Part shown: positions 1 to 44,980 of the stretch, one piece after another
Numbering within the stretch: position 1 is the stretch's first letter
Layout of the letters: the number at the start of each line of letters is the position of its first letter
Assembly (NCBI GenBank): GCA_021162935.1
Contig: JAGGXR010000149.1
Coordinates: forward strand, 1 to 44,980
Direction: 5' to 3'
Source of the DNA: Deltaproteobacteria bacterium
Lineage (GTDB): Bacteria; Myxococcota_A; Polyangia; HGW-17; SLPX01
DNA length: 44,980 nucleotides
Translations under genes and position numbers: made by a program
The notes under the pieces: model-generated
The model's input: only the letters and a program-made list of their open reading frames with translations
Database searches by the model: none
What the model was told of the DNA's origin: nothing

Positions 1-94
1 CAAGAAGACCACGGCTAAGAAGTCCACGGCCAAAAAGCCCGCTAAAAAGACCGTCAAGAAGACCACGGCTAAGAAGTCCACGGCCAAAAAGCCC
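1..94 (+). repeat. 54-bp tandem repeat inside a lysine-rich coding region
   Basis: Bases 1-40 recur exactly at 55-94, a period of 54 bp or 18 codons. The repeat encodes Lys-Lys-Thr/Ser/Pro blocks of the protein below. Because it is codon-periodic and lies in an open frame, it is a protein repeat rather than a CRISPR or regulatory array. The array is cut by the window edge, so the true copy number is unknown. Confidence 0.9.
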
Positions 95-175
95 ACCAAG
101 AAAACCCCTGCGGCCAAAAAAGTGACGGTCAGCCACGACTACGATGACAACCCCAGGAAGATCTGGCTGCCATAA
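2..175 (+). CDS. C-terminal end of a lysine-rich histone H1-like protein (5' partial)
   Basis: Reading from base 2 gives a 57-residue tail made of repeated AKK, TAKKST and AKKP units, ending in VTVSHDYDDNPRKIWLP and a TAA stop. Lys/Ala/Thr/Pro-rich low-complexity tails of this kind occur in bacterial histone H1-like, DNA-binding proteins and as C-terminal extensions of other nucleoid or RNA-binding proteins, especially in GC-rich bacteria. Only the tail is visible, so any folded N-terminal domain cannot be identified. The acidic/aromatic last 17 residues contrast with the basic repeats and may be a separate small motif. It converges with the NFACT gene 43 bp downstream. Confidence 0.7.
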   Translation, partial: KKTTAKKSTAKKPAKKTVKKTTAKKSTAKKPTKKTPAAKKVTVSHDYDDNPRKIWLP

Positions 176-218
176 GAACAAACCCACATCCGGCCATTGA
201 CACGATCGGGATCGCCAC

Positions 219-1613
219 TCATCCCCGTTGAGACAGGAGGCGTGCCAGGCTCTGCTCATCGAGCCGCACGTACAAAGTCTTGGTCTGCCCAGGAATCACC
301 CTGCCTGGTTGCCCCTTGACGGCACGTACGTGCTTGCACCTGGTGTAGAGAACCTCTCCTGTAGCGAGTCTGTTCTTCGTGGCGAAAAACAGCGCCAGGG
401 CTGCGGCGTCTTGAAGGCTGCTCTGATCCACGGAGCCATCCTGTCTGCTCCTGACCACGACGTGGGGGCCCGCGCCAGCCGAGACATGAAGCCACAGGTC
501 GTTCCCTCGGGCAACCCGGAAGGTGAGTTCCTGGTTGTCCTGAGCCGTTTTGCCCACGAATATGGTCATCCCGGTCCGGCTCTCGAAACGACGGAACGGG
601 GCCCGTTCCGAACCTCCACGGACGCGCTTCTTCGACTGCCCAACAGATCCAACCACGCCAAGTTGTACCGCCAATCCATCCACGGCCTCAAGGCTCTGCG
701 CGATCTCGAGTTGGGATAGCCCCCTTTCCAAGAGTCCCTTTTGCTCCTCCGCCGACGCCCTTCGCTCGGCAGCAATTTGCCGAGTCCGGGTCGCTTTGGT
801 CGCCAATCGGTGGTATCTGTTTGCATTCTGCGCCGCAGAACGTGCTGGATCGATCGGTATTCGAATCTGCTCCCCATCGGCAAACCAATCGGGCACCTCG
901 GCCACCGAGGTCTTCGGTGGAATGCGTGGCAAGCTCGCAAGAATGAGATCCCCATATCGATGCAACGTTTCTGGGTCCCCCGACCGCTCCATATCCGCAT
1001 TGCAGCGACTCATCAGCCTGTTCAGTTTCTTGATGGTCCGTTGGAGGCTCTTTCTCACCTCACGACGACGCGCCTCCAGGAGACGTGCCCCCTCCTCTGC
1101 CTCATAAAAGGCCCGAACCTGCCCGTTGAGGTCCTCCAGAGAAAACCGCACCGCACCCAACTTGGCGTCAGCCGACTCTGGGGCGACATATGTGGCGCCC
1201 ACGCTCAGACGCCGCGCCTGCCCATGAATACCAAGGACCCGATTCTCGCCATCGACCAGGAGAAGCTGTCCTGAACGTCCCAACATCTCGACCATCAGCC
1301 GAGTACCGCGATGAAAATCGATCTGCACGATCCGATCCCGACGGGGCAACGCGACCCCCGTCACCACCGCACCTGCGAGATGTTTCCGAAGAAGCCCGCA
1401 AAAAGAAGGGCATTGCCCGGGCTTTCGTATCTGCGGGGACAGATGCAGCCGGCTCAAGCCCTGCTCCACCGAAAGAACCAGATATCCCATCCGGCCCATG
1501 TCGAGGGCCGCCGAACCGGCACCGAGCTCATAGGCCTTCCGGACTCTTTGGCCGACGAGAGACTCTCGAAGCTCGGGGACCAGGATGTCTAACTCAGCCA
1601 GGCTCAGGCTCAT
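219..1613 (-). CDS. NFACT / RqcH-like (fibronectin-binding A family) protein
   Basis: About 464 residues. The N-terminal part (LDILVPELRESLVGQRV, then RLHLSP) matches NFACT-N. A coiled-coil, Arg/Lys-rich middle follows. The C-terminal NFACT-R domain contains GNDLWLHVSAGAGPHVVVR and GEVLYTRCKHVRAVKGQPG. Family members such as Rqc2 and bacterial RqcH bind stalled large ribosomal subunits and direct C-terminal tailing of nascent chains; that role here is inferred from homology. I chose the ATG at 1613 rather than an in-frame start at 1700: an AGGA box lies just upstream, and the protein then begins at the conserved MSLSLAELD. The start overlaps the end of the upstream gene by 20 bp, suggesting translational coupling. 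It is shorter than Firmicutes members (about 560-570). Confidence 0.85.
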   Translation of the reverse strand: MSLSLAELDILVPELRESLVGQRVRKAYELGAGSAALDMGRMGYLVLSVEQGLSRLHLSPQIRKPGQCPSFCGLLRKHLAGAVVTGVALPRRDRIVQIDFHRGTRLMVEMLGRSGQLLLVDGENRVLGIHGQARRLSVGATYVAPESADAKLGAVRFSLEDLNGQVRAFYEAEEGARLLEARRREVRKSLQRTIKKLNRLMSRCNADMERSGDPETLHRYGDLILASLPRIPPKTSVAEVPDWFADGEQIRIPIDPARSAAQNANRYHRLATKATRTRQIAAERRASAEEQKGLLERGLSQLEIAQSLEAVDGLAVQLGVVGSVGQSKKRVRGGSERAPFRRFESRTGMTIFVGKTAQDNQELTFRVARGNDLWLHVSAGAGPHVVVRSRQDGSVDQSSLQDAAALALFFATKNRLATGEVLYTRCKHVRAVKGQPGRVIPGQTKTLYVRLDEQSLARLLSQRG

Positions 1614-2280
1614 CGTCCTGTACCATCTCAAGAAGCCGCTGGGCCTGGCGTCTGTCGCTTCGCTCGTCACCGGTCGCCAGGATACAAACCCCATCTCCAC
1701 TGTCCTGGATCATCTCCGCCAACAACTCCAGATCACCGCGGCCAAGCCTGGCCCGCCCGAGCCCCATGATGCGAACATACTGCCAATCCGAGACCGAATC
1801 GAACGATCCCGCCGCCACAGGATCCCTGGCCACGAAGAGCGATGCCGACGCCGCGACATCCTGGACCATATCAGGATCCCACAGGCCAGACGGTGCCCAC
1901 GCGACTTTGACATCGGGCTGCGCGATCGCCAACCCAAAATCCATAAGGAGCTGCCGATTCCGATCCGTTGGTCGAAACCGGGCTCCCGTTCTCAACAGCA
2001 CCACAGAAGACCCCAATGCCGTCCTGGCGGCATCGATCCGGTTCCAGGCTTCCATGGCACGATCGAAAGGAAAAAAGGGAGCCTCCAGAATGTCATCGGG
2101 CCCAGGATCCACGAAGCTGCGGGGAGCACACAAAACGGCATCGGTGCCCTCGGAAATTTGGCCACGCCACTGAGAGAGAACGCGACTGCGGGGCAACTGC
2201 GGCGCGCCACTGAGCAACTCCACGGCCATGAGGTCTTCGACGCGGCTTGGCCGCGGCAGGGAAACACCAACTTTGAGCAT
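1594..2280 (-). CDS. DUF72 (YecE)-like TIM-barrel protein, divergent
   Basis: A 228-residue protein starting MLKVGVSL. The pattern of a Trp-containing segment (MEAWNRIDAARTALGSSVVL), a short run ending in LLRTGARFRP, and a late DWQYVRIMGL strand followed by a helix resembles DUF72/YecE proteins, which adopt a TIM-barrel-like fold and have no settled function. The N-terminal GTxGWSY-type motif of the family is not obvious, so this is a divergent member at best. An AAGGAGA box lies just before the ATG. It overlaps the downstream NFACT gene by 20 bp, so the two are probably co-transcribed. A different small-barrel family remains possible. Confidence 0.5.
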   Translation of the reverse strand: MLKVGVSLPRPSRVEDLMAVELLSGAPQLPRSRVLSQWRGQISEGTDAVLCAPRSFVDPGPDDILEAPFFPFDRAMEAWNRIDAARTALGSSVVLLRTGARFRPTDRNRQLLMDFGLAIAQPDVKVAWAPSGLWDPDMVQDVAASASLFVARDPVAAGSFDSVSDWQYVRIMGLGRARLGRGDLELLAEMIQDSGDGVCILATGDERSDRRQAQRLLEMVQDDEPEPG

Positions 2281-2386
2281 GGACTCTCCTTCTTCCTTTG
2301 GAACGCTTCGCCGCTCGATGTCGCAGAATCATCGCGATCCGGACGAAACGGTTGACCCATGAGGGCACCTCTTTTACCATGGCTCT

Positions 2387-2578
2387 ATGGACCAGCAACT
2401 GATTCGTCAAGAAATCGAGACCTTGTACAGCATGGCACTGTCGGTGCGCAAGCAACTTCAGGACCTAGCCGGTAGACTCAATGGTGTTGGGTTGGCTCTG
2501 GACCGCCTCGGAGCAACGGCGGAGGACCGAAAGGAAAACGCCGAGGACGAACGGAGTGCCGGCTTGGGCCCCGCCTAA
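2387..2578 (+). CDS. Possible small coiled-coil protein, 63 aa
   Basis: This small ORF runs opposite to its neighbours. It encodes an amphipathic, helix-prone peptide (QLIRQEIETLYSMALSVRK, then LQDLAGRLNGVGLALDRLG) with a charged tail. It has no obvious Shine-Dalgarno sequence. Its 3' 101 bp overlap the antisense 3' end of the lipoprotein gene, whose residues there (Arg/Pro-rich) look like an antisense translation. That makes the small ORF the more protein-like reading of this stretch. No family is recognised. It could also be a chance ORF. Confidence 0.35.
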   Translation: MDQQLIRQEIETLYSMALSVRKQLQDLAGRLNGVGLALDRLGATAEDRKENAEDERSAGLGPA

Positions 2579-3800
2579 TCGGTCGCCGTCCGACCCAAAG
2601 GGTCGGCGCGGTTTGCACGGCACCCCAAAGCTTCGCCACCACCTCGGTGATCTGCCCCCAGGATGCACCATGGGCCTCCACAAAAACCGGACAAATCTGC
2701 TTCTGTGATGACCTCGGGCAAAGGAGCCATAGCGCCAGTCTCTCTGCGGTTGCCTCCGCGATGGTGAAATCGTGACAGGCCCCCGAACGGGGACACACCT
2801 TCACGGCGTTCGACATGATCCGAACCCATCGGCCAGTCGGCATCAACGGCAACGAGGAAAGGGTCACGGGAATCAAACAGGGCAGGCCCGATGGACCCAC
2901 GACCCGGACCGAGCCCCGGCGCAGGTTCACGTCCGCAAGCAATCCTAAAAGGCCCTGCACCCCGGCCCAACCAAGGCCTTTGCCCAAACGAAGAACGAGC
3001 CGGCCCGAGGGCAACGCGCCCAGGGACGAGGCAGGCGACGTGGCGACCGGATCGACCCCGGTCTGGGCCGCTTTCTTCGGCATTGCTTGGATGTTCAATG
3101 CCCTCCTGGCCTCGGCAACGGCCGTGCCTGCCAGGATCATGCTCTGGAGCGCCATCCTTGCGTCCGGATCCCGCGGGGGGCCTGCCGGCCCAAGGGCCAT
3201 GACCTGCATTCCGTTGACCCACAACGTGCCGCGGTTCCATTCCAAGACGGCAGCCCTCTCGGACGCCTTGCGGCAAAAAGACACAACGGGGAGTTCTCCG
3301 CTGGGCCAACGATATTCCATTGCCTTTCGACGATCGTTGAGCCGGCCGAGTTCCCGCACGAGAAGTCGAGTCACGGCACCAACGTCCTTGCCTGTGCCTG
3401 CATACCAATGGGCTACGGCAAGCGCATCGCGAAAAAGTGCCTTCTGGGTCGCCCAATATGCATGACGCCAGGATCGGCACTTCGGCGAGGCCGGAAGCCG
3501 CTCGACGCACAACGTCTGAAGAAAAGCCACCTGCTGGCCGACCTCGTCACCTGGATCCTTCCAGTCGTAGAAGGCCGCTAGCATGTGCACCAACGGAGCA
3601 AGACTTTGTGTTGGTTCCGACCTGCCGAGTTCGGACATGGTCAAGTACGCAACAGCGCCCTGGAGTTGGACGAGGGCACCGATACGGACGGGCGATCGGG
3701 CTGGTCGCGGTTGTGGCGTTCGCCGATCCCGATGACTCGACAAACACCCGCAGCCCCCAACCACCACGAAAGCTACGACGAGCAGAGACCGCAGGATCAT
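2478..3800 (-). CDS. Lipoprotein with a possible TolR/ExbD-like periplasmic domain
   Basis: About 440 residues. The start MILRSLLVVAFVVVGGCGC is a signal peptide with a lipobox (lipidated Cys at residue 17 or 19). I chose the ATG at 3800 because it overlaps the TGA of the upstream regulator as ATGA. The middle is mostly helical with paired cysteines. The later part, RLVLRLGKGLGWAGVQGLL and then ICPVFVEAHGASWGQITEVV, has the strand-helix-strand pattern of ExbD/TolR periplasmic domains, but no N-terminal membrane helix of the TolR type is present; this assignment is tentative. The last 35 or so residues are Arg/Pro-rich and overlap a small ORF on the other strand. A +1 frameshift would instead end the protein at 2575, so the C-terminus may be wrong or degraded. 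Confidence 0.6.
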   Translation of the reverse strand: MILRSLLVVAFVVVGGCGCLSSHRDRRTPQPRPARSPVRIGALVQLQGAVAYLTMSELGRSEPTQSLAPLVHMLAAFYDWKDPGDEVGQQVAFLQTLCVERLPASPKCRSWRHAYWATQKALFRDALAVAHWYAGTGKDVGAVTRLLVRELGRLNDRRKAMEYRWPSGELPVVSFCRKASERAAVLEWNRGTLWVNGMQVMALGPAGPPRDPDARMALQSMILAGTAVAEARRALNIQAMPKKAAQTGVDPVATSPASSLGALPSGRLVLRLGKGLGWAGVQGLLGLLADVNLRRGSVRVVGPSGLPCLIPVTLSSLPLMPTGRWVRIMSNAVKVCPRSGACHDFTIAEATAERLALWLLCPRSSQKQICPVFVEAHGASWGQITEVVAKLWGAVQTAPTLWVGRRPIRRGPSRHSVRPRRFPFGPPPLLRGGPEPTQHH

Positions 3801-4387
3801 CCGGGGGAACTGGATGGTTGGTAAACGACCGCGACCACCTTCGGTTTTACGTCGCCCACCCCGACGATGCTGTGGGGAATGGAAGAATCGAAATGGATGG
3901 CGTCTCCGGGGCCCAACCTGTAGGTCTCGCCGCCGCCCTTCCATTCGAGGCGCCCCTCGAGGACGAAAATGAACTCCTCGCCCTGGTGAGATGCCGGCTG
4001 CACCGAATCGATGTCCACCACGTCCACTTCGATAAAGAAGGGCTGCATGCGCTTGTCTGGAAACGTCGGAGACAAGGATTGATATGAATAGTACAGTTCG
4101 TCGGCACCTTTCTTTTCATGCGCCTCTGCGGGCCGTCGTTGATCCGCCCGTGTCACCTCGATCCGTCGAGGCGCACTGGCTTCTTGGAAAAAGAATCCCA
4201 TCCCGACACCCAGCGCCTGGGAGATTTTCACGAGCGTGGCAATCGTGGGGGTGGCATACCCCTCTTCGAATGCCATCAACCTCGCTTCCGTGATTCCCGC
4301 CAACCTGGCCAGTTGGTACCCAGTCAACCCTTTGGACTCGCGTAAATCCTTCAGCTTGTCCCCGAGATTCACCTCGACGTTTTGCAT
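3797..4387 (-). CDS. XRE-family transcriptional regulator with C-terminal cupin
   Basis: 196 residues. Residues about 8-65 form a Cro/C1-type helix-turn-helix (LGDKLKDLRESKGLTGYQL, then LARLAGITEARLMAFEEG). Residues about 110-190 form a cupin_2 barrel (HQGEEFIFVLEGRLEW and GPGDAIHFDSSIPHSI). HTH-cupin proteins usually sense a small ligand in the barrel and regulate nearby metabolic genes; the ligand cannot be read from sequence. An AAGGAG box precedes the ATG, and a good promoter lies about 50 bp upstream. The gene overlaps the lipoprotein gene by 4 bp (ATGA) and is divergent from the transaldolase gene, either of which could be a target. Confidence 0.92.
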   Translation of the reverse strand: MQNVEVNLGDKLKDLRESKGLTGYQLARLAGITEARLMAFEEGYATPTIATLVKISQALGVGMGFFFQEASAPRRIEVTRADQRRPAEAHEKKGADELYYSYQSLSPTFPDKRMQPFFIEVDVVDIDSVQPASHQGEEFIFVLEGRLEWKGGGETYRLGPGDAIHFDSSIPHSIVGVGDVKPKVVAVVYQPSSSPG

Positions 4388-4433
4388 CGTCTACTCCTTG
4401 AATGATCCTGGTTGCACCCGAATACGTCCCCTG

Positions 4434-4462
4434 TATATATCCGATGCCCCTTGTTTTTACAA
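4434..4462 (-). promoter_or_regulatory. Sigma70-like promoter of the XRE-cupin gene
   Basis: Read on the minus strand: -35 TTGTAA (4462-4457), 17-nt spacer, -10 TATATA (4439-4434). It sits about 47 bp upstream of the regulator's ATG, a usual leader length. The regulator may bind here, but no clear operator palindrome was found. Confidence 0.55.
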
Positions 4463-4514
4463 CCCCGTCACCGCCCTTCAGCACGGCGATCATTCGCAAA
4501 AGGCAAAATCACCC

Positions 4515-4544
4515 TTGCAACCAGAGGGCCACTAGCGCTAAGAA
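4515..4544 (+). promoter_or_regulatory. Possible promoter of the transaldolase gene
   Basis: TTGCAA (4515-4520), an 18-nt spacer and TAAGAA (4539-4544) lie 60 bp upstream of the transaldolase start. The match is moderate. A short GC hairpin (CCGGC...GCCGG, 4571-4586) sits between it and the ribosome-binding site. Confidence 0.35.
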
Positions 4545-4603
4545 CAACCTGCTTTCGTTCTCTCAACAGGCCGGCCTCATTGCCGGCACAGTGGAGGAAT
4601 CAC

Positions 4604-5248
4604 ATGAAGTTCTTTATCGACACCGCCGACACCGAAGAAATCCGGCAGGCCAATGACATGGGCCTGGTGGACGGAGTCACGACGAATCCTTCTCTCGTGG
4701 CCAAGACAGGACGCCCCTTCCGTGAGGTCATCACAGAAATCTGCTCCATCGTGGACGGCCCGGTGAGCGCCGAAGCAACGGCATCGGACCACGACGGCCT
4801 CGTGCAGCAGGCTCGGGAGTTGGCCTCCATCGCCGACAACGTCGTCGTCAAAATTCCACTCAACTTCGAAGGGCTTAAAGCGGTCCGAACGCTCAAAAAT
4901 GAGGGCATCAGGACCAACGTCACCCTGTGCTTCAGCGCGACCCAAGCCCTGCTTGCCGCCAAGGCCGGCGCAAGCTATATCAGTCCATTCGTCGGCCGCC
5001 TGGACGACGTTTCCCACGTCGGAATGGAACTGGTCGAGCAAATCCTGGACATCTACGCAAACTACGCGTTCGACACCGAGGTCATCGTGGCCTCCGTACG
5101 CAATCCTCTGCACGTCCTCGACGCCGCGCAAACCGGGGCCGACATTGCGACGATTCCCTTCAAAATCCTCAAGCAGCTCGTGCATCACCCCTTGACAGAC
5201 GTGGGGATCGAGCGATTCCTGGCAGACTGGGAAAAGGTCCCAAAGTAA
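4604..5248 (+). CDS. tal: Transaldolase, short TalC/FSA-like type
   Basis: 214 residues, the usual length of the small transaldolase / fructose-6-phosphate aldolase-like family. It transfers a dihydroxyacetone unit between sugar phosphates in the non-oxidative pentose phosphate pathway in the cytoplasm. Diagnostic segments are the N-terminus [25 protein letters not shown], and VVVKIPL, whose Lys83 is the Schiff-base lysine, followed by NVTLCFS and SPFVGRLDD. The ATG at 4604 is set by GGAGG at 4593-4597, six bases upstream. In-frame codons extend further upstream but lack family similarity. It is followed after 49 bp by the beta-propeller gene and may share its transcript. Confidence 0.95.
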
Positions 5249-5297
5249 GCGCTTGAAAGGGCAAACCTGTGGACTCCAAGAACAAGGACCCCCTGTC

Positions 5298-6704
5298 GTG
5301 ACAACTGGCGTCACGCATCGAATCCTAGCGATGGCTGCCTTCGTAGCGACCCTGCTGCAGTCGCATAGCGGGTTCGCCCGTCCGGCACGATCCTGCAACG
5401 GTAAAAAACCAAGGGAGCTGGCCCGCCTCGGCAACCGCCACGCAGCGGCAGCCGCGTACCGTCGGCTCCTGTCACGTGAAACCTGCCCGACCGAAGTGTG
5501 GATCTCTGCCCTGACGGCAGCCGTTCGGGTGGATCGGCTGGATCTGATCAACTGGTTCCTCGCGCATCTGTCCCACGTATCGCACCTGACGAAGGCCCAG
5601 GCGAGCCTCGTGGCGCGAACCAAGGCCAGAAGCATTGCCGCAAACGAACTCCTCACCAGAGCCCAGATTTGGCCACGGACCGGCCTCTCGTCTGCCCGAT
5701 CGCGCGACACATGGTGGGCGCTTCCTGCGGTAGCCGGACGACGACAGGCCGGCATTGCGGTCGGAGCCCCGATTCAGCGAGCCCCGATCACGACGAACGG
5801 AAAGACGTTCTACGTATCGGACCTGGCCGGTCATGTGCATGCCGTTCACCGTTCGGGTATCCTATGGTCCAAACGCCTTCCCGCGTCCCAAAGCGGTCCG
5901 GCACTCCTGTGGAACCACCGACTTTTCGTACCGCTCGTGGACGGCTCGATCATCTGCCTGAACCGCAAAGATGGTGCGATCGCCTGGAAGGCCCGCCTGG
6001 GGCGGGAGCCCTGCACCAACCTAACCGTGGATGCCCAGGGACGCTTTTGGGCTCTGTGCGGCGATCTCCACGTTTTGAATCGTCGAGGCGCCCTTTTGGC
6101 ACGATTGGCACAGGGCCCCTGCCGCGCCGGTCCAACCCTTTGGGGCCCCGACTGTGTGGCGCTCGGGTGTCGCAACGGAGCCATCGAACGCATCTGTCTG
6201 AACCAGGCCTCCGTTGCGGGTAAGAAGCTCCACAGCAAACGAATCGCGCAATGCGGCGCAGACGTGACGAGAGTCGTCGTGACATCATCGCTCGCCGTCG
6301 TTGCCACGGCGGAGCCCGCCCGACTCTGTGTCGCCGACGCGAAACGCGGCATCCTCTGGCAAACGGTCACCCCGGGGCGCCCGACCGCAGGGCCGCTGTT
6401 GGACCAGCATCGCATTCTCATCGCAACGGCTGACGGAGCCGTGGTGGCCTATTCCCTCCACGGAACCATGGTTGCGCAATTCCGAGGACCGAACCCTGTT
6501 CCCTGCCACAGCCGATTGGTCCTGGATCGTCAACACAACCTCTACCTAGGGTTCCGAAACGGGCACCTGTCCAGCCTCAACAAGGACCTGCATCTGCGAT
6601 GGTCCATCGATCTCTATTCGGCGGACGTGGATGCGGGCCCCTGTCTCGTTCCCGGCGGGCTGGTCCTGGGCACGGAAACGGGAACGTTGCTGTTCATTCG
6701 GTAG
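5298..6704 (+). CDS. Exported PQQ-like beta-propeller protein
   Basis: About 468 residues from the GTG at 5298, which has AAGGAC eight bases upstream; a TTG at 5253 and an ATG at 5331 are alternatives. A hydrophobic segment (LAMAAFVATLLQSHSGFA) acts as a signal peptide. About 100 helical residues with TPR-like character follow (RELARLGNRHAAAAAYRRL). From about residue 150 there are repeated blade motifs such as GKTFYVSDLAGHVHAVHRSG, DGSIICLNRKDGAIAWKA and DGAVVAYSLHG, typical of PQQ-like propellers related to BamB and quinoprotein folds. No cofactor site can be assigned, so a structural or binding role is more likely than an enzyme. It ends 3 bp before trmB. Confidence 0.75.
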   Translation: MTTGVTHRILAMAAFVATLLQSHSGFARPARSCNGKKPRELARLGNRHAAAAAYRRLLSRETCPTEVWISALTAAVRVDRLDLINWFLAHLSHVSHLTKAQASLVARTKARSIAANELLTRAQIWPRTGLSSARSRDTWWALPAVAGRRQAGIAVGAPIQRAPITTNGKTFYVSDLAGHVHAVHRSGILWSKRLPASQSGPALLWNHRLFVPLVDGSIICLNRKDGAIAWKARLGREPCTNLTVDAQGRFWALCGDLHVLNRRGALLARLAQGPCRAGPTLWGPDCVALGCRNGAIERICLNQASVAGKKLHSKRIAQCGADVTRVVVTSSLAVVATAEPARLCVADAKRGILWQTVTPGRPTAGPLLDQHRILIATADGAVVAYSLHGTMVAQFRGPNPVPCHSRLVLDRQHNLYLGFRNGHLSSLNKDLHLRWSIDLYSADVDAGPCLVPGGLVLGTETGTLLFIR

Positions 6705-6707
6705 GCC

Positions 6708-7337
6708 ATGGCACGACGCGTCCGACATCACGTCAACCCCATGACGTTTCTGCATCTCACCTCGGACGCTCAGCCCCTCGCGATTCCTGATCACATGCCT
6801 GTGGACGTAGACCTTGGATCGGGAGAAGGGGAATTCCTGCTGTCCTACGGTGCCCAGCGAGCGAATCGCTTCGTCGTGGGCATCGAAATCCGCCGAGCTC
6901 TCGTGAACCAAACGAACGAACGAGCGATACAATCAGGCATTCAGGACCACGTGGTCGCCCTCTACGCAAACCTGAACCACGATCTGCCGCTCATCCTGCC
7001 CGAGGGTCGGGCCGATTCGGTGTGGATGCAGTTTCCTGACCCATGGTTCAAGCGCCGCCATCAAAAGCGACGCGCACTGGCGAATCGTCTCGGCGAAACG
7101 GTCTTCCATCTTCTACAACCAGGCGGCTGGTTCTTCTTTCAAAGCGACGTGTTCGAATTGGCCTTGGAGGCCATGGCCGACATGGAGGCACATCCTGTCT
7201 TTCGAAATGACCGGGGGCCCTGGACCTTCTTGCGGCACAACCCGCTTCCTGTTCCCACAAGACGGGAACGATACTGTCTGGAAAAAAGGATCCGCATCTG
7301 GCGCCTCTCGTACCACCGCATCGACGGACCCTCATAA
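6708..7337 (+). CDS. trmB: tRNA (guanine-N7-)-methyltransferase
   Basis: 209 residues. TrmB uses S-adenosylmethionine to make m7G46 in the variable loop of tRNAs. Visible signatures are the SAM-binding loop VDLGSGEGEFLLSYG (residues about 33-47), the acidic IEIRRAL end of the second strand, and the family hallmark FPDPWFKRRHQKRR around residue 110, which carries catalytic and tRNA-binding residues. Start ATG 6708 follows the previous stop by 3 bp; a second in-frame ATG lies 11 codons on. The close spacing suggests co-transcription with the propeller gene, though the functions appear unrelated. Confidence 0.95.
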   Translation: MARRVRHHVNPMTFLHLTSDAQPLAIPDHMPVDVDLGSGEGEFLLSYGAQRANRFVVGIEIRRALVNQTNERAIQSGIQDHVVALYANLNHDLPLILPEGRADSVWMQFPDPWFKRRHQKRRALANRLGETVFHLLQPGGWFFFQSDVFELALEAMADMEAHPVFRNDRGPWTFLRHNPLPVPTRRERYCLEKRIRIWRLSYHRIDGPS

Positions 7338-7434
7338 GGTCCGACGCGGCCCACAAAATGATGAGAACAAGGCGTTCCGCAGGCCCCCTTTCCCAAATCC
7401 ATCGAGTGTGATAAGAAAACGGTGAGAATGGGCC

Positions 7435-9039
7435 ATGCGTTTCGGGAACTACGAACTCATCGAAAAACTCTCCTCTGGAGGAATGGCGGAGGTCTTCCGT
7501 GCCCGGTTGGTAGGACGGGACGGCTTTGTCAAAGAGTTCGCCATCAAACGCATCCTGCCGCACCTAGCAACCGATGAGAATTTCGGCAGGCTGTTCATCA
7601 ACGAAGCCAGGGTGGCGGCACGACTCAGGCACGCGAACATCGTCCAGGTGTTCGACTTCGGTGATGTCGCAGGCAGTCCCTTCATCGCCATGGAACTCAT
7701 CGAAGGCTGCGACCTGAGGAGCATCCAAAAACTTCTCTCTTCTCGCCACGAACGCCTACCTGTCGAACTGACCGCGGCCATCTGCAGTCAGGTCCTCAAT
7801 GCGCTCCACTACGCCCACACCCTGACCGACGATCAGGGCATGCCGCTGGGGATCATCCACCGGGATATCAGCCCGCATAACGTCCTGCTGTCCCGGGCCG
7901 GAGAGGTCAAGCTGGCCGACTTCGGGATTGCAAAGGCGGTCTTCACCACGGCTCACACGGCACAGGGTTTGGTTCGCGGCAAACTCCAATACATGTCGCC
8001 TCAACAGATCCAGGGGCGGACGTTGACCCAAAAAACCGACATTTTCTCCTTGGGTGTCATTTGGTACGAACTGCTGGTCGGCGACCGAATCTACACGGCC
8101 AAGCGAGGCCTCAATCTCGTCCAGCAGATTCTGCATGCTGAGCTACGGCCCCCCAGCAGCCGGGCTCCCGTGCCCGAGCCCCTGGAACGAATCGTCATGT
8201 CCATGCTCGAACGAGACCCAGACCAGCGACCGGATGCCCGTGCCGCACTCAACGAACTGCAGCAGGCTGGTTGGGCCCAAAATCAAAGTTTGGCCATCTC
8301 CGATCTCCTCCGACGCATCGAACAACCAGGAGGCGGGCAGGTTGCCGCGGCCTCGGACGTCCCAGCCAACCAAGATCAGAAGGACAGTCGCCGACAGCCA
8401 CCAAATGCGGTCCCCCAGGATCTTCGCAGCGACGCACCGACCCTCATCCTGGAAGAAAACCTCGACCCGGATACGAATGTCCCCTTGTTTGGTAACGACG
8501 TCCCGGCACAAAAAGATGCAAACCAGCCCCAACCGAAGCCGCAGGCGCCGCACACCTCGAAACCACCTCGTTTTCCGGCTGGCAACAAACCACCGGCCGG
8601 GCCGACCAAGAAACAACCGATCTCAGAAGCGCCGAGCCGAACCACGCCACAAGGCATCTTCCGGATCTTCCTGCGTGGCGGTCTCGCCCTCGGCCTGCTC
8701 GCCGCCCTGCTGATCATTCTATGGACAACGTTGCACCACAAGGGCAAGCAGACACCGACGATCTCTCCCTGCGCCCCCCTGCGACGCCCGGCCAGCCTGA
8801 CCCTGACCCGGCCAGCGCGGGCAACCCCGATAGGCGTGAGTATCGACGGACGGCCCCTGCCCTTGGGCGCACATCACGTCGTCCTGCCGCCAGGCGTGCA
8901 TCGACTGAAATTCGCAAGGACCACGGGCCGGCGTTGCGGAATCACGCAGATCCTTGCGCCGGCGGGTGCCTCGCTTTCCATCGCAATCCCACCTGCCTGC
9001 TTTGCAGAATCAAGACCCAAGGACCAGGTGCAGCCATGA
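7435..9039 (+). CDS. Transmembrane Ser/Thr protein kinase with PEGA-like tail
   Basis: 534 residues. The N-terminal 270 residues are a Hanks-type kinase: Gly-rich loop LSSGGMAEVFRA, catalytic lysine in FAIKRIL, HRDISPHN catalytic loop and DFGIAKA. The HRDISPHN variant is common in myxobacterial kinases. A Pro/Gln/Lys-rich linker of about 130 residues follows, then one membrane helix (residues about 413-433, GLALGLLAALLIILWTTLHH). A short extracytoplasmic domain (VSIDGRPLPLGAHHVVLPPG, then HRLKF) resembles a PEGA sensor with two cysteines further on. The stop overlaps the start of the acyltransferase gene as ATGA, so kinase, acyltransferase and DUF2723 protein form one unit. Substrates are unknown. 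Confidence 0.93.
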   Translation: MRFGNYELIEKLSSGGMAEVFRARLVGRDGFVKEFAIKRILPHLATDENFGRLFINEARVAARLRHANIVQVFDFGDVAGSPFIAMELIEGCDLRSIQKLLSSRHERLPVELTAAICSQVLNALHYAHTLTDDQGMPLGIIHRDISPHNVLLSRAGEVKLADFGIAKAVFTTAHTAQGLVRGKLQYMSPQQIQGRTLTQKTDIFSLGVIWYELLVGDRIYTAKRGLNLVQQILHAELRPPSSRAPVPEPLERIVMSMLERDPDQRPDARAALNELQQAGWAQNQSLAISDLLRRIEQPGGGQVAAASDVPANQDQKDSRRQPPNAVPQDLRSDAPTLILEENLDPDTNVPLFGNDVPAQKDANQPQPKPQAPHTSKPPRFPAGNKPPAGPTKKQPISEAPSRTTPQGIFRIFLRGGLALGLLAALLIILWTTLHHKGKQTPTISPCAPLRRPASLTLTRPARATPIGVSIDGRPLPLGAHHVVLPPGVHRLKFARTTGRRCGITQILAPAGASLSIAIPPACFAESRPKDQVQP

Positions 9040-9557
9040 AACGTTTTTCGACTCATGGAACTGGCGCTTTCGAGCCAACGCAGTTTGCTGCACTGGGCGA
9101 AGGCGTTGTGTTCGAGCCTAGCGTCCTCGTGTTTCATCCGGAGAACATTCGCATCGCAGACAATGTCTACGTGGGACACTCCTCCATCTTGAAGGGGTAC
9201 CACAACCACCTCATGGAAATCGCGTCCGATTGCTGGCTGGGACAGTTCTGTTTTCTGCATTCGGCCGGTGGCCTCGTCATCGAGCAAGGAGTCGGCATCG
9301 GGCCAAGGGTCACGATCCTGACCTCGCAGCACCAGGATCCAGGAAAGCAACGACCCATGATGGAAGGCCCGCTGGAATTCGGTCCCGTCTGGATCGGGAG
9401 GGGGTGTGATCTCGGTGCCAGCTCGACCATCCTGCCTGGTGTCACCATCGGGCAGGGCGCCGTCGTGGCAGCAGGAGCCGTGGTAACAAGGGATGTGCCC
9501 GACTATGCCGTGGTCGCCGGTGTCCCCGCCAAGATCATGCGATACAGACAGCCATGA
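9036..9557 (+). CDS. Left-handed beta-helix (hexapeptide repeat) acyltransferase
   Basis: 173 residues from ATG 9036, which overlaps the kinase stop by 4 bp. Hexapeptide repeats run through the protein (IRIADNVYVGHSSIL, VIEQGVGIGPRVTIL, VWIGRGCDLGASSTIL, PGVTIGQGAVVAAGAVV). It ends with the DVPDYAVVAGVPAKIM signature of WbbJ/maltose O-acetyltransferase-type enzymes, which transfer acetyl or other acyl groups from CoA to sugars. The SQHQDPG segment supplies the likely catalytic His. Placement between a kinase and a DUF2723 membrane transferase suggests modification of an envelope glycan or glycolipid, but the acceptor cannot be read from sequence. It overlaps the next gene as ATGA. Confidence 0.9.
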   Translation: MKRFSTHGTGAFEPTQFAALGEGVVFEPSVLVFHPENIRIADNVYVGHSSILKGYHNHLMEIASDCWLGQFCFLHSAGGLVIEQGVGIGPRVTILTSQHQDPGKQRPMMEGPLEFGPVWIGRGCDLGASSTILPGVTIGQGAVVAAGAVVTRDVPDYAVVAGVPAKIMRYRQP

Positions 9558-11665
9558 CGTCCAGGCCCCGCATCGCACCCATCGTCGGGATCTTGCTACT
9601 ATCCACCATCTGGTGGGTCTGGACTGCGGGCAGCGACGTCACATGGTTCGACTCGGGCGAACTCACCGCCGCCGGATACCAACTTGGTGTTTCCCATCCC
9701 CCGGGACAACCGGCGCACGCCATGCTCGTCAAAATTGCAACCCTCCTTCCTGTGGGTTCCATTGCTTTTCGGGCAAATCTCGTATCTGTCATGGGGGCAT
9801 TGGCCGCCATTTTTTTCCTCTGGATGCTGGCCGTCCAACTCTGGGGCCAGGACGCCGCGTTCCTGGCGGCGACGAGCCTCTTTTTCACGTGGGACATGGC
9901 GGAACAGGCCCAACGGGCCGAAGTCTACACCCTGAGCCTTGCACTGGTCCTGGCTGCCATTTTGGCGGCCCGGCAAATCCGACCCCCGACCGAAACGCCA
10001 GGAAGCAACAAGCCGACAAGTATCTCTGGTGGTCTGGTGAGCGCTGGGCTGATCTGTGGACTCGCCGCAGCGATCCATCCGCTACCCGCTGCCTGGACAT
10101 GGTTGGGGCTGACCGTTGCTGTCGCCATCAAAACAAAAGGGGTACGCGGTCCGGCCTACTTGGCGCTCGGCACAGGCTTGGGCAGTCTCATCTGGCTCTA
10201 CCTTCCTGCGGCGGGAAATCGGCCCATCCTCCTGCCTTGGACGAATCTTTCGCATGTACGCGGCGTGCTGGACAGCATCACGGGCCTGGCCTATTCGTCC
10301 AACCTTGAGCCAGGCACCACAGGATTGGGACGTCGCCTTTGGCTCCAGGTCGTACTGCTTGAACAGATCTCCTCTCCGGCCACTCTCCTGGTCGCCGCTG
10401 CCGGGTTCCTGTTCTTCGGCCTCCGGAAGCAGTGGCGGGCCGTGGTCATTGGAGGCGGCCTCGTGGCCATGGCCGTCGCTTCCTCCCTCATCACCACCAA
10501 GATCTACCCTGCAAATCCGGACCTCCACGGATATCTCCTCCCCGCCGTGGCAGGCATCTGCCTCCTGGCGGCCGGATCGATCTTGGTGCTTAGGGATCGT
10601 TGGCTCCGCGGGCTGGCGAGTCTGGTCGTCTTCTCCGTGATCGTCCTGGGCCAATTTTCCGCGTTGGCCCAACAGAATCGAGATCGTTGTCCTGCGGGTG
10701 ACCTGCCCGCCATCATGGAATCTGCGGTTCAGCCCGGTCCTGGCCTCGTATCTGCAGAGAGCGACCACGTTCTGTTCGTCCTGCTCTATGCCGCCGCTGT
10801 CGGGGGCTGGCGCCCGGACCTGGCCATTGCCAACTCTTGGATGGTGGGCGCACGGGCCCCCTGGTATCGAAGGTATCTCAAGAAACGCTGGCCGTGGCTC
10901 TACGTTCCTCTCGTGGACGACCGGGGCCCCAACCGGGGTATCCGTCGACGCTTCATCATCCGCAACGCAGGCCGAGTTCCTGTCTACGTGGAACGAATCT
11001 CTCAAACATATCGCCTCCCCCTCCACGACTGCGGATCCCTACTCGCTGTCGGCGCAGCCACCTGCAAACAACGACTGCCCTGGCCGCGGCTCCAGGGCTC
11101 CCCGTCGGGCCGCCTCCTCGACTGCTTCCTGTCCTGCCACCGATCCCGCCTCCTGACTCGACTCGGCCAGCCCAAAGCGGCCTTGGCAGAACTGGCGCCC
11201 TTCGTGGCCAGACCCGTCTCCCCGGTCGCCCCCGGAACCACGGAATTTTTATGCAGGGCGGCGCGGCCCCTTGCACTTGCAGCAAGGATTCTGACCAGTG
11301 TCGGGGCCCTGAAACAGGCAGCTGCCCTCTTGCACCGCGCCCGAGCCTTGGACCCAACCTTCTCGGACACCTACGTGCTCCTGGGGCGCCTTGCGGCCCT
11401 TGCCGGGGCCCTGAGACGGGCCGAGCGCCTCTTCCGAAAGGCGATCTCCTACGACCGGAACAACGTCGAGGCCCTGTTCTACCTCGCCCTGACCCTGGCA
11501 AAAACCGGGCGGGAACCGGAGGCCGATGCGATCATGTCCCGCGCCGCGCGGATCGATCGCAACGCACTCCATCGACTCGTCCGGACGCACCGAACTCGGT
11601 CCCCATCAGGGTTCGACCATGGGCAAAAACGAAACCAGCCCAAACGCTACCGAGAAAAACCGTAG
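9554..11665 (+). CDS. DUF2723 polytopic membrane protein with C-terminal TPRs (GT-C-like)
   Basis: 703 residues. The N-terminal two thirds are membrane-embedded. An early loop, DSGELTAAGYQLGVSHPPGQP, is the DUF2723 signature: an acidic residue in the first extracytoplasmic loop and an HPPG motif, as in GT-C enzymes using polyprenyl-phosphate sugars. At least eight further hydrophobic helices follow up to about residue 370. A soluble domain then ends in TPR-like helices (AAALLHRARALDPTFSDTY, then RRAERLFRKAISYDRNNVEA). Likely job: sugar transfer to protein or glycan at the periplasmic face; this is inferred from the family. Its last 19 bp overlap the convergent UbiA-type gene, which could supply a polyprenyl-linked donor. 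Confidence 0.85.
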   Translation: MTSRPRIAPIVGILLLSTIWWVWTAGSDVTWFDSGELTAAGYQLGVSHPPGQPAHAMLVKIATLLPVGSIAFRANLVSVMGALAAIFFLWMLAVQLWGQDAAFLAATSLFFTWDMAEQAQRAEVYTLSLALVLAAILAARQIRPPTETPGSNKPTSISGGLVSAGLICGLAAAIHPLPAAWTWLGLTVAVAIKTKGVRGPAYLALGTGLGSLIWLYLPAAGNRPILLPWTNLSHVRGVLDSITGLAYSSNLEPGTTGLGRRLWLQVVLLEQISSPATLLVAAAGFLFFGLRKQWRAVVIGGGLVAMAVASSLITTKIYPANPDLHGYLLPAVAGICLLAAGSILVLRDRWLRGLASLVVFSVIVLGQFSALAQQNRDRCPAGDLPAIMESAVQPGPGLVSAESDHVLFVLLYAAAVGGWRPDLAIANSWMVGARAPWYRRYLKKRWPWLYVPLVDDRGPNRGIRRRFIIRNAGRVPVYVERISQTYRLPLHDCGSLLAVGAATCKQRLPWPRLQGSPSGRLLDCFLSCHRSRLLTRLGQPKAALAELAPFVARPVSPVAPGTTEFLCRAARPLALAARILTSVGALKQAAALLHRARALDPTFSDTYVLLGRLAALAGALRRAERLFRKAISYDRNNVEALFYLALTLAKTGREPEADAIMSRAARIDRNALHRLVRTHRTRSPSGFDHGQKRNQPKRYREKP

Positions 11666-12636
11666 ATCACGACCACGATGGACAGACCCCACAGCACGAT
11701 GTTCACCAGAAAGGGCGCATCCCGCAGCATGGCATCCGTGGGGCTATCCTGGCGCCGATCGTCTACGACGAGTTGCCAAAAACGAAACAGTCCATATGCC
11801 GCAAAAGGAACCGTCCAGACGAGACGATCCGTCCTGAAAAAGGCTCTGGTATGCGCCGTCGTGGTGTACACGATATACCCAACCACGGTGATCGACCCCA
11901 GAACCGCCATGGCCCATGAAACATGCAACGGTCGGTACTGCGCCAGCACGGGACGATGCTCGGCGGCCCGGTCACCCAGTAGTTTCAATTCGTGTGCCCG
12001 CTTGCCCAGCCCGAGATAGCCCGCCAGCAGCGCCGTACTCGTCAGCAACCACCCCGTCGGATGAACCGACACAGCCATGGCGCCGCCCGAGACGCGCAAC
12101 AAAAAACCGGCGGCGATACAGGCAACGTCCACATAGGCCACGCGCTTGAGCCCGCCGGAATAGGCCACGTTGAGGAGGAGATAGCCGAGCACCACCAGGG
12201 TAAAGAACCTGCCGCCCGACAGCACATCCACGAGAAGGCCGAGCCCCAGTGCCAGGATCACCACGCCACCGAGGAGCCACTTGGCGTCGCGTTGCGCGAG
12301 CCGACCTGAGGCAAGGGGGCGCTGTTTTTTTGTGGGGTGGCGACGATCGGCCTCGAGATCCCGCAGATCGTTGAGCACGTATACGGCGCCACTGGCGGCA
12401 GAAAACGAGACGAAGGCGAGAAAAGCATCCAGAACCCGGCCGGACTCGTCGAGATACTTGGCGAAAACAAGGGGAAGAAAGACAAAGAGGTTCTTGACCC
12501 ACTGCCTGGGCCGCAGGGTCTCGAACCACAAGGCGATCGTCTGTCCCCGGCGAAATTCGTCGTTGGCTTTCCTGCGCCCCGATGCCACCATGGCCGTCTC
12601 CACGTCACTTTCAACCGGCCGTGGTGATATCATCAT
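11647..12636 (-). CDS. UbiA-family prenyltransferase, decaprenyl-phosphate phosphoribosyltransferase-like
   Basis: 329 residues with about eight or nine membrane helices. Key segments are LRPRQWVKNLFVFLPLVFA near the N-terminus and NDLRDLEADRRHPTKKQRP, containing the Mg-binding NDxxDxxxD motif. A second acidic motif of the usual form is not obvious; YVDVACIAAGFLLRV occupies that area. RPRQWVKN and HPTKKQRP are typical of the branch that makes polyprenyl-phosphate phosphoribose (Rv3806c/DPPR synthase), rather than ubiquinone or heme enzymes. The product would be a lipid-linked pentose for envelope glycans; this is inference. ATG 12636 is immediately followed by a second ATG, and a later in-frame ATG lies at about residue 16. 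Confidence 0.85.
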   Translation of the reverse strand: MMISPRPVESDVETAMVASGRRKANDEFRRGQTIALWFETLRPRQWVKNLFVFLPLVFAKYLDESGRVLDAFLAFVSFSAASGAVYVLNDLRDLEADRRHPTKKQRPLASGRLAQRDAKWLLGGVVILALGLGLLVDVLSGGRFFTLVVLGYLLLNVAYSGGLKRVAYVDVACIAAGFLLRVSGGAMAVSVHPTGWLLTSTALLAGYLGLGKRAHELKLLGDRAAEHRPVLAQYRPLHVSWAMAVLGSITVVGYIVYTTTAHTRAFFRTDRLVWTVPFAAYGLFRFWQLVVDDRRQDSPTDAMLRDAPFLVNIVLWGLSIVVVIYGFSR

Positions 12637-12765
12637 TGGAGCCCAGCGTCGAGAAGAGTTCGCCGGGATATTGGTGCCTCAGTTCGGTGCGACGACCTTG
12701 ACTTTTGTGCTCCGGTCGGCCACACCCAAAAAGACGTAAAGCCCCTTCCAACGGACAGGGATATC

Positions 12766-13218
12766 ATGGACGCGATCTTCCAAGAAAAGCACATCACCCT
12801 GAATCTGAGTCTGCGGCTCTACCCTCTCGACGCGATTTACGGAGCCTGTTATCAGCTCATTGATGAAGCGTACCTGTATCTGGACCAAGAAGTTCCCGGC
12901 CGGATCCTGGTCACCGTCACGCCGAAAGCGACGAGCGATCGCAGCGTCCTCGAAGGACTTGCCGGGCGGTTCGAGAATGAACTGCTCCACCAGGTCCTTC
13001 GGCTGCGGCTCGATCGACGGACGGGCCGGGTCCGCGACATGATCGTGGGTCGTGCGCTCCTAGCGGCAGAGCCCCTGCTTGGCCCCGATTCGGACAACTC
13101 AGGAAGCAATGGCGCTCCGGACGATTACCTGGACGACCCCCTGGGCATCGCCGTGCCCTGGGAAGAAAAGTACGGATCTGACGAAGGGAAAAACCGTACC
13201 GACAGCGACGAGAACTGA
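12766..13218 (+). CDS. hxsD: His-Xaa-Ser system protein HxsD
   Basis: 150 residues. The region LRLYPLDAIYGACYQLIDEA and the later FENELLHQVLRLRLDRRTG, then VRDMIVGRAL, match the HxsD pattern: a YPLDAI turn, a beta hairpin, then a helix with Arg near the end. HxsD is a small helper protein found with the radical SAM proteins HxsB and HxsC in His-Xaa-Ser systems; its role is unproven but it may present the substrate, like other RiPP recognition proteins. The last 45 residues are an acidic Asp/Asn/Gly-rich tail not usual for HxsD. An AGGG box precedes the ATG. This is the first gene of a packed operon reaching 17,684; the next gene starts 1 bp after its stop. Confidence 0.8.
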   Translation: MDAIFQEKHITLNLSLRLYPLDAIYGACYQLIDEAYLYLDQEVPGRILVTVTPKATSDRSVLEGLAGRFENELLHQVLRLRLDRRTGRVRDMIVGRALLAAEPLLGPDSDNSGSNGAPDDYLDDPLGIAVPWEEKYGSDEGKNRTDSDEN

Positions 13219-13219
13219 C

Positions 13220-13429
13220 ATGATGCAACTCCGCTTTCACAAAAAACTTTATTCCCTGTCTGCCATTCGCCAGACCATGAAAGATTTCGAGCAGGCTATC
13301 TCGATGGCCATACGACCCCGGTCGGAAACCACCCATCACGTCCTGGATCTGGACAGCAACGACACCATCTTGGTTCACGAAGTCGCCACGCGCATCCTGC
13401 TCTACAGCATCCTCGCAAAGAAACGATAG
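13220..13429 (+). CDS. Second, short HxsD-like protein or candidate precursor, 69 aa
   Basis: 69 residues starting MMQLRFHKKLYSLSAIRQTM. The LYSLSAI segment matches LYPLDAI of the preceding HxsD, followed by a possible beta strand (HHVLDLDSND) and a last helix (VHEVATRILLYSILAKKR). It lacks the C-terminal helix of full HxsD. It begins 1 bp after the HxsD stop and ends 9 bp before hxsB, so all three are surely co-translated. Two readings fit: a truncated HxsD paralogue acting as a heterodimer partner, or a small substrate of HxsB. It has no Cys and no His-Xaa-Ser repeat; His residues occur at 7, 39, 40 and 53. The start could be either of two consecutive ATGs (13220 or 13223). Confidence 0.75.
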   Translation: MMQLRFHKKLYSLSAIRQTMKDFEQAISMAIRPRSETTHHVLDLDSNDTILVHEVATRILLYSILAKKR

Positions 13430-13438
13430 CCGGTCGCC

Positions 13439-15013
13439 ATGTCGATATCCCAGAGAAAAAGACGGCCCAACAGGCAAAACGCGCAGCCAGCCAAGAACAA
13501 AAAGCGGACCAGTGATGCTGCCGGGCTCGCGCGAATGCGCGTGGGCGGCGCCGTGCCCCCCTTGTACTTTCGCCCGCTGGGACCCGACTATCTCGTCACC
13601 AACGACGCAGGAAACTATGCCTTCTTGTCCCATGCAGCCTTTCGAGATGTGATCGCGGGCCGCGTTTCCCCTGAATCTCCACAATACCACGAACTCGTAC
13701 GAAAAGGCTTCGTGGACAACGGCTGGGCCACCACCATTCTGGAGCAGGGCTTTTCGGCCAGAAACAGCCATCTGCTTCTTGGTCCTTCACTTCACATCCT
13801 CATCCTGACACTGCGCTGCAACCAACAATGTGGATACTGTCAGGCGAGTCGGCGACCCATGTCAGACGGATCTGTGGACATGTCACAGAAGACGGCCCGG
13901 CGCATCCTGGACATGGTGTTCCAAAGTCCTGCCCCGGCACTGACCATCGAATTCCAAGGCGGCGAACCCCTTGCTAACTTCGCGGTCCTCAGGGCAGTGG
14001 TTCTGGATGCGGAACGACGAAATGAGACAGCGCGGCGCACGCTCTACTTCTCCGTAGTCACAAACCTGACCCTCATGGATGAAGACAAACTCTCCTTCTT
14101 GTTGGACCACGATGTGACCATCTGCACGTCGCTCGACGGCCCCAAGGATCTCCACGATGCCAATCGGCCCTGGACCGACGGGTCGAGTTACGACCACGCC
14201 GTGACCTGGATCGAGCGCATCCGCGAGGCCTATCGAACCCGCGGTTTTCTGGACGACGACTATCAGTTCAACGCCCTGTTGACCGTCACGCGCAAAACGC
14301 TCTCCATGCCCGACGCGGTCGTGGATGAATACGTGCGGCGCGGCTTCAAGGTCATCCATTTGCGACCATTGCAGCCTTTCGGACTCGCAGACCGGATGTG
14401 GGAACAACAGGGATACTCGGATGAGGATTTTCTGGATTTCTATCAAGCGGCGTTTCGTGCCATCCTGGCGCGCAACCAGCAAGGAATCGAAATTCAGGAA
14501 AAGACCGCCTCATTGTTTCTCACCAAAATTCTGACGACCTACGACCCTAACTATATGGACCTGCGGAGCCCCTGCGGAGCCGCGATCGGCCAACTCGCAT
14601 ACAACTACGATGGAAGCATCTATCCCTGCGACGAGGGCAGGATGGTCGCCGCCATGGGCGATCAGGCCTTTCGTCTCGGTTCCGTATTCGAGGACTCATA
14701 TGAACGAATCATCCACCACGACACCGTACGCGCAATGGCCACGGCTTCCTGTCTCGAAACGATTCCAGGCTGCGCGCACTGCGCATATAAACCGTACTGT
14801 GGCGTGTGTCCCGTTCTCTCCTACGTGTCCCAGGGAGACATCTTTGCCCGTCAACCCACCTCCAGCCGATGTCGCACTCAGACCGGCATCCAGGACCTCC
14901 TGTTCGCCACCCTGAAGGCGGCTGACCATAAAACCATCGAAGAACTGAAACGCTGGACCGAACAACGCGAACCCATTGCATCGGCCCGACATTCCGATAG
15001 AGTGGAGCCATGA
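13439..15013 (+). CDS. hxsB: His-Xaa-Ser system radical SAM maturase HxsB
   Basis: 524 residues. The N-terminal domain YFRPLGPDYLVTNDAGNYAF, then LSHAAF, is the HxsB pre-domain. The radical SAM core binds its 4Fe-4S cluster through CNQQCGYC (Cys127, 131, 134), followed by EFQGGEP and SLDGP. The C-terminal SPASM region has CGAAIGQLAYNYDGSIYPC and the run CAHCAYKPYCGVCP, giving enough cysteines for two auxiliary clusters. Such enzymes modify peptides by radical chemistry; the chemistry of HxsB is not established here. Residues 1-33 are a Lys/Arg-rich extension; an alternative start is Met33 or a nearby codon. It follows the short HxsD-like gene by 9 bp and overlaps the next gene by 4 bp (ATGA). 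Confidence 0.9.
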   Translation: MSISQRKRRPNRQNAQPAKNKKRTSDAAGLARMRVGGAVPPLYFRPLGPDYLVTNDAGNYAFLSHAAFRDVIAGRVSPESPQYHELVRKGFVDNGWATTILEQGFSARNSHLLLGPSLHILILTLRCNQQCGYCQASRRPMSDGSVDMSQKTARRILDMVFQSPAPALTIEFQGGEPLANFAVLRAVVLDAERRNETARRTLYFSVVTNLTLMDEDKLSFLLDHDVTICTSLDGPKDLHDANRPWTDGSSYDHAVTWIERIREAYRTRGFLDDDYQFNALLTVTRKTLSMPDAVVDEYVRRGFKVIHLRPLQPFGLADRMWEQQGYSDEDFLDFYQAAFRAILARNQQGIEIQEKTASLFLTKILTTYDPNYMDLRSPCGAAIGQLAYNYDGSIYPCDEGRMVAAMGDQAFRLGSVFEDSYERIIHHDTVRAMATASCLETIPGCAHCAYKPYCGVCPVLSYVSQGDIFARQPTSSRCRTQTGIQDLLFATLKAADHKTIEELKRWTEQREPIASARHSDRVEP

Positions 15014-16461
15014 CATATCAACTGATCATCTGTGCGGTTCTTCTGGCGCCCCCCTCGACCACACAACCCCGGACGGCCCGGACGCACGAGCAGCAACCAA
15101 CTGCCAACCGCGCTTCGGCCCGGCGCGCCCGAACCGCGCCAGGGCCGGCGCATCGAAAGACCGGGGCAACCGCTACCAGTCGACGGGCGCCAACAGTTGC
15201 TCGGGCCACCAAGCATCTCCACGCGTCCAAAGCGGCGACGGCCACGACGAATTCCTGGGCGATCGTGGTGGCAAGCCCCCATCCGACCAAACGGCAGGTC
15301 CAGCAAGTTGTTGCCCTGTACTCACATCCGAATTTTCGGGGTCTTGGCCAGGCCGTCGGCCCGACGGCCCTGCGCATGGTCCTCGCTGGCGCCCCGTTCA
15401 ACTGGACGATCGCTGAAGCGCGTTCCACCCTCGCCGCCGCCAGGTTGTCCTATGCAACCGTGAAGCTGCAGCAGGCCATCAACCAACTCCGTCGGGTCGA
15501 AAGCCTCTATCTGCGCTACGTGCCTTCGCCTCAGGCAAAAAACGGCCTCCACCAGGTCTGGGCCCTGATGGTCCTTGCCTACCACACTCTCGGAATGTCC
15601 CAAAAAGCCCGGAAGTCCGCCGAAAACCTTGCCCTGCTGGAGCCCACCGGCAACCCAGTTCCCCCCGCCATCTGGAGACAGTATGCGCCGAAGCGCCCGG
15701 CCAGATCGAGACGCACCCTGACCGTCGACGCTCCGGCGAACGCGACGCTCCTCATGGACTTCAAAGCCGTTCAGCCGACCGCTCACCGCGCCGATCGGGC
15801 CACGTGGTCCCTCAAGGTCAGCCGGGGCGGTCACCACATCATGCTGGACGCACCAGGACATGCCCATTTCTATGCGTGGGTGCCCCCGGGGCGAAAGGAC
15901 GCCCAAACCACGGTCGACATGCCGACACGACCAGCCGACTCGTTTGCTGAGCTGAGGGCCTTCTTTTCCTCCCTGTCCCGCAAGAACGCAGGTCTCGATC
16001 CGGCCGCGCTCGAAAGCATCGCGCGACGGACAAGGATTCGCCTTCTGCTCGTAGCCTGGTTCGATGTCCAGGGACTGAAGATCCGAGCCTTCGATAGTCG
16101 TCACAAGCGATACCTAGGTACAACCATCACCCTTAAAGGCACAACCGGCCAAGGGACCCAGACGCGTGCCTGGACGAAGCAGGTGGCCCTCGCCCTCTCG
16201 CCAGTGAAGGCACGGCCTTCACACGTGCCCTTGCCACGAAAGGCTCTGGCAAACAGCACAAAGAAGGCCGCTGGCCAAGAGGCGAAAAGGGCCGCTGAGC
16301 AGCGAAAGCTCAAAGGCCACCACAAACGCAAGCCCCTGTGGAAGCGCTGGTATTTCTGGGTGGCCATCGGGACCGTGGGTATTCTCGCCGGCGTCTTTGC
16401 CTACAAGAACAAGGACAACTCGACCAGCGACGTTGTCCGGGTCCGCGTGCACCGCCCGTGA
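15010..16461 (+). CDS. Exported protein with PEGA-like domain and C-terminal membrane anchor
   Basis: 483 residues. A short signal-like start (MTYQLIICAVLLAPPSTTQ) precedes a Thr/Arg/Ala-rich stretch. Residues about 80-215 form TPR-like helices (AIVVASPHPTKRQVQQVVAL). A PEGA-like beta domain follows (LTVDAPANATLLMDF, LKVSRGGHHIMLDAPGHAHF). Next comes an alpha/beta segment with IARRTRIRLLLVAWFDVQG. A very basic linker (KAAGQEAKRAAEQRKLKGHH) leads to one membrane helix (WYFWVAIGTVGILAGVFAY). No enzymatic motif was seen. The ATG overlaps the stop of hxsB and its own stop overlaps the peptidase start, placing it between a radical SAM maturase and a protease. It could be the modified substrate, a scaffold or a sensor; only one HxS tripeptide (HAS, near residue 73) is present. 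Confidence 0.75.
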   Translation: MTYQLIICAVLLAPPSTTQPRTARTHEQQPTANRASARRARTAPGPAHRKTGATATSRRAPTVARATKHLHASKAATATTNSWAIVVASPHPTKRQVQQVVALYSHPNFRGLGQAVGPTALRMVLAGAPFNWTIAEARSTLAAARLSYATVKLQQAINQLRRVESLYLRYVPSPQAKNGLHQVWALMVLAYHTLGMSQKARKSAENLALLEPTGNPVPPAIWRQYAPKRPARSRRTLTVDAPANATLLMDFKAVQPTAHRADRATWSLKVSRGGHHIMLDAPGHAHFYAWVPPGRKDAQTTVDMPTRPADSFAELRAFFSSLSRKNAGLDPAALESIARRTRIRLLLVAWFDVQGLKIRAFDSRHKRYLGTTITLKGTTGQGTQTRAWTKQVALALSPVKARPSHVPLPRKALANSTKKAAGQEAKRAAEQRKLKGHHKRKPLWKRWYFWVAIGTVGILAGVFAYKNKDNSTSDVVRVRVHRP

Positions 16462-17684
16462 CGATCTCGGCAACCTGTCTCTTCCTCCTCTTCGGCACGA
16501 TCGCGGCCCCACACACACCGCCAACGGCAACGGCTCGGCGACCGAACAGACAAACGACTCACCACGAAGCAACCGTCTCGCGACCGCCCCTTGGCCGCAT
16601 GATCCACATTCCGTACCTGCCGGGCTTTCAGGAACGTTGCACCCGATGGTTCTGCTTTCGCTATCCCGAAGAGCTGTCCTCTGCCGCAGAGGTCCTTGCA
16701 CGAAACAGCCACTGGGTCGTTGCAACCGTCTCGTTTCTGCTGGGAGAAGCACGGCCCAAGACCACGATCGTGGCGCTGAGCAGAACCAGAGTCGAGTTTC
16801 TCGCTCTCATGCCGGCCGGGGTTCGCCTGCCTCGCTGGGCAGCTGCAGTGGCGTTGCCCAGACTCGCCTACATCGCCTTTGCCCCCATCGGGGTCGGCAG
16901 GACGAAGCAATCCCTGGTGCGCCTGTTCATCCACGAGTACTCCCATGTGGTCCTGCGAGTCGCCACGAATCACCATCGCCTGCCAGCCTGGTTCGTCGAA
17001 GGGCTGGCAGAACTCCAGGCCCAACGAGTCCGCATGCCGTCTGCCTACGCCACCGAACCGGAGCTTCCGCTCGACCTCCTGGCCCGTCGTTTTCCCAGAC
17101 GCAGCGACCGAGCTTCGGCCGCCTACTCGCAAAGCAGGGACTTCGTGGCCTATCTCTATGCCGTTGGCACCCCACAGGACTTTCGAAGAATGATCCATTT
17201 GGTGGGCCGAGGAAAAACCTTGCGCCAGGCCGTCCATGTCGTCTATGGAACAGATATCAAGATCCTCGAACGATCATGGAGAGCCTCGTGGCGGTATCGC
17301 AACGTCGTACTGCCCTTATTCACATCGGGCGCTCTCCTGTGGATTCTGGCCAGCATCTTACTGCTGGCCGGCTATCGAAAACGCAGACGACTGCTGGCGA
17401 TGGCGGATATGACTGACACAACCGAAGAACAAGACGTCGAAGAAGAACGAGACGAAAACCTCCTGGACGAAGACCAGGAGACGGAGGAGGAGGAAGAAGA
17501 AGAGCCCCGTGGGCCGCAGTGGGACATTCCTCCTGTCGTGGTTCTCCTGATCGGCCTGGGTCTGACCCTAATGGCGGCGGCTGTGGTACGCCCTATCTGG
17601 CCGAGGGTGCGTTGGTCCACGCTGACCCTTGGCGCGGGAATCCTGACAGCGTTATTCCTTTTATGGTTCTGGCGCCGAAAATGA
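16458..17684 (+). CDS. Membrane-anchored gluzincin metallopeptidase (peptidase MA-like)
   Basis: 408 residues from the GTG at 16458, chosen because GTGA overlaps the previous stop. A hydrophobic N-terminus (ATCLFLLFGTIAA) directs export. The zinc motif is HEYSH (His159, Glu160, His163), with a downstream WFVEGLAE giving the third ligand Glu181, the arrangement of peptidase_MA-type gluzincins. After the catalytic domain come a membrane helix (LFTSGALLWILASILLLAGY), a strongly acidic Glu/Asp-rich linker and two more helices (VVVLLIGLGLTLMAAAVV, LGAGILTALFLLWFW). This is the last gene of the hxsD-hxsB operon, where it may cleave the modified product or the preceding PEGA protein; that is inference. 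It converges on sctN with 26 bp between. Confidence 0.85.
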   Translation: MTISATCLFLLFGTIAAPHTPPTATARRPNRQTTHHEATVSRPPLGRMIHIPYLPGFQERCTRWFCFRYPEELSSAAEVLARNSHWVVATVSFLLGEARPKTTIVALSRTRVEFLALMPAGVRLPRWAAAVALPRLAYIAFAPIGVGRTKQSLVRLFIHEYSHVVLRVATNHHRLPAWFVEGLAELQAQRVRMPSAYATEPELPLDLLARRFPRRSDRASAAYSQSRDFVAYLYAVGTPQDFRRMIHLVGRGKTLRQAVHVVYGTDIKILERSWRASWRYRNVVLPLFTSGALLWILASILLLAGYRKRRRLLAMADMTDTTEEQDVEEERDENLLDEDQETEEEEEEEPRGPQWDIPPVVVLLIGLGLTLMAAAVVRPIWPRVRWSTLTLGAGILTALFLLWFWRRK

Positions 17685-17710
17685 TGCCCCACCAGGCCGA
17701 AGCAATCGCT

Positions 17711-19021
17711 TCATCCAACGAGATCGATGAGGTGCTGCCTGGCTGAATCCAAATCAGAGTCATCGTTTCGGCCCTGACGAAGAAAGTCCATCATGGGCTG
17801 AAGGTTCTTGAGGGCCCTGTCGACTTCCGAGTCGGTCCCGGCCTTATAAGCTCCAAGCGTAATGAGATCCCGATGAGCCTCATAGGCGGCCAGCAGCCGG
17901 CGGAAGGCCCCGGCCGCTCTTCGGTGATCCTCGTCGACCACATGGTCCATGACACGAGAAAGACTGGCAAGGACATCCACGGCGGGATAATGGTTCCGAC
18001 TTGCAAGCTCTCGGCTCAAAATGATGTGCCCGTCCAGGATCCCGCGCACCTCATCGGCGATGGGCTCCTCCATGTCTCCCCCGGCCACCAAGACCGTGTA
18101 GAGGGCCGTGATCGAGCCCGCCTCGGTGGTCCCGGTACGCTCCAGCAACTTCGGCAGGGCCGCAAACACGCTCGGGGGATACCCGCGCCGCGCAGGAGGT
18201 TCGCCAGCGGCCAAGCCAACCTCTCTCTGCGCCCTTGCATACCGAGTGACCGAATCCATGAGAAACAGGACCCGGGCCCCTTGATCGCGGAAGAACTCAG
18301 CAATGGCCGTGGCGACCTCTGCGGATGTCAATCGTACGAGACTCGGCGCATCAGACGTGGCACAAACGACCACGGAACGCGCAAGACCTTCTTGACCGAG
18401 AGGGCCTTCGACGAACTCTCGGACCTCCCTGCCACGCTCGCCGACAAGACAGATCACGTTCAGGTCGGCGCCACTGTGCCGCGCAATCTGCCCAAGGAGC
18501 GTAGATTTGCCCACACCAGATCCGGCAAACAACCCGACGCGCTGCCCCTCACCCACCGTGCACAGGCCGTCGAGTACCCGAACCCCCACCGAAAGAGGTC
18601 GGCTGATCAGCGGTCGTTTCATGGGGTCCGGGGCCACGCGCCGCACAGGCCAGGCCGTCAGCGGCCCAGCCAACGGGCCACGGCCGTCCGCTGGCTGCCC
18701 CAACCCATCGAGCACCCGACCAATCAGACCGCGCCCACAAGAAATGTCGAGCCGCCGCCCCAGGGGCTCCACCACGCTGTCCGGACCAACTCCTTCCGGG
18801 TCCCCGAGGGGAACGAGGAGAACCTGCTCGCCACGGAACCCCACCACCTCGGCACGGAGCGGATCCAAGTCATGACGTTGGACCGAAACGAGATCGCCCA
18901 CTCGAACGCCAGGAATGACGGCTTTGAGCACGAGGCCCACCAACTCGGTGACTCGCCCCTTGGCCCGCACGGTCTGCGCCGTCGCCACCCGCGACAATGC
19001 CCTATCCAACAGGTCGTCCAT
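17711..19021 (-). CDS. sctN: Type III secretion ATPase (SctN/FliI family)
   Basis: 436 residues. Walker A is GSGVGKST (residues 167-174). [20 protein letters not shown] and [20 protein letters not shown] are hallmarks of the FliI/SctN ATPases that power export of type III substrates. It forms a hexamer at the base of an injectisome or flagellar export gate. The adjacent SctL-like stator fits. ATG 19021 was chosen because a GAGGTG box precedes it and the [12 protein letters not shown] start fits the family, unlike the longer upstream reading, which overlaps sctL. No other type III genes lie in the window, so flagellar versus injectisome type cannot be decided from context. The 10-bp gap to sctL suggests one transcript. 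Confidence 0.93.
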
Positions 19022-19031
19022 GGCCACCTCT

Positions 19032-19724
19032 CTATGGTTTGTCTTCTTCGAGCAGCGCGCGTTCGAGCGCAGCAAGCTGCGATTCGACCGAGGCATCAAT
19101 CTGCCCCGCCTCGCTGTCCACGAGACAGCCACCTCTCGTAATGGACGGATCTTCGACGAACACCACATCCGCCTGGATTTGCGCCGCCGACAGGAGATCG
19201 CTGCGATGAAGCCGTATCGCCTCCACGTCCTGCGGATGCGCGTGAATCACCAACTTCGAACACCAGGCCACCTGCAACATGGCCCTTGCGGCGACTGAAA
19301 CCACGGCCTCCGGCCTGAGCGCGAGTTCACTGGCAAGAATCTTCTCCGCCATCCTCGTCGCCAACGTCACGAGTTGCTTGGATGACGACGCCTGCAGCCT
19401 GGACGCCTCGACCCGAGCACGAACGAGCACCTCCGTCGCCTGGCCAAGCCCCTCCTCGTAACCCAAGGCGCGAGCCTCGGCTACAACCGCATCCCTGGCA
19501 TATCGCGCCTTGGCCAGAATCTCTTCTGCCTGGTGACCGGCACGCTCTACGATTCGCTGCGCGACCGCCCGTGCGTCTACAACCTGGTAAGAAAGCATCG
19601 CTTCCGGCCTCGAAAGGACACGAGCCCGAATCGACCGACCGCTAGCGGATTCCGACTGGATCGGTGCAGAATTAGATGAGCGCCCGGGCCCCACAGGCCC
19701 TTCTTTGGATCGCCAGGCAGGCAT
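19032..19724 (-). CDS. sctL: Type III secretion stator protein, SctL/FliH family
   Basis: 230 residues from ATG 19724, preceded by GGAGG. After a low-complexity N-terminal 50 residues comes a long Ala/Glu/Arg coiled coil ([19 protein letters not shown], then [13 protein letters not shown]), typical of FliH/YscL and ATP synthase b-delta-like stalks. The C-terminal V-type stator domain includes [20 protein letters not shown] and [13 protein letters not shown], close to YscL/HrpE consensus. It would anchor and restrain the SctN ATPase at the cytoplasmic sorting platform. The gene is divergent from the large lipoprotein gene, with about 240 bp between their starts. Confidence 0.88.
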
Positions 19725-19783
19725 GCAAGAGACCTCCTTCACCAAGCACATCAGCGAACCTAGAACCTATCAAAGCGGCGTTC

Positions 19784-19813
19784 TTGACACAAGCCTCATA
19801 AGGAATCTATACT
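19784..19813 (+). promoter_or_regulatory. Sigma70-like promoter of the 867-aa lipoprotein gene
   Basis: TTGACA (19784-19789), 18-nt spacer, TATACT (19808-19813): a near-consensus promoter, the best in the window. The predicted leader of about 150 nt contains a 6-bp inverted repeat, CCCAGG/CCTGGG (19863-19868 and 19886-19891), whose role is unknown. It probably drives the lipoprotein-FHA-lipoprotein series. Confidence 0.75.
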
Positions 19814-19968
19814 CTGCCGAAACATTTTCATATAGCGTTGTCTCAAGATGGTCGGTTCACACCCCAGGAAACGGTGCTTTTCGATCCTGGGAAAAATAGA
19901 AACGATGGAATAATGAGTCCGTTCCTCGAACGTGGCTCAAAAAAACCACCCGTGCAAGGAGCGGTGAA

Positions 19969-22572
19969 ATGAAGAAGGTCTTGACGCTGGCTCTCGCTAC
20001 GGCCGTACTGACAGGCTGCTGGAAGGACCCAGACTCACCTGGCACCTGGCTTTCGCAGTTAAACGACAGCCCGTTCAAGCGGAAAGAGGCGCTGGTCAAC
20101 CTCTATCGAATCCATGAAATGGACAAGGAACTCAGCAAGGACACGGGCAAGACGGGGCGGCGATACAAAAAATTACTGACCAAGTTCCGCAAACAGGTGG
20201 GCCCCGCCCTGGTGAAGGCCTTCGACAAAAAGATCAATAAGCGGTATTCCGCGCCTCAGGCCATTTTGGAACACCTGATCATGTTCAAGGCGGACAATGC
20301 TGCGCCCCTCTTTTTGCGCATCATCCAGGAATACGTCAATGGGGACGTAGAAAAGTACGGCGAGGAGGACGCCCAGGAAGGGCTCGTCGGCAAGGCGGTC
20401 CAGGGGCTCGCGGCGATGGCAAAACGAAAGGCCTGTCCCGAAGAAGCCTTGTCGGCCATCGACAGCCTCATTTCGAAAATCTGCGTGAAACATGCGGCAG
20501 GAAGGGCCTTAGCGGAATCACTGGATCCCCATAGCTTCATTCGAAATGCCGTGGTCAAGGCCATGCCGAAGTTCATCAAGGCCTTTCCGACCAAGCGGCA
20601 CATCATGGGCAAAACCCTCTCGACGGTCCTCGACTACGGATTCGACAAGGGGGAGATTCAGGACCCCATGGTCAACATCTTTGCGGGCCGTTCTCTGGGC
20701 GACGTCGGCGACACCAGACCCCGCAGCATCGAAGCTCTCGTGAAGTGCTTGTTCCGCAAAGGACGTGGCCGTGCCTTCCACCCGTACTGCACCGTGGCTC
20801 TGGCCAAGCTGCCCGATGGACCCGATGGAGAACACCCTGCCGTCGGAGCCCTTCGTCTTCTGTTCCAGGGCGACCCCTGGACCCGTGTCATGGCGGACCT
20901 GAAGAAACACAAAAAGAAGACGGAAAGCGAAGCCCTCAAAAAACAACTCGAGGCGGGCACGGCCATGCCGCAATGCCCGAGCTTCATTCCTCCCAAGTAC
21001 CATTACGTGTGCGACATCTTTTGGATGAGCCGCATCCAAAAATGGGAAGAAAAGGAACCCGGCGTGGTGGAATTGAACTCCATCATCACGCTGAGAGAAA
21101 TCGGCGAGTATGGTCCCAACGGCGGAGTCTACAAAGACATGCTCGCCTTGTACGGCAGCAAACCTTTGGAGAGAAAGTGGTTCGCTCCTCTGGAAAAGAA
21201 AGATCGCTGGCTGCCTGGCGTTCAGATGCAGCGTATGATCATCAAGGGCTACGGGAAAGACATGAACATCCGAATGGAATTCCTGTTCGCCGCTGGCCGC
21301 ACGGGCGCCGTCACCGTCGTGCCCGCCCTCAAGCAAGAATTTATCCGTAGCCTGGCCTGGACTGAGGATCCGGGCAGCATGGTCAAAGCGGCTGAGGCCA
21401 TTTCCCGCTCTCCTTACGACGAAACCATGGTCAGAACCCTGATCACGAAGATCAAAACAGCCCAGACCTGGATTGGCCATGCCTTCAAGTATCGGATGTT
21501 CAAGCATGCAGGCTGGGGCAAGGCCAAGAAGCAATGTGTCGAGGCGGACGCCGAGTTGAACAAGCAATGGACCGAATGCATGAACGGCGGAAACACCGAC
21601 GAAAAGTGCTTCATGAAATTCCGCGCCAAGTATTGGCTCCCAGAAATCAAAAAGCTCGTCGGTTACTTCAAGCCGAACGACGTGAAGGACTACCTCAACC
21701 CCATCTGCGCCAAGGACATGCCGGTGCGCAAGGAACCCGCCTGTAAGCAGTCCCTGACCGCCGAAGACAAACGACATGGCGTGCCGAAGTGCGGCGAATG
21801 GGGCCCCTGCACAGCTGAAAACTTCTACACCTGTCTTGATGGCGATCAGGAATTGCGGATTCAATACGCAGAAGAGGCCACGCGAGCAGCAACCCCCAAG
21901 GAAGCCCAGCTCATCATGAACCTCACACCGGAGGATCTGCTCCGCCCGTCCACCAAGAAGCTGAAGGACCTTCCCGTAAAGGTCGAAGGCAACGAGATCA
22001 AAACGAGCAGCTATTATGACCCGTCCGACAGCGATCTCATCAAGCATCCGTACTCCATTCTGCCAAAGGACCTGATGGCGGCACGTCACCGTAAGGCGGT
22101 GGAGACCGTGTCCACCCGGCTTTGTCAAATCCGACGGCGCATTCAGGTAGTAAACGACTGCAAGTACGACATCGGCTGCTACATCTCGGTCCTCACCGGG
22201 AAAAAGAAATACACCCTGCGGGACTGCGCCAAAAAGGGACATCCCGTGCTCCCAACCAAAAAGGCAGACTGGCGGCAGAAAGAAAAAGCGGCTCTCATGC
22301 TGGCGAGCCTGGCAAAGAAGAATCGCCGAGTTGATGCTGTGCGCGCTCTGTGTGCTGCGTATTCTGATGCCACGGTGTCGGTCAGAAAGGCCATCCTGCT
22401 CGCACTCGATCGGATCGCCGACCGTCGTGATGCCGACAAGCCCGACATGGGAAAGAAACTCCTGGACGTGATCGAGAGTGAAACCTCGCGCCGAGTCAAG
22501 GGTGTCTGGCAGATCAACCGAGACGCGCGATCCTGCGTGGGCCGGATGAAGCGGCGCAAACCTCAGACCTAG
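19969..22572 (+). CDS. Large HEAT-repeat-like lipoprotein, 867 aa
   Basis: The start MKKVLTLALATAVLTGCWK is a lipoprotein signal with Cys17 as the lipidation site; AAGGAG lies 8 bases before the ATG. The rest is almost all helical, with repeating helix pairs such as FIRNAVVKAMPKFIKAF, FAGRSLGDVGDTRPRSIEAL and EKAALMLASLAKKNRRVDAV, resembling HEAT/ARM repeats. It contains many cysteines, often spaced in pairs, which suits disulfides in an oxidising periplasm. Residues 731-738 form CKYDIGCY, a CxxDxxCY motif also found in the lipoprotein two genes downstream. Lysine content is high and codon use is less GC-rich than neighbours. Function unknown; a protein-binding scaffold on the outer membrane is a reasonable guess. 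Confidence 0.8.
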   Translation: MKKVLTLALATAVLTGCWKDPDSPGTWLSQLNDSPFKRKEALVNLYRIHEMDKELSKDTGKTGRRYKKLLTKFRKQVGPALVKAFDKKINKRYSAPQAILEHLIMFKADNAAPLFLRIIQEYVNGDVEKYGEEDAQEGLVGKAVQGLAAMAKRKACPEEALSAIDSLISKICVKHAAGRALAESLDPHSFIRNAVVKAMPKFIKAFPTKRHIMGKTLSTVLDYGFDKGEIQDPMVNIFAGRSLGDVGDTRPRSIEALVKCLFRKGRGRAFHPYCTVALAKLPDGPDGEHPAVGALRLLFQGDPWTRVMADLKKHKKKTESEALKKQLEAGTAMPQCPSFIPPKYHYVCDIFWMSRIQKWEEKEPGVVELNSIITLREIGEYGPNGGVYKDMLALYGSKPLERKWFAPLEKKDRWLPGVQMQRMIIKGYGKDMNIRMEFLFAAGRTGAVTVVPALKQEFIRSLAWTEDPGSMVKAAEAISRSPYDETMVRTLITKIKTAQTWIGHAFKYRMFKHAGWGKAKKQCVEADAELNKQWTECMNGGNTDEKCFMKFRAKYWLPEIKKLVGYFKPNDVKDYLNPICAKDMPVRKEPACKQSLTAEDKRHGVPKCGEWGPCTAENFYTCLDGDQELRIQYAEEATRAATPKEAQLIMNLTPEDLLRPSTKKLKDLPVKVEGNEIKTSSYYDPSDSDLIKHPYSILPKDLMAARHRKAVETVSTRLCQIRRRIQVVNDCKYDIGCYISVLTGKKKYTLRDCAKKGHPVLPTKKADWRQKEKAALMLASLAKKNRRVDAVRALCAAYSDATVSVRKAILLALDRIADRRDADKPDMGKKLLDVIESETSRRVKGVWQINRDARSCVGRMKRRKPQT

Positions 22573-22591
22573 AGACCAAGCACCCTCGTCT

Positions 22592-24496
22592 ATGATCATC
22601 CTGGAAGTCATTCAAGGCACACAACAGGGGGCTCGCTTCGAGTTGGACGCCCCGCGTTTCACCATTGGCAGAAGCCCCTCGTGCCAAGTGCGCCTCCAGG
22701 ACTACCACCTGTCTGGCGAGCATCTCGAACTCTCCTGCCAAGAAGGCCAGTACGTCGCCCGTGACCTCCGCTCCACGAACGGAACGATGATCGTCCGAGG
22801 AACGAAGCGGATCGTGCTTCAGGGACCGGACGGCTGGGAACATCCCGTCGAAAACGGCGATCGCTTTCTCCTAGGTGACCCTTCCGCGCCGGTGATCCTG
22901 AGTTGCACCATCGAAGAGGATTCCACAGAACCCCTTGCGCGGGTCGTGGCAAGCAAATCCCGCGAGGAACTGTCCGAACTCCAAAGCCATCTCGACCAGG
23001 CGCCCTCTGACCTGGCCGCGGTGTATCGCGCAACGACCGCTCTCGGAAAAGCCGGACTCGACCTGAACGCGGTGCTCGCCACTGTTGCGGAACAGGTTCT
23101 GCAACTCTTGCCCCGAGCCACCCATGTCACCATCCTGCTCGCCGATGAATCCGGTGAGCGTTTCAGCGCCGTCTTGGCGCGATCACGGCATGAAACCGCT
23201 GGCAACGTACCCATTTCCCGGGCTGTGCTGCGTCGCACGCTTGCGGATCGGACCGCCGTGCTCGTTGCAAACGCAGCCAGAGAACTGGAAGGCAGTGAAA
23301 GCATCATGGCCGCCCACATCATGTCGTCCATGGGCGTTCCTTTGTGGAAAGGCGATGGAATCCGAGGGATTTTGCAGGTCGACAACCGAGATCGAAGCGG
23401 CATCTTCCGAGAACGCGATCTCGAATTGTTGGCCATCCTTTCTTCTCAGGCGGGTCTTGCCATCGAAAACGCCCGTCTCTACGACCGACTGGCCACAGCA
23501 GAGGTCCAGGCCCGCTCGGAAGCCGAGTATTTCAAGGAGCGCACGAGCAAGCCGTCTTTTGCAGACATCATCGGCGTAAGTGCCGCCATGAAGGCCGTCT
23601 TCTCTCAGTTGACCAAGGTGATCGACACACGCGCCACGATCCACATCGAAGGAGAGACCGGAACAGGCAAAGAACTCGTGGCCAGAGCCATCCACTACGA
23701 AGGCAACAGAAAAAAGAAACTCTTCGTGGCGGCCAACTGTGCATCCTTGCCGGAAAACCTGCTCGAGAGTGAGCTTTTTGGGCACCTCAAAGGGTCGTTT
23801 ACTGGCGCGGATCATGACAAGAAGGGGCTCTTTGAAGTGGCCGGCGGCGGCACTCTGTTGCTGGACGAAATCGCGGAAATGAGTCCCGTCCTCCAGGCTC
23901 GGCTGCTGCGCGTTCTCCAAGAGGGAGAAATTCGTCCGGTGGGATCGTCTCGAACCAAAAAGGTCGACGTGCGGATCATCAGCGCCACGAACAAAACCCT
24001 CGACGACGAAGTCAAGGCCGGCCGGTTCCGAGAAGACCTATTCTACCGGCTCCACGTCTTCCCGGTCCGCCTTCCTTCGCTGCGCGAACGACGGGACGAC
24101 ATTCCTATGCTGGCCCGACACTTCATGACTAAGTACTGCCAGGAAATGGACAAGTACGTGGCCGGATTCTCTCAGGAGACCATGGACCTGTTGGTCGCCT
24201 ACCGCTGGCCGGGGAACGTTCGAGAGCTCGAGCATGAGGTGCAGCGCTTGGTCATCCAATGCGACCCAGGCTCATTCGTCCAACCCGCCGACCTCGCACC
24301 TCAAATTCAGGCCCTCACCGGCGGTGTCGCAACGCGGCCAACCGATGGGACGCTCAAGGAACGCGTCGAACAGGTCGAGCGATCGATCCTACGGGAGGCC
24401 TTGGCCGCCAATGGGAACAACAAGACAAAAACTGCAAAATCTTTGGGAATCACACGAGAGGGCCTCCATAAGAAGCTTGCCAAGTACGGCATGTAA
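22592..24496 (+). CDS. FHA-GAF-sigma54-dependent transcriptional activator
   Basis: 634 residues. FHA domain at about residues 5-95 (FTIGRSPSCQVRLQDYHLSG, then STNGT), which binds phosphothreonine. GAF domain at about 140-300. Sigma54 AAA+ domain at about 325-555: Walker A GETGTGKE (about 354), the sigma54-contacting loop as GSFTGA (about 401, a one-residue variant of GAFTGA) and GGGTLLLDEIAEM. Fis-type helix-turn-helix at the C-terminus (NNKTKTAKSLGITREGLHKK). FHA-bearing enhancer-binding proteins are common in myxobacteria, where Ser/Thr kinases provide the phosphorylated partner; the window has two such kinases, though a link is inference. It lies 19 bp after the lipoprotein gene. Confidence 0.95.
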   Translation: MIILEVIQGTQQGARFELDAPRFTIGRSPSCQVRLQDYHLSGEHLELSCQEGQYVARDLRSTNGTMIVRGTKRIVLQGPDGWEHPVENGDRFLLGDPSAPVILSCTIEEDSTEPLARVVASKSREELSELQSHLDQAPSDLAAVYRATTALGKAGLDLNAVLATVAEQVLQLLPRATHVTILLADESGERFSAVLARSRHETAGNVPISRAVLRRTLADRTAVLVANAARELEGSESIMAAHIMSSMGVPLWKGDGIRGILQVDNRDRSGIFRERDLELLAILSSQAGLAIENARLYDRLATAEVQARSEAEYFKERTSKPSFADIIGVSAAMKAVFSQLTKVIDTRATIHIEGETGTGKELVARAIHYEGNRKKKLFVAANCASLPENLLESELFGHLKGSFTGADHDKKGLFEVAGGGTLLLDEIAEMSPVLQARLLRVLQEGEIRPVGSSRTKKVDVRIISATNKTLDDEVKAGRFREDLFYRLHVFPVRLPSLRERRDDIPMLARHFMTKYCQEMDKYVAGFSQETMDLLVAYRWPGNVRELEHEVQRLVIQCDPGSFVQPADLAPQIQALTGGVATRPTDGTLKERVEQVERSILREALAANGNNKTKTAKSLGITREGLHKKLAKYGM

Positions 24497-25583
24497 GCTG
24501 CTGTTGCTGGCGATCTCGTTGTTGGTCGTAGGCTGCCGATTCGCGCCCTCGGACGAGGCCGGCCACCGACTTGCGAGTCAGGTCCGATTTCAGACCGACC
24601 GACTCTCTAGCCCAGGCGAAATGGCGAAAGCCTGTCAAGCACTGACCGCTTTCGCGGACCGCTTCAAACAGAACGCGTCCCTTCTCTCTTCTGTTCGCGC
24701 TGCCTTGCGTAACGCGCTCCGACGACACCTGGCGGCCCCCTGCCTGACGCTCCTCGGTCGGCTCGGGGCATCCCCGCATGAAATGGAAGGCTTCCGTCTA
24801 CGCGCTGGCCGCCGCGTGCGGCCAAAGTGTTTCATCGCCGCGACCCTTGCGACAAAGCACCCAACCCCAAACCAGCTCGTCGAGGCTGTGCTCCTGGCCA
24901 TGATCACCGGGTATGGACACGCGCACGCCGTTCAGCTGGCGCGCCAGCGCGCGTCGGCCTTGTGTCTTGCCTTACGTGCGTTGCCGGTCGATCGGCGAGA
25001 TGCAATCGACCGGTTCCTGCAGGGACTCGGGTACGAAGTCTCGGACAGGGCGCACGTTCGGGCCACCATGGCCAATCGGGTCGACCGAATCCTGGGTTGC
25101 GCAGTGCTTCCGGCTGAAGCCAAACCCACGCGAAGCACGGCCCGGACGGGCATCGACGCGGGGCGGAATCACCTCCAGGCCCTCACCTGTCCCGACCCCG
25201 GAGACCAGGTCGGTCGGCTCCGACTGCGACGAATCCTGAAACAGGCCGGGCTTCACGCATCCCCTGTCGCCCGAGCCACATTACGGAACCTATCCAGAAT
25301 CTGCGGGCCATCCTGGAGGCCGTTGTTCGCCATGACGGACGAACGCCTTCACCTCATTGCTCGCTGTCTGAACGATCCAAGCTGCTACGAAGCAGCGTTA
25401 AACAATACGGCGAGTACAGTGAGAGATCGCGCCACGATCGAACTGGCGCGGCTTGTGGGTAACCGGGCATGCCCGTTCTTGTCTTCCCTGCCCGCACCTC
25501 TTGCGGCCAAACTGTTCAATGAACTGCACTGCAAACCAGGAGTAGGTCGCAGGCCTCTGAATCGTCTTCTTGGCGAACGATAA
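24477..25583 (+). CDS. HEAT-like lipoprotein sharing a CxxDxxCY motif with its neighbour
   Basis: About 368 residues if started at TTG 24477, overlapping the activator gene by 20 bp; no ATG or strong ribosome-binding site lies in frame near the signal peptide, so the exact start is uncertain. The signal is LPSTACKLLLLAISLLVVGC, with the lipidated Cys at position 20. The body is Arg/Ala/Leu-rich and helical. The segment CLNDPSCYEAALNNTASTV, followed by RDRATIELARLVG, near residues 297-328 resembles the CKYDIGCY region of the 867-aa lipoprotein and its following WRQKEKAALMLASLA helix, suggesting a shared HEAT-like unit. Function unknown. Confidence 0.7.
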   Translation: MPSTACKLLLLAISLLVVGCRFAPSDEAGHRLASQVRFQTDRLSSPGEMAKACQALTAFADRFKQNASLLSSVRAALRNALRRHLAAPCLTLLGRLGASPHEMEGFRLRAGRRVRPKCFIAATLATKHPTPNQLVEAVLLAMITGYGHAHAVQLARQRASALCLALRALPVDRRDAIDRFLQGLGYEVSDRAHVRATMANRVDRILGCAVLPAEAKPTRSTARTGIDAGRNHLQALTCPDPGDQVGRLRLRRILKQAGLHASPVARATLRNLSRICGPSWRPLFAMTDERLHLIARCLNDPSCYEAALNNTASTVRDRATIELARLVGNRACPFLSSLPAPLAAKLFNELHCKPGVGRRPLNRLLGER

Positions 25584-25655
25584 CCCTGAAGGACAAAACA
25601 ACGACAACCGATCCGCTTCGCCGATCACGCAGACGTTCTCCCCTTGGCTGAACGC

Positions 25656-27491
25656 TCACTCCCATTCAATGGTGCCCGGCGGTTTCGCGGTCACGTCAAG
25701 CGCGACGCCCCAAACGTCTTTCAGACACAACATTTCCGGAGCCAGTTCCTCCATCAATGCGCGGGGCAGCCGGGCTGGTCTGGCGGTCATCGCTCGCTTC
25801 GATAGGACCGGTCTCAGCACCACCAGGTCACCGCCTCGATCCGTCAGACCCACCGGAACCAACACCACAGGGCATTGCCAAATTTCATTCAGGACTCCGT
25901 ACCGGACAAGTGCTTCGTGGACGAGCCGATCCGCTTCCCGAGCCACATTCACCCGAGATTTCGTCAGGTTGCGGCGTACGGGGCGGGGATCGATTTCGTC
26001 CCAGTTTCCCCACAGCAGGACGGCGCGATTGATCCCCGCAACCTGGTTGATCACACCGACAGCCGCTTCAATCGCCGCTTCTTGGGCGAATCCTTTGCTG
26101 TGACCAAAAAACGCAATCGGCTGTTCATAGCTGCGCAGGTCACCCTTGACGCCCACCGAACGAACCGGCAACGCAACGGCGTGAAAACCATACCGCTTGG
26201 CGGCCTGCTCGACGTCTGCTTGGGTCGGTCCTATAATCGGCTGCCCGTCGTGGCACAGAACCCGGACACCGATGCCCGGACCAGGAAACGGATGTCGATC
26301 CAAAGCCTCGGATGGAATGTCGAGCATCCTGCCCAGTTCGCGGACCTCGACTTTGTAGAGATCTCTGAGTGGCTCGATCATGCGGCCCGAATCGATCATC
26401 TCCTGGACCACGGGCACCCTATTGTGGTGTGTCTTGATCACGGCTGCCCGCTTGCTGCCTCCGGACTCGATGGTGTCGGGATAGATGGTCCCCTGCGCCA
26501 TGACGAATCGGGAAAGGTCGAGCCGGCGAACCTCACGCTCCAGCACCGCCACGAAGGCGGCCCCAATGATCCCTCGTTTGACCTCGGGATCCACCGCCTG
26601 CGAGAGCGCTGCCAAAAATTCCTGCGATGCATCACGATGGATGACGTGGTGACTCACGTCGTGTCCCTCGAACCACGCCACCACTTGACGGCTCTCATCG
26701 TGCCGCATAAGCCCCGTATCAACGTGGAGGAGGTAGAGCCGATCCGGGCCCACTGCGCGACTGATGAGCCACGCACAAACGGTGGAATCCACGCCGCCCG
26801 ACGCCAAGAGGAGCACGTTTCGGTCTCCGACGGCCCGGCGGATCTCCTCGGTCGCCCTCTTTCCGTACTCATCCATGTTCCAATCCCGCCGGCAACCGCA
26901 AATGGACTGAGCAAAATTGAGCAGGATCCTCCCCCCCGAGGGGGTATCATCCACCTCGGGATGGAACTGAAGACCGTATCGCTTCAGCGCCAGACTGCCA
27001 ATGGCTGCATTCTGCCCAGGGGGATCTCCTTCTGTGTAACCCAACTCCTCGAAGCCTTCGGGTCGCTCCACGACCGTGTCACCATGGCTCATCCACACGG
27101 TCTCTACCGAGGCCACCCCCTTGAGAAGCGGGTCATCGCCGGTATGACGAAGGGCAGCAGGACCAAACTCCATGCCCTCGTGACGGACCGTTCCCCCGTA
27201 GTGCTTCGCGATTTCCTGATGTCCGTAGCACAGGCCAAGGATGGGGATATCCAGATCGAAAATCCCATGGTCGTAGTCATCCCCTTCTCCCTCTGATGAA
27301 CGGTCCGGGCTGCCCGACAGGATGATTCCCTTGTAACCCGAAAGCTCCAAAGCCAGAACGTCTGGGGGGCAAAGTCGTGCGTGAACCCCGGTACCTCGAA
27401 GTTTGGCGGCGATCAAATGGGCATACTGTCCGCCGAAATCGATGACCGCGATGGTGTCAGGGGATAAAATGGACGCTCCGGATTCGGCCAT
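25656..27491 (-). CDS. guaA: GMP synthase (glutamine-hydrolysing)
   Basis: 611 residues. It makes GMP from XMP, ATP and glutamine. The class I amidotransferase domain has GLCYGHQEIAKHYGG with nucleophile Cys88 and FHPEV as its catalytic His/Glu. The ATP pyrophosphatase loop is SGGVDS near residue 230. The C-terminal dimerisation domain ends PPGTIEWE, as in standard GuaA. It is about 85 residues longer than the E. coli enzyme (525), with extra sequence between the PP-loop domain and the C-terminus (GHSKGFAQEAAIEAAVGVIN and the following stretch), as in the long-type GuaA of some lineages. ATG 27491 has AGGAGG about 10 bases upstream. It converges on the lipoprotein gene. Confidence 0.96.
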   Translation of the reverse strand: MAESGASILSPDTIAVIDFGGQYAHLIAAKLRGTGVHARLCPPDVLALELSGYKGIILSGSPDRSSEGEGDDYDHGIFDLDIPILGLCYGHQEIAKHYGGTVRHEGMEFGPAALRHTGDDPLLKGVASVETVWMSHGDTVVERPEGFEELGYTEGDPPGQNAAIGSLALKRYGLQFHPEVDDTPSGGRILLNFAQSICGCRRDWNMDEYGKRATEEIRRAVGDRNVLLLASGGVDSTVCAWLISRAVGPDRLYLLHVDTGLMRHDESRQVVAWFEGHDVSHHVIHRDASQEFLAALSQAVDPEVKRGIIGAAFVAVLEREVRRLDLSRFVMAQGTIYPDTIESGGSKRAAVIKTHHNRVPVVQEMIDSGRMIEPLRDLYKVEVRELGRMLDIPSEALDRHPFPGPGIGVRVLCHDGQPIIGPTQADVEQAAKRYGFHAVALPVRSVGVKGDLRSYEQPIAFFGHSKGFAQEAAIEAAVGVINQVAGINRAVLLWGNWDEIDPRPVRRNLTKSRVNVAREADRLVHEALVRYGVLNEIWQCPVVLVPVGLTDRGGDLVVLRPVLSKRAMTARPARLPRALMEELAPEMLCLKDVWGVALDVTAKPPGTIEWE

Positions 27492-27790
27492 GGCAGCACA
27501 ACCTCCTATTCACCGGGCGCCGACGGTACGCACCGGCCCATTGGGCCCGCCACCCGGCCTATTGGTCGCTTGATCTCATGGCTTCGCGTTTTATGCAAGA
27601 CCAATGAGAAATCTCCAAAACCCCACTGTAAGTATTGTTGTTTTTGTAATTATCTCCGGTTTCTAGACCAAAGCAGTCCCTTTTTTTTCCTTGCACATGC
27701 ATTCCCCCCGGGGTACATAAATACATTAGCACATAGCCGACACAGCGCACTGACGGTGCACTGCACGAACAAAGAAGGTCTGGTCGCACA
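27492..27790. promoter_or_regulatory. Divergent intergenic region between guaA and the zinc-ribbon kinase
   Basis: 299 bp, locally AT-richer than its surroundings. It holds a direct repeat CCGGCC(C/T)ATTGG at 27533-27544 and 27554-27565, 21 bp apart (two helical turns), 42-74 bp before the guaA start. ATTGGTC at 27561-27567 is also inverted as GACCAAT at 27599-27605. A possible promoter for the kinase is TTGCAC (27691-27696), 17 nt, TACATA (27714-27719). A run of eight T (27681-27688) has no clear hairpin before it. No RNA gene or purine riboswitch was recognised. Confidence 0.4.
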
Positions 27791-30700
27791 ATGAAAGTGT
27801 GTCCAAAATGCAAAGGGGCCTGCAACGACGCGGATCGGGTCTGTCCGAGCTGCGGAACAGAAATTGGCGCCGTGGGCCTTGCCGACTCGGACGCCCTCAT
27901 CGGAATGCGGCTCATCGACAAGTACGAGCTGACCGAGTACCTGGGTGAAGGCGCCATGGGGTGGGTCTATCGCGGGCGCCACATGACCCTAGGCAGTTCT
28001 GTGGCGGTCAAGATCCTCAAACCGAGCCTCACCAAGGACGACCAGCGTGCCGAGCGCTTTAAACGGGAAGCCCGCGCGGCGAGCCGACTCAATCATCCAC
28101 ACATCATTTCCGTGATCGATTTTGGAGAAACGGACTCCGGCCTTCTGTTCATCGTAAGCGAGTTGCTTCGAGGTGAAACGCTCAGCGCGACCATGCAGAA
28201 GGTCGGCCCCATGCCCATCAAGCGAACAATCCGCCTCATCTCACAGATCCTGTCGGCACTCGAAGAGTCCCACAGCGCGGGCGTGGTGCACCGGGATCTC
28301 AAACCAGACAACATCATGATCTCGCGCCTGCGCGGCGGCGAAGACTTCATCAAGGTCCTGGACTTCGGTATCGCGAAAGTCGCCGATAGCGGCCAATCGC
28401 AGCTGACCCAAGCCGGCCAACTCTTCGGCACACCCGATTACATGGCGCCCGAACAGATCCGAAGCCAGGACGTGACGGGCCGCGCAGACATCTACTCGAC
28501 CGGGGTCATTCTGTTCGAGTTGCTGACCGGGCGACTACCCTTCCAAACGGATAACCTCTTCGACGTCCTCAAGGATCACCTCTACACGGCGCCTCCAACG
28601 CTCGCCAAAGCCTACCCGGAAGGAAATTTCTCTGAAGACATGGAAGCGGTTGTGGCAAAAGCGCTTGCCAAGCAACCAGAAGATCGTTTTTCATCAGCAC
28701 GCGAATTTCATCGCGCCCTCCGCCGGGCTGCGCGACTTGCAACCGGAAAGGTCCAAACCTGCCCGGCCTGTCAGCAACTCATCCGTAAAGGAGCACGTTT
28801 CTGTCCTCGCTGCGGCTATCGTCTCGAAGCACCAACGACGGGGAACGGCCAGACAGAAGCCTCGAGCACACCTACTGGTGCGAAAAATACACGTGAGGCC
28901 AAAGGGACGCAGCGAACCGTCGATCGCCTCTGGGCCGGGGACTCCATCCATCTTCCTTTCGCCGGCAGGACGAGTGAACTTTCACGCGTCGCCGAGGTCA
29001 CCTCTGGACAGGTCGCTGCCATGCTGATCGTCGGAGAGCCTGGCGTAGGCAAATCCTCTCTGTTGAGCCGGGCCGTCGCCAACGCACGACAAGCCGGCCT
29101 CGGTGTGGTGGTGACCCACCCACATCGAACCATGCTGCCCGTCAGTTGGTTCGCCACGAAAACCGCCATCCAACAGGCGCTCGGACTCAGAGGTTTGACC
29201 CCCGACGAGCCAGAACTGCGGCAGGCGATCGCCGAGCACGGCGACTTGGACAGAGAGACCGCTGGCCTGCTCCAGCTTTTCGGTTTGCCCGGGCCCCTGG
29301 CTGGCGCCAGCTCGCACGCACGACACGCAGAAATGGTTGCCGCATCGAAACGCACGCTGCTTCTTGCGTCGCAGGCGGGTAAACTGCTGGCCTTCGACGA
29401 CATCGAACTCTATGATGGCACATCCACCCGATTGGTTCTCGATGTCCTGCGAAACGCCGCGTCTTTTGGTGCACACGTCATCGCCACGAGCACAGTTCCT
29501 CTCCTGGACGACAGCGACACAGTACCCAGGCTGGAACTCCATCCCCTCGAAAAAAGCACGGTGTCCTACCTCGTTTCTTCGCTGGCCCAAAACAGCGGGG
29601 ACTCCTGGACTCGAGCACTGGAAGAAATCGCCGCTAACTCCAAGGGCAACCCCCTTTGGATCGAGCAAGCCTTGGCCCTTCTGAACGAATCCGGAACCGA
29701 AGAAAATCAGGGCTTGTCCGACCTGATCGCAACCCGCATATCCAGACTTCCCACAGAAGCGCTCCTGCTCGTGCAGGGCTTGGCGTGCTTCGGCAGACAT
29801 GCCACCCGGGACACGCTGACCAGGCTCCTCGACGGCAAAGCCCCAATGCAGGCCACCATCGATCTCCTCGTGCACCAAGACCTCGTCGCGGTTGTGGATG
29901 CTGAAACCCTCGAACCAGCATCCAACACAACCAACCGGACGGCCATCATGTTCCGGCATGACCTCATCTTTCAGGTCGTGCGCGAAAGCTTGCCCGCCGA
30001 GGTACGCCAACGACTCAACAAGAACGGCTATGAGCTGCGCAAGGAAACTGCTTGTCCCGTCGTCGTGCTGGCACACCATCTCCTGGACGCCAAAGACTAC
30101 AAGCTTGCCGTGGAGACTCTCGAGGTCGCTGGAGATGCTGCCGTCGCCGTTTTCGATCAGGAAGCAGCGGTCGCCCTCTACCGCAAGGCGCTGGACGTGG
30201 CCCGATGGAAGCTGCTGTTGGCCGAGGACGATGACGTCCACATCCGGCTGAACCTCAAGCTCGCCGAGGTCCTTGTGGACCAATCCGACGTGAACAGCGC
30301 TCAGGTCCTCCTTCGCTACCTCGAAGACATTGCGGCCGGCCGGCCCACCTTGGCGTGCCAGGTACGACTCCTGCTGGGAAAGGTCTACCCGTTGATGGGA
30401 AAGCCGACCAGGGGGATCAACGCCCTGAGGCAGGCGGTTGGCCAAGCAATTCTCACTGGCGACGGTGATCTCCTCACGGCCACCTACTATGCATTGAGCC
30501 GACTCCTGATCTCCGTCGGCGATCTCCAGGGTGCTCGACAAGAACTCGAAGAGGGACTGACCCTGATCACTGCTGGTCAGGGACCAAGGATCCAACAGGG
30601 GCCTTCGGACCTGTGGCGCATCTTGGCGAGACTTGCGAACCTCGTAGCGGACGACCCGGCAGAAAAAGAGCGGGCTTGGGAGCTCGCATCTGCCGCGCTG

Positions 30701-31003
30701 CGCCTCGCAGAACAATCCGGCTGTACGGTCGGCGCTGCGAGATGCCATATCCTGCTCGCCCAGATTGACGAGTCGGCCACGGACCAAGGCAGGGCCCATT
30801 TCGCCACTGCTTTCGACACGCTCCAGCACCTCGGAGATCGACAAGGCCAGGCAGAGGTCCTCCTGCATCAGGCCAAAATCAACGGCAACGGATCGGCCGG
30901 TCCGCTGCGCGACCAAGCCTATGAGCTGGCGCGGGAAATCGGCTGGATGGAGGGAATCAAACTCGCCCGCCGGTCGAGCCCTTCGCTGGACATCACTTTC
31001 TGA
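27791..31003 (+). CDS. Zinc-ribbon Ser/Thr kinase fused to an ATPase and TPR-like sensor region
   Basis: 1070 residues. A zinc ribbon (Cys4, Cys7, Cys18, Cys21) opens the protein. The kinase domain (about 45-310) has LGEGAMGWVYRG, HRDLKPDN and DFGIAKV. A second zinc ribbon follows at about 323-341 (CPACQQLIRKGARFCPRCG). From about 395 an AAA_16-like ATPase has the P-loop GEPGVGKSS and the sensor-like LLAFDDIELYD. The C-terminal 400 residues are helical TPR-like repeats. No membrane helix is present, so it is cytoplasmic. The architecture matches kinase-ATPase signalling proteins of myxobacteria; a ligand or partner probably binds the repeats. deoB follows after 21 bp, but a functional link is unclear. 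Confidence 0.93.
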   Translation: MKVCPKCKGACNDADRVCPSCGTEIGAVGLADSDALIGMRLIDKYELTEYLGEGAMGWVYRGRHMTLGSSVAVKILKPSLTKDDQRAERFKREARAASRLNHPHIISVIDFGETDSGLLFIVSELLRGETLSATMQKVGPMPIKRTIRLISQILSALEESHSAGVVHRDLKPDNIMISRLRGGEDFIKVLDFGIAKVADSGQSQLTQAGQLFGTPDYMAPEQIRSQDVTGRADIYSTGVILFELLTGRLPFQTDNLFDVLKDHLYTAPPTLAKAYPEGNFSEDMEAVVAKALAKQPEDRFSSAREFHRALRRAARLATGKVQTCPACQQLIRKGARFCPRCGYRLEAPTTGNGQTEASSTPTGAKNTREAKGTQRTVDRLWAGDSIHLPFAGRTSELSRVAEVTSGQVAAMLIVGEPGVGKSSLLSRAVANARQAGLGVVVTHPHRTMLPVSWFATKTAIQQALGLRGLTPDEPELRQAIAEHGDLDRETAGLLQLFGLPGPLAGASSHARHAEMVAASKRTLLLASQAGKLLAFDDIELYDGTSTRLVLDVLRNAASFGAHVIATSTVPLLDDSDTVPRLELHPLEKSTVSYLVSSLAQNSGDSWTRALEEIAANSKGNPLWIEQALALLNESGTEENQGLSDLIATRISRLPTEALLLVQGLACFGRHATRDTLTRLLDGKAPMQATIDLLVHQDLVAVVDAETLEPASNTTNRTAIMFRHDLIFQVVRESLPAEVRQRLNKNGYELRKETACPVVVLAHHLLDAKDYKLAVETLEVAGDAAVAVFDQEAAVALYRKALDVARWKLLLAEDDDVHIRLNLKLAEVLVDQSDVNSAQVLLRYLEDIAAGRPTLACQVRLLLGKVYPLMGKPTRGINALRQAVGQAILTGDGDLLTATYYALSRLLISVGDLQGARQELEEGLTLITAGQGPRIQQGPSDLWRILARLANLVADDPAEKERAWELASAALRLAEQSGCTVGAARCHILLAQIDESATDQGRAHFATAFDTLQHLGDRQGQAEVLLHQAKINGNGSAGPLRDQAYELAREIGWMEGIKLARRSSPSLDITF

Positions 31004-31024
31004 ACAGGACATTATCTTCTGAAC

Positions 31025-32197
31025 ATGAAAACAAATCGTATCACGATCATCGTCCTGGACAGCGTCGGAATCGGAGCGGCCCCGGACGCCCACGAATACG
31101 GGGATGTCGGGACAGACACCCTCGGTCACATCGCGCAGGCGCGAGGAGGCCTCCACCTCCCCAACCTCGGTCGTCTCGGGCTAGGGAACATTCGGCCCCT
31201 GGACGGCGTTGCGCCCACCTTGCACCCAACAGGCGCCTTCGGAAAGATGCAGGAAATCAGCGTCGGAAAAGACACGTTGGTCGGCCACTGGGAACTGGCA
31301 GGGCTCCCCACGCACGAGCCGCTCGGCCAATGGCCCAACGGTTTTCCTGAAGAAATCATCGCAGAAGTGCGTGCGCAAACCCACCACGACGTCCTGGGAA
31401 ACAAGGCTGCGTCGGGCACGGCCATCATCGAAGAACTCGGCGCCCAACACATGGCCACAGGAGACCTCATCGTCTACACGAGCGCAGACAGCGTTTTGCA
31501 AATCGCGGCGCACGAAGAGATCGTTCCCATCGAGGAGCTCTACAAAATCTGTCGACACATGCGCATGGTGGGCGACCGCCACCGAATCGGCCGCATCATC
31601 GCCAGGCCTTTCATCGGCACAGTCGGCGCCTTCACCCGAACCTATAACCGACGCGACTTTCCCATGGTTCCTCCTGGCCCGACCGTGCTCGATGTACTCG
31701 TCGAAGCACAGCTACCCGTGGTCGCCGTCGGCAAGATCCACGACATCTTTGCCGGTCGCGGCATGACCGAGGCCATCCACACCAAGGGCAACGCTGACGG
31801 CGTTTCCCAAACCATTCGGCTTCTTGCAGAAAAACAGCCGGCCGGGCTCATCTTCACGAACCTAGTGGACTTCGACATGCTCTACGGCCACCGAAACGAT
31901 GCCGCTGGGTACGGCGACGCCCTCGAAGCCTTCGATGCCGCTCTGCCTGACATCGAGGCCGCCATGGGGCCAGATGAACTTCTGATGATCACCGCCGACC
32001 ATGGCAACGATCCCACGACCGACGGAACTGACCACAGTCGAGAATATGTCCCCATTCTTCTGCGCGGGACCGGCCATCTGGATGCCGCGGTTTCCGGGCG
32101 AAATCTCGGTATTCGCCAAGGCTTCGCCGACGTGGCGGCCACGCTGACCGCCCAGCTCGGCCTCGATCCCTGGCCGATGGGAACTCCGCTGCTCTAG
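31025..32197 (+). CDS. deoB: Phosphopentomutase
   Basis: 390 residues. DeoB interconverts ribose 1- and 5-phosphate (and deoxyribose equivalents) in nucleoside salvage. It belongs to the alkaline phosphatase superfamily. Visible signatures are the N-terminal metal-binding VLDSVGIGAAPDA, then GKDTLVGHWEL, TNLVDFDMLYGHRND, and the C-terminal ADHGNDPTTDGTDHSREYVP, which holds Asp/His metal ligands. The length is normal. The ribosome-binding site is weak. It is followed by deoA and a nucleoside transporter in the same direction, forming a salvage group. Confidence 0.97.
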   Translation: MKTNRITIIVLDSVGIGAAPDAHEYGDVGTDTLGHIAQARGGLHLPNLGRLGLGNIRPLDGVAPTLHPTGAFGKMQEISVGKDTLVGHWELAGLPTHEPLGQWPNGFPEEIIAEVRAQTHHDVLGNKAASGTAIIEELGAQHMATGDLIVYTSADSVLQIAAHEEIVPIEELYKICRHMRMVGDRHRIGRIIARPFIGTVGAFTRTYNRRDFPMVPPGPTVLDVLVEAQLPVVAVGKIHDIFAGRGMTEAIHTKGNADGVSQTIRLLAEKQPAGLIFTNLVDFDMLYGHRNDAAGYGDALEAFDAALPDIEAAMGPDELLMITADHGNDPTTDGTDHSREYVPILLRGTGHLDAAVSGRNLGIRQGFADVAATLTAQLGLDPWPMGTPLL

Positions 32198-32339
32198 AGC
32201 GTCACCACAAAATGTCGCAATGACCCTAGCCCACGCCCCGCCTGCTGTGGTACACATACAATGGACAGCATAGAAAACCTGCTCAACGAGTTCTCCGCTC
32301 GTCTTCGAGCCGTCACAACAAGACAGGAGTTCGACTTCC

Positions 32340-33653
32340 ATGCGCGCCGTCGACATCATCATTGCGAAACGATCGGGGAAGGATCTGCTCCCCGATCAAA
32401 TCCAGTTCTTCATCTCCGAATACGTGCGCGGGACCATCCCCGACTACCAGGCTGCCGCCCTCCTCATGGCCATCGCCATCAACGGCATGAGCCCAACGGA
32501 ACTCACCCATTGGACCAACGCCATGCTCCATTCAGGCCGCGTTCTGGACCTCAAGCACGTAGGTGGACTCTGCGTGGACAAACACTCGACCGGTGGGGTC
32601 GGCGACAAAATCAGTCTCTGTTTGGCGCCGGCTGTAGCAGCCTGCGGAGTTCCCGTGCCAATGGTTTCGGGGCGTGGACTCGGCCATACAGGAGGCACAC
32701 TGGACAAGCTCGAGGCGATCGAAGGGTTCGACGTGCATCTCCCAACGGAGCGATTCATCGAATTGGTGGGCTCGGTTGGGGTCTGCATGATTGGCCAAAC
32801 CGAAGACATCGCCCCTGCGGATCGAAAGCTCTATGCGCTCCGCGACGTGACCGGCACCGTGGAATCCATTCCGCTCATTGCCTCTTCTATCATGAGCAAA
32901 AAACTCGCTGAAGGCATCGACGCCCTGGTGCTCGACGTCAAGGTCGGCAAGGGAGCGTTCATGGAAGACGAAAGGCAGGCGCGCCGTCTCGCCGAGACCC
33001 TCGTGGAAATCGGAACTCGTGCCGGCCGTCGGGTGACGGCTTACCTGACCGATATGAATCAGGTCCTCGGCCGGGAGGTGGGCAATGCTAGCGAAGTGGC
33101 CGAAGCCATCGAGGTGCTCCAGGGATCCGGTCCCCCTGATATCCGCGAATTGACCGTCCTGCTGGGTGCTGAAATGTGCTTCCTTGGGGGACGGGCAAAA
33201 GACATCGAAGCGGGGCGCCGCCAGATGGAATCCGTGCTCGAAAACGGAGAGGCCCTCTCCAAATTCGACCAGATGGTCGCCGCTCAAGGAGGCGACGCCC
33301 GGGTTGCCGAAGAACCGGATCGACTTCCCAGCGCCAGAATGCACAAGGATGTTCCGGCCAAGGGATCCGGATACGTGGTGGCCATGAACCCTCGCCAGAT
33401 CGGCATCGCCGCTATGCTCGTGGGCGCGGGACGACAAAAAGCATCTGATCAAATCGATCCCGCCGTCGGGATCACCATGCTCAAACGAATCGGAGATCCC
33501 GTGCGCGTGGGTGAACCCGTCGCCGTCCTCCACCACAACGGATCCCCTGCTGCCGACGAGTCGGTTCTGATGGCGGCGAATGCATTCGAGTATTCTGCGA
33601 AACCGCCACGACCATCCGTTCTCGTCTTGGATCGAATCCAGTCGGAAGGATGA
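32340..33653 (+). CDS. deoA: Thymidine/pyrimidine-nucleoside phosphorylase
   Basis: 437 residues. It splits pyrimidine nucleosides with phosphate into base plus (deoxy)ribose 1-phosphate, the substrate of DeoB. The family signature KHSTGGVGDK and SGRGLGHTGGTLDKLEAI are present, as are the phosphate-binding KVGKGAFM region and a biotinyl-like C-terminal domain. ATG 32340 has AGGAG about 10 bases upstream. A 142-bp gap separates it from deoB. The last 4 bp (ATGA) overlap the transporter start, so these two are coupled. It could equally be a broader pyrimidine-nucleoside phosphorylase (Pdp). Confidence 0.95.
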   Translation: MRAVDIIIAKRSGKDLLPDQIQFFISEYVRGTIPDYQAAALLMAIAINGMSPTELTHWTNAMLHSGRVLDLKHVGGLCVDKHSTGGVGDKISLCLAPAVAACGVPVPMVSGRGLGHTGGTLDKLEAIEGFDVHLPTERFIELVGSVGVCMIGQTEDIAPADRKLYALRDVTGTVESIPLIASSIMSKKLAEGIDALVLDVKVGKGAFMEDERQARRLAETLVEIGTRAGRRVTAYLTDMNQVLGREVGNASEVAEAIEVLQGSGPPDIRELTVLLGAEMCFLGGRAKDIEAGRRQMESVLENGEALSKFDQMVAAQGGDARVAEEPDRLPSARMHKDVPAKGSGYVVAMNPRQIGIAAMLVGAGRQKASDQIDPAVGITMLKRIGDPVRVGEPVAVLHHNGSPAADESVLMAANAFEYSAKPPRPSVLVLDRIQSEG

Positions 33654-35128
33654 CCGTGGTCTCCTTGTTGGCCGCGATGGCGCTCTTTCCCCGCTTCGTC
33701 TCGGTGACAAGCGACCAAGCAGCAATCCATCAATATGCGCAATGGAAGGCAACGGTGAGCGCGGCCTTGAATGCCGGGCAAGGTGCGGCCGCAAAGACCT
33801 TTGCGCCCGACCACAGCTCCTGGCTCATTGTCCTGCAAAGCCTGCTCGGACTGGTCCTGCTCGTGGGACTGGCCGTGCTCCTATCTGAAAACCGTCGCCG
33901 GATCCGCTGGCGCCAGGTCCTCTATGGCCTTGGCCTGCAGGCAGTCTTTGCCCTCGTCATCCTCAATCCCATCGTCGGACGATACGCCTTTGTCGCCATC
34001 GACAGGGGCGTCGGGGCCCTGCTATCGTTTGCACAGTCCGGGATCGCCTTCGTGCTGCAGGGGACAGAGCCCCATCTTGTCACCCATGCGACTCCGGCCG
34101 GGCATTGGATCGTTGATGACGTCATCATTGGATCCGTGAGTCCTGCCATCAGGACCCTGGCCTTCTGGGTCCTACCCACCATCATCTTCTTCTCGGCGCT
34201 GCTCACCCTCCTGTATCACCTGGGCATCATGCAATGGGTCGTCCGTGGTGCAGCTCACGTCATGCAATATTTCATGAAGACATCTGGTGCCGAGACCCTG
34301 TCGTGCTCCGCCAACGTCTTCGTGGGCCAGACAGAGGCGCCCTTGCTCATCAAGCCTTATGTAGAGCAGATGACCCGAAGTGAATTGATGGCCGTCATGG
34401 TTGGTGGATTCGCGACCGTAGCCGGTGGGGTCCTGGCCGTGTATGTGACCATGTTGCGGGGCATTCCAGGAATCGCCGGGCATCTGGTCACAGCGTCCAT
34501 CATGGCCGCTCCCGGCGCGCTTGCCATCGCCAAGATCGTGGTCCCCGAGGTTGGGCAGCCGCAGACAGCGGGACAGATCCGGATGGAAGTGGAACGTCCG
34601 GATGCCAACAGCATCGAGGCCATCGCTCGTGGTGCGACCGACGGGATGTCTCTGGTGCTGAACGTCACCGCGATGCTGATCGCGTTCGTAGCCATGGTGG
34701 CCTTGCTCAACGCGCTGATGGGCGTCTTCGGCTGGGCGCTCGGGATCCCTTTGAGCCTGGACCGCGTGCTGGGCTGGACGCTCTTCCCTGTGGCGTGGGC
34801 CATGGGTGTTCCTTGGCACGAAGCTGGACGCGTGGGCCAGCTCCTCGGCAAGAAATTGGTGCTCACGGAATTACTTGCCTATGCAGACTTGAGCACCATC
34901 GAACACACGCTCACAGAGCGCACGTCGGTGATCGCCACGTATGCACTCTGTGGATTTGCGAACATCGCGTCCATCGGAATCCAAATCGGGGGAATCGGCG
35001 GAATCGCCCCGTCTCGACGCTCCGACCTTGCACGTCTGGGCTTCAAAGCCATGCTCGCAGGGGCTCTGGTGTCCTGCATCTCTGCCACTTGGGCCGGTAT
35101 TATTTTCCGCATCAACCAAGGCCTTTGA
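33650..35128 (+). CDS. Concentrative nucleoside transporter (CNT/NupC family)
   Basis: 492 residues, polytopic inner-membrane protein that imports nucleosides with H+ or Na+. The family motif SANVFVGQTEAPLLIKPYV is clear, as are the paired Nucleos_tra2-like helices (LAFWVLPTIIFFSALLTLLY) and the C-terminal GFANIASIGIQIGGIGGIAP. The N-terminal 70 residues before the first conserved helices include an extra predicted extracytoplasmic segment. Translational coupling with deoA (ATGA overlap) fits uptake feeding directly into phosphorolysis. A weak CAGC/GCTG hairpin followed by five T lies just after the stop and may be a poor terminator. Confidence 0.94.
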   Translation: MTVVSLLAAMALFPRFVSVTSDQAAIHQYAQWKATVSAALNAGQGAAAKTFAPDHSSWLIVLQSLLGLVLLVGLAVLLSENRRRIRWRQVLYGLGLQAVFALVILNPIVGRYAFVAIDRGVGALLSFAQSGIAFVLQGTEPHLVTHATPAGHWIVDDVIIGSVSPAIRTLAFWVLPTIIFFSALLTLLYHLGIMQWVVRGAAHVMQYFMKTSGAETLSCSANVFVGQTEAPLLIKPYVEQMTRSELMAVMVGGFATVAGGVLAVYVTMLRGIPGIAGHLVTASIMAAPGALAIAKIVVPEVGQPQTAGQIRMEVERPDANSIEAIARGATDGMSLVLNVTAMLIAFVAMVALLNALMGVFGWALGIPLSLDRVLGWTLFPVAWAMGVPWHEAGRVGQLLGKKLVLTELLAYADLSTIEHTLTERTSVIATYALCGFANIASIGIQIGGIGGIAPSRRSDLARLGFKAMLAGALVSCISATWAGIIFRINQGL

Positions 35129-35181
35129 CAGCTTCGTTCCGGCTGCCCTTTTTCTGACAAAGATTTTTTCATATCCGGACC

Positions 35182-35210
35182 TTGACACCCTATACAAAGT
35201 ACCGTAAGAA
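35182..35210 (+). promoter_or_regulatory. Likely promoter of the rplM-rpsI operon
   Basis: TTGACA (35182-35187), 17-nt spacer, TAAGAA (35205-35210), about 90 bp before the rplM ATG. The -35 is consensus. A leader this long could hold ribosomal protein autoregulation, but no specific structure was recognised. Confidence 0.6.
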
Positions 35211-35299
35211 TCTACCGCTAAAACGACAGGACCGAACCGTTCGATTCTGCGCGAAAAAATCGCGAGCGGTATCACGCTCCATTGAAGTGGGTGTTCGAA

Positions 35300-35746
35300 A
35301 TGCAGCGTACGTACAGTGCAAAAAATGGCGAGGTGGAACAGGTCTGGCAATTGGTCGACCTGGAGGGACAAATTCTGGGCCGCGCCGCCACCAGGGTGGC
35401 CGTCCTGCTCCGTGGCAAACACAAGCCTCAGTTTACTCCCCATGCCGACACGGGCGATTACGTCATCGCCATCAACGCCTCGAAGGTGCGTCTATCCGGC
35501 AACAAAGCCGATCAAAAGAAGTATTACCGGCACAGTGGCTACATTGGAAATCTCAAGTCTCGGACAGCCGCAGAAATGCTCGATGGACATTCAGACGAAC
35601 TGTTCCGTCTTGCTGTCCGGGGTATGCTGCCCAAAAACTCATTGGGCAGGACGCTGCTCAAAAAACTCAAGGTGTACTCAGGACCAGAGCATCCACACGC
35701 AGCCCAACAGCCACAGGTCTTTGACCTGAACGAACAAAACAAGTGA
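35300..35746 (+). CDS. rplM: 50S ribosomal protein L13 (uL13)
   Basis: 148 residues from ATG 35300; an in-frame TTG six codons earlier is less likely. Family segments: WQLVDLEGQILGRAATRVA, HADTGDYVIAINASKVRLSG, KKYYRHSGYIGNLK, AVRGMLPKNSLGRTLLKKLK and VYSGPEHPHAAQQP. An early assembly protein of the large subunit that binds 23S rRNA. It is followed after 10 bp by rpsI, the usual bacterial pairing, with its own promoter upstream. Confidence 0.98.
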   Translation: MQRTYSAKNGEVEQVWQLVDLEGQILGRAATRVAVLLRGKHKPQFTPHADTGDYVIAINASKVRLSGNKADQKKYYRHSGYIGNLKSRTAAEMLDGHSDELFRLAVRGMLPKNSLGRTLLKKLKVYSGPEHPHAAQQPQVFDLNEQNK

Positions 35747-35756
35747 GGAAAGTGTC

Positions 35757-36182
35757 ATGAACGAAGGCGCACGGGCAGCCGCGCAGGTTCCCGAGTCTGG
35801 ACGATGGCAGGCAGTTGGTCGACGAAAGTCCGCCGTGGCCAGAGTCTGGATACAACCAGGAACCGGACGTATCATCATCAACAAGCGGACCCTCGAAGAC
35901 TACTTCGACTCCGTTAAACCTAAGGCCATCGTGATGCAACCCCTTGACATCACAGGTCTCTCCGACAAGCTCGACATCCTAGTGAACGTTCGAGGCGGGG
36001 GAACCACCGGCCAGGCCGACGCCATCAGACATGGCATCAGCCGAAGCCTCATCGCCATGGATCCAGAACACAGGACCCTGCTCAAACGCCTTGGCTTCCT
36101 GCGCCGCGACGCTCGGGTCAAAGAGCGGAAGAAGTACGGCCTTCGTGGCGCACGTGCCCGATTCCAGTTCTCCAAGCGCTAG
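35757..36182 (+). CDS. rpsI: 30S ribosomal protein S9 (uS9)
   Basis: 141 residues. Segments AVGRRKSAVARVWIQPGTG, VNVRGGGTTGQADAIRHGIS, RDARVKERKKYGLRGARARF and the C-terminal FQFSKR are canonical; the C-terminal Arg contacts tRNA in the ribosomal P site. A non-conserved N-terminal extension of about 15 residues precedes the core. An AGGAAAG box precedes the ATG. Likely co-transcribed with rplM and the two following genes. Confidence 0.98.
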   Translation: MNEGARAAAQVPESGRWQAVGRRKSAVARVWIQPGTGRIIINKRTLEDYFDSVKPKAIVMQPLDITGLSDKLDILVNVRGGGTTGQADAIRHGISRSLIAMDPEHRTLLKRLGFLRRDARVKERKKYGLRGARARFQFSKR

Positions 36183-36195
36183 AGCAAAGATCCAC

Positions 36196-36696
36196 ATGAA
36201 ATTCGAACTCACGCAAGTATTCGAAACCAGTCCAGAATCCTTTTGGGCAATCTTCTTCGACGAAGCGTACAACAAGGCCCTCTTCTCGGAGGGGCTCAAG
36301 GTCATCGAGCGCACGGTGCTCGCTCTCGACGAGCAATCCGACGAGATTCGTCGCCGGGTCCGGGTCACACCGAACGAGCAGATCCCAGCAGCCGTTCAGA
36401 AACTCATCGGCGGAGACATGACCTATATCGAAGACACCGTTTGGAAAAAGGGAACCAATGAGGCGCAGGTGCGTGTGGAAATTCCAGCACAGCGACTCCA
36501 ATCCAAGTTCCGTTTCGGCTCCACGATCCGCACGGATCCTGTCGCCAACGGTCTGCGCAGAACGCTCTCCGGTGTCATTGAGGTCAAAATCGCACTCATG
36601 GGTCGGACCATCGAAAAGCATGTCTACGAAGGAATCGAGCGGAACGACGCCGCTGCAGCAGCCTTCATGAAGGACTGGCTTTCCAATCACCCATAG
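36196..36696 (+). CDS. DUF2505 (SRPBCC-like) protein
   Basis: 166 residues beginning MKFELTQVFETSPESFWAIF. DUF2505 proteins have a START/SRPBCC-like fold with a ligand pocket and no defined function. The pattern of an N-terminal strand and short helices, repeated beta strands with alternating charged/hydrophobic residues (EIRRRVRVTP, QVRVEIPAQ, GVIEVKIALMG) and a long C-terminal helix fits. Start ATG 36196 comes 13 bp after rpsI, so it is likely in the ribosomal protein operon, though nothing links it to ribosomes functionally. Confidence 0.7.
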   Translation: MKFELTQVFETSPESFWAIFFDEAYNKALFSEGLKVIERTVLALDEQSDEIRRRVRVTPNEQIPAAVQKLIGGDMTYIEDTVWKKGTNEAQVRVEIPAQRLQSKFRFGSTIRTDPVANGLRRTLSGVIEVKIALMGRTIEKHVYEGIERNDAAAAAFMKDWLSNHP

Positions 36697-36729
36697 GGGC
36701 TGCCGGGACCAGAAAGGCCTCACCCCTTC

Positions 36730-37500
36730 ATGCCGCCTCGCCCCCGTAATGCCCCGTCCGGGCAACCGATCCCCCCTGTTGGACCCGAGAATCGTTCGAA
36801 AACGACAAAGCGTTTACCCCGATATGGGCAGGACGAGTCCACCTGGCCGGCCACGCTTTTTTGTGGAATCGACGAGGCCGGCCGAGGCGCCGTTCTTGGC
36901 CCCTTGGTGATCGCAGCAGTCTTCTTGACTCGTAAAGCAGCCGATCGATTGGCCAATCTGGGGGTGACCGATTCCAAGAAAACCGGATCCGGTGATGCCG
37001 GCCGTCGCCGCAGGAACGTGCTGGCCACAGAAATTCTTCAAACGGCGTCTTCTGTTCGTGTTGCGGTCGCCGACGCAGAAGAAGTGGACGAATGGGTGAC
37101 GGGACGCAGCCTCAACGATCTGGAACGGCACCTCGTCCGAGGCCTACTGTCCGGTGCGCCGGTCGCCACGCGAATTCGTGCGGATGGCCAACGCCTGTTC
37201 GAGGCGCTCGCTCCTGAGTTTCACAACTTCTCGGCAAGCAACCACGCGGATGCAGAATTCGTGGAGGTTGCTGCGGCCTCAATCGTAGCAAAGACCGAAC
37301 GGGATCGGCGGATCGCCGAGATCCTCAGCCCCTTCGAGGCGGATTTCGGGCCCATTTCCGGCCAGGGTTATCCGAATCAGGCCACGGCACGATTCCTCCA
37401 GGCCTTCTATGGACGCCGAGGCTGCCTTCCTCCTGAAGTACGACGCTCGTGGCGTTGGCCGATCCTGGCGCAATTTCAGCAGGCGTCTCTCCCCTTCTGA
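36730..37500 (+). CDS. rnhB: Ribonuclease HII
   Basis: 256 residues. RNase HII nicks RNA in RNA-DNA hybrids and removes single ribonucleotides from DNA. The GIDEAGRGAVLGPLVIA motif (residues about 46-62) has the first catalytic Asp-Glu pair, VTDSKK follows, and VEVAAASIVAKTERDRRI carries later conserved residues; the third acidic residue is likely in SNHADAEF. The N-terminal 44 residues are a Pro/Arg-rich extension without family similarity, so the true start may be later. It converges on the DUF2085 gene with 22 bp between. Confidence 0.93.
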   Translation: MPPRPRNAPSGQPIPPVGPENRSKTTKRLPRYGQDESTWPATLFCGIDEAGRGAVLGPLVIAAVFLTRKAADRLANLGVTDSKKTGSGDAGRRRRNVLATEILQTASSVRVAVADAEEVDEWVTGRSLNDLERHLVRGLLSGAPVATRIRADGQRLFEALAPEFHNFSASNHADAEFVEVAAASIVAKTERDRRIAEILSPFEADFGPISGQGYPNQATARFLQAFYGRRGCLPPEVRRSWRWPILAQFQQASLPF

Positions 37501-37522
37501 AATCCGCTGTCTCCACAGCCGA

Positions 37523-37995
37523 TCATAGCCCACCACCAGCATCGTCCTCCGGACCAAACGCCAAACGAGACATCTCGACGAGGAGCCACACACCTGCGAC
37601 GACACCGGCAATCTCCCACAGTCCCGATTCCCGGGGATGCCTCAGGTAGGCGGGTCCCCCCAGCCCCAGGCCGAGACCCGCCAGCCCCCCTGTTGCCAAT
37701 CGAATCCAGTTCCGTCCATGGGCGAAACCCAACCGCGTCACAGACCAATCGACCAGACCCGGCACGACAAGGAGGCCCACCAAAAGCACCGGGGGCCCCC
37801 AGTCAAACGGAAAAGTCAGAGCCGCAGAGAGATGGCGGTGGGGTAGAGCCCGAGACATCGGGCACAGAGGGGAATCCGGGTCCCGCCAAGATGGATCACA
37901 TAGCAGCGGTCCCAATCGGCCCGTGCATGGTGCCCCAGCAGCATCTGCCACCAGGTTGCCGCCCGCGGATCCGGTCGACCGCCGTGTGATTTCAT
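37523..37995 (-). pseudogene. DUF2085 membrane protein gene interrupted by a frameshift
   Basis: The reading from ATG 37995 gives GRPDPRAATWWQMLLGHH and then RIPLCARCLGLYP, the Cys-rich front of DUF2085 proteins, but stops at 37816. The continuing part, FPFDWGPPVLLVGLLVVPG and two to three more hydrophobic helices, is in the -1 frame and runs open to 37523. Joining the frames near 37816-37850 yields one complete DUF2085-like protein of about 155 residues. A missing base (CCCC and CTCTCT tracts lie in this stretch) or a true disabling mutation would explain it; programmed -1 shifting is less likely. The ATG overlaps the rsmA stop as ATGA. DUF2085 function is unknown. Confidence 0.75.
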
Positions 37996-38840
37996 GGCTT
38001 GGGCTCTTCGGCGTTGCGGACCGCACAAGCAAGTCGATAAAAATCGAGAGGCGTTAGGGTCTCCGGCCTCATTCTGCCGCTCAAAAGATCGGCAACCAGC
38101 GGATCGTGAGCAAGCCGGTCCGCGAGCCCGGAAAGGGCCAAGCCCTTGGCCAGGGTCTTGCGGCGATAACTGAACAACGCTTTGGTCACCCCTTCCACAC
38201 GCAGCAGACAATCGGGGTCGAGCGCCTCTCGGCTCGGCTCGAACCGAACCACGGCGGCGTCTACCTCGGGCTTTGGGTAGAAGGACCCGGCGCGAACCCG
38301 AAACCCCGGCAGACAGCGCGCCCGAAGCTGGCAGGCAACCGAGAGCGCACCGTATTCCTTCCCGCCTGGTGACGCCAGAATCCTCCGCGCGACCTCCTGT
38401 TGGAACATGAGAACCATCCGGTGGAACGGCACGTTCTCCAGCAGCACCAGTGCGAGTTCCGAAGCACAGTAAAATGGAAGGTTGCCTGCCACGCGAACCG
38501 CTGCGTCTCCGAACGCCGCAAGAAGACGGGGATAGTCCGCCGTAACAGCGTCGCCCAGGAGCACCTCGGCGTTCTCGTGCGTGGCCAACCGACGACGGCA
38601 GACCCGCACCATGTCCTCGTCTGCGTCGATGCCGAGAACTCGACCGCTTCTGGCAGCAAGCCGCTCGGTCAGATGTCCGAGTCCCGGCCCCACCTCAATC
38701 ACCACGTCGTGTGAGGATGGGTCCAACAGGTCAACGATTTTGTCCAGGATCCCCTTGTTCACCAAGAAATTCTGACCAAATCTCCTTCGCGGTCGAAGGC
38801 CGAAGGCCCGAAGGATCTGCCTGGGGTCGTCATTGCTCAT
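37992..38840 (-). CDS. rsmA: 16S rRNA (adenine1518-N6/adenine1519-N6)-dimethyltransferase
   Basis: 282 residues. RsmA (KsgA) dimethylates two adenosines in the last hairpin of 16S rRNA during small-subunit assembly. Signatures: the N-terminal RRRFGQNFLVNKGILDKIV, the SAM-binding VIEVGPGLGHLTERLA, the GIDADED strand end, GDAVTADY, and catalytic NLPFY. The ATG (38840) overlaps by 4 bp the stop of a 60-codon ORF, and its stop overlaps the DUF2085 start, so it is translated within a coupled leftward series behind tsaD. Confidence 0.97.
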   Translation of the reverse strand: MSNDDPRQILRAFGLRPRRRFGQNFLVNKGILDKIVDLLDPSSHDVVIEVGPGLGHLTERLAARSGRVLGIDADEDMVRVCRRRLATHENAEVLLGDAVTADYPRLLAAFGDAAVRVAGNLPFYCASELALVLLENVPFHRMVLMFQQEVARRILASPGGKEYGALSVACQLRARCLPGFRVRAGSFYPKPEVDAAVVRFEPSREALDPDCLLRVEGVTKALFSYRRKTLAKGLALSGLADRLAHDPLVADLLSGRMRPETLTPLDFYRLACAVRNAEEPKP

Positions 38841-39019
38841 GAAACCAACCGTGCCGCTTGCGTCGTCACAGCAGGAACCCTCGCCGGCACATGGATACCC
38901 CTGCGCAAAACGAATTCTGACGCGGCCCTTCCCTGCAGGGGGCTCGTCCTCGCAACGTGCTCGCCCGCCCTATTGCCCATGTCGGCTTCCAGGAACAACC
39001 CAACAAGGACGCGCGTCAT
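38837..39019 (-). CDS. Small ORF of 60 codons fitted between tsaD and rsmA
   Basis: The ORF begins with an ATG overlapping the tsaD stop (ATGA at 39016-39019) and ends with a TGA overlapping the rsmA start (ATGA at 38837-38840). It encodes MTRVLVGLFLEADMGN, then a basic, Val/Ala/Arg-rich stretch ending in QAARLVS, with no recognised domain. Exact 4-nt overlaps at both ends are the usual sign of translational coupling and argue that ribosomes pass through it. It may be a real small protein, or a coupling ORF whose product does not matter. Confidence 0.5.
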   Translation of the reverse strand: MTRVLVGLFLEADMGNRAGEHVARTSPLQGRAASEFVLRRGIHVPARVPAVTTQAARLVS

Positions 39020-40074
39020 CGATACGAGCCTCTGTCACGCCCGGCGGGAAGCCACCGAGCCCGAGCATCCAAGTCGAGCGAGTCAGCCCCTTCTTCGAGA
39101 AACCGCCGGGTGCCCGCCACCGCCGTCATCACGGCATTGTCCGTGCAAAGCACCGCGTCCGGCATGGAAACCCGTAGCCCCTCAGCCCTTGCAAACGCCC
39201 CAACCCGCCCCCGAAGACGTTTGTTGGCGGCCACCCCGCCGGCGATAACAAGCTGAGAGACCCCGGTGGATCGAACCGCCTGAGTCAGTTTCGAAACCAA
39301 GACGTCCACCACTGCTTCTTCGACGCTTGCACAGATATCGGCCATTTCTGCATCCGTCCGGGGCCTGCCGTTCTTTTCCAGGTAAAGACGCACCGCGGTC
39401 TTCAAGCCGCTAAAACTCATGTCGAGTTCGCCCCTGCGCCGCAGAGCACGAGGGAAATGAACCGCTGCCGGATCGCCCTTCCGGGCTGCCCGGCTGATGG
39501 CCGGCCCCCCAGGGTAGGCAAGGCCGAGCATCTTCGCCACCTTATCGAACGCCTCTCCGGCGGCATCGTCCCTGGTCGAGCCCAACAGTTCATAATGCCC
39601 CCTCTTTCGAACCAGCAAAAGGAGTGTGTGTCCGCCGGAAACGAGCAGCGCCACATGAGGAAACGTGGGCCCGGGGTTGGTCTCGCCGCGTCCCGCTTGA
39701 ACCGCCTCGAGGTGGGCATCGAGGTGGTTGACGCCAACGATCGGAAGCCCCGTGGCCACGCAGATACCCTTGGCAGCCTGAAGACCCACCATGAGGGCAC
39801 CGACGAGGCCTGGGCCTACGGTCACTGCCACGGCGTCGAGCGCGGCAAGCCCGGTGCAAAGTTCGTCAACCTGCGTTGCCTCGGTAAGAGCCTGGCGGAT
39901 CACGGGAATTACGTTCACGAGATGGTGCCTGGACGCCAGCTCAGGCACCACTCCACCAAAGGGCCGATGAACCGCTATCTGCGACGCGATGACGTTGCTC
40001 AGGACCCGATGTCCGTCGGCCACCACGGCCGCAGCCGTCTCGTCACAGGAAGACTCTATCCCGAGAACGTACAT
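39016..40074 (-). CDS. tsaD: tRNA N6-threonylcarbamoyladenosine synthase component TsaD
   Basis: 352 residues from ATG 40074, where the conserved MYVLGIESSCDETAAAVV begins; codons further upstream lack similarity. TsaD, with TsaB and TsaE, transfers the threonylcarbamoyl group to A37 of ANN-decoding tRNAs. The metal ligands of the family are seen as VNHLDAH (His117, His121), with the ASKHA-fold loops VSGGHTLLLLV and SFSGLKTAVR, IAGGVAAN and the late LCTDNAVMTAVAG with its metal-binding Asp. The 60-codon ORF and rsmA follow with overlapping stop/start codons. The response regulator gene ends 46 bp upstream. Confidence 0.97.
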   Translation of the reverse strand: MYVLGIESSCDETAAAVVADGHRVLSNVIASQIAVHRPFGGVVPELASRHHLVNVIPVIRQALTEATQVDELCTGLAALDAVAVTVGPGLVGALMVGLQAAKGICVATGLPIVGVNHLDAHLEAVQAGRGETNPGPTFPHVALLVSGGHTLLLLVRKRGHYELLGSTRDDAAGEAFDKVAKMLGLAYPGGPAISRAARKGDPAAVHFPRALRRRGELDMSFSGLKTAVRLYLEKNGRPRTDAEMADICASVEEAVVDVLVSKLTQAVRSTGVSQLVIAGGVAANKRLRGRVGAFARAEGLRVSMPDAVLCTDNAVMTAVAGTRRFLEEGADSLDLDARARWLPAGRDRGSYR

Positions 40075-40120
40075 GTCTGCCTCGACGAGTGAATCGGGGC
40101 CCAACGGTCCCAAGGAAGGC

Positions 40121-43100
40121 TCAATGTTGATATTTCCGCGCCCACGTGCTGTACCGACACTTCGGACAGAGTTGGAGGTACCGCTGAAACTTGGCACCCG
40201 CCTCTGCCGGCTTGTGCAGACGATGGAGCACGTAGCCGACGAAGAACCACGGCGAAGGCATCTTCGGTTCCAGTGCAATGGCCTTTTCCGAATAGGCCAA
40301 CACTTTGTCCAACGCGCTGCGATCCAACGCGGACTCGGCCATCTTCTCGTAACAGCGAGCAAGCAAATGAGCCGTTTCTCCTGTCGTCACTCCCGTGGCC
40401 TCCAATTTCTGTGCGGCCTGGTGATAACGATGGTTCGACATGAGTTTTCGCGCTGCCTCGATCAGAGCCTTTGGGACCTGCCCCGAGGGAGCCTGCCGCC
40501 CGCTGGAAGCGACACCCGGCGCGGCCATGCCATTGCTGGCCCTGGCCGGCTGCACGGGGGACCCTGGTCGCGAAGGTGCCGTGTCGGCTGCCGACGGCGG
40601 CCCACCCTGTCTGGGCGCGCCTGCCATGGCCGCAGGTTCCAAGCTCGCAGGCGCGGGCCTGGGGCCCTGCGGAGACATCGCCGGCGCAGTTGGCTGCGCG
40701 GACGCGCGAAGGGCTGCCCCCGAAGGAAGATCTTGGGAATTTTCCACTCGCGGGGTGTCGCCATATACGTTCTTGTCCGGAGTCCGGTAGTACGCATCCA
40801 ATCGCGTATACGCGTAGAACCCGGCCAAACCAAAAATCACCAGAACCACCACCCCGAGTCCAACGTAATAGCCGGCCCCTCTGGGTCGCCTGTCCACGTC
40901 CTCCAGGTCAGAAAAATCATCCAGGTTCTCCTCGCTCTCTGCTCCTGAAAAAAAGGAGGCCTCTGTTCCTTCCCGGCCTGGATGCCCTGTCTGAGACGGA
41001 GACACATTCGTATCGTTCATCCGCCCTGCAGCAGCCTCCTCAGGCCCGGGATCCTCCGAAGCTTGAGTTGCGGGCACCCCTGACGAACCCTCAGACCGAG
41101 AGGTTTGTTGCGCTGCCGCCTGCCGCGGTCCATCGTCGTGATGCACGAGATCCTCAACGTTTACCTCTGCCGAGAATGCCTCGTCGTCCACCAACACCGA
41201 GACCGAAGCGGAACCCGCCGACTCATCGGCGGCACCCACGGCGGCGGAGCGTTCGTCTCCCGACGCGTCAGCAATGCCGTGATCGGACCCTGAGATCGGC
41301 GCGTCAGCGTCCAGGATTTCCCTGGAGACCACCACAGCGCCCGAAGCCAACATCGCCCCGCCTTGGGCGCCTGTTGGCTGTTGTAACTCGCCCGAAGCGC
41401 TTGCATGTAAATTATCCACCTCCGCAGCCAACCCGGAATCGATCAGGACCTTGGAAGAAGGCCCTGCGTGCCTCTCGGAAAGAGCTTCCCCTTCGAGGGC
41501 TCCCGCTACAATGCCAGCCCCTGGAGGAGCCACGTCCCCGTCGACTGGGCCGCTCCCGGAACGTCCCACATCCGCCTTTCCTGGTGGAAGGACAAGGGGC
41601 GGAACCGATAGGAGCGGCTCCTTGCCCTCGTCTTTCTCGGAAGATGCCTCAGGATGGTTTTGTGAAGCCCGCACCACAGTGGGGGTACCAGGAGCGGTGT
41701 CATCCCGCCAGGAGTCCTGTTCCGGCTGCGTATTCCGCAACCCCTCTTTTCCCCAAGAGGACTGCGCAAAATCGTCAGGAGGCACCTTCTTGACGGATTT
41801 CACCGGAACCTTCTGAAGAGGAATCCGGCCCAACGCATGCCCGTCTGCCTCACCACCATCTGCAGATTCCGTCTGTCTTTCTTCAACTCCGGCAGACTCT
41901 CCGACGCCCGCAACAGGCGCTTTCGGAGCCTCGTTTCGCGCGGCATGTGGGTCCAAAGCCCCCGCCGCTGTGTGGGCTGCTACCCCCTCGCGTTGCGCGG
42001 CCTGGGAGTTCGATATGTTCGCCTCTGCCGATTCAGGAGCCCCGTCCACCGCCGAAGAAGCACCCCGGATCTCTCCAGCAGCGCCTTCTGCCGCCTCGCG
42101 GTTCTTTCCTACCGACGGCCGATCCGAGACATCCTCAAACATAGTTTCGCGCGCCGGATCTGCGGGAGCAGGGAGAGCATCCCCTGTTCCTGCGCCAAAC
42201 GCAGCTTCGGGTGTTCGCGGCGACAATGCCGGATCAATCACTGCAGACGCCTCCAGATCGCCATCGACAGCACCCTTCGCAGCACCAATCCCTCTCTTCG
42301 TGTTTCGTCGACGACGCCCGGACGAGCCCTTTGTGTCAGAATCGCTGGCCTTCGCCGCCTCGCCAGACGAGGACTCATCAAGCCAACCGTTCAGCGCCGG
42401 CCCTTCCATGGAAGGGCCATCCACCGGCCGAGTCTGGGAAACGTCATAAATGAGCCCCTCGAAATACAACTTGCTAATGATATTGAGCGCCTCAATGTCA
42501 TCGAATTCGCAATCGTCCACCACGCGCATCAGGGATCGGCGTCCATCGAACAGTTTCAGCACTGAATTGATCTCATCCGGAATCTCACTGAGGCGATCCG
42601 CCAACTCACGATAGTCCACCTCGAACACGGCATCCAGAGGAGGAAGTTGCTCAAGCATTCTCCCCCATTCATCCACACGGCGCATGCCCTCCATCAGGAG
42701 CGCCTGCGTGGACAGAGACACGGCGTCCTTACGGTGGATGGGACGAAACTCCACCTGGAAACGGCCGTCAGACCAGGTCAGGAGCCGAAACACCGCATGC
42801 TGTGCCTGGAGCCGCGCCAGCTCTGCGTCGATCACCTTACCGTTCCGGAAATAGATGGCGCCCCGGTACCCCGCATCCCCTTGGAATTGGATGGCGCCCG
42901 TTTTCCGACCAATCTCGATGGTCTGGATGAGATCCACAACGGTCATATCCGACAAGGACCCCTCGAATCGCGTACGCGAATCGCGCTGCTCAAGGGTTTC
43001 CCGGTCTTTCCTTTGGAGAAGGATCTTCACCCGCGTGATGATTTCCTTGATATAGATCGGCTTCGTCAGATAGTCTTCGACGCCTAGTTCGAGCCCTTTG

Positions 43101-43378
43101 ATCTTGTCCTCGACGCTCTTATCCGAAGAAAGGAAAATAAAAGGAAGATCCCTCCACTCCGGCTTCTCCTTCAATCGGCGGCAAAAACCGAACCCATCCA
43201 TCGGCTCCATCTTGGTGTCCGAGACGATAAGGTCCGGAGGCGCCATGGCCACCTTCTCCAGGGCATCCGCGCCGTTCGTCGCGGTCGTGACCACGTACCC
43301 CGCCTTCTTGAGGCTCACCTCCAGGACACGAAGGCTCTGATGATCTTGGTCAACCAAGAGGAGATTCTTCTTTGCCAC
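40121..43378 (-). CDS. Response regulator with DUF4388, long linker, membrane helix and TPR tail
   Basis: 1085 residues from a GTG at 43378; no in-frame ATG lies upstream. Residues 1-125 are a receiver domain with phospho-acceptor Asp54 ([14 protein letters not shown]) and conserved Lys in LTKPIYIKE. Residues about 138-240 form a DUF4388/PATAN-like domain ([20 protein letters not shown]). A roughly 480-residue low-complexity, Ala/Glu/Ser/Gly-rich linker follows, then one membrane helix (about 833-856, [20 protein letters not shown]). A Pro/Ala-rich stretch and a C-terminal TPR-like domain ([20 protein letters not shown]) end the protein. Receiver and TPR parts would lie on opposite sides of the inner membrane, an unusual arrangement for a response regulator. 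It is the first gene of a leftward series with tsaD and rsmA. Confidence 0.9.
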
Positions 43379-44109
43379 GGCTTGCCATGCCTATTCTGCG
43401 AGGTCGCCGGAGCAGCCTCGCTGCTTGTCGAAAATGGACTCTTGCCGATCGAAACCAGCCGGGGCTAGTATAGTAGCCGACGGTGCGGTCAAGATCAAGG
43501 GTCGTAACGAGCAGCCGCGGCCAAAGGAAAGCGCGGACCCGAGAGGCCTCTTCGCCTCGGAAGGGACTCGTCATCCATGCTGGCCAGCAAGGAAGGACAT
43601 GCCATCCAAGCCGGATAGGATTGGACCGCGATCGGCGGCCACGGACCTTCGCGGGGGACGGACGGTCAAAGCGACGCATCACTCCCCCTGCTGGCCACGA
43701 CCGGGTCAAGCGGCACAGGATTCCGAAGGAGGCGGGCGTCCGGTTCATCGCGCCAGGCTGGCCCGCATGAGGCGGTTTCGACTTTTCCGGAGCGCCTGGC
43801 GTACCAACGAAGGCCGCAGGAAGGGTCTTGGGCACCGATCGAAAGCGCCCAGGAAACGCGGATGCTCCAGTCACGAACGCCGTAACAGGTTGATTTCGCT
43901 AAACATTCACAAAACAACACCGACAAAAGGCATCGCGCCAAGCGCGAAGAAAGACAAACGCCACCGACCGCGCCAGGCCCCCTTCGCATCCGCTTGGACG
44001 ACGGAGGCGCCGCCAGGAGGCTGTCGTCGTTTCTGGAAACGGGAAGGACGCTGCAGTCGTCGCGATTCCCCTGGTAGCCAAAGACGAACCCAAAAGACCG
44101 TCAAGGAGC
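43379..44109. other. 730-bp divergent intergenic region without a recognisable gene
   Basis: Open frames on both strands here are Arg/Pro/Ser-rich and have no family features. The minus-strand promoter of the response regulator may include TATACT (43466-43471), with no well-spaced -35. An 8-bp inverted repeat CGCCAGGC/GCCTGGCG (43751-43758 and 43794-43801) and a CCGAG/CTCGG-type hairpin near 43541-43560 hint at RNA or DNA structure. No SRP RNA, RNase P, tmRNA, tRNA or DnaA-box cluster was recognised. mnmG, often found next to rsmG, is absent here. Confidence 0.5.
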
Positions 44110-44118
44110 ATGCAGCAA

Positions 44119-44760
44119 ATGGATGAAGAACCAGCACTCTGGCAAAGACTATGGGCGTATGCTGAGACGCAGGACCTGCACCTGGACGCGACCGGGCAAT
44201 CCAAAATTCAGACGTATAGCAGGACGCTCCTTCGATTTCGAAACGCCGTGAGCCTCGTTCGCTTTGAAGGTCTTGAGGAACTCCTGTTCCGCCATGTAGC
44301 CGATAGCCTCGCCTGGGCGGCCCAGGTGGGCCACGGGGCGAGCGTGGTGGACGTGGGAACCGGGGCAGGTCTTCCAGGACTCGTGGCTGGGGCTGCAAGA
44401 CCGGACCTGACGGTGGATCTGGTCGAACCTCGCGAACGGCGGGTCGCCTTTCTCAGGGAAGCCGTTCGGGCCATGCAGGTCCAGAATGTACGCGTCCTTC
44501 AGTTCCGCGTGGAAGGGCTGAATCGCCAAGAGCAATATGACGAGGCGGTGAGCCGCGCCACTTTTGCCCCAAATGCCTGGAAAAGATTGGGCCAGGGTCT
44601 CATCCGCGGCCAGGGTGTCCTTTGGGCCATGCTGAGTCGCGATCAGGCGGATCGACTGGTTGCCGAAGACGCCGCCCTACCCGAAGAATTTGTTCATTAC
44701 GTTCTACCGGACGACAGGAGACGGAGCCTCTGGAAAATCGGGCATCCGCACAAAGCTTAG
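44119..44760 (+). CDS. rsmG: 16S rRNA (guanine527-N7)-methyltransferase
   Basis: 213 residues from ATG 44119. An earlier in-frame ATG at 44110 lies only one base after the AAGGAG box (44103-44108), so the second ATG, 10 bases away, fits better. RsmG (GidB) adds m7G at position 527 of 16S rRNA; its loss gives low-level streptomycin resistance in several bacteria. Motifs: FRNAVSLVRFEGLEELLFRH, the SAM loop VVDVGTGAGLPGLV, LVEPRERRVAFLREAV and the SRATFAPNAW segment. rsmG commonly sits just before parA-parB near the origin, which agrees with the parS sites immediately downstream. Confidence 0.95.
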   Translation: MDEEPALWQRLWAYAETQDLHLDATGQSKIQTYSRTLLRFRNAVSLVRFEGLEELLFRHVADSLAWAAQVGHGASVVDVGTGAGLPGLVAGAARPDLTVDLVEPRERRVAFLREAVRAMQVQNVRVLQFRVEGLNRQEQYDEAVSRATFAPNAWKRLGQGLIRGQGVLWAMLSRDQADRLVAEDAALPEEFVHYVLPDDRRRSLWKIGHPHKA

Positions 44761-44762
44761 AA

Positions 44763-44780
44763 ATGTTTCACGTGAAACAT
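44763..44780. promoter_or_regulatory. parS centromere site 1
   Basis: ATGTTTCACGTGAAACAT is a perfect 18-bp palindrome containing the 16-bp bacterial parS consensus TGTTTCACGTGAAACA, to which ParB binds to nucleate chromosome partition complexes. It begins 2 bp after the rsmG stop codon. Its presence marks the origin-proximal domain. Confidence 0.96.
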
Positions 44781-44812
44781 CGTGATCCCCTGCGCCCCAA
44801 CTCAGATCCACA

Positions 44813-44830
44813 ATGTTTCACGTGAAACAT
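44813..44830. promoter_or_regulatory. parS centromere site 2
   Basis: A second perfect ATGTTTCACGTGAAACAT, exactly 50 bp downstream of the first. Together they probably form a nucleation pair for ParB. They lie between rsmG and the next gene, the common place for parS upstream of parA-parB. Confidence 0.96.
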
Positions 44831-44918
44831 CCGCATCACAACACCACCCTTGACAACCCCCCCCCTATCCCTAAACCTACAACTACAACACCAACGCCAA
44901 CAGCAAGGACACCTTACC

Positions 44919-44980
44919 ATGCCGGTTCCCACCAACCCAACAACCCAACAAAGACCAAACCCCACAGCCCTCTCCTCCCC
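44919..44980 (+). CDS. Possible start of the next gene (perhaps parA), cut by window edge
   Basis: ATG 44919 follows an AAGGAC box by 8 bases and opens a frame to the window end encoding MPVPTNPTTQQRPNPTALSS, a Pro/Thr/Asn/Gln-rich start. Position after rsmG and two parS sites suggests parA (soj), whose N-terminal extensions can be disordered, but no ParA domain is visible in the 20 codons present. A TTGACA (44850-44855) upstream could be its -35 box; the -10 is unclear. Confidence 0.35.
   Translation, partial: MPVPTNPTTQQRPNPTALSS

Follow-up and report, generated by a model that had tools for sequence, protein, structure and literature searches.

A three-gene hxsD, hxsD_rel, hxsB cassette as the probable maturation module of an HxsA4-type His-Xaa-Ser system with its substrate encoded in trans

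His-Xaa-Ser systems were named more than a decade ago and are widespread, and a literature search that covered sources other than subscription journals found no functional study of HxsB, HxsC, HxsD, HxsA, or HxsA4. The described arrangements closest to the locus analyzed here are the canonical HxsABCD system (TIGR03976 to TIGR03979), with which it shares the HxsB and HxsD families and a His-Xaa-Ser repeat substrate, and the HxsA4-type system (NF038313, NF038315, TIGR03978, and sometimes NF038332). Two further groups of modified peptides bear on its possible chemistry and export. Triceptide enzymes couple an aromatic ring with the β-carbon of the residue two positions on, with His-Ala, His-Arg, and Phe-Ser links having been shown (PMC11002830), and an export signal on a bacterial RiPP precursor is described as a great rarity, the known cases using Sec (PMC12452194).

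The window, i.e., the whole stretch of DNA that was analyzed, is the complete contig C161 (44,980 bases) of a MAG that is 97% complete with 3% contamination (5.13 Mb in 168 contigs). Because the window is a single contig of 168, absence from it does not mean absence from the genome. A sequence-only reading of the window had proposed a reduced or different maturation system with an unknown substrate. The first part of that proposal stands in that the system is not canonical HxsABCD, but the second part does not, as an HxsA4 is encoded on contig C17 of the same genome; the orphan interpretation arose because one contig alone was viewed. We assign a rough probability of 0.85, which covers system type and substrate jointly and leaves the chemistry aside, to the reading that the cassette makes up the whole maturation part of an HxsA4-type system for which the C17 HxsA4 is the substrate in trans, as opposed to a defective HxsABCD system.

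Layout of the cassette and its two helpers

The features of the cassette, its downstream neighbors, and the candidate substrate gene are collected in Table 1. The three genes lie in a row with gaps of 1 bp (hxsD to hxsD_rel) and 9 bp (hxsD_rel to hxsB), exactly as the sequence-only reading had placed them. Its description of two hxsD-like genes was correct in that both are present, and needs amending for the short one, which matches the HxsD_rel model NF038315 and not HxsD itself; this match is sub-cut-off, and the position in sister genomes, the fold, and the profile agree with the assignment. By profile search, hxsD is single-copy in the whole genome. The maturase has the complete CxxxCxxC motif and cysteine-rich SPASM region attributed to it: alignment with 15 relatives (42–53% identity) revealed invariant catalytic cysteines and intact SPASM cysteines.

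Table 1. Positions of the cassette genes, motifs, downstream neighbors, and candidate substrate gene (window coordinates unless a contig is named)
Feature	Position	Strand	Description
hxsD	12766..13218	+	150 aa; ferredoxin-like alpha/beta domain, long C-terminal helix; TIGR03976 56.4 bits, cut-off 50
hxsD_rel	13220..13429	+	69 aa; small protein related to HxsD; NF038315 31.3 bits, cut-off of 41 not reached
hxsB	13439..15013	+	524 aa, radical SAM/SPASM maturase; TIGR03978 532 bits, cut-off 370
Radical SAM CxxxCxxC motif, CNQQCGYC	13817..13840	+	Located by sequence; invariant in HxsB alignment
SPASM domain region	14573..14782	+	PF13186 23.9 bits, gathering cut-off 21.5
p483	15010..16461	+	Signal-like region at the N-terminus, membrane helix at the C-terminus; 4-nt overlap of its start with the hxsB stop
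Peptidase-MA-like metalloprotease, HExxH type	16338..17684	+	PF13485 46.8 bits, cut-off 32.4
HxsA4	G000:C17 7919-7497	-	140 aa; NF038313 89.9 bits, cut-off 55

In a six-frame scan of the window, hxsB was the one ORF of its kind and held the one radical SAM motif, and HxS arrays were absent from every frame, in agreement with the earlier statement that the window holds neither a second radical SAM gene nor an HxS-repeat protein. A scan for direct repeats near the cassette was likewise empty, and a substrate inside the window was rejected on these two scans. Downstream of hxsB, p483 could not be assigned to a family by profile searches, and the true start of the metalloprotease is probably further downstream than the position listed. 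A gene for a FliI/YscN-type secretion ATPase (17711-19168, - strand) converges on the operon, as does one in locus L037 (5254-6624, - strand).

The HxsD and HxsD_rel profiles are related (96.7% probability), and the AlphaFold models of both (mean pLDDT of 85 for HxsD, with about 95 or more for residues 11-100, and 94.5 for HxsD_rel) have a ferredoxin-like beta-alpha-beta-beta-alpha fold to which HxsD adds a long helix. Either protein might still be a leader-binding protein of the RRE/PqqD type, for which a winged helix-turn-helix would be expected: in a structure search with both, no solved structure stood out, and no RRE or PqqD chains were among the best structural matches (Z ≤8.2). The gene order suggests that HxsD and HxsD_rel may serve in leader binding.

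An HxsA4 gene outside the window and its co-occurrence with HxsB

Searching the genome for HxsA4 gave one strong match, on C17 (Table 1). This protein ends in AQHCSHGS(HGS)nW, and its C-terminal core, HCS(HGS)nW, has ∼15 HxS units, nearly all of them His-Gly-Ser, and contains a single Cys. Its leader is LPKTPASFLNSKE, and its start, MKKLPPKLPKTPASFLNSKEARVTRRDFLSSSS, resembles that of its counterpart in the same-order genome G002, where HxsA4 and hxsB also lie on different contigs. The motif P-x(4-10)-[FMYL]-L-x(2,3)-E was found in 45 of 62 HxsA4 leaders, compared to 3.7% of shuffled leaders, and the leader motif of this HxsA4 also occurs in HxsA4s of relatives that adjoin hxsB. C17 (GC of 61.9% versus 60.4%) is closer in GC content and tetranucleotide profile to the window's genome than to the DNA of relatives, and this composition check gave no sign that C17 is a contaminant. 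The own HxsA4 locus and that of G002 have no neighbor in common, so HxsA4 looks like a stand-alone gene. In another locus, distant from hxsB, two HxsA4 genes with nearly identical leaders form a tandem pair (L163:6120-6767).

The pairing of the window HxsB with the C17 HxsA4 is probable on the basis of leader likeness together with co-occurrence. Among 318 genomes of the class, HxsB was detected in 104 and HxsA4 in 101, with both in 94 and HxsA4 alone in seven (Fisher p = 1e-59, from counts uncorrected for relatedness); HxsD_rel was detected in 98 of the same genomes, 95 of which have HxsA4 (p = 2e-69, also uncorrected for relatedness). The HxsB genomes without HxsA4 comprise seven of the HxsC type together with G001 (65% complete), G005 (86% complete), and G042, the last with a weak HxsA4 adjoining an HxsC4 gene. 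In G001, a sister genome, the cassette is present and HxsA4 was not found. Seven HxsB genomes lack both HxsA4 and HxsD_rel, and all are among the 12 genomes (of 318) in which HxsC exceeds its cut-off.

Of the 94 genomes, 48 have HxsA4 no more than 3.5 kb from hxsB and 46 have it elsewhere, from which we conclude that a substrate in trans is normal in this class; the two genes are on different contigs in 35 genomes, some of which may merely look unlinked through assembly breaks, and are 397 kb apart in the single-contig genome G119, whose HxsB is nearly the same as the one in Nannocystis exedens, in keeping with a class that is most likely Polyangia, Myxococcota. Since the substrate is apart from its maturase in about half of the class genomes, mining of peptide products by gene neighborhood calls such loci orphan.

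In a neighborhood comparison, as the sequence-only reading had advised, the three genes proved to form a conserved block. The hxsD, hxsD_rel, hxsB order recurs in related genera and families, and beyond them in Elusimicrobiota, Patescibacteria, Omnitrophota, Spirochaetota, and Bdellovibrionota, a recurrence across the class and other phyla that is far beyond chance, and in many of these loci an HGS-repeat protein, named HxsA4 by NCBIfam, is encoded directly behind hxsB. Several Patescibacteria, a group known for small genomes, combine the block with HxS repeat proteins, one of which has 38 units (L111:3302-4822, L102, L113, L120, and L125). Among culturable relatives, Nannocystis exedens and Polyangium have hxsB loci of the kind with HxsA4 and no HxsC. 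G013 has at least four HxsB copies with differing neighbors (L038, L039, L046, and L047). In relatives (L032, L040, L043, L044, and L045), hxsB shares islands with several further radical SAM genes, a number of which are fused to B12-binding or methyltransferase parts; each island is possibly a larger biosynthetic cluster.

The check for hxsC and hxsA elsewhere in the genome, which the sequence-only reading had named as one that could refute it, had a mixed outcome: HxsA is present in the form of HxsA4, and HxsC is absent. The best match in the genome to HxsC (TIGR03977) scored 92 bits against a cut-off of 267.9, with every match below it, and the best match to canonical HxsA (TIGR03979) scored 14.6 bits against a cut-off of 121.65. 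In the HxsB tree, the HxsC-associated HxsBs, which occur without HxsD_rel, are united on a single long branch (length of 1.42 changes per column, support of 100). The window HxsB falls outside that clade and groups with its own order, four genomes of family f8, and a few Myxococcota loci. Four genomes (G117, G244, G283, and G286) have both system types, each with a separate HxsB.

Competing explanations, possible chemistry, and export

A second radical SAM enzyme encoded elsewhere, e.g., one of the HxsC4-like proteins on C5 or C27, could be a needed partner, in which case the system would not be single-enzyme. In 5 of 17 related genomes HxsC4 (NF038332) does score above the cut-off, adjoining HxsA4 in one of them, G026, and our genome contains HxsC4-like matches; we nevertheless regard this explanation as improbable, because the best of these matches reaches 158 bits, far below the cut-off of 500 (on which ground these proteins were rejected as HxsC4), the remaining 12 HxsB genomes tested have no HxsC4 over the cut-off, and radical SAM proteins are numerous in these genomes. 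HxsC4 is optional and not defining for HxsA4-type systems, most members of which lack it. Three consecutive radical SAM genes are found on C5 (17396-22319), one of them HxsC4-related with a sub-cut-off score of 135 bits.

It is very unlikely that the substrate lies in the cassette's own operon, with p483 or the metalloprotease being modified by HxsB and HxsA4 being unrelated. The overlap of the p483 start with the hxsB stop codon is consistent with that arrangement, as is the gene order in G001, where hxsD, hxsD_rel, and hxsB are followed by homologues of p483 (E = 5e-46) and of the peptidase-MA protein (E = 7e-79). Against it, in the other genera covered, among them G002 and G005 from this order, neither homologue occurs in the vicinity of hxsB; p483 contains a single Cys and is free of repeats; and HxsA4 is paired with HxsB in 94 of 104 HxsB genomes. 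As the two genes accompany hxsB in G001 and not in other genera, they may be lineage-specific partners, serving more likely as receptor or anchor and as processing protease than as substrates, and the metalloprotease is a candidate for leader removal. The last alternative, a decayed or orphan cassette remaining after the loss of hxsC and hxsA from a canonical HxsABCD locus, would fit the lack of HxsC and canonical HxsA and the sub-cut-off score of HxsD_rel, but is highly implausible given the intact catalytic cysteines of HxsB, the distinct clade of HxsC-type HxsBs, the genomes that hold both types as two HxsBs, and the presence of HxsA4 in this genome.

For the HxsA4-type system with its substrate in trans, we propose that HxsD, HxsD_rel, and the N-terminal part of HxsB would hold the HxsA4 leader, that HxsB would move along the repeats and use SAM and Fe-S clusters to modify each His-Xaa-Ser unit, and that the modified HxsA4 would exit the cytoplasm by the Tat route. 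By analogy to the triceptides, the likeliest reaction may be the cross-linking, in each repeat, of the His ring to the β-carbon of the Ser two residues on, an assignment that we offer tentatively; possible alternatives are oxidation of the Ser, a link formed by the Cys of HCS, or some different change. In profile scores, HxsB is nearer to PapB, nif11, and AnSME-type enzymes than to known cyclophane formers. Its nearest solved relative by sequence is PDB 5wgg (E = 2.5e-32, spanning the radical SAM and SPASM regions), which we take to be CteB, the SCIFF thioether maturase. A more speculative and rather doubtful extension is that HxsB alone, with the two HxsD-type helpers, might build a ladder of His-Ser rings (∼15 per chain) that is exported folded by Tat to give a rigid polymer in the periplasm or at the surface that probably binds metal, and that one maturase could serve scattered targets.

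The putative, Tat-like twin-arginine signal of HxsA4, TRRDFLSSSSLLLL...AQA, consists of a TRRDFL motif, a hydrophobic stretch, and AQA. Because the Tat signal model TIGR01409 scored 13.0 bits on this protein, just under its cut-off of 16.7, we treat the predicted export of modified HxsA4 via Tat as a lead. A twin-arginine motif with a hydrophobic stretch is present in 8 of 8 readable HxsA4 leaders from the clade of the window HxsB, to which these eight were assigned by hand from the HxsB tree, versus 2 of 53 outside it. A Tat-like signal on a precursor would be unusual among RiPPs. The locus is a compact test set, as it combines a single radical SAM enzyme and two small putative helpers with one probable substrate whose repeat core is easily read.

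Comparison with described systems

Bufferins, which are MNIO-modified RiPPs, have a modified precursor with a signal peptide for export where others have a plain leader, as HxsA4 would if its Tat-like signal is functional; they differ in using Sec instead of the predicted Tat route, a different enzyme class, and Cys-based chemistry (PMC12452194). The triceptide maturases (MscB for Phe-Ser, HaaB/ScaB for His-Ala, and YhhB for His-Arg) are also radical SAM/SPASM enzymes and act on an aromatic residue at i and a modifiable residue at i+2, as in His-x-Ser (PMC11002830). HxsB stands outside their families, however, with the GrrM/OscB, FxsB, YhhB, and AmcB models far under their cut-offs. CteB acts on a Cys-rich peptide, in contrast to the HxsA4 core with its lone Cys. 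Unlike the canonical HxsABCD system, the present one has no HxsC, includes HxsD_rel, uses an HxsB of another clade, and has plain HGS repeats where the canonical substrate is an HRSHSS-type HxsA. The HxsA4-type system shares with this locus the block of HxsB, HxsD, and, by a sub-cut-off match here, HxsD_rel, an HxsA4 in the genome, and the lack of HxsC and canonical HxsA; the locus departs from it in that the substrate is encoded on another contig and does not adjoin hxsB, the substrate signal is Tat-like, HxsD_rel has diverged, and no HxsC4 exceeds the cut-off. The families concerned are already modeled in NCBIfam, and the locus represents a known system type in a split layout, not a new kind of system.
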